From an uncultured Coriobacteriales bacterium (GTDB lineage: Bacteria; Actinomycetota; Coriobacteriia; Coriobacteriales; Atopobiaceae): a DNA stretch of 32,004 nt. The stretch is taken from contig CAMOLV010000004.1 in NCBI GenBank assembly GCA_946619045.1, positions 1 to 32,004 of the forward strand. Direction: 5' to 3'. Under the pieces are notes generated by a model. That model saw nothing but the letters and a program-made list of their open reading frames with translations, was not told the DNA's origin and ran no database searches. This document shows positions 1-32,004 of this stretch, in pieces. Position numbers and translations under genes: made by a program. The first letter of the stretch is position 1. Every line of letters starts with the position of its first letter.

Positions 1-96
1 GAGCCAGAAGCTGTCGAAGGTGCGCGGGTGGGCGCGCAGCAGCTCGAGCGCCCAGGCGCGCGTCCCGCCGCATGCCGCGGCGAGGGCGGTGCACAT
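1..96 (-). CDS. Second tail-assembly chaperone-like ORF (gpT-like part), truncated by the left window edge
   Basis: Minus-strand ATG at 96 opens MCTALAAACGGTRAWALELLRAHPRTFDSFWL to the window edge. It lies in the -1 frame relative to the preceding ORF. Confidence 0.55.
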   Translation of the reverse strand, partial: MCTALAAACGGTRAWALELLRAHPRTFDSFWL

Positions 97-104
97 CCCG
101 CCCG

Positions 105-461
105 CTAGGCTTCCCCGGCGGGCGCCTGCGCGTTTGGGTCGGCGTCCCCGCCGTCCCCGCCGTCGGTCATCTCGTAGGAGTAGAGGTTCTTCAGCTCGGC
201 GATCCTCGCGAGCGTCGGCGCCCCTCCCCTCATGAGGCCCTCGGCCTGGGCGGCCTGCAGGCAGATGGCGTCGACCATCTTCAGCTCGAGCCATCGGTCT
301 GTGTGCGAGCCGTCCGCGCGCAGCGTGTCGCACCACTCGTCGGCGACGGCCCACATGCTCGGCGTCGTCACGCCCTCGACGGGCGCGCCGCCCGCCAGGG
401 GCTCGAACACCACCGTCACCTCGAGCGCGCCGCGCGGCGCCTTCTCCTTCCTCGCAGCCAT
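105..461 (-). CDS. Tail assembly chaperone (gpG-like), likely start MAARKEKAPRG
   Basis: Lies directly after the major tail protein in gene order. Small acidic protein with an in-frame CCCAAAC slippery heptamer near its 3' end. Confidence 0.65.
   Translation of the reverse strand: MAARKEKAPRGALEVTVVFEPLAGGAPVEGVTTPSMWAVADEWCDTLRADGSHTDRWLELKMVDAICLQAAQAEGLMRGGAPTLARIAELKNLYSYEMTDGGDGGDADPNAQAPAGEA
132..138 (-). promoter_or_regulatory. Predicted -1 ribosomal frameshift slippery heptamer C_CCA_AAC
   Basis: Minus strand reads GAC CCA AAC in the zero frame (D P N). The -1 frame is open from here through the next ORF. Confidence 0.7.
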
Positions 462-471
462 TCGCCGCCCC

Positions 472-1479
472 CTAGCCCTGGACCGTGTACGACTGGACAC
501 CGTTCACGACCAGGAACTCGATGGAGGTGCCGTTCACCGCGATGGCGCCGTCGGTCGACAGGCGCAGGTCGAACGGGCCGCCCTCGACGGACACGTTCAT
601 CGCCTCGATGGTCCAGGGGATGGCCGGCAGCTTCGCCGTGAAGCTCCACGCGGCGTTCCTGGAATGCTGGAACGTCACCTGCAGGGCGCCCGTCACGATC
701 GTCTTCGCGATCTCCGTGCCGGAGGCGCTGCCGGTCTTCACGGCGCGGTAGAGCTCCGTGGAGTCGGTCGTGCCCTCGAGCGAGCACGTGACGGTGGCCG
801 CGCCCTCCTGCTGGATCTTCGGCTCGACTTCGCCGAAACCGGTGCCGGCCGTGACGTTGTTGGCGATGCCCAGCGTGAGCTTCGAGAGCACAACCGACGC
901 CGGCACGGCCACGGCGTTGCCGTCGGTCAGGCTGAAGAGCACCTCGGCGTCGGTCGTGCGGTAGTAGCCCTCGGACTCGTCGAACGCCTGGCCCTGCCAG
1001 GCCGTCCCGGAGAGCCACTTCGCGGCGCACCCCGCGAGCTCCATCTGCACGCTCGGGGGCGTCGTGCCCTCGGCCTCTATGGTCACGTTGTTGACCTTGC
1101 AGCCGTCGAGGGTCTGCAGGGCGGCGTCGGATGCCCCCACCTGCTGGGTGAACGTCAGCGCCGGGATGCTCTCGCCCATCGTCACGTCATGCGTGTACGG
1201 GCCGCTGCCCGTGGTCGAGACGCGCCCGAGCGCGGAGTAGAGCAGCAGGCCGAGCATGCGCGGGAAGGCGAGCGTGGTCACGGTCGCCTTCGACTCGCTG
1301 CCCGAGATGTAGCGGTCTATCGTGGTGTCGCGGCGGCCGTTGGTCACGCGCGCCGGGGCGCTCGTGGTCGATGCGTCGATGCCGGGCGAGTCCGACGACG
1401 CCGGGAAGCTCGCCGCGGGGTCCGCGGCGGCGGAGCCCGTCTGGACCCCGATGCCGAACATGCCGTAATTACGGTTCAT
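472..1479 (-). CDS. Major tail (tube) protein
   Basis: 335 aa MNRNYGMFGIGVQTG...; position between tail-completion genes and chaperone; composition typical of siphophage tail tube proteins. Confidence 0.7.
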   Translation of the reverse strand: MNRNYGMFGIGVQTGSAAADPAASFPASSDSPGIDASTTSAPARVTNGRRDTTIDRYISGSESKATVTTLAFPRMLGLLLYSALGRVSTTGSGPYTHDVTMGESIPALTFTQQVGASDAALQTLDGCKVNNVTIEAEGTTPPSVQMELAGCAAKWLSGTAWQGQAFDESEGYYRTTDAEVLFSLTDGNAVAVPASVVLSKLTLGIANNVTAGTGFGEVEPKIQQEGAATVTCSLEGTTDSTELYRAVKTGSASGTEIAKTIVTGALQVTFQHSRNAAWSFTAKLPAIPWTIEAMNVSVEGGPFDLRLSTDGAIAVNGTSIEFLVVNGVQSYTVQG

Positions 1480-1978
1480 TGTCGATCCTTTCTATGACAG
1501 CCCGCGCCTCGGCGCTGGGCGAGACGTTCACGGAGACGTTCATGGCGAGCCTGTAGCCGGCGTGCCTGCGGCCGTCGGCGTCCTGCCAGACGCGGTGGTC
1601 GGCCACCTGGGGCGCGCCCACCTCGTTCGCGCACCCGCCGAGCAGCGGGTCGCACAGCGGCACCTGCATCACGAGCGCCTGGTAGGCGTTGGCCGCCTCG
1701 GCGGCGGCCTCGGCCGTGGGGCCCGTGGCCACGCAAACCACCTGCACGTCGAACGACAGCCTCACCGTGCCGTTGGAGAGCGCGCCCTCCACGGCGAACG
1801 AGTCGGCGGTCGAGAGCGTGAACACGTGGAACGGCTCCGGGTCGCCGGCCGGCAGGTCGAGCGTCACGCGCGGGCGCGGCACGCCCGGGATGAGGCTCGC
1901 CGACTCGGCGAACAGGGCGGCCACGTCGGCGTGCACGCGCGCGACGGCGGGCCATGCAACCGGGCTCACGGCGCTCAC
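1469..1978 (-). CDS. Tail terminator / head-tail joining-like protein (GTG start)
   Basis: VSAVSPVAWPAVARVHADVAALF...; GTG overlaps the upstream stop (ATGTGAGC); syntenic position. Confidence 0.55.
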   Translation of the reverse strand: MSAVSPVAWPAVARVHADVAALFAESASLIPGVPRPRVTLDLPAGDPEPFHVFTLSTADSFAVEGALSNGTVRLSFDVQVVCVATGPTAEAAAEAANAYQALVMQVPLCDPLLGGCANEVGAPQVADHRVWQDADGRRHAGYRLAMNVSVNVSPSAEARAVIERIDNEP

Positions 1979-2658
1979 ATGACCACCACCCGGCGCGACC
2001 GGGCCGACTCGATGAACGAGTCGACGTAGGGGATGCCCGTCCAGCTCCCCTCGGCGCCGGTCGCCAGCTCGTAGCTCACGTACACGCCGTCGACCGACGT
2101 GCCGCGCGCGTTCTCGGCGCCCGAGCGCGGGCGCAGGTACGTGGCGGCCAGGCGCATGCACGCCTGGCGGCAGCGCTCCGACCCCCGCGCGCCGTAGACC
2201 AGCGTGGCCTCGGCGGGCGCGTCGGCGACGGCCTGGCGGTCCCCCACCAGCGTGCCGGCCGACAGCGACCTCGCGTCGACCTCGGGCAGCTCCTCGAGCG
2301 AGCCCGTGCCGGCGAGGGCGACCGTGCGCGCCCTCGTGCAGAAGCTGCGGCCGCAGGCGTCCTCGATGGCCTCCTCGGCGGCCTGGATGGCCGCGAGCAC
2401 CTCGTCGTCGGGGTACGCGGAGGCGTCGGCGAACGCGTCGTTGTTGGCGGCGGCGTAGGCGCGCATGTCGGCCACGGAGCAGTACCGCGACCCCACGCGC
2501 TCGACCTCGTAGGCCTCGCCGCCCACCTCGACCACGTGCACGCCGAGCTTCGGCAGCGCCTCGAGCGCGGCGGCCTCGTCGAGCGATCCCCCGGGCGCGG
2601 CGAGGCCGCCGTCGCCGGCGGCCCACCTCGTCACCCTGCCTGCCGACAGGGCGGTCAC
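1975..2658 (-). CDS. Head-tail connector-like protein
   Basis: 227 aa between capsid and tail genes; contains DDEVLAAIQAAEEAIEDACGRSF and RLAATYLRPRSG, typical of head-tail connector folds. Confidence 0.55.
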   Translation of the reverse strand: MTALSAGRVTRWAAGDGGLAAPGGSLDEAAALEALPKLGVHVVEVGGEAYEVERVGSRYCSVADMRAYAAANNDAFADASAYPDDEVLAAIQAAEEAIEDACGRSFCTRARTVALAGTGSLEELPEVDARSLSAGTLVGDRQAVADAPAEATLVYGARGSERCRQACMRLAATYLRPRSGAENARGTSVDGVYVSYELATGAEGSWTGIPYVDSFIESARSRRVVVM

Positions 2659-2978
2659 TGCTCCGACCCCTTCTCGGCCGCCGCGATGGCGGTCGCGAGG
2701 GTGTCCTTGTTCGCGTCCCTGGCCACGTCGCAGCCGAGGGACTCGGCCATGGCGGCGAGCTCGTCGCGCTTCATGGCCATGAGCTCGGCCTTGCGGTCGG
2801 GCTCGGGTTCCGGCTGCGGCTCGGGTTCCGGCTGCGGCTCGGGCACGGGCTGGCCGTCCCCGTCGACGAGGCCGCGGCGCTGCGCCTCGGCCGTCGTCAT
2901 GCGCTCGCCGGCGAAGCAGACGAGCCTGCCCTCGCGCTCGACGCGCTCGGGCGCGGTGTACATGCCGAATGTGCTCAT
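2655..2978 (-). CDS. Small head-region protein with PEPQPE repeats
   Basis: ORF from MSTFGMYTAPERVEREG; two copies of the 18-bp unit TCGGGTTCCGGCTGCGGC (plus strand, 2803-2838). Confidence 0.5.
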   Translation of the reverse strand: MSTFGMYTAPERVEREGRLVCFAGERMTTAEAQRRGLVDGDGQPVPEPQPEPEPQPEPEPDRKAELMAMKRDELAAMAESLGCDVARDANKDTLATAIAAAEKGSEQ

Positions 2979-2991
2979 CTCCCGCACCCCC

Positions 2992-4182
2992 TTAGACCGA
3001 AGCGCACCAGCAGAACGCCGCCGGGAACGTGACCTTGAGCGCGTGCGTGCCCTCGGCCAGGATCGTGTAGGCGTTCTGGATGAACTGCTTGTCGACCAGG
3101 CCGATCTCGACCTCGTCGGGGTCGGCGGTGTTCCAGGAGCACGCTCCCGAGAAGTACACGCCCATGGCGTCGCTCTCTGTGGTCACCGTCTGGCCCTCGA
3201 CCTCGGAGGAGGTGACGATGTGCATCTCCTGGTCCTCGACCACGGTCATGCCGTCGATCTTGCCCTCGTAGACGATCTCCGGGTACATGTAGCGGCCGTT
3301 CTGGTCCTTGGCCTTGCGCGCCTTCGTGAGCGTCTGCGGGGAGACCACGACGTAGTTCGGCGCGAAGCCGGTGGCGAGGCGGATGCGCATGGCCATCTCC
3401 ATGGCCACGTCGCGGATGTTCTTGTCCTCGGCGGTCTTCGTGTACGTGAGCGTGCCCGTCATGTTGCGCGCGCCGACGATGCCCGACGAGTTGCTGCCCG
3501 AGACCGCGTAGCGGTTCTTGACGATCTCCAGGCCGAGCAGCAGCGCGCCGACGATCGTGTTCTCGAGCTGGCGGTAGCGGCGCACGGTCTGCTTCGCGAC
3601 CGGCATCTGGTGCGCGATGGTCTCGATGTGCGCCGTGGCCTGCGTCCACGTCAGGGACGACTCGGGCTTGTCGCCGCTCACCCAGCCTGCGGCCGCGTTG
3701 GTGAGCACGGGCGACTGGTAGTAGGTCTCGTGGCCGTCGGTCAGGCCGTGCGGCAGCGTCGACAGGAAGCCCATGACCGGCGCGATGGGCTCCGGCAGGT
3801 CGTAGTCGTAGCGGTGCGGCACCTCCAGGCCGCTCACGGCGTTGCGCACCATGCGCGTCGCGCGCGCGAGGTCGGCGGTCGGCACCGACGTGCTCCACCC
3901 CGGCTCGATGCCGCGGAACGCGTCGCGCGCGCCGAAGATGAGCTCGGCGGCGTCGCGCAGCGCCTCCTGCGGGTGCGCGGCCGCCTCGGCGGCCATGCGC
4001 TCGTTCTCGCGCTGCACGGCCGCGGCCTCGGCCACGAGGCTGTCGCGCGCCTCGGCGATGCGGCCGCTCAGCTCGGCGGCGCGCTCAGCGGCCTCGGGCG
4101 TCACCTCGCCGCCTGCCGTGATGCCGTCGAACTCCGCCTGCAGCGTCGCGAGGCGGTCTTGGATCTCTGCGAGTCTAGGCAT
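2992..4182 (-). CDS. HK97-family major capsid protein
   Basis: 396 aa with coiled-coil N-terminus followed by capsid-like body (...NRYAVSGSNSSGIVGARN...); directly after the protease gene. Confidence 0.85.
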   Translation of the reverse strand: MPRLAEIQDRLATLQAEFDGITAGGEVTPEAAERAAELSGRIAEARDSLVAEAAAVQRENERMAAEAAAHPQEALRDAAELIFGARDAFRGIEPGWSTSVPTADLARATRMVRNAVSGLEVPHRYDYDLPEPIAPVMGFLSTLPHGLTDGHETYYQSPVLTNAAAGWVSGDKPESSLTWTQATAHIETIAHQMPVAKQTVRRYRQLENTIVGALLLGLEIVKNRYAVSGSNSSGIVGARNMTGTLTYTKTAEDKNIRDVAMEMAMRIRLATGFAPNYVVVSPQTLTKARKAKDQNGRYMYPEIVYEGKIDGMTVVEDQEMHIVTSSEVEGQTVTTESDAMGVYFSGACSWNTADPDEVEIGLVDKQFIQNAYTILAEGTHALKVTFPAAFCWCASV

Positions 4183-5050
4183 TCTTGCCCCTTTCCTTGG
4201 TTGACGTCCTGATCCTCAGGACCTTGTTGCCTATGGCGACGACGCGGGCCTCCGCTCCCGCCGGCTCCGGCTCGGCGGTGCTGTCGCCTGCGGGGTCCAT
4301 GTTCTCGGATGTGTCACCCGGCAGCACCGCCAGGGCGGTGTCGGTCGTGCCGGTCACGTACACGCCGGGCTTGCCCTTGACGAGCAGGCCCGTGCTGTCG
4401 TCGTTGAGGCTGAACCAGGCGTCGCGCGGGGCGCTGTCGAGCGTCGCGCGGTCCATGGTGAAGCACGCCGCGGCGGCGACCGCCTCCTCGACGCGGTCGG
4501 CCAGCCCCCACTCGACCGCCTCGTCGGCAGTGAACCAGGTGGTCTCGGCCATGGCGCCGGCGAACTCGTCCTCGCCGCGCGTGCCGCTGCGCCGCGCGTA
4601 GATGCCGGCCAGCTGCGCGTCTATCTTCTCGAGGTACTCGACCTCGGCGCGCAGCTCGTCGGCGTTGCCCCATGCGACGATGGAGGCCTTGTGAATCATC
4701 ATCCAGGCGACCGAGCTCATCACCACCTCATCTGCGGCCGCCACCAGGAACGAGGCCGCCGACGCCGCCAGGCCGTCGATGTAGGCGGTCACCTTCGCGT
4801 CGTGGTTGCGGATGGCGGTCATCATGGCGTAGGCGTCGTTGACCGATCCGCCGCCGCTGTTGACGTGGAGGTTCACGGCCTTGCCGCGCGCCGCGCGCAG
4901 GGTGTCGAGGAACGCCTTCGCGCCGATCCCCTCCTTCTCACCGGTCCACCAGTCGCGGCGCTCGCCGATGTCCCCGTAGATGTCGATGTCGATGGCGTCC
5001 GCCTCGTCGCGAGCGACGCGCCACCACCCGTGGTCGTTGTCCCTAGGCAT
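4175..5050 (-). CDS. ClpP-like prohead / head maturation protease
   Basis: NLHVNSGGGSVNDAYAMMTAIRNHDAKVTAYIDGLAASAASFLVAAADEVVMSSVAWMMIHKAS: ClpP-type serine protease signature; between portal and capsid. Confidence 0.88.
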   Translation of the reverse strand: MPRDNDHGWWRVARDEADAIDIDIYGDIGERRDWWTGEKEGIGAKAFLDTLRAARGKAVNLHVNSGGGSVNDAYAMMTAIRNHDAKVTAYIDGLAASAASFLVAAADEVVMSSVAWMMIHKASIVAWGNADELRAEVEYLEKIDAQLAGIYARRSGTRGEDEFAGAMAETTWFTADEAVEWGLADRVEEAVAAAACFTMDRATLDSAPRDAWFSLNDDSTGLLVKGKPGVYVTGTTDTALAVLPGDTSENMDPAGDSTAEPEPAGAEARVVAIGNKVLRIRTSTKERGKNA

Positions 5051-6581
5051 GCCTGCACCTCTCTATCTCTTCGTCGATTGCCCTCTCCCAGTCGATCTCG
5101 TGGCCGAGCATGGCCGCCGCCTGCGCGACGGGCCGCATGACGTCGGCCGCGAACGCGCGCGTCCTGGGCGTGTCGCCGTCGGCCGCCGCCCTGGCGGCCA
5201 CCCGCGAGCGCGCCTGCGCCGCGATGAGCGCCACGCTGTCGGCCACGGCCTTCTTGTCGATGCCGCTCACGCCGTCGGACTGGCCCGACGTGCCCGACGT
5301 GCGCTCCGCCGGCACGTACGGCTCGCCGTCCTCGTCGACCACGTAGTAGGCGGTCGGCTGCAGGAGCCTGTCCTGGCCCGGCAGCCACGGGATCTCCTCG
5401 AGCTCGCATGCGTGCGCCCTCGTGTAGATGCCGGAGTACACCGCGATGCGGTGCGCCTCCATGCGCGTCTTGATGTCGGCGCGCTCGAGGCCCGACAGGT
5501 TGAACTTCACGTAGTACTCGCCCGGCGCGCCGCCGAGCGAGGCCGCGCGGTCGAGCAGCACCTGGAACGCGTCCTCCCACCCGCGCACGTCGGGGAGCAC
5601 CGTGTGCTTCGCGAAATCCAGGTCGGCGCCCTGGGCGGCGGTCGCCGCGGCGCCCGAGTCCGCGAACACGTGGTGCATGTCGACATGGCACGCCCGGCAG
5701 ACCTTCTCGAGCACGAAGCGCTCCTGCTCGACCAGGTTCATGCCGTCGAGCTTGAGCGAGACCTCCCGGTACTTGAGTCCCGCGTCCCAGATCGGCGTGC
5801 CGCCCGCCCCGTCGGGGCCCTTCATCGCATCGAGCTTCGCGCGGATCGCCTTGATGTCCTCGACCGTGAGCTTCTGCTCGGTCTCGAAGTAGCCCGGGAA
5901 GTGGTTGCCGTTCTCGAGCAGCGCCCGGTAGAACCGCGTGAGGTCGATGGAGAGGCCTATGTCCTCGGCCGCCTGCTCGGCGATGGAGCGGCCCGTCTTG
6001 CCCCCGTCCTCGCTCGAGTCGGTCTTGAGTATGAGCAAGCCGTCCTCGCGGCAAGTCCAGGGGTCGTTGTAGTAGTCCTGGCGCGCCGAGTACACGGCCG
6101 TGCCGGTCGCGCGGTCGTAGGACACGCTCACGGCGCCGAGCACGGGCCTGATCTCGACGATGCGCCCGAGCGCGTCGCGGTAGGCGCGCGCGTAGGCCGT
6201 GCCCATCACGTCGCGCCGGATGGTCGCCCAGGCCGCGAAGTCGCCCCACGACATGAGCGCGTTGGGGCGGCGCAGCACCCGCTCGAGCGGGTGGTCGGGC
6301 GCCGGCTCGGGGCCGTTCGCGCCCTTCCTCATCACGTGCACGGGCAGCGAGCGCACCGCCCTGGCCTTGACAGTCTCGCACGCCATGAAATCGCTCGACA
6401 TCATGGCGCCGTAGCGCTCGACGCGCGCCTTCGCCGGCAGCGAGTCGAGCAGGTCCATCTGGGTGTAGCGGCCGCCCGGCGTCATCTCGGCGCGCGGGGC
6501 GGGCGGGTCGGGCGGCCTGCCGCGCCGCTCGGCCGCGGCGAGCATGGCGTCGCCGACGTACTCGCGTAACGTCCTCATCAT
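5043..6581 (-). CDS. Portal protein
   Basis: Start MMRTLREYVGDAML after GGGAGG; 512 aa with SDFMACETVKARAVRSLPVHVMRK...DHPLERVLRRPNALMSW typical of phage portals. Confidence 0.88.
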   Translation of the reverse strand: MMRTLREYVGDAMLAAAERRGRPPDPPAPRAEMTPGGRYTQMDLLDSLPAKARVERYGAMMSSDFMACETVKARAVRSLPVHVMRKGANGPEPAPDHPLERVLRRPNALMSWGDFAAWATIRRDVMGTAYARAYRDALGRIVEIRPVLGAVSVSYDRATGTAVYSARQDYYNDPWTCREDGLLILKTDSSEDGGKTGRSIAEQAAEDIGLSIDLTRFYRALLENGNHFPGYFETEQKLTVEDIKAIRAKLDAMKGPDGAGGTPIWDAGLKYREVSLKLDGMNLVEQERFVLEKVCRACHVDMHHVFADSGAAATAAQGADLDFAKHTVLPDVRGWEDAFQVLLDRAASLGGAPGEYYVKFNLSGLERADIKTRMEAHRIAVYSGIYTRAHACELEEIPWLPGQDRLLQPTAYYVVDEDGEPYVPAERTSGTSGQSDGVSGIDKKAVADSVALIAAQARSRVAARAAADGDTPRTRAFAADVMRPVAQAAAMLGHEIDWERAIDEEIERCRHA

Positions 6582-6634
6582 CCTCCCATCGTCGGTGGCG
6601 AATGGGAGTTTCCCAGGGGTGTCACCCGCTTGCG

Positions 6635-8146
6635 TCAGAGCGTGAAGAAACCGCCGCGCGCGGCGAAGTCGACGGGGCGCGGCATGGTCTGCGTCATCCA
6701 CTTGGCCATCGCCGCCGCGATGGCCGCGTCGATGCGCTGCGAGCCCTGGCCGTGGCGCTCCGACCCCAGGCGCGTGCCGTAGGGCTGGCGCTCGACCTCG
6801 ATGCAGTTCCCGCAATGCTCCGCGAGCTTCGGCAGGCCGCCGAGCGCGGAGCGGTGCGCGCGCACCGAGTTCACCAGCAAAGAGCTGGCGGCGCACATGA
6901 TCTCGTTCGTCTGCTTGACGGCGTACACCTCGACGCCGTACTCGTCCTGCAGCACGTTCGCCCAGTACAGCAGGCGCGCGGGGTCGATGCCCACCGGGCA
7001 GCGGTACCGCTGGCAGATGCCGGCGACGAGCTGGCCCACCTGCGCGATGTCGTAGTAGCCCAGCTCCTCCGGGGGCTCGTCGTACACCCACTCGTGGTAC
7101 TGGTCGACGCCCTCGTCGTCGACCTGGTGCGCCACGAGCGCGAACGCGTCGCCGCTCGTCGCGCCGTCGATGGCCAGGCAGAACGGGCGCTCGAAGTCGA
7201 ACGACGACGGCTTCTGGCAGCAGGCCCGTATGTCGCCCGGGCGCATGGCGCGCCCCGCCTGCTTGTACGTCGGCCAGCGGTTGAGCACGTAGCGCTCGAA
7301 GTTCTTGCGCGACAGCTTCTTGCGCAGCTTGCGGATGTTGTCGACGTCGATCCACGACGGCAGCGCCAGGCGCGCCCACATGCGCTCGTCGTCGATGTCC
7401 TCTTCCTCGCCGGCGCCCCACCACCAGCAGTAGCCTGCCGGGTCGTCGAGGATGCACGTGACCTCCTCGCTGCCGTGCAGGAGGTCCCACAGCAGCCCCG
7501 AGCGCTGCTCGCCTGCGGTCGTGATGGCCAGCAGCAGCGAGTTCTCGATCTGGCCCATGCCCGACACGATTGCGCTCCACACCGAGTCGTCGGCCCACAC
7601 GTGCAGCTCGTCGGCGATGAGCGCGTTGAAGTGCCACGACTGCACCGCGCCCTCGGAGTAGGGGAAGACCTTGATGACGGCCCCGGTCTCGCGGTTCACC
7701 GCCTCGCCCTTCATCGGCTCCCACAGCGCGTCGAGGTCGCGGTCCTGGCGCACCATGGCGGCGAGCGTCTTCATGATCTTCTTGGCCTGCGTCTCGTCGT
7801 AGGCCACGATGCCGTACTGGCCCTCGTGCACGGGGTTCACGTTGGCCTCGGAGAGCAGCATCGCGCAGATGAGCTCGGTCTTGCCGAAATCGCGCGGCAT
7901 GCCTATGAGCGCCGTCGAGTACTTGCGCCGGAACACGCGCTCGCCGTCGGACCGGCGCACCATGCGGCCGCTGCCGAACACGGGGTTCCAGATGTACTCG
8001 CGCTGGAACGGCTCCAGGAAGAACGGCTTGCCGTACCACTCGGGCTTGTTGCCGGCGTGGCGCAGGTGGGTGGCCGCGAAGTACTCGCGGCGCCCGGCTT
8101 CCTCCAGGCCGCTCTTCGACGGCCGCACGCCCCTGGTGCGCATCAT
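6635..8146 (-). CDS. terL: Terminase large subunit
   Basis: 503 aa; PRDFGKTELICAMLLSEANVNP (Walker A-like), ALIADELHVWADDSVWSAI (Walker B-like), nuclease-domain acidic residues. Confidence 0.9.
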   Translation of the reverse strand: MMRTRGVRPSKSGLEEAGRREYFAATHLRHAGNKPEWYGKPFFLEPFQREYIWNPVFGSGRMVRRSDGERVFRRKYSTALIGMPRDFGKTELICAMLLSEANVNPVHEGQYGIVAYDETQAKKIMKTLAAMVRQDRDLDALWEPMKGEAVNRETGAVIKVFPYSEGAVQSWHFNALIADELHVWADDSVWSAIVSGMGQIENSLLLAITTAGEQRSGLLWDLLHGSEEVTCILDDPAGYCWWWGAGEEEDIDDERMWARLALPSWIDVDNIRKLRKKLSRKNFERYVLNRWPTYKQAGRAMRPGDIRACCQKPSSFDFERPFCLAIDGATSGDAFALVAHQVDDEGVDQYHEWVYDEPPEELGYYDIAQVGQLVAGICQRYRCPVGIDPARLLYWANVLQDEYGVEVYAVKQTNEIMCAASSLLVNSVRAHRSALGGLPKLAEHCGNCIEVERQPYGTRLGSERHGQGSQRIDAAIAAAMAKWMTQTMPRPVDFAARGGFFTL

Positions 8147-8685
8147 CGCGGCAGCGCCCCCTTCGCCTGGGCGGCCTTGAACTTCCGGTACCCCTCGTCG
8201 TTCTTGCGCGCGAGCTCGTCGGCGCTCGACGCCGCCATGACCGCCATGATGTTCGTGCGGATCCGCGAGGTCGGCGAGATGTTCAGGGTGTCGGCGATCT
8301 GGCGCAGCATGGTCGTGGCCTTCTCGGCCGTGCGCAGGTCGGGGTTCGGCTTGATCGTCGACGGGTCCGGCTCGCCGGTCTCGGGGTCGCGCTTGGCGAC
8401 CGTGGTCATCACGCGGCCGTCCAGGGTCATCGTCTGCTCGAGCGCCTGGCGGAACACGGCGTACCAGTAGCAGTAGCTCTCTACGAGGGGCGCGTCCTGG
8501 GCCGTGAGGAACGGCGCGGCGCCCACGAGCGTGTCCCAGGCCTCCGACATGACGGGGTTGACCGCCACGGTCGGCGGCTTCAGCGGCGCGCCGTGCGGGA
8601 GCGCCTGCGCGAGCACGGGCTCGGGCTCAGGCGAGTGGCCGCCCCTGCGCTGCGCGTCCGCCTGCGGCTTCCTCCCCCTCGTCAT
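8143..8685 (-). CDS. Terminase small subunit (P27-like)
   Basis: MTRGRKPQADAQRRGG...; immediately upstream of terL with overlapping stop/start. Confidence 0.75.
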   Translation of the reverse strand: MTRGRKPQADAQRRGGHSPEPEPVLAQALPHGAPLKPPTVAVNPVMSEAWDTLVGAAPFLTAQDAPLVESYCYWYAVFRQALEQTMTLDGRVMTTVAKRDPETGEPDPSTIKPNPDLRTAEKATTMLRQIADTLNISPTSRIRTNIMAVMAASSADELARKNDEGYRKFKAAQAKGALPR

Positions 8686-9002
8686 AGGCCCTCGGCCTCC
8701 AATGCGGCCGCGAACGCCTCGGCCAGGCGCGCGAACCTCGGGCGCAGCTGGTAGGGCGCCGTCGCCGACAGGCGGCCGAGGTCGTTGGCGACGCGCTGGG
8801 CGTCCTGGACGGCCGACACGCAGTCGGCTGGCGGCGCCGGCTGGTCGGGCGCGGGGCGCCTGGGCGGCTCGACCGGCTCGTAGGGTCTGTGCTGGCGGCG
8901 GCGCTTCGCCTTCTGCTTGCAGGCGTTCGAGCAGTAGTACGCGGGCGTGTGCCGGGCCTGGAACTCCCTGCCGCAGACCCGGCACGTCATCGTCTTGAGC
9001 AT
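8682..9002 (-). CDS. Small C4 zinc-finger protein
   Basis: MLKTMTCRVCGREFQARHTPAYYCSNACKQKAKRRRQHR; SD GGAGGACG before ATG. Confidence 0.65.
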   Translation of the reverse strand: MLKTMTCRVCGREFQARHTPAYYCSNACKQKAKRRRQHRPYEPVEPPRRPAPDQPAPPADCVSAVQDAQRVANDLGRLSATAPYQLRPRFARLAEAFAAALEAEGL

Positions 9003-9116
9003 CGTCCTCCTTCCTCGGAGCGGCGATTCTCGCAGGCGTGTCACCCGTGGGGTGTCGCAGTGGCCGGGAATGTGGTAGGATCGTCTCGTCGACATGCGTG
9101 CATGGTCGCATGCTCG

Positions 9117-9138
9117 AGGCGCCCACCGAAGCGGGCGC
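9117..9138 (-). terminator. GC-rich hairpin with UUCG loop, no clear U-tract
   Basis: Minus strand GGCGCCCGC-TTCG-GTGGGCGCC: 9-bp stem including one G.U pair. Confidence 0.4.
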
Positions 9139-9170
9139 CAATGGGTTGAAACAGATAGTTTTTTAGTAAC

Positions 9171-9204
9171 GGGAGGGGGCCGCTTATCGCGGCTCCTTCC
9201 CGTT
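9171..9204. terminator. Long hairpin overlapping the stop codon of the HTH gene
   Basis: GGGAGGGGGCCGC...GCGGCTCCTTCCC: 13-position stem with two G.U-type mismatches. Confidence 0.4.
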
Positions 9205-9801
9205 GCGCGACCTTCCCGCCTCGTCGCCTTCGTGATAGGCGTCGCGGAACGCGTCGACCAGGGCCGCGATGTCCCTCGCGTCAAGTTTGGCGAGCAGGGC
9301 GTTCGGCAAGCTGGTCACGCGCCTGACGTTCGCCGAGTACGTCGCGGGGTACTTGCCCCATCTCGACAGTCGGCGGGCATCCTCCCAGATCTGGTCGTCG
9401 GGCGACGGGACCGACATGTCGACGTAATCGTATTGCTCGACGTCATCGGGCATCGCCCAGTCGATCGCGTCCGCATCGCCGTCGTCCGGCGCCGCCCACG
9501 TCGCCCGGTACAGCGGCACGTAGCCGTCCTCGTCCCTCTCGTCCCCCTTGCGCAGGGCGTCGGCGACATAACCGCCCGCGTCATCGGGCATCGCCTCGCC
9601 GAGGAGCATGTACAGGCAGCCGTCGTGGTACACGTACCCGTTTCGCTCCGCGGCCATCAGCATGACGGCGTCCTCGTCGAGCAGCCAGTACTTCCCGGCC
9701 CTTTGCGCGGGCAGCTTGCCCTCGTTGATGAGCTGGTTCACCCTCATGCGGGAGAGCCCCAGGACCTCGGATGCCATCGTCGCCGTGATCGTGTTCGCCA
9801 T
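9184..9801 (-). CDS. HTH (excisionase/MerR-like) DNA-binding protein
   Basis: MANTITATMASEVLGLSRMRVNQLINEGKLPAQRAGKYWLLDEDAVMLMAA: HTH_17-like motif; SD GTAGGTGG. Confidence 0.7.
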   Translation of the reverse strand: MANTITATMASEVLGLSRMRVNQLINEGKLPAQRAGKYWLLDEDAVMLMAAERNGYVYHDGCLYMLLGEAMPDDAGGYVADALRKGDERDEDGYVPLYRATWAAPDDGDADAIDWAMPDDVEQYDYVDMSVPSPDDQIWEDARRLSRWGKYPATYSANVRRVTSLPNALLAKLDARDIAALVDAFRDAYHEGDEAGRSRNGKEPR

Positions 9802-9809
9802 CTCGCCAC

Positions 9810-10112
9810 CTACTTCCAGTTGAAAACCGACTTGCCGTTCACGTAACCGGCAAACTCGACGAGCTCGCCGCCCGTGATCTCCTCCAGCAGCGCGATGTAG
9901 CTGCTCTTGATACCGTCGGCGTCGAGCTCCCATCGCTTCTCCGACTTGTTCCAGGTGGCGACGCTAGAAGCGGAGACCATGCCCTTGATGATCTCCTTGC
10001 AGCCGTACGTCGAACCGCTGAAGATGACCTTGCCCCCGTCGCGCTCGATGGCGAGCCTACCCGCCTTGTAATCCCTCTTCATGGTGTTGATCGTGTCGTG
10101 GTAGCCCGCCAT
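9810..10112 (-). CDS. Hypothetical 100-aa protein, first gene of a two-gene operon with the HTH protein
   Basis: MAGYHDTINTMKRDYKAGRLAIERDGGKVIFSG...; good SD; preceded by an AT-rich control region. Confidence 0.6.
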   Translation of the reverse strand: MAGYHDTINTMKRDYKAGRLAIERDGGKVIFSGSTYGCKEIIKGMVSASSVATWNKSEKRWELDADGIKSSYIALLEEITGGELVEFAGYVNGKSVFNWK

Positions 10113-10142
10113 CTCCGTTCCTTTCCTCTTTGCTTCTCTCTG

Positions 10143-10200
10143 TTGTAAAGTTTATACCTTTATTTTACTTTTGTAAATACTTTACATTAACTTTTTTATC
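10143..10200. promoter_or_regulatory. AT-rich promoter/operator region with TGTAAAGT...ACTTTACA inverted repeats
   Basis: TGTAAAGT at 10144-10151 and ACTTTACA at 10179-10186; internal TTTAC/GTAAA motifs; sharp A+T contrast with flanks. Confidence 0.6.
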
Positions 10201-10283
10201 TGGGAGAAGCGCAGAGGATGGGCTTTGACGGTGGCGTGTCACTCGGGAAACCTCAATTTCGCACGCTCGGAAACGTGAGGGGG

Positions 10284-10318
10284 GCGCGAGGTGGCCCGTG
10301 GGGCTCCCGCGCTTTTTT
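10284..10318 (+). terminator. Rho-independent terminator-like hairpin with T6, plus orientation
   Basis: GCGCGAG...CTCCCGCGC followed by TTTTTT. Confidence 0.45.
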
Positions 10319-10533
10319 CGACCCCTCTCCCCGCCCCTCGGAGACCATCCTCGGCGTCGCATAATCCCGCGTAGAATTGGCTGTTCTACGCCGCGCGCGC
10401 GGGATGCCGGCGAGTCGCCGCCGCTCGCGGTGGGAATCAGGTGGAACGTCGGGGGAAATCGGGGAATCTTTCGGGGAATCACGCAGCGGCCGCGGGTCAC
10501 GCGGCGGGGCTCGTGCCGCCGGCGGACATGAGA

Positions 10534-10554
10534 AGGGCGCCCGGTGGGCGCCCT
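10534..10554 (-). terminator. Perfect hairpin downstream of the HNH gene
   Basis: AGGGCGCCC-GGT-GGGCGCCCT, 9-bp perfect stem, 3-nt loop; weak U-tract on the minus strand. Confidence 0.5.
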
Positions 10555-10586
10555 GTCGTGGTCCGTGCGGTGTCGCGGAGGATGAT

Positions 10587-10967
10587 CTACCCGCCCTGGC
10601 CGCGCCTGCGCTGCGCGTCGACGAGCGCGTGTGCGCTGGCCGACAGCAGCACGAGGTTCGACGGGTCGTCGGTGCCGCCGTCGCAGAGCGCGACCCTGTG
10701 GTGCACGCCGGCGCCAGGCTCGGTGATGCGCCAGGTGCCGCCGCGCTTCTCTGCCACCACCTTGCCGGTTATGGCGCACCTGCCGCCCTGGCGCTCGATG
10801 ACCTGCTGCCTCGCCTTGCGGTAGCGCTTGCCGTAGCCGTCGGCCCGCCAGGGCTCGGCCGCCAGGCGCTCGGCGTCGCTGCGCCTGTTCTCGCGCTTGC
10901 GCTTGCCGCCAGGGTCGACCGCCTTCGACTTGAAGCCATCGGGCACGAGGGACTTGATGGTCATCAT
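10587..10967 (-). CDS. HNH endonuclease
   Basis: RCAITGKVV...GAGVHHRVALCDGGTDDPSNLVLLSASAHALVDA: HNH motif; HNH genes commonly precede terminase in siphophages. Confidence 0.85.
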   Translation of the reverse strand: MMTIKSLVPDGFKSKAVDPGGKRKRENRRSDAERLAAEPWRADGYGKRYRKARQQVIERQGGRCAITGKVVAEKRGGTWRITEPGAGVHHRVALCDGGTDDPSNLVLLSASAHALVDAQRRRGQGG

Positions 10968-11215
10968 TCACTCTCCAACTCGAGGAAATACGCGAAGCTC
11001 TCGTCTAACGGATTCTCGCATTCGTAACGGCACCATTTCCAGAACGCGTCGACGTGCGGCTCGCATTTGCCGCACGCATATCTCCTGTACGGCTGATGAT
11101 CGTAGACCCCGTGCTCGCACAGCACGACGGAGCCTTTGGCGATCGTGCTGCCGCAATACGCGCACCGGTGCTCCTTTCGCGTCCGCAAGTGCATCTGACG
11201 GTGAATGTCACTCAT
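10964..11215 (-). CDS. Small zinc-finger protein
   Basis: RTRKEHRCAYCGSTIAKGS...CGKCEPH; overlapping start/stop with neighbours. Confidence 0.6.
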   Translation of the reverse strand: MSDIHRQMHLRTRKEHRCAYCGSTIAKGSVVLCEHGVYDHQPYRRYACGKCEPHVDAFWKWCRYECENPLDESFAYFLELESE

Positions 11216-11415
11216 TCCGCATCACCCCTCAGCTCGTATGCCGTCTCGCGGTAGCACTTGTCGCACGCGATCAACCATGCGTCCACCTTCGCGATGCTGG
11301 TCTGCAGAGTGTGCCAGCGTTCCGCTTCGTTGTACGGCTTGCCGCAGTACGTGCAACGGCTGAGCAGGGCGTGCGTGTCCCGCCCGAAATATGCGCTAAT
11401 CGGGTAAGCCATCAC
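11212..11415 (-). CDS. Small CxxC protein
   Basis: SRCTYCGKPYNEAERWHTLQTSIAKVDAWLIACDKCY. Confidence 0.55.
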   Translation of the reverse strand: MMAYPISAYFGRDTHALLSRCTYCGKPYNEAERWHTLQTSIAKVDAWLIACDKCYRETAYELRGDAE

Positions 11416-11735
11416 GCATCACCCCTCAGCCATTCGAGCAGCGACGGCATATCGTCTTCGTCTTGCTCGCAATGCTTTATTCCGACTCCGTACATGAATA
11501 ACGGGCATCCAGCGCATGAGCCGTCGTTCTCAGCGCACCATTTCGCAATCGTCCGCGCCGCCCTCTCGGGAGTGCCGAACAGCTCGTGCCAGCGGGTGCC
11601 TGCATAAGGGACGCAGGCCCCGCGCTCCCTGTAGTACAGCTCGCCGCACGTCCCGATTGATTCCAGGCAGTTGTCCACGTAGTTGAACGACAACGTCGGG
11701 ATGCTGATTGTCCTGGTGCCGTCTAACTCGCTCAT
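11412..11735 (-). CDS. Small Cys-rich hypothetical protein
   Basis: MSELDGTRTISIPTLSFNYVDNCLESIGTCGELYYRERG...; operonic overlaps. Confidence 0.55.
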   Translation of the reverse strand: MSELDGTRTISIPTLSFNYVDNCLESIGTCGELYYRERGACVPYAGTRWHELFGTPERAARTIAKWCAENDGSCAGCPLFMYGVGIKHCEQDEDDMPSLLEWLRGDA

Positions 11736-11739
11736 CGCT

Positions 11740-11838
11740 TCACCTCCTCAGCCATTCGGCAAATTGATCCAGCGCGTCGATTGTCGCTTTGCTTAGCTGC
11801 TCGCGCAGCTGCGCCCATCGCGTTCTCAGTGTGCTCAT
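11740..11838 (-). CDS. 32-aa small ORF MSTLRTRWAQLREQLSKATIDALDQFAEWLRR
   Basis: Fills the gap between neighbouring genes; its own GGTGAAGCGATGAGC start context is repeated at the next gene. Confidence 0.4.
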   Translation of the reverse strand: MSTLRTRWAQLREQLSKATIDALDQFAEWLRR

Positions 11839-12458
11839 CGCTTCACCGCCTTCCCGCATACGACGCAAAAATTCGGCCGCTCGGTGCCCTGCACATCATG
11901 ACCGCACGACAAGTACCATGTCGGCGGCGCGTAGCTGTACCACTCGCCGTCCATGCCCTCGTCCACCCCGTCATCGAAGCATTCGACCTCGCACTCACCA
12001 GCGCCCAGCGCCGCGTTCAGTTCGTCGGTGATGCCCTTATAGTCGATGCCGACCTTGCATACCCAGTCATCGCGCCATTCGACGGGCTTGCCGTCATCGA
12101 GCACGGCCACTTTACCGAAATGCCGCTCGATGCTTTCGCGCACCTGCTCGGCTGTCAGCTTCCCGCCGCAGACCTCGGAACCTACCTCGGAACCTACCTC
12201 GGAACCTACCCCGCCGAGCGTCGCGGCGATTGCCTGGTCGGGCGTGCGGGTGTTCCAGATTCTCACCGCATCCTTCAGCGCCGTCTTCTCGTCGACGCGC
12301 ATCACGTGGATGCGCGCGCACTCGTAGCCGCTGGCGTACGACTCCCTCGAGCACCCGATGCTCGCGACGCCGCATTCCTCGATGTCGCTCCACCATGAGT
12401 GGACGGTTGCCTTGCTCCCGCAGAATGGGCACGGTTTCAGGTCGCTGCCACTCGTCAT
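11835..12458 (-). CDS. Lar-family (restriction alleviation)-like zinc protein with GSEV repeats
   Basis: LKPCPFCGSKATVHSWW...AVRIWNTRT matches the Lar-family layout (CPFCG...WNxR). Confidence 0.6.
   Translation of the reverse strand: MTSGSDLKPCPFCGSKATVHSWWSDIEECGVASIGCSRESYASGYECARIHVMRVDEKTALKDAVRIWNTRTPDQAIAATLGGVGSEVGSEVGSEVCGGKLTAEQVRESIERHFGKVAVLDDGKPVEWRDDWVCKVGIDYKGITDELNAALGAGECEVECFDDGVDEGMDGEWYSYAPPTWYLSCGHDVQGTERPNFCVVCGKAVKR
12173..12208. repeat. Perfect 12-bp x3 tandem repeat (CCTCGGAACCTA)
   Basis: Three identical copies; encodes (GSEV)3 on the minus strand. Confidence 0.9.
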
Positions 12459-12862
12459 CGCGCCCACCCGAACTTCTCCCATTCGCCCACCGCGAAGTTC
12501 GCGGCCTTCTTGCCGGCAACCGCGCAGGCGTACCTCTTCCGGAACTTCTCGTTCCTTGTCTCCGGGTCGACCTCTACGAGCCACGCGCAGTCTCGCCGGC
12601 ATTCCTCGATGCGGTCCTGGCACGGGTCTGAGAACGTCATCGGGCATCTCATACAGGCAACCTCCCCCTGCTTGGCCTTCGCTCGCCTGTTCCACTTCTC
12701 GATCAGCTCGTCGGGCGTCATCGCGTTGTCCCCGCCGAGCACCAGGTCGCAGTTCCCGCAGTAGATCTCGCCGCAGCCAGGGTGCGTCTCGATCGTTATA
12801 ACCTCGCCCCCGCAGAGCGGGCACGGCCTCAACATGTCAGCGTTCAATTCCCTTGCCTCCAA
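12455..12862 (-). CDS. Second Lar-family-like zinc protein
   Basis: LRPCPLCGGEVITIETHPGCGEIYCGNC...LIEKWNRRAKAKQG. Confidence 0.6.
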   Translation of the reverse strand: MEARELNADMLRPCPLCGGEVITIETHPGCGEIYCGNCDLVLGGDNAMTPDELIEKWNRRAKAKQGEVACMRCPMTFSDPCQDRIEECRRDCAWLVEVDPETRNEKFRKRYACAVAGKKAANFAVGEWEKFGWAR

Positions 12863-12953
12863 TCATCCACGCCGCCGCCCACAGGGGCAGCAGCAGCGGC
12901 AGGAGCAGGAGGGCCCACGGCGTGGGCTCCCTGGCTCCCCGCCGCGTCGTCAT
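12837..12953 (-). CDS. 38-aa single-TM peptide MTTRRGAREPTPWALLLLPLLLPLWAAAWMIGGKGIER
   Basis: Short ORF in the operon with one hydrophobic segment. Confidence 0.4.
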   Translation of the reverse strand: MTTRRGAREPTPWALLLLPLLLPLWAAAWMIGGKGIER

Positions 12954-13165
12954 TCGCAGGCGGCGGCCGCGGCCGCCTTCATCTCGTCGGCCAGGTCGAG
13001 CAGGCGCGAGCACAGGCCGCGCCACCTCTCGCGCTCCCTCTCGCACTCGGCGAGGTCGTGCGCGAGGTTGTCGCGCTCCGCAACCAGGGCCGCGAGGTCG
13101 GCGGCCGAGAGCCATGCCTGCATCTCGTCCAGCGCGACGAACTCGTAGTTGTGCAGGTTGCTCAT
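12950..13165 (-). CDS. Small coiled-coil hypothetical protein
   Basis: MSNLHNYEFVALDEMQAWLSAADLAALVAERDNLAHDLAECERERERWRGL; overlapping junctions. Confidence 0.55.
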   Translation of the reverse strand: MSNLHNYEFVALDEMQAWLSAADLAALVAERDNLAHDLAECERERERWRGLCSRLLDLADEMKAAAAAACE

Positions 13166-13395
13166 CTCCGCTTCTTCCTCCTTCTGTGCCATCTTGCCTT
13201 CTCCTTGCAAGTGCTCGAGCAGTACTTCGCGTGGTGCTGCCTCCGCGTGAACCGCGTGCCGCACCACTCGCACCTAGCCTCGCCGTAGTCGACCTTCCAC
13301 GTATCGCTGATGCAGTCGCTCCGGCAGGGCTTGAGCTGCATCAGCCTGGGCTCGTCGGGGTCGACGAACTCCTGCAGCTCGTTGATCGCCGTCAT
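13162..13395 (-). CDS. Small C4 zinc-finger protein, paralogue of 8682-9002
   Basis: ARCEWCGTRFTRRQHHAKYCSSTCKEKARWHRRRKKRR. Confidence 0.6.
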   Translation of the reverse strand: MTAINELQEFVDPDEPRLMQLKPCRSDCISDTWKVDYGEARCEWCGTRFTRRQHHAKYCSSTCKEKARWHRRRKKRR

Positions 13396-13585
13396 GCTCG
13401 ATCCTCTCCCACCTGTAGCCGTACGCCGTGCGGATGTCTCCCCGCAGGACGTGGTTGATGTTGCCCGTCACGATGTCGGGGTCGCCGACGCCCTGCTCGG
13501 CCACGAGGGCCCTGGCGGCGGCGCTGATCGACGGGTACTCCGCGCCGTCGCCCCTGCGGACCGGCTGCGGCACCCCGCCCGTCAT
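13274..13585 (-). CDS. Hypothetical protein with NUMOD1-like segment
   Basis: YPSISAAARALVAEQ...NINHVLRGDIRTAYGYRWERI; overlaps the next gene, so the 3' end is uncertain. Confidence 0.4.
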   Translation of the reverse strand: MTGGVPQPVRRGDGAEYPSISAAARALVAEQGVGDPDIVTGNINHVLRGDIRTAYGYRWERIEHDGDQRAAGVRRPRRAQADAAQALPERLHQRYVEGRLRRG

Positions 13586-13824
13586 GCCCGCCTCCTGGCC
13601 AGCACCAGCATGTCGCCGCGTTTCCTAACAGCGACCTCGGGGAAGAGCCTCCTCGCGCAGTCCCTGGCGCAGCACAGGTCGCGCTCGAGCTGCCTCCGGT
13701 CCCCGTAGACCTTGCCCATGCAGTCGTTGCCGGTCGCTAGGAAGGCCTCCATGACGGGCGCCATCCTCGACCTCGACGCACGCGAGGCGGGGACGACCTC
13801 GAAGCCGTCCAGCTCTCCGCTCAT
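13582..13824 (-). CDS. Hypothetical protein
   Basis: 80 aa ORF with overlapping start/stop in the early operon. Confidence 0.45.
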   Translation of the reverse strand: MSGELDGFEVVPASRASRSRMAPVMEAFLATGNDCMGKVYGDRRQLERDLCCARDCARRLFPEVAVRKRGDMLVLARRRA

Positions 13825-14066
13825 TCGACCACCTCCCTGATCTCATCGAAATCCCTCGCAGGCCGCGGCATGTAGCGCACCGACCCGTCCTCGGCCTCGA
13901 AGTGGTCGAGGTGCCGCTCGCCGTCGGCCGTCCTGCGGCTGATGACGAAGCTGACGGGGTCGGCGTCGCGGAACACGGCCTTGAACCGGTAGCAGTCCAT
14001 GTGCCCCTGCTCCCTGACCACCGGGCGCTCGTAGACGTCCCGACCGCCGTGCCTGCAACCGCTCAC
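13821..14066 (-). CDS. Hypothetical protein
   Basis: 81 aa ORF, operonic. Confidence 0.45.
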   Translation of the reverse strand: MSGCRHGGRDVYERPVVREQGHMDCYRFKAVFRDADPVSFVISRRTADGERHLDHFEAEDGSVRYMPRPARDFDEIREVVE

Positions 14067-14104
14067 GGATCTCCCTCCTGACTACCCGCGACATGATGCG
14101 AGGG

Positions 14105-14140
14105 TTTTAATTAAATAAATAATTAATTAATTAAATAATT
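14105..14140. other. 36-bp uninterrupted A/T tract, candidate DNA unwinding element
   Basis: TTTTAATTAAATAAATAATTAATTAATTAAATAATT in an otherwise GC-rich window, 9 bp from iterons. Confidence 0.6.
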
Positions 14141-14148
14141 GCGCCGCC

Positions 14149-14586
14149 CTAGGTTTCGTCGGAGGTTTTCGCTGGGGTTTTCCGAGAGGTTTTCCGCGAG
14201 GTTTTCGCGGGGGTTTTCTCGTCCCCTTCGCCCTCCTGGCGCGCCTTCCTGGGCCTGCCGCCGGCGTTGTAGTCGAGCTGCTCGACGACGCTGTTGCTGA
14301 CCACCTTGCGTTGCATCTCCCACATGGCCATGTCGATCCACCCGACAGCCACTAGCACGTCGATGAACTCATCGAGCTTCTCGCCCTTAAGCTCCAGCTC
14401 GGCTTCGATCACCTTATGCATGATTTCGTCGGACAGGTCGATGATGCCGTCCATGTCGTAGAGGATGCCCAGCAGGGCCTGCCAGCGCCCGAACGCGACT
14501 ATGCCGCCGCACGTCAGCCTGACCCTCATCATCACCGGGTCGTTGCGCGCGTCGTAGGGGACGCTGTAGAACCTCTTACCCTTCAC
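14149..14586 (-). CDS. Replication initiator-like protein (resembles Lin1244/Lin1753-type N-terminal phage replication proteins), GTG start
   Basis: VKGKRFYSVPYDARNDPVMMRVRLTCGGIVAFGRWQALLGILYDMDGIIDL...; GGAGGGGGGACG SD; tail (KTxx)n overlaps iterons. Confidence 0.55.
   Translation of the reverse strand: MKGKRFYSVPYDARNDPVMMRVRLTCGGIVAFGRWQALLGILYDMDGIIDLSDEIMHKVIEAELELKGEKLDEFIDVLVAVGWIDMAMWEMQRKVVSNSVVEQLDYNAGGRPRKARQEGEGDEKTPAKTSRKTSRKTPAKTSDET
14150..14221. repeat. Tandem 12-bp iterons (five good copies, one degenerate)
   Basis: GAGGTTTTCGCT / GGGGTTTTCCGA / GAGGTTTTCCGC / GAGGTTTTCGCG / GGGGTTTTCTCG plus TAGGTTTCGTCG. Confidence 0.75.
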
Positions 14587-14819
14587 GACTCGTCCCCCCT
14601 CCTCTTCAGGTAGCAGCGCTTGCGCCCTATGCAGAAGCACTTCACCGCGAGCTGTATGTCCTTCAGCTCGCTATAGGTGCAGTAGAACTCCATGACGTAC
14701 GTCTCGCGCGGCTCCGGCACCGCCGGCCGCTCGCTCTCCCACTTCTCCTTGAGCTTGGCGTACGCGGTGGCCCGGGCCTCGTCGAGCCTGCGGCGCTTCT
14801 CCGGGTCCAGCTCAGCCAT
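14583..14819 (-). CDS. Small hypothetical protein
   Basis: MAELDPEKRRRLDEARATAYAKLKEKWESERP...; ATGG overlap with the integrase stop. Confidence 0.5.
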   Translation of the reverse strand: MAELDPEKRRRLDEARATAYAKLKEKWESERPAVPEPRETYVMEFYCTYSELKDIQLAVKCFCIGRKRCYLKRRGDES

Positions 14820-16008
14820 GGGACGCGCCCCCCGCCAGCCCGCGCAGGTCGCGCGCGAGGCGCTCAGCCGCCTGGCGGTCGACGCCCGGCAGCACGTGCG
14901 CGTAGGCGCGCATCGTCACTGACGGGTCGGAGTGGCCGAGCCGCTCGGCGACCGCCTGCACCGACGCGCCGCCCTCGAGCAGCGCCGTGGCGTGCGTGTG
15001 CCGCAGCTCGTGGAACCTCCTGGGCCCCAGGCCCATGCCGGAGCACGCGCCCGAGAACCGCTCCGAGACCGTGCGCGGCCTGCGCAAGCGGCCGCGGTGC
15101 GTCGGGAACAGGTAAGGCGTCGGGCCCACGGCCGCGCACACCGCCGAGCGCATGTCGGCGAGCTGCCGGTACGTGCCCTCGTCGATGGCCACGACGCGCG
15201 CCTTGCCCGACTTCGGCGGCTTGGCGTGCAGGCCACCGGCCTCGCTCACGGTGCCGGCCACGCTCAGCGTCGGGCCGCCGTGGCGCGCCGGCGCCAGGTC
15301 GCGGGCCTCGAGCGCGCAGACCTCGCCCACGCGCAGGCCCGTGGCCAGGGCGAGCATGGCCGCCTGCTTCACGATGTAGTCGTCGAACTCGTCGGGCGTC
15401 GGGTCGTCGGGCAGGCCGCCCGTGACGGCCGACGAGGCCCACTCGGTTATGGCCATGACCTCGTCGGGCCCGAACGCCTGCGGCCGCACCGCGCGCGTCT
15501 CGCGCATGCGGCGCACCGCGTCGACGGGGTTCACGGCGAGCATGCCGGCGCGCACGGCGGCCCGGTACGCGGCGTTGAGCACCGCGCGGATCGCGTTGGC
15601 CGTGGCCGGCGAGACGGGCTCGAGCCTGGCGCCGCGCACGGCGTCGGCGAGCGCCTTCACGACGTCGGCGGCGGTCACCTCGGCGGCGTCGCGCGCGCCG
15701 ATCAGCGGCGACACGTGGCGCATGTACTTCGACCGGTACGCCTTCGCCGTCGACGCCGCCAGGCTGCAGCAGCCGTACTCTCCGACGTACCAGTCGACGA
15801 GCCCGTCGAGCGTGAGCACCACGCCGGCGTTGCGCTGCAGGGCGGCCCGTGCCTCGAGCCGCGCCTCGGCCTCGTACACGTCTGCCTCCGACGCGTCGGC
15901 CGGGAGCGACTCGAAGAGGTAGACCTTGCGGCCGCTGTCGCGGTCGACCTCCACGTAGACCTTGATCCGTATGCGCCCGTTGCGCGGGTCGCGCAGCACG
16001 GACGCCAT
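14812..16008 (-). CDS. Tyrosine recombinase / integrase
   Basis: ATGLRVGEVCALE, FHELRHTHATALLEGG, AERLGHSDPSVTMRAYAH: R, HxxR, H and Y catalytic residues all present. Confidence 0.92.
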   Translation of the reverse strand: MASVLRDPRNGRIRIKVYVEVDRDSGRKVYLFESLPADASEADVYEAEARLEARAALQRNAGVVLTLDGLVDWYVGEYGCCSLAASTAKAYRSKYMRHVSPLIGARDAAEVTAADVVKALADAVRGARLEPVSPATANAIRAVLNAAYRAAVRAGMLAVNPVDAVRRMRETRAVRPQAFGPDEVMAITEWASSAVTGGLPDDPTPDEFDDYIVKQAAMLALATGLRVGEVCALEARDLAPARHGGPTLSVAGTVSEAGGLHAKPPKSGKARVVAIDEGTYRQLADMRSAVCAAVGPTPYLFPTHRGRLRRPRTVSERFSGACSGMGLGPRRFHELRHTHATALLEGGASVQAVAERLGHSDPSVTMRAYAHVLPGVDRQAAERLARDLRGLAGGASHG

Positions 16009-16009
16009 C

Positions 16010-17275
16010 TCACTCGCCCCCCTCGGCGGCCGCCGCGAAGGCCTCGACGGCCGCCTTCGCGGGGAGCGACTCCTCGTCGAACCGGAACCCGTCGGCGGCG
16101 GCCAGCTCGAACAGCTGGGCCATGTCCGGCACGGACCTCGTCGCCCACATCTCCTTGCCCTCGACGATGCCGAGCGCGGTCTCGTGCGACGGGTTGCTCC
16201 ACGGGAACCTTTGCAGGTACCCGACGGCGTAGTCGACCCGCGAGTATCCCTTGTCGATGTCGGCCAGCGACGGGAACGCCTCCTCGACCTCGCCGTAGTC
16301 GACGGCCTCCTCGAACCCGTCGACGAGCACGTCGCGCAGGTGCGGCACGCTCGCCGCCCCGACCTTCAGGCAACGGGCCTCGAACCACGACGAGATCTGC
16401 TTGAAGGCGGCCTCCATCGAGTCGCGCAGGCGCGCGGCGGCGAGCTCGAGCTCCTCGCGCTCGGGGTCCCCGTCGTCCTCGTCGGGGGAGAACGGGTAGA
16501 CCATCGCGTTACGCTCGCACAGGGCGAACTCCACGTCGGGCTCCTCCGCGTGGATCCTCGCGATGTCGGCCGGCTGCGAGGTCCTCAGGTCGTAGCGGAA
16601 CCTCCTGCCCTCGCGCAGGTCGGGGTCCTCGTAGTCGAGCAGCTCGACGCCGGCCTCCGCCGCGGCCTGCCGCCAGGCGGCGACCTTCTCGGCCACCTCC
16701 CTGTCCCGACGGGCGCGGCGCAGCATGTTGTCGAACTCCGTCTGGTCATGGCAGAGCAGCAACCTGTCGACGATGCCCGGCTGGTCGGCGAACTCGGCTA
16801 TGGCGAGCATCTGGTCGAGCGTCATGTCGTCGCCCGCCTCGTCGGCTAGCGCCCTGGCCGTCGCGACCTTGTTGCTCGTGCCCTTCTTGAGCCTGGCCGC
16901 GCGGTCGGCGCGGTCGGGGTCGACGCCGAGCAGCAGCATCTTCTGAACGCCGCGCGAGCGCTCGACCTCGGTCAGGGGCATCTTGTCGTCGGTCGCGAGC
17001 ATGGCCACGACGCTGTCCGCCTCGTCCATGTCCTCGCAGACGTTGGCCCAGAACTCGGTCGCATGGATCGACTTGAGCGCGCGGTAGCGCCGCTCGCCGT
17101 CGACGATGCGGTAGATCCCGCCGTCGCGCACGAGTATGGGCGGCGTGAACGGCTCGCCCGGCCGCTCCCGGTTGAGCGTGAACGACTCCGCGAGCGCCTC
17201 CAGGTCGCCGAAGTCGCGCCTGGGGTTCGACTCGTCGGGGAACACGTCCTCCATTTTCACCCTCAGAAGCTCCAT
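16010..17275 (-). CDS. ParB-like (ParB/RepB N-terminal domain) protein
   Basis: MELLRVKMEDVFPDESNPRRDFGDLEALAESF...PPILVRDGGIYRIVDGERRYRALKSI; SD AGGAGG. Confidence 0.82.
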   Translation of the reverse strand: MELLRVKMEDVFPDESNPRRDFGDLEALAESFTLNRERPGEPFTPPILVRDGGIYRIVDGERRYRALKSIHATEFWANVCEDMDEADSVVAMLATDDKMPLTEVERSRGVQKMLLLGVDPDRADRAARLKKGTSNKVATARALADEAGDDMTLDQMLAIAEFADQPGIVDRLLLCHDQTEFDNMLRRARRDREVAEKVAAWRQAAAEAGVELLDYEDPDLREGRRFRYDLRTSQPADIARIHAEEPDVEFALCERNAMVYPFSPDEDDGDPEREELELAAARLRDSMEAAFKQISSWFEARCLKVGAASVPHLRDVLVDGFEEAVDYGEVEEAFPSLADIDKGYSRVDYAVGYLQRFPWSNPSHETALGIVEGKEMWATRSVPDMAQLFELAAADGFRFDEESLPAKAAVEAFAAAAEGGE

Positions 17276-17312
17276 GTGTGTGCCTCCTCTTCTATCCGCG
17301 ACACGCAAACCC

Positions 17313-17936
17313 TCATTGGTTCGCGCGCTTCACCTTTTCTCCATTTTTCCTGGGGTTCGTGCCGCTCTTCTCGCGCATCCTCTTCGTGCGCTGCTTGACG
17401 GCGTTCGTGAGCTTGCGCAGCCGGGCCTTCTCCCATTCCTCGACCTCGAGCGCGTGGAGCTCCTCGGCCCTGCGCGCGGCGCGCGGGTCCATGCCGATCG
17501 TCTGCGGCGCGCGCGGCCTCGGCGGCAGCGTCGAGCGGCCCGTGGCCGCCTGGCTGCGGTCGTACTCCCAGCGCTGCTCGGGTGTGAGGGCCTCGTAGGC
17601 CTCGGCCTGGCGCCGGAGCGCGTCCTCGTAGGACGCCTGCATGCGGCAGACCTCGCAGAAGCCCGTCCGCTCCTGCCAGTCGCCCTCGCGGCTCCGCGCC
17701 TGCGAGCACCTCGGGCAGATCGCCGTCAGGGGACGCTGCGTGCGCAGCGAGACCGGGTAGCCGCGGGCGCGCAGCTCGCGCGCCTTCATCTCGACGGACT
17801 TGCCCGATCTCTTCAGGTGGAAGCAGATGCTCCGCTTCGGCTCTATGCCGGCGTGGTCGAGCAGGTAGCGCTCGTCCTCCGTCGTCCAGTCGACGCGCCT
17901 CGAGCCCTTGCGCATTGCCGCGGCCGCACCTCCCAT
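17313..17936 (-). CDS. HTH plus zinc-ribbon hypothetical protein
   Basis: DWTTEDERYLLDHAGIEPKRSICFHLKRSGKSVEMKARELRARG (Myb/SANT-like HTH) then CPRCSQ...CEVCR. Confidence 0.5.
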   Translation of the reverse strand: MGGAAAAMRKGSRRVDWTTEDERYLLDHAGIEPKRSICFHLKRSGKSVEMKARELRARGYPVSLRTQRPLTAICPRCSQARSREGDWQERTGFCEVCRMQASYEDALRRQAEAYEALTPEQRWEYDRSQAATGRSTLPPRPRAPQTIGMDPRAARRAEELHALEVEEWEKARLRKLTNAVKQRTKRMREKSGTNPRKNGEKVKRANQ

Positions 17937-18047
17937 CTACGCCACCGCCTGGAAGATGGCCAGCGCGACCGCCATGGCGGCCCACCAGGCCGCGCAGAAC
18001 GAGCGCAGGCCCTTCACCGGGTAGCCGTTCTCTGTTACAATCGACCC

Positions 18048-18106
18048 GGTTCGCCGAGAACCGTTCGAGCGCCCCGCTGCCAGGCTCGGGCGCTCCTCTC
18101 TTTTTT
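18048..18106 (+). ncRNA. Candidate compact sRNA, antisense to the early minus-strand transcript
   Basis: Promoter-like TTCACC-N17-TACAAT (18013-18041), hairpin CGGTTC-GCCGA-GAACCG (18047-18063), terminator GAGCGCCC...GGGCGCTC plus CTCTCTTTTTT. Confidence 0.45.
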
Positions 18107-18303
18107 CATGCCGCATCCGCGTCATCCCTGTCCTCCTTCCCCTTCTCGGAGATCCCCGCGAGCGGCCGCGCCAGCTGCGCCGCCGTCACGTCGCGCGGCA
18201 CGACGAGCGTCACCTCGACGCCGTCGACCACGTGCCGGTGGATGCCCTGCGGGAACACCACCGCGTCATCCAGCCTCTCCACCTTTCCTCCTTCCATCAA
18301 CAC
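18106..18303 (-). CDS. Small hypothetical protein
   Basis: 65 aa; SD-like GGAAGGAGG upstream; MEGGKVERLDDAVVFPQGIHRHVVDGVEVTLVVPRDV. Confidence 0.5.
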   Translation of the reverse strand: MLMEGGKVERLDDAVVFPQGIHRHVVDGVEVTLVVPRDVTAAQLARPLAGISEKGKEDRDDADAA

Positions 18304-18411
18304 GGTCCTGCCGGCGGCCGGCGGGCAGGGGTCAGCCCGTCGCCCTTGCCACCGCGCCCCGGCCCCATGGGTTAGGCGTGAGCGCTACCGAGGGCGAAAC
18401 CGCCTAGGAGT

Positions 18412-18518
18412 CCGGCGGAGCCCGTGACCCCTCTCCGCCGGCCGCCGTGGCGCCCGTGGGGCGTCCGGGGAGGCGCCCCGACCCCGATCAAAAGACTGGG
18501 GCGCTCCCCCGGACGCCC
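18412..18518. other. Structured non-coding region with two strong inverted repeats
   Basis: CCGGCGGAG/CTCCGCCGG (18412-18420, 18433-18441) and GGGCGTCCGGGGAGGCGCCCC/GGGGCGCTCCCCCGGACGCCC (18459-18479, 18498-18518). Confidence 0.6.
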
Positions 18519-18713
18519 GCTGCCGTGAGGTGGGGAGAGAGGTGGCAGCGGGTCGCCCGTGACGGCTGCCATGTAGGGTCGAGCCGCCAGACCCGGACGC
18601 ATTGACGCGTGCCCGAGCGGGGCGAGTTTAAGGGCATCCCGGGCCCGAATCCGTGCGCATGTGACGCATCCCTTACCATTCGCCGCATGAAGCACGCGAA
18701 GGAACACGAGAAG

Positions 18714-18887
18714 CTACTCACGAAGCGCGACGCCGCCTTGATCGCCGTCGAAGGCCTCGTCGCGCTCGTGAGCACGGTCTGCGGCGGTCTTGTCGTGGTG
18801 TTCCTGGAGCATGTGCTTTACGGCTAACGTCGCCACCAGGTTCGCCATGAGCAGGCCGACGACGACCGAGAGCTCGAACAGGTTCAT
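18714..18887 (-). CDS. 57-aa small membrane protein
   Basis: MNLFELSVVVGLLMANLVATLAVKHMLQEHHDK...; SD GGGAGG. Confidence 0.5.
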   Translation of the reverse strand: MNLFELSVVVGLLMANLVATLAVKHMLQEHHDKTAADRAHERDEAFDGDQGGVALRE

Positions 18888-18898
18888 GCGGACCTCCC

Positions 18899-19117
18899 TC
18901 ACAACTGCCTGAGCACGTCCCTGGCGAGCGCCTTCTTGCTGTCCCCGCTCACGCACACGCGCTTCCTGTACCCGTTCGCGAACACCACGTGCACGAACTC
19001 CTCGCCATCCGTGACCGCGTACTCCGCGAACGACACGTCGCCGTCGGTCGCCTCGCGCAGCAGCGACGTGAGGTGCCTCTCGGTGAAGTGCTTCTTCTCA
19101 GCTTGCACGTCGTTCAT
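18899..19117 (-). CDS. Small hypothetical early protein
   Basis: 72 aa; SD GGAAGGACGG; adjacent to the Cro-like gene. Confidence 0.5.
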   Translation of the reverse strand: MNDVQAEKKHFTERHLTSLLREATDGDVSFAEYAVTDGEEFVHVVFANGYRKRVCVSGDSKKALARDVLRQL

Positions 19118-19145
19118 CTTCCGTCCTTCCTGGGAGTAGCCGCGC

Positions 19146-19400
19146 CTACGCGACCGAGCCCGCGGTCGCCTTCGTGGGCTCCTGATGTGCCGTCATGCCG
19201 GCGAGCTCGTCGATGCTGCAGTCGAGCACGGCGGCGAGCGTGCATACCTTGTCGAACCCCGGCGTGTTCGACCCGGACTCGAGCCGGGCAATGTAGCTTC
19301 CGTCGATGCCGGTCATCTCGGCGAGTTCGGCTTGCGTTACGTCAGCCGCTCGCCGGATGCGGCGCAGGTTCGCACCGAACACCTCGTTGCTGTAATTCAT
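19146..19400 (-). CDS. XRE/Cro-like HTH regulator
   Basis: LRRIRRAADVTQAELAEMTGIDGSYIARLESGSNTPGFDKVCTLAAVLDCSIDELAG: HTH_3 motif. Confidence 0.82.
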   Translation of the reverse strand: MNYSNEVFGANLRRIRRAADVTQAELAEMTGIDGSYIARLESGSNTPGFDKVCTLAAVLDCSIDELAGMTAHQEPTKATAGSVA

Positions 19401-19445
19401 CGATCGTCACCTCCCATCTGGCTCACCATGTCTCTGTAGTTCCAG

Positions 19446-19524
19446 TATTTCTGTAACTTGCGATGAATCATATTCAGTCGTAACGAAACTGTCAAGCTAG
19501 TATTTACAGAAATATTGAATATTT
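19446..19524. promoter_or_regulatory. Divergent immunity control region with operator-like inverted repeats
   Basis: TATTTCTGTAA (19446-19456) and inverted TTACAGAAATA (19504-19514); palindrome AAATATTGAATATTT (19510-19524). Confidence 0.6.
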
Positions 19525-19570
19525 TTCAGTTCTGATGTAATATCTGCAACACATTTGAGGAGGTGGACTT

Positions 19571-19972
19571 ATGGAGCTACAGCTAAAACGTATACGCGAG
19601 GCTCAGGGCATCAAACAGTCTGAGATGGCCCGCATGGTGTCCGCCTTGATTGGCAAGGAAATCAAAGTGCGCACCTATGGGTCATGGGAGAGGTGCGAGG
19701 TCACCATGGACCTAGAACAGGCTTATTACTGCGCCCTTGCTCTCGGCTGCACCATCGACGAGATTGCCGGAAGGCAACCCAGGCCGCGCGTGTTCGCAGA
19801 CCCAGATCAGCAGCAGCTTAACGAGCAGTACGAGGAACTCAACGCCACGGGGCGCAGGAAGGCAGTGGGCAGCGTCGAGGACATTCACGCCAACCCAGCG
19901 AACCTGAAAAGCGAGCAACCTGGACGCCAGCCTGTTCCGGGCGACCCGCGGCGGGAAACCAAGAGCGCATAG
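19571..19972 (+). CDS. XRE-like HTH repressor candidate
   Basis: LKRIREAQGIKQSEMARMVSALIGKEIKVRTYGSWERCEVTMDLEQAYYCALALGCTIDEIAG; SD GGAGGTGG; divergent from the Cro-like gene. Confidence 0.72.
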   Translation: MELQLKRIREAQGIKQSEMARMVSALIGKEIKVRTYGSWERCEVTMDLEQAYYCALALGCTIDEIAGRQPRPRVFADPDQQQLNEQYEELNATGRRKAVGSVEDIHANPANLKSEQPGRQPVPGDPRRETKSA

Positions 19973-19987
19973 GGGAAGGGGACCGAG

Positions 19988-20308
19988 ATGGCATTAATAG
20001 ACGAGTTCATGAAGTACCAGTCGAAAGAGACCAAGGAGAGGAGCGCCTACGCGGCGGCCGCCCGAGAAAGGCTGGGCATCGATTTCGGGAGGCTGAGCGA
20101 CGTCGACCTCGCGAAGTCCATCCAGGAGAGGGCCTGCGACGTGAGCGACGGCATGGCCAAGCACGAGTGGGACGTTATGTTCAGCAAGATCAAACGCGAC
20201 GTGGAAGACCTCAAAGGAGACGACCTCCTGCGCGTCATCATCGACCAGAACTGGATCCTCATCCAGCAGAACGAGCTCATCGCGAGGTTGCTCGAAGGTG
20301 AGGAGTAA
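19988..20308 (+). CDS. Hypothetical protein in the lysogeny operon
   Basis: 106 aa co-directional with repressor and serine recombinase. Confidence 0.5.
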   Translation: MALIDEFMKYQSKETKERSAYAAAARERLGIDFGRLSDVDLAKSIQERACDVSDGMAKHEWDVMFSKIKRDVEDLKGDDLLRVIIDQNWILIQQNELIARLLEGEE

Positions 20309-20417
20309 GAGAATCATCTTACTCGGCTAAAGAGGTTGCGCCCCTGCGTATAGTTTGGCGACTGTGACAGGGGCGCGGCGTCTCCCCAGGAATGAGGAAG
20401 GACGGTGCAATTCTACC

Positions 20418-21917
20418 ATGCGCGAATTGCCTGCAAGCGGCAGGTACGCCATGTTCCTGCGTAAATCCCGCGAGGACGTAGAGGCCGAGAGGGCCGGCAA
20501 GGGCGAGACCCTTGCGAAGCACCGGGCGGCGCTGTCGCGCCTGGCCGACGACATGGGCATCGAGGTGTCCCGGGTGTACGAGGAGATCGTGTCGGGCGGC
20601 GACCTGTCGAGGCGCGCCGACGCCAGGCGGATGCTCGAGGACGTGCGCGCCGGCATGTGGGACGGCGTCCTGGCGTTCGACCTGCAGCGCGTCACGCGCG
20701 GCGACATGATCGACCAGGGCACGGTCGTGCTCGCCTTCCAGCTCTCCCGCACGCTCATAATCACCCCGCAGAAGGTGTACGACCTTCGCGACGAGCTCGA
20801 CGGCAACTTCGCCGAGCTGGAGATGCTCTTCGGCCGCATGGAGCTCGCGCGCATCACGCGCCGCCTGACCGCCGGCAAGGAGGAGGCCGTGCGCCAGGGC
20901 CAGTACCTCGGCTCCATAGCGCCCTACGGCTACGACAAGGCCGTGTCGGACCGCAAGAAGACCCTCGTGCCCAACGCCGACGCGGAGCGCGTCGTGTCGT
21001 GGTTCCGGCGCGTGGCCGAGGACGGCGCGACGCCGCGCGAGCTCGCCGACGAGATGAACGAGATGGGCATCCCCACCCCGCGCGCGGGGCTCTGGGACCG
21101 CACGCTCGTCACGAAGATCATCCGGAACCCGGTTTACAAGGGCTACGTGAGGTGGAACGCGAAGAGGACCGTCGAGGCGTTCGGCCCCGACGGAAAGAAG
21201 GCGAAGGTCCGCGAGAAGTCCGACGAGATAGTGGCCAGGGGCCTGCACGAGCCGATCGTCGACGAGGCGCTGTGGCAGCGCGCCGTCGACGCCATCTCGG
21301 TCAGGCGCCACGCCACGCCGCCCGACCGAACGCTGAAGGACCCGCTGGCGTCGCTGCTCGTGTGCTCGGGCTGCGGCCGCTCGATGCAGCGCGTGAGGGA
21401 CTCCAGGAGGTCCCAGGCGTACTACAGCCACCCAACCGTGAACCGCCATGCGTGCTGGCAGAAGGCATCGCGCATGGAGGTCGTGGTCGGCGCCGTAGTG
21501 GAGGCGCTCGCGCGCGAGGCCGCGGACGTCGAGGCGCGCGTGGGGCGCGGCGAGAGGCCGCCCGCCACCGACCAGATCGAGCGCGACCTGGCGGCCGAGG
21601 AGCGCTCGGCCGAGACGCTGTTCCGGCTCGTCGAGAAGGGCATCATCAGCGACGAGGAGTTCGCCGAGCGCAAGGGCCTGTCGGACGCGCGCCTGGCCGC
21701 GATCCGCGCCAGGCTCGACGAGGCCGCAGCCGCCGCCAGGAGGTCGGGGGCCGACGGCGAGCTCACCGTGTCGCTGAAGCGCGCCATCGCCGACCTGGAG
21801 AGCTACGAGGGCCGCGCCGAGGAGGTCAACCGGTTCCTGAAGACGCTCATAAACCGCATCGAGTACGAGAAAGACCCCGAGTCGGGTTCTCTCCGGCTCA
21901 GGGTCTTCTTCAGGTAA
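20418..21917 (+). CDS. Large serine recombinase / integrase
   Basis: GRYAMFLRKSREDVEAERAGKGETLAKHR (catalytic-Ser region), recombinase domain, zinc-ribbon CSGCGRSMQRV, coiled-coil C-terminus. Confidence 0.92.
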   Translation: MRELPASGRYAMFLRKSREDVEAERAGKGETLAKHRAALSRLADDMGIEVSRVYEEIVSGGDLSRRADARRMLEDVRAGMWDGVLAFDLQRVTRGDMIDQGTVVLAFQLSRTLIITPQKVYDLRDELDGNFAELEMLFGRMELARITRRLTAGKEEAVRQGQYLGSIAPYGYDKAVSDRKKTLVPNADAERVVSWFRRVAEDGATPRELADEMNEMGIPTPRAGLWDRTLVTKIIRNPVYKGYVRWNAKRTVEAFGPDGKKAKVREKSDEIVARGLHEPIVDEALWQRAVDAISVRRHATPPDRTLKDPLASLLVCSGCGRSMQRVRDSRRSQAYYSHPTVNRHACWQKASRMEVVVGAVVEALAREAADVEARVGRGERPPATDQIERDLAAEERSAETLFRLVEKGIISDEEFAERKGLSDARLAAIRARLDEAAAAARRSGADGELTVSLKRAIADLESYEGRAEEVNRFLKTLINRIEYEKDPESGSLRLRVFFR

Positions 21918-21984
21918 TCCCAGTTGAACGGTTAATTACGTCAGCTGGCGAATATCTCGATTGTGTCCCACTCTTATAATTTAG
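21918..21984. other. Candidate attP region of the serine integrase
   Basis: AT-richer non-coding gap between the integrase stop and the convergent endolysin stop. Confidence 0.4.
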
Positions 21985-22710
21985 TTAGAGCTTCTTCGCA
22001 ATGGCGTCGAGCTTCTTCATCATAGCAGCCTGGTTGGCCTCGATGGCGTGCATGCGCTGGTCGATGTAGCCGATGCGCGCCGCCAGCGGTGCCGTGTGGT
22101 CCTTCTTCTTGCCCTTCGCATCCAGCGTCGGGTAGCTCACTGGCATCTCCGCCACAAGATTGCCCATGTCGCTGTAGTGCGTGTCCTCGTCCCAGCACAT
22201 GTGCTTGTAGATGAATTCCAGCTGCGCAGCCTGCTCTGGTGTCATGTCATCCTCCTCGTTGTCGTAAGGCGGGCGGAAGAACGCCGTGGCGTACCCCGCG
22301 TTGTTGTTCCTCGTGCAGCGCATGACGGCACCCTCGCCGCCGCCCGTGTTGCCCTCTATGGTGCCGAACAGTCCCGAGCCGTCTATGTCTGACCACTCGA
22401 CGACGCCGATGTGCTGCGCCCATCCGAAGTCCTGGTTCCCGTTCCAGTTGAACAGTACCCAGTCCCCAGCCCTGGCCTCGGAGTCGGCCACCCGCGTCCC
22501 CTGCCACGCGACGCCAGACGCCGACGCGGAGGGGTTGAACGGCATGCCGAGGTCGTGGACGCCCACGTAGCTCTGGAACGCCGCGCACCACGGGTAGGTG
22601 TCCGAGTTGTAGACGTGCTGGCCCCATATCCACGTGTTGAACACGTTGTCCGTGCCGCTTATGCCGATGTAGCGGGCCGCTGTCTCGATGTACTGCCTAG
22701 CGGTCGCCAT
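21985..22710 (-). CDS. Endolysin (CHAP/amidase-like) with C-terminal helical region
   Basis: YPWCAAFQSYVGVHDLGMPF...AGDWVLFNWNGNQDFGWAQHIGVVEW: CHAP Cys/His motifs. Confidence 0.82.
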   Translation of the reverse strand: MATARQYIETAARYIGISGTDNVFNTWIWGQHVYNSDTYPWCAAFQSYVGVHDLGMPFNPSASASGVAWQGTRVADSEARAGDWVLFNWNGNQDFGWAQHIGVVEWSDIDGSGLFGTIEGNTGGGEGAVMRCTRNNNAGYATAFFRPPYDNEEDDMTPEQAAQLEFIYKHMCWDEDTHYSDMGNLVAEMPVSYPTLDAKGKKKDHTAPLAARIGYIDQRMHAIEANQAAMMKKLDAIAKKL

Positions 22711-22855
22711 CGGCCTCACCGACCTTAGCGATGATTTCGGCTATCTCCTCGTCGGTCAGCGGTCGGGCCTCCTGCGGGGCCTCGTGGTCACCGTCCCTCA
22801 ACCCGTTGTCGGTCGGCCTGATGGGCAGGCCGCTGTAGCCGTCCGTCACAACCAT
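22697..22855 (-). CDS. Small hypothetical protein in the lysis cassette
   Basis: MVVTDGYSGLPIRPTDNGLRDGDHEAPQEARPLTDEEIAEIIAKVGEADGDR between holin and endolysin. Confidence 0.5.
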   Translation of the reverse strand: MVVTDGYSGLPIRPTDNGLRDGDHEAPQEARPLTDEEIAEIIAKVGEADGDR

Positions 22856-22856
22856 G

Positions 22857-23285
22857 TCACGACACCTCCTCCCCTTCGCCCTCGTCGCGCCCGTGAACAA
22901 CATGCGCCGACGCCAGCAGCTTGAAAGCTGGAGAGGACGCCAGCTCCGGGTTGATCTTCGAGAACGTCTCGAGGAGGGACCCGATCTCCATGATGCAGAG
23001 GTACAGCGCGATGGCCGTCAGGATCGGCCCCGTGAAACCGAGGTCGAGCCCCGCGAAGAACATGGCGTCGGCCACGATGCCGACCATGACGAAACCGAGC
23101 TCGGAGCACTTGTGCCCAATCCCCAGCCTCATCTTCTCGCTCGAGAACTCGTGCTTCGCGCAGGCGTTGCCGACGCCGAACACCCAGTCGAGCAGGATGA
23201 GCACGACCAGGGCCACGATCGCCACCTGCGCGGGGAAGCAGTCCCGCACCGGCGCCAGGAAGACGTCCAACCACAGTGGAACCAT
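22857..23285 (-). CDS. Phage holin family protein
   Basis: IVALVVLILLDWVFGVGNACAKHEFSSEKMRLGIGHKCSELGFVMVGIVADAMF...LLETFSKINPEL typical of toxin-secretion/phage lysis holins. Confidence 0.8.
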   Translation of the reverse strand: MVPLWLDVFLAPVRDCFPAQVAIVALVVLILLDWVFGVGNACAKHEFSSEKMRLGIGHKCSELGFVMVGIVADAMFFAGLDLGFTGPILTAIALYLCIMEIGSLLETFSKINPELASSPAFKLLASAHVVHGRDEGEGEEVS

Positions 23286-23343
23286 TTCAACGACCTTTCT
23301 CCCGGATCCAACGGGAAGAAGGTAGCGCGCCTGTCACGCGGGG

Positions 23344-23403
23344 CTATGCGATTCTCTTGACGAACAGCCCGCCGATGACCGCCACAATCACTGTCGGGTC
23401 CAT
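23344..23403 (-). CDS. 19-aa hydrophobic micropeptide MDPTVIVAVIGGLFVKRIA
   Basis: ATG 5 nt after a G6 SD-like tract; between fibre gene and holin. Confidence 0.4.
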   Translation of the reverse strand: MDPTVIVAVIGGLFVKRIA

Positions 23404-23408
23404 CGGTG

Positions 23409-23414
23409 CCCCCC
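23409..23414 (-). repeat. G6 tract in SD position
   Basis: TAG-GGGGGG-CACCG-ATG arrangement on the coding strand (the first G is shared with the stop codon). Confidence 0.6.
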
Positions 23415-24151
23415 TACGCCAGGACGAACGTGAAGCCGAACCATCTATCGGTGTTGGCCGACAGCGACGAGCCGGTGACGTTGCGCACGGTCACGGCGCC
23501 GTTGTTGGAGATGTAACCCGCGAAATTGTGCGAGCCTCCGCCGACGATGTACGCTGGCCTGTAAGCGCTCTTGAGCGTGCCGATGGTCAGCGACGCGTTG
23601 GCCGCCTGCGCCGCGTTGTACTTGAACGTTATCTGCAACGTCATGACCTCGCCCCATTTGGCGACGTACACGTTGGACACGGTAACGCCGCTCGTCACGC
23701 TGTCGAACGCCTGCGCCTGCGTGAGCGTTGACTTGATTACGCCCGTCTGGCCCGTGCCGCCGCGCCCCACTGGCAGCGTACCGTCCGTGATTCGGTCGGC
23801 GCTCATCTTGAAGCCCGTCAGCTCGCCCGTGTTGGCATCGAAGTACATGTTGGCGTTGCCCGTGTTGCCGTTCGTCTTCTTGATGGTTATGCCGCCGTAA
23901 TCGTCAGCCGACGTGTAATGGCCGAGCACGAGCAGCCTGAGCATGTTCGCGTCCCCGTTCGCGCTCGTCTGGATAACCGATTCGACTATTGACAGGCGCT
24001 TGTTGTCGGAATCCACGAACTCGTAGTCCCTGTACTGGTTCGCCGATGGGGTCGTGCCGCGCGTCCCCGCGCTCTTAATCTTCAGGGTGCCCGTCAGGGT
24101 GCCGCCCGACAGCGGAAGGCAGTCCCTTGGGTTCAGCCGCGTGTACGTCAT
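23414..24151 (-). CDS. Tail fibre protein
   Basis: MTYTRLNPRDCLPLSGGTLTGTLKI...LPVGRGGTGQTG...: fibre motifs. Confidence 0.75.
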   Translation of the reverse strand: MTYTRLNPRDCLPLSGGTLTGTLKIKSAGTRGTTPSANQYRDYEFVDSDNKRLSIVESVIQTSANGDANMLRLLVLGHYTSADDYGGITIKKTNGNTGNANMYFDANTGELTGFKMSADRITDGTLPVGRGGTGQTGVIKSTLTQAQAFDSVTSGVTVSNVYVAKWGEVMTLQITFKYNAAQAANASLTIGTLKSAYRPAYIVGGGSHNFAGYISNNGAVTVRNVTGSSLSANTDRWFGFTFVLA

Positions 24152-24167
24152 GCGGCCACCCCCTCGG

Positions 24168-24503
24168 CTAGAGCTTCTGCAGGTAGACGATGATGGTGCC
24201 GCCGGTCGAAGTCACGTCCACGTTCGCCCCCGACACCGTGACGGTGATGTTCGAGCCGCCGCCCATGAGGAACGCCTTGTTCCCCGCAGGCCTCACCATC
24301 CACAGGCTGTTGCTCCCCGCCGTCGAGTTGTGCGTCGTCGCGAGCAGGTACGTGCCGGATGCGGAGGGCAGGGCGAACCTCGTTGCGATCCCCGACGATG
24401 CGGAGCCGAGCTCCATCCACTGCGCCTCCGACAGGTGGTTGTGCCCCGCCGGCGCGTAGCTCCCCTTCGGTTGGTACTCGGGATTGAGCCTGGTGTAGGT
24501 CAT
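24168..24503 (-). CDS. Short tail-fibre cassette
   Basis: MTYTRLNPEYQPKGSYAPAGHNHLSEAQW...: fibre-type repeat and YTRLNP N-terminus. Confidence 0.65.
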   Translation of the reverse strand: MTYTRLNPEYQPKGSYAPAGHNHLSEAQWMELGSASSGIATRFALPSASGTYLLATTHNSTAGSNSLWMVRPAGNKAFLMGGGSNITVTVSGANVDVTSTGGTIIVYLQKL

Positions 24504-24508
24504 TCAGG

Positions 24509-24521
24509 CCCCCCCCCCCCC
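24509..24521 (-). repeat. Poly-G tract (G13), 5 nt upstream of ATG 24503
   Basis: Plus strand has 13 C; coding strand ...TAGCCTC-G13-CCTGA-ATGACC. Confidence 0.95.
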
Positions 24522-24525
24522 GAGG

Positions 24526-24870
24526 CTACCCGACGCGCACCGCCCTCAGGGAGCCGCGCTCCAGATTCGAGAACTGCATCGACGCGCCAGTGCCCGTGCA
24601 CCCGTGGACGGACGTGGCCGATGCCAGCCGCACCACCCACGTGATCGTGCCCTGCGACGCGAAGCCCTGCTGCCAGTGGTTCGTCACCCCGCGTAGGCCG
24701 AACGTGGGCGTGCCCGACAAGACCGACACCACCGGCACCATCAGGTCTATGACGTAGACGCCCGCGGGCAGCGTCAGCGCGCCCGTGAGCTGCGTCAGGC
24801 TCGCCGAGGCCGACTGCGCCGTCCACTCCGCCTCGTAGTACTCCCCGCGGTTCAGGCGCGTGTAGCCCAT
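24526..24870 (-). CDS. Short tail-fibre / minor tail cassette
   Basis: MGYTRLNRGEYYEAEWTAQSASASLTQLTGALTLPAGVYVIDLMVPVVS... Confidence 0.6.
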   Translation of the reverse strand: MGYTRLNRGEYYEAEWTAQSASASLTQLTGALTLPAGVYVIDLMVPVVSVLSGTPTFGLRGVTNHWQQGFASQGTITWVVRLASATSVHGCTGTGASMQFSNLERGSLRAVRVG

Positions 24871-24878
24871 GAGCTACA

Positions 24879-24888
24879 CCCCCCCCCC
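24879..24888 (-). repeat. Poly-G tract (G10), 8 nt upstream of ATG 24870
   Basis: Coding strand CCCCGC-G10-TGTAGCTC-ATGGGC. Confidence 0.95.
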
Positions 24889-24927
24889 GCGGGGATTCTA
24901 GCTAGTTTCATCATCTTTCGCCCCTTC

Positions 24928-26598
24928 CTATGACGTGTACCAGTACAGCCCGTAGTCGCTCGTGTCGAGCACGAGGCACGGCGCCACGGGCGGGGTGTAG
25001 CTCGCTATGGCCGACGTGACGAAGCACGGGTAGCACCGCGTGCCTCCCGCCTTCAGCTGGCCCAGGAAGTCCACGTCGTAGCCGACCGCCAGCCCGCTCG
25101 CGGGCGCCGCCGCGCCGATGCCCATGCCCTCGCCGCCCGCCTTGAAGTCGAGCACGAACCTCGCCGACGAGAGCACCGTGGAGCGCGCCGTGGACTTCCC
25201 GCCCTGGTGGTCCGTGACCGTGACCGTGACGGTATAGCTCCGCTCGGTGCTCGCCGAGGTGAGGTCCACGATCGCGACCGCAGTGCCCGAGTACGCGCCC
25301 GTCCCGCCGCCGCCAGAGGACGGCGCGAACGTCACGGTCTGGCTCCCGTCGGTCGCCACGGCCTTGCCCGACACGGTGCCGTAGTTGTCGGTCTTGCCCT
25401 GGTCGATGCTCTGCATGGTCGACCATTTCGCCGTCACCTTCATATAGGTGCCCTCGTCGTCGGCGACGCCCTGCGAGTCGCAGCGCACCGCCGTGAGCGA
25501 GGTGATCTTCGGCGCGGCGTAGTTCGACCTCCACACCGCGTAGAGCGTGGTCGCCGCGGCCGTCGAGGGGTTGTACGACGCGCCGGGCGCGTACTGCGCC
25601 GCCTTGGCCGACGACGTGGTGGCCCAGCCCAGGAACGTGTGCCCTATGCGCGTGGGCTTCGTCGTCGACAGCGTGAGCGCCGTGCCGTGGGTCCTCGTCT
25701 GCGCGGAGGGCGCGCCCGTGCCGCCGTTGGCGTTGTAGTTGACCGCGTAGCTGTTGCCCGTCCAGTGCGCGTAGAGCGTCGTGGCGGCGGTCGGCCTGTA
25801 GCTCCCGCCGGCGCCGCCGACCCTGGTGCCGCCAGACGCGGCCGTGTACCATCCCGCGAACGTGTAGCCCGTGCGGGCGGCGGGCGTGGGCAGCGTGAGC
25901 TGCGCGGTCGAGTCGGAGGTCGTCCACTGGGCGGTCATGGTCGTGGCCGCGTTGGCCGTGTAGCTGCCGCCCGCCGCGTACGTCTTGCCGTCGGAGGCCT
26001 TCCACTTGCTGAAGGTCCACGTGCGCGTGACGTTGGCCGTGGCCGACCCGGACGCCTGGCCCGATCCGTTGTAGTTGTACGTGACCTTGTACGAGGTCGG
26101 CGTCGTGGCGGCGTGCGAGATGGACCCGCGCAGGGCGAGGGCCTGCCCGTAGTACTTCGTCTGCGCCGCGGGAGTCGAGCTGCCGCCGTTGGCGGCGTAC
26201 TTCACGGCGTAGGACGCCAAGGCGGGGACGGTGATGGCCGCATATGCGACCGGCTTCTTCGACGACAGCGCGGTCTCCCAGTCTTGGGCATAGCCGGTGA
26301 TGTAGAGGCATATGTAAACCGTTTTCGCCGTCGTGCCCTTAGCCACCGCCTTCGTGATGTTCTTCGTCAGGTCGTACTCGCCGTAAGGGTTGGAAGCCCA
26401 ATCTGACCCTTTGGCATAATGGCCGGAGCTAGCGCCGTAGGTTAAGTTGTTCGAGCTCGAGATCGTGTACCCGAAAGAACCTTGCCCGAAAATCTGCACC
26501 CTTGTTATTTTGGCCGTCAAGTCCGCGTTGGTCGCAGACGTGCTATAAGTTACGGTTACTGTTGAAAAGTCTTCGTAACTCGACTTCAATGTCGCCAT
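24928..26598 (-). CDS. Large tail fibre/adhesin with InlB-B / Listeria-Bacteroides-type repeats
   Basis: TGYTFAGWYTAASGG...TTLYAHWTGNSYAVNYNANGGTGAPSAQTRTHG...GHTFLGWATTSS...TTLYAVW. Confidence 0.78.
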   Translation of the reverse strand: MATLKSSYEDFSTVTVTYSTSATNADLTAKITRVQIFGQGSFGYTISSSNNLTYGASSGHYAKGSDWASNPYGEYDLTKNITKAVAKGTTAKTVYICLYITGYAQDWETALSSKKPVAYAAITVPALASYAVKYAANGGSSTPAAQTKYYGQALALRGSISHAATTPTSYKVTYNYNGSGQASGSATANVTRTWTFSKWKASDGKTYAAGGSYTANAATTMTAQWTTSDSTAQLTLPTPAARTGYTFAGWYTAASGGTRVGGAGGSYRPTAATTLYAHWTGNSYAVNYNANGGTGAPSAQTRTHGTALTLSTTKPTRIGHTFLGWATTSSAKAAQYAPGASYNPSTAAATTLYAVWRSNYAAPKITSLTAVRCDSQGVADDEGTYMKVTAKWSTMQSIDQGKTDNYGTVSGKAVATDGSQTVTFAPSSGGGGTGAYSGTAVAIVDLTSASTERSYTVTVTVTDHQGGKSTARSTVLSSARFVLDFKAGGEGMGIGAAAPASGLAVGYDVDFLGQLKAGGTRCYPCFVTSAIASYTPPVAPCLVLDTSDYGLYWYTS

Positions 26599-28202
26599 CA
26601 CTCACCACTCTCCAACCATTTCAACGTCATGTTGCCGTTCGCGCGCTTGATCCACGCGAACTGGCCGAACCTCTGCATGTCCTCGACGTAGAGCATCCCC
26701 GTGTGCAGGCCCCACGGGCTATCGGGGTCGTCCTCGTCCTCCTGGCCGAACCACGCGAGATCGCCGCCGTCCTTCGCGAACGCGAGCCTGTTGGCCCTGC
26801 CCTCCATGTGCGTCTGGTCTGCCCGCCCGACGCGCAGCTGCTCGCCGACCTCGACCATCGACTCGCCGCCGCGCACGATCTCCACGGTGTCGGTGATGCG
26901 CACGCCGTGCGCGGGGACCTCGCCGCCCTCGGGGTCGTAGTCGTCGTCGCGGTGCACGAGGATGCCGCCGTCCGAGATGTCGGTGATGTAGCCCGTGGCC
27001 TTCTTCGAGGCCTCCGACGCGAGCGCGGCGGCCGTGGCCTCGGCACCCGCCTGCGCGCCCTGCGCCAGCTCCTCGGCGTAGCCCTGCAACCCTTCCAAGG
27101 CGCCAGCCGTCTCGGCCGCGTCGGCCTTGGCGGCTATGTCGGCGCCGAGGGACTCGACCGCGCCCGACAGGTCGTCGGCGGTCGCGTAGTCGCCCGCGTC
27201 CTGCTTGCCCTCGATGGCGCCGGCGGCCTGCTCGATGCCTGTCTCCGCGCTCGCCAGCCTGCCCTCGATCCCGCTCACGTCGCCTATGTCGGCGGCGTCG
27301 GATGCGTACACCACGTCGCTCGGGGAGTCGAGGTCCTCGGGGGCGGCGCGCCAGGGATGCGCCACGTCGCCCAGCTCCACCATGAGGTTGGAGATGGAGT
27401 AGTAGTTGCCCGAGCCGTACGTGCTGTAGAACTCCAGGTAATTCGTCTGTATGGTGGCGTCCGCGCGCGGCGCCCATCTGGCGGTCACGGCGACCCGCTT
27501 CTCAATGGACTCCCCGACCGCGTGCGTCTCTCCCGCCAGCGCGTTCCTGGTCGCGAACTGCATGAGACCCTTTAAGTTGCTGTTGTAGACGGTGAGTATC
27601 GGGTTCGCAGTGCCGACGTGCATCACGAGGTCGAACGACACCGTGACTGTCGCAGCCTCGTCGGGCACGTACGTGCGGCCTATGTCCAGGCGCGTGTACT
27701 CCGGGCCGTAGCTCGTGGCCTGGTGCTGCGTGCCGTCGAGGTTGTCTATCAGGGTGCCCTGCGTGTTGCGCGCTAGGTTGCGGCCGAGGCCGTCAGAGAA
27801 GGTGGTCATAGAATCGACCCCCCCCCCGGACGTCTCGACGGACAGGAAGCCGTCGGAGAAGAACCGCGCGGACGGGCGCATGTAAGCCGTGCCGGCTGGC
27901 GCGGTCACGCTCCTCATGATCGACGTGGCGTCAGTGGGCGCGTACCACGCGGGCCTGGAGAGCTGCCTCATATCGGCGTCGTAGAAGGCCGCGCTCACCC
28001 ACAGCGCGCCGCCCGCCGTGGGCGTCGCCTCCATCCTCAGCTCGAACACCTGGCCCGGCTGCGCGTCGCGCACGCCGCCATAGCGCTCGTTGTTACCGCC
28101 CTGGGCGTAAGTCGTGTGCGGGTCGACGTTGCCGATGCTGGCCGTCACCCATCCGACGTACGAGTCGGCGTAGTCAAAAATCTGGATGGGGTCGCTAATC
28201 AT
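26598..28202 (-). CDS. Tail fibre / baseplate-associated protein, containing an in-frame G10 tract
   Basis: 534 aa; N-terminal 124 aa module, poly-G linker SGGGVDS, then MTTFSDGLGRNLARN... with coiled-coil and C-terminal fibre-like region. Confidence 0.65.
   Translation of the reverse strand: MISDPIQIFDYADSYVGWVTASIGNVDPHTTYAQGGNNERYGGVRDAQPGQVFELRMEATPTAGGALWVSAAFYDADMRQLSRPAWYAPTDATSIMRSVTAPAGTAYMRPSARFFSDGFLSVETSGGGVDSMTTFSDGLGRNLARNTQGTLIDNLDGTQHQATSYGPEYTRLDIGRTYVPDEAATVTVSFDLVMHVGTANPILTVYNSNLKGLMQFATRNALAGETHAVGESIEKRVAVTARWAPRADATIQTNYLEFYSTYGSGNYYSISNLMVELGDVAHPWRAAPEDLDSPSDVVYASDAADIGDVSGIEGRLASAETGIEQAAGAIEGKQDAGDYATADDLSGAVESLGADIAAKADAAETAGALEGLQGYAEELAQGAQAGAEATAAALASEASKKATGYITDISDGGILVHRDDDYDPEGGEVPAHGVRITDTVEIVRGGESMVEVGEQLRVGRADQTHMEGRANRLAFAKDGGDLAWFGQEDEDDPDSPWGLHTGMLYVEDMQRFGQFAWIKRANGNMTLKWLESGE
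27818..27827 (-). repeat. Poly-G tract (G10) inside the fibre ORF, 8 nt upstream of internal ATG 27809
   Basis: TCC GGG GGG GGG GTC GAT TCT ATG ACC; loss of one G gives ...CTA TGA overlapping ATGA. Confidence 0.95.
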
Positions 28203-28642
28203 AGAGCCACCCCCCCCGCTTCAACGGGCGCGGGTTCCCATGCGTCGTACGGCGTCTCGCTCAGCCGCACGAGCACGCGCTCGCCCATGTCCACGCGCAG
28301 CACGTCGCGCCCCGCGTAGGTGTAGTCGCTCGAACGCACCACGAGCCTGATGCCTGCGGCGTTCTCCATCGTCGTGAACGTGTAGCCATCCAGGTCGAGC
28401 CGCTTCCATCCCGAGTCGTTCAGGAACTTGCCGTCGGCGTCGACCTGATGCAATCCGGCCAACACGTTGTAGTCGATGCCATCGGCGAACGCTTGCAGCT
28501 TGTATTCGGTCGACGGCTCGACCGGGACAGTCCATATCTCCGCTTCAAGCGTCACGCCTGCCTGGCCCGGCACGTAGTTGCCGTTGCCCACGCCGCCGTT
28601 GCGCCAGAAGCCCGACATGCTCGGCAATAGGTTCTCAGCCAC
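28199..28642 (-). CDS. Minor tail / carbohydrate-binding-like module
   Basis: 147 aa MAENLLPSMSGFWRNGGVGNGNYVPGQAGVTLEAEIWTV...; ends through a G8 tract with an ATGA overlap. Confidence 0.55.
   Translation of the reverse strand: MAENLLPSMSGFWRNGGVGNGNYVPGQAGVTLEAEIWTVPVEPSTEYKLQAFADGIDYNVLAGLHQVDADGKFLNDSGWKRLDLDGYTFTTMENAAGIRLVVRSSDYTYAGRDVLRVDMGERVLVRLSETPYDAWEPAPVEAGGVAL
28210..28217 (-). repeat. Poly-G tract (G8) near the 3' end of the 147-aa ORF, 7 nt upstream of ATG 28202
   Basis: GAA GCG GGG GGG GTG GCT CTA TGA; gain of one G fuses to the next ORF. Confidence 0.95.
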
Positions 28643-29734
28643 TTACCCCTCCAATCTAGCTATGTAGCGCGCGTCAGCCGACACCTCGCACGCCATGCCC
28701 GTCCCGACCAGCGCGCCCGTGTCGACGCGGTACCACTTCACGCAGCCGACCCGCAGCACCTCGACGGCGGTCAGCTCCGCGCCGTCCTTGCGCACCGTGG
28801 CCGCGAGCGTGACGGTCGACGCGCCGTCGGCTATGTCGGGCGACGACGCGCTCACCTCGACGGCGTAGCCGTGCGTGGAGAGCGCGCCGGCCAGCTCCGT
28901 CTTCGTGTAAACGTCTGACGCGTCGGCCTTGAGGGCCACCTGATCGCCGATCCGCTGCATCTCGGCCTCCCATTGGGAGAGCGTCTTGCTGCTGCCGAGC
29001 TGGACGTTCGCGCCTCCGAGCACCATCTTCCCCGGCTCGTCACCCGACGCCGGGATGTAGACGATGTAGGCGTCCTCGCTGCCCAGGTGCCACGGCCTCT
29101 TCTCGTCGAACGTCACGCCGTCGCGGCCGAAGCTCGCGACCACGTTCCCCGGGCCGTCGCCGGCGCCGTCGTAGAACGCGACCGCGCCGCGCGTGACGCT
29201 CACGAGGTCGTACAGGCCCGAGCGCAGCAGGACGCCGAGGTAGTTCACCAGGATGTTCAGGTAGGGGTTGTCGTCGGTCAGGTCCGCGAAACCCGAGGCT
29301 TCCGCCTCGCCCCACTCGTCCTGGCTCACGTCGGCGACGTGCGTGCCCCCGCCGTCGGCCCACACGTGGGCGTTCGTCACCGCCGCAGCGGCGGCCGCCT
29401 CGGCGGCGATCTCGGCGATCTCTGCGATGTCCGCCCGGGCCTCGTCGAGCTCGCGCTCGACCAGGCGGGCGCGGCCGTTGCTCGGCGGGTCGGTCTCGTT
29501 GCTCAGCACCGACGCGCCGCCGTTGCCGTCGAGCAGCACCTGCACGGCGTCGCCGGCGCTCACGCCGGACCCGATCCTGACGACGGTGGCCTCCCCCTGG
29601 CCGAGGTCCACGGTGGCTGTCCCGTCGGCCCCCACCGAGGTGACCGTCGCGGCCGATATGCTCGGCCCGGCTGCCGCCCCGCGCTTCCTGAGCAGCGCCG
29701 CCGCCCTGGCGGCGATGTCGAGCATGTCCGTCAT
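28643..29734 (-). CDS. Minor tail / baseplate protein
   Basis: 363 aa with beta-rich N-terminus, coiled coil (ELDEARADIAEIAEIAAEAA) and VALKADASDVYTKTELA. Confidence 0.6.
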   Translation of the reverse strand: MTDMLDIAARAAALLRKRGAAAGPSISAATVTSVGADGTATVDLGQGEATVVRIGSGVSAGDAVQVLLDGNGGASVLSNETDPPSNGRARLVERELDEARADIAEIAEIAAEAAAAAAVTNAHVWADGGGTHVADVSQDEWGEAEASGFADLTDDNPYLNILVNYLGVLLRSGLYDLVSVTRGAVAFYDGAGDGPGNVVASFGRDGVTFDEKRPWHLGSEDAYIVYIPASGDEPGKMVLGGANVQLGSSKTLSQWEAEMQRIGDQVALKADASDVYTKTELAGALSTHGYAVEVSASSPDIADGASTVTLAATVRKDGAELTAVEVLRVGCVKWYRVDTGALVGTGMACEVSADARYIARLEG

Positions 29735-30817
29735 CTACACCTCCTCCGTCACGTGGATGACGCTCGTCATCCTGCCGCCCACGGCGAGCGACATCGTCTG
29801 CCTGGCCACCCGCCCGACTCCCGCGATGCCGCGCGCCCTGTAGTCGACCTCGACCACGTCGCCCACGCGCGCGGGGCAGTACGGGTGCGCCACGGTGATG
29901 ACGCGCACGACCTGCCTGCCTGCGGCGAGCTCCTTGGCGGCGACCATGGCCGCCCTCTCGGCGTCCGCGCCGGCCTGCAGCTCGGCGGGGTTCAGGACCC
30001 GCCGCACGAGCTCGTAGCCGCGCGACGCGGTCGACACCGCGTGCGCCGGGTCGTCGTCTTCGGCCCGCGCCACCACCGCAGGCGAGGTGCGGTCCCACAC
30101 GACCTCGACCACGTTGGGGACGTTCATCGTCGAGCGCTCCTCGGAGGCCTCGGCCAGGATGTTGGACTTGACCGTTGAGTTACCGTCGTGGAACGTCCAC
30201 GACGGGCGCACGGCGCCCGGCACGGGCACCGGGTCGACGCCGAGCGCGCCCGTGGGCCCGCACGTGACCTCGCGGGCCGCCATGGCCGCGAGCGCCGCGG
30301 CGAGCTCGCCCCAGCTCTGCTGGCCGCCGGCGACGTAGGGCGCCCCGAGCACCGCTTCGGAGGGCGCCGCGGTCACCGGCGCGATGCCGTGGGACAGGGC
30401 ATCCGCCGCGGCGTATGCGCAGTTCGCCCCCGCCGGCACGGTGTACCCGTAGGGCGGTTTCGACCCCAGGTCCCTCTCCCTGTTCGCCAGCACGTGCAGC
30501 GGCCCGTAGAGGGCCGATTTCGAGCGGGCGAGCGAGCCGCCCGCGGTGCGCGCCGTGCGGTACGCGACCCACGTGTCGATCGGCACGCGCTCGCGCGCGC
30601 CCGACTGCTCGACGGCCATGTAGCAGCGGACGACCGCCTCGGCGGGCATCTCGCCCGCGACCTCCAGGGTCGCCGAGGTCACGTGCGCCGCGGAGGAGTC
30701 CCGCACGAGCGACCCAGACACGATGCCCGCGAACGGCTCCGCGTCGAGCCACGTCGAGGGGTCGACGCGCCAGTACTCGAACGACTGCCTGTCGAACCCG
30801 TACGCCCAGTCGACCAT
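29735..30817 (-). CDS. Minor tail / baseplate hub-like protein
   Basis: 360 aa; ...ARVGDVVEVDYRARGIAGVGRVARQTMSLAVGGRMTSVIHVTEEV resembles tail-associated hub C-termini. Confidence 0.55.
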   Translation of the reverse strand: MVDWAYGFDRQSFEYWRVDPSTWLDAEPFAGIVSGSLVRDSSAAHVTSATLEVAGEMPAEAVVRCYMAVEQSGARERVPIDTWVAYRTARTAGGSLARSKSALYGPLHVLANRERDLGSKPPYGYTVPAGANCAYAAADALSHGIAPVTAAPSEAVLGAPYVAGGQQSWGELAAALAAMAAREVTCGPTGALGVDPVPVPGAVRPSWTFHDGNSTVKSNILAEASEERSTMNVPNVVEVVWDRTSPAVVARAEDDDPAHAVSTASRGYELVRRVLNPAELQAGADAERAAMVAAKELAAGRQVVRVITVAHPYCPARVGDVVEVDYRARGIAGVGRVARQTMSLAVGGRMTSVIHVTEEV

Positions 30818-30818
30818 C

Positions 30819-32004
30819 TCACGCCTCCTTCGGCGGCATCACGCGCTCGCACGTCACCGACGCCCTCGCGAAGGGGGGCCGCGCGTTGCCGAGCACGGCC
30901 CTGACGCGTGCCCAGAAGCCGACGCCGAGCGGGTCGCGCACGTAGGCGAGCCGCCCGCGCAGCCCCCTGAGCTCGCGGCGCGTCGCGGCGTCCGAAAGCA
31001 GGTACTCCGCGTTGTAGGTCACCCGGTAGTCCCCCGACTCGCCCTCGTAGAGCGTGGGGTAGGCGTCGCCCGCGAGCTTCAGCATCTCCGAGTCGGCGGC
31101 GGGCTCCTCGTTCGACTCGAGCGCCAGCCCCAGCCTCACGAGCCGCCCGGTGTACTCCGCGAAGTCCCCGTCGACGTCGGGGGCCCACCCCTCGTCGTAG
31201 GTGATCACGAGGTCGCGCACGTCGGCCTCGACCGACGTCTCGGCGGACGACTGCACGTCGGCGGACGTCGACTTCGCGACGACCCGGTACGTGAGGGTGC
31301 CGAAGTTCGGGTGCGGGTCGGTGCACGACGCCTTGCCGTTGTTGGGAAGGCCGTCTGCGACGAGGACCGCCGTGCCGTCCATGTCGATGCGGTACACGTC
31401 GAGCTCGACGCCCGGCTGCAGGCGCGCGTAGTCCTCGTCCTCGGCGGCGGGCTCCGTGTAGTACGGCTCGCCGTCCTCGCCGTCGGGGTAGTACGTGCCC
31501 TCGGCGGGGTCGAGGGCCGCTATGGCCTCGGCCTCCTCGTCGATCTCGTCGTCGGACGCGTCGCCGGCGGCGGGCTCCTCAGCCTGCTGCCCGCCTTCTT
31601 CCCCTTCCTCGTCGGGCTCCGGCACCCAGCAGGCCGGGAAGATGCGGCATGTCAGGTCCTCGTAATCGAACACCACCGAGCAGCTCGGCTGGGGAAGCTC
31701 GACGCCCCAGTCGACGGGGAACGTGACGGGGGCGGCCTCGGCGGCCATCCCCATGGCGGTGTAGACCCACGCCCTGGCGGCGTAGGACGCGCCGGACACG
31801 AGCACGGCGTCGCGTGCTTGCACGGCGAACACGGCCGCCCCGCCGTCGAAGCCCTCGTCGCCGGGGTACAGGTCGGCCGACCACACCTCGTCGCCCTCCG
31901 AGACGTGGGTTCCCGAGCCGTCCTCGGCCTCGGCGTCGTAGGCGGCGGCGGCCAGTATGGCGGCCCTGACGTGCACGGGATAATCGAGCGCCCCGGCGCC
32001 CGCC
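30819..32004 (-). CDS. Minor tail protein, 5'-truncated by the window edge
   Basis: Frame stays open from GTG 31976 to the right edge (AGAGALDYPVHVRAAI...); tail-gene context. Confidence 0.5.
   Translation of the reverse strand, partial: AGAGALDYPVHVRAAILAAAAYDAEAEDGSGTHVSEGDEVWSADLYPGDEGFDGGAAVFAVQARDAVLVSGASYAARAWVYTAMGMAAEAAPVTFPVDWGVELPQPSCSVVFDYEDLTCRIFPACWVPEPDEEGEEGGQQAEEPAAGDASDDEIDEEAEAIAALDPAEGTYYPDGEDGEPYYTEPAAEDEDYARLQPGVELDVYRIDMDGTAVLVADGLPNNGKASCTDPHPNFGTLTYRVVAKSTSADVQSSAETSVEADVRDLVITYDEGWAPDVDGDFAEYTGRLVRLGLALESNEEPAADSEMLKLAGDAYPTLYEGESGDYRVTYNAEYLLSDAATRRELRGLRGRLAYVRDPLGVGFWARVRAVLGNARPPFARASVTCERVMPPKEA

Follow-up and report, generated by a model that had tools for sequence, protein, structure and literature searches.

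Poly-G variation in phages is already known. In the Campylobacter Fletchervirus, hypermutable polyG tracts are described, in a later paper's citation of the work, as creating phenotypic diversity and countering bacterial resistance (Sorensen et al. 2021, Cell Rep 35:109214, cited in PMC10877375). G homopolymers in a phage genome are common to that system and to the locus analyzed here. The Fletchervirus tracts reportedly lie in receptor-binding genes and have an on/off outcome, whereas the tracts of the present cassette lie where modules join, ahead of an internal start, with fusion or separation of the modules as the predicted outcome, and the host belongs to a GC-rich lineage, probably Coriobacteriia. 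No match to the central 534-amino-acid (aa) ORF was found among Campylobacter phage genes. Bacterial poly-G/C contingency loci of the Campylobacter and Neisseria type resemble the cassette in having a G homopolymer, a frame-dependent output and slipped-strand mispairing as the proposed motor, but the cassette tract is phage borne and doubles as the predicted ribosome site of the downstream module, and its variation is something that we infer. ATGA-coupled gene pairs with a G-rich Shine-Dalgarno (SD) sequence likewise have the stop/start overlap and an upstream G-rich ribosome site; in the cassette, by contrast, the runs are expanded to 8 to 13 Gs, and one of them, tract 2, is currently in the fused frame. 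A switch between fused and split modules that doubles as a ribosome site seems new to the lineage, and a literature search for poly-G phase variation in Eggerthella found no paper.

The window, that is, the whole stretch of DNA analyzed, comprises 32,004 nucleotides from an uncultured Coriobacteriales bacterium. Its minus strand carries G runs of 8, 10, 10 and 13, the next longest being 6. The cassette is ordered A, B, C (28202-26598), D and small M(G/T)YTRLN ORFs, followed by a holin and a CHAP endolysin, and has the following features.

28643 to 29734, minus strand: module A ORF, 363 aa, the fiber N terminus
28199 to 28642, minus strand: module B ORF, 147 aa, with a GTG start; its TGA overlaps ATG 28202
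28210 to 28217, minus strand: tract 1, G8, at the B/C1 junction, which is split now (..EAGGVAL, then stop)
27828 to 28202, minus strand: module C1, residues 1-125 of the 534-aa ORF
27818 to 27827, minus strand: tract 2, G10, an in-frame Gly-Gly-Gly linker, predicted slip-prone run and predicted SD sequence for ATG 27809
27807 to 27809, minus strand: internal ATG, putative start of C2 and the tail (MTTFSDGLGRNLARN...)
26598 to 27809, minus strand: module C2, helical stalk and conserved C-terminal tail (FGQFAWIKRANGNMTLKW)
24928 to 26601, minus strand: module D ORF, a downstream fiber protein with Flg_new (List_Bact_rpt) repeats
24879 to 24888, minus strand: tract 3, G10, the intergenic ribosome site of ATG 24870
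24526 to 24870, minus strand: small fiber ORF MGYTRLN..., served by tract 3
24509 to 24521, minus strand: tract 4, G13, intergenic, before ATG 24503
24168 to 24503, minus strand: small fiber ORF MTYTRLNP..., served by tract 4

Tail-protein matches, fiber homologues and the downstream holin and endolysin place tract 2 in a phage tail-fiber gene, and the cassette appears to be the tail fiber of a temperate phage whose host is a gut bacterium, with receptor binding as its predicted role. Module C1 was beta-rich in a low-confidence single-sequence AlphaFold model (pLDDT 37), and module C2 matched phage tail families weakly at about residues 178-294 of the 534-aa ORF. Modules A and B share one frame, in which a TAA followed by the GTG is the sole break (window 28645-28640); the chain is continuous in relatives.

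The G10-TGTAGCTC-ATG of tract 3 recurs in L056 and L012, and its G9 form was found in L009 and L011. A conserved element of poly-G, TGTAGCT and ATG, acting as a putative ribosome site, was seen before M(A/G)xTR(L/I)N genes in three different phages (L056:3307-3324; L009:4660-4641, minus strand; and the window at 24888-24871, minus strand). A search of genome_contigs for G8 followed by TGTAGCT and ATG gave 39 scattered, apparently chance matches. In L009 (4765-4690, minus strand), a short ORF 5' of the G9 run was apparently frame-broken at CTGCGGGGACGGG, with the other frame reading TSIIGWINLDGKGSAPVS and then a stop.

The 534-aa ORF (28202-26598, minus strand) contains both tract 2 and ATG 27809-27807 in frame, the context on that strand being GTC GAG ACG TCC GGG GGG GGG GTC GAT TCT ATG ACC ACC. 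An earlier note on this DNA had proposed that G10 is in frame and that G9 would bring a TGA across the internal ATG, and simulation of tract lengths from G6 to G13 confirmed both points. At G7, G10 and G13 the frame was open and C1 was fused to C2 (TSGG..VDSMTTF / ..TSGGGVDSMTTFSDGLGRNLARN..), with a junction peptide across the tract that spans TSGGGVDSMTTF. At G6, G9 and G12 the upstream module ended in ..SIL, where TGA 27808-27806 overlaps ATG 27809, and at G8 and G11 the upstream chain ended in ..RFYDHLL, five codons beyond the run. At tract 1, simulated lengths of G6, G9 and G12 fused B to C1, with G9 reading ..EAGGGGSMISDP..; at both tracts, then, a one-unit indel alters the protein product. 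The two tracts do have the TCTATGA 3' flank in common and do stand in opposite states, as had been claimed, tract 2 being fused at G10 and tract 1 split at G8. What had been called a two-state design held with respect to the fuse/split geometry, but the frame classes number three rather than two. The sharing of this design by the two tracts was also borne out, but its uniqueness was not: wherever two genes overlap by ATGA, their frames differ by one base, and a G run that lies within the upstream ORF as a ribosome site is then automatically a fuse/split site. An overlap of this type is present now at 28202, and at 27809 only when the run length is 3k. The automatic geometry, given an ATGA overlap and a G-run ribosome site, also suits a fixed gene fusion, in which two once-separate, ATGA-overlapping genes were joined by a single indel and the run is now a mere glycine linker. 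Neither a relic nor a linker would require a homopolymer, however, and on balance we consider this origin unlikely, although a serious contender.

The proposal that the G run could serve as the SD sequence of ATG 27809 checked out, with a predicted SD duplex of -15.4 at a spacing of 8 nt. Among 85 ATGs this value came close to the top 5%, and real starts had equal values. The G10-N8-ATG spacing is that of the bona fide start 24870, of L056 and of tract 4 as read in L012, and the ATGACC at 27809 matches that at ATG 24503, with ATGACG found at starts 29734 and 24151. By these features ATG 27809 resembles a real start; it could be an ordinary methionine placed there by chance (background 6.3%). 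Because the SD run abuts the 5' side of the spacer, initiation at 27809 would be available at every run length, and by sequence run length alters what becomes of the upstream chain, not the presence of an SD sequence at the predicted start. A static gene with two products would draw on the same observations, namely the -15.4 duplex, the 8-nt spacing, the ATGACC context and the occurrence of the G10-N8-ATG element before true genes; the run would then be a strong internal ribosome site, and the C1-C2 chain and a shorter C2-tail chain would co-assemble with no switching. We think this rather improbable, as an ordinary GGAGG site would suffice for it and ten Gs would be unneeded; neighboring gene A uses GGAGGAGG.

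The cassette G runs are not due to chance. The whole source assembly (1,625,345 bases) contains five G/C runs of at least 8, four of which lie within the 3.7-kb fiber cassette. Such clustering, in an assembly otherwise nearly devoid of these runs, also argues against a fixed fusion at tract 2. An ATG follows the run after 5 to 8 nt at all four cassette tracts, compared with an ATG at 5 to 11 nt for 6.3% of arbitrary positions in the region; an argument against chance from ATG proximity alone was rejected as too weak at this rate. All four off-frames of tracts 1 and 2 close within about six codons, which is unusual against a background of 14% or 3% (by direction of shift) for a stop within five codons of the shifted frame, with the caveat that the overlap TGA at tract 1 is the present stop of gene B. 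Off-frames that stop within six codons would make slipped products short and defined, and together with the run length of 10 they are compatible with slippage of RNA polymerase or the ribosome on the run, by which a single DNA sequence would yield fused and split products in fixed proportions; we regard this as very improbable. As a separate candidate, a role of the tracts as promoter spacers was rejected, there being no sigma-70-like site within 24400-28700.

The fifth run of the assembly, a G9 at G000:C159:2823-2831 (L081:1501-1509), lies in a phage gene of ParB-N/methyltransferase type. Its N-terminal ORF corresponds to positions 13-73 of phrog_21498 and its C-terminal ORF to positions 72-269, and the two, in different frames, meet at the G9. 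The methyltransferase is frameshifted at this run, which reflects either true phase variation to the off state or an assembly error.

MutS was detected in none of 21 genomes (the source and 20 relatives), with 11 of 14 controls positive, and NucS above the cut-off in none of 13 genomes, with 7 of 14 controls positive; since the source assembly is only 69% complete, the absence of repair genes rests on the relatives. All Coriobacteriia analyzed in a published survey were without both NucS and MutS-MutL (PMC5290159). Judged from gene content, the host lineage appears to be without canonical mismatch repair, and slippage would be expected to go unrepaired in this host, a further point against a fixed fusion. 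Contingency behavior at the cassette is made plausible by the lack of detectable mismatch-repair genes, the extreme clustering of the runs and the frameshifted methyltransferase at the only other run.

Runs of at least 9 near an ATG were found in 86 of 140 genomes of the host family. These tracts include a glycosyltransferase pair, DNA methylases and a Cna_B surface protein, and genes for glycosyltransferases, methylases and surface proteins are types classically under poly-G contingency. A reversed-pattern control for the scan also gave matches, so not every poly-G/ATG site in the family is functional. The glycosyltransferase pair of genome G089 has a G28 between its two ORFs (L042:1482-1509) and follows the same arithmetic as tract 2, being fused at G28, with a TGA overlapping the ATG at G27 and an immediate TGA at G29; it differs in that the genes are chromosomal and the run is far longer. 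On the minus strand of L098 (about 5633-2330), a C-5 DNA methylase was split by G9 runs (profile parts 1-166 and 276-322), and a third G9 run lay upstream of a weak Radical-SAM match. Five genomes of the family (L087-L091) had a G9 or G10 run between TTG-type and TANAAT-type hexamers, with an ORF for an ABC-transporter ATP-binding protein directly downstream in at least two of them, an arrangement that suggests a conserved poly-G promoter-spacer switch. Another possible poly-G promoter spacer is that of the G10-TGTCTCTATGGTTTTGTCAA element conserved in L083 and L084, after which no long ORF follows.

The only other copy of the source phage, L012 (4,275 bp), came from another metagenome (sample 3300021387), and the comparison with it covers tracts 3 and 4. 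A single mismatch separated it from the window, at 24511 inside tract 4 (G13 in the window versus G10-T-GG in L012), and tract 3 was G10 in both. L009 and L011 were 100% identical over 6,348 bp, including their G9 run. The assembly pairs compared thus had equal lengths at tract 3 and at the G9 run and differed by one substitution at tract 4, and this lack of length variants is in keeping with a fixed fusion. The base after a G run is a weak spot of short-read base calling, and G13 versus G10-T-GG is a typical pattern of it; the mismatch at tract 4 was therefore given little weight. Homopolymer lengths from short-read assembly are uncertain, and both the draft state of the assembly (241 contigs) and the two readings of tract 4 speak for homopolymer errors, by which the tract lengths would differ from the true ones and the opposite states would be unreal. 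Since the G10 of tract 3 occurs in two independent assemblies, and the tract 2 run is certainly present, with doubt limited to its exact length, we give this explanation very little credence.

Fused and split alleles, which the earlier note had envisaged among homologues, were not found. In the sibling phage L007, whose tail protein is 87% identical, homologues of the A N terminus and of the C-terminal tail of C are joined in one 593-aa ORF, and in L146, L148 and L149 the C-terminal tail of the fiber lies inside one larger ORF. None of these four has modules B, C1 or C2, and none has a G run of at least 7 near the fiber. That other fibers with the same C-terminal tail are single ORFs with no homopolymer linker favors a fixed fusion. 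As these tail homologues are without B, C1 and C2, they indicate that a continuous chain is the usual form and are uninformative on alleles of the C1/C2 junction. No G run of at least 7 adjoined a fiber start in any of 11 regions that flank related tail genes in the host family. Relatives of the 534-aa ORF were found neither in viral_contigs nor in genome_contigs; against 400 genomes of the class, matches were to the C-terminal tail only, and among phage records there was one weak match, to a Pseudoalteromonas phage. Sequence searches with modules B and C1 found no relatives of either.

The explanation that we favor, at about even confidence, is that tract 2 is a poly-G contingency tract in which a linker, a ribosome site and a frame switch are combined. 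From its sequence, it looks like a hypermutable host-range switch: we infer slippage at the tract, use of ATG 27809 and an effect on host range. The run would code a triglycine linker, serve as the SD sequence of ATG 27809 and slip during replication, and slippage would persist in a host lineage in which canonical mismatch repair was not found. At lengths of 3k+1, such as the present G10, C1 would be fused to C2 and the tail. At lengths of 3k, such as G9, C1 would end at the TGA overlapping the ATG, and coupled re-initiation would yield C2 with the tail as a separate chain; a length of 3k+2 would end C1 five codons beyond the tract. With tracts 1 and 2 combined, one phage population would contain several versions of the fiber chain, and receptor binding would probably change with them. 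A bolder extension, which we offer tentatively and consider doubtful, is that the cassette is a combinatorial switchboard in which independent slippage at 28210 and 27818 yields four arrangements: B separate from a fused C1-C2, all three fused as B-C1-C2, all three separate, or a fused B-C1 separate from C2. Split modules would still be translated from their poly-G ribosome sites, so that the phage would vary the composition of its fiber, in terms of the modules joined covalently, instead of turning a gene on or off.

If the contingency reading of tract 2 is true, phages exploit repair-deficient hosts, diversifying their fibers by poly-G slippage as bacteria diversify their surface genes, with module fusion or separation as the output rather than simple on/off expression. 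Runs of at least 8 Gs that closely precede an ATG in fiber operons would then be a simple signature by which genome scans could find further cases, and the cassette would offer a testable host-range switch in gut Actinobacteria that are without both known mismatch-repair systems.
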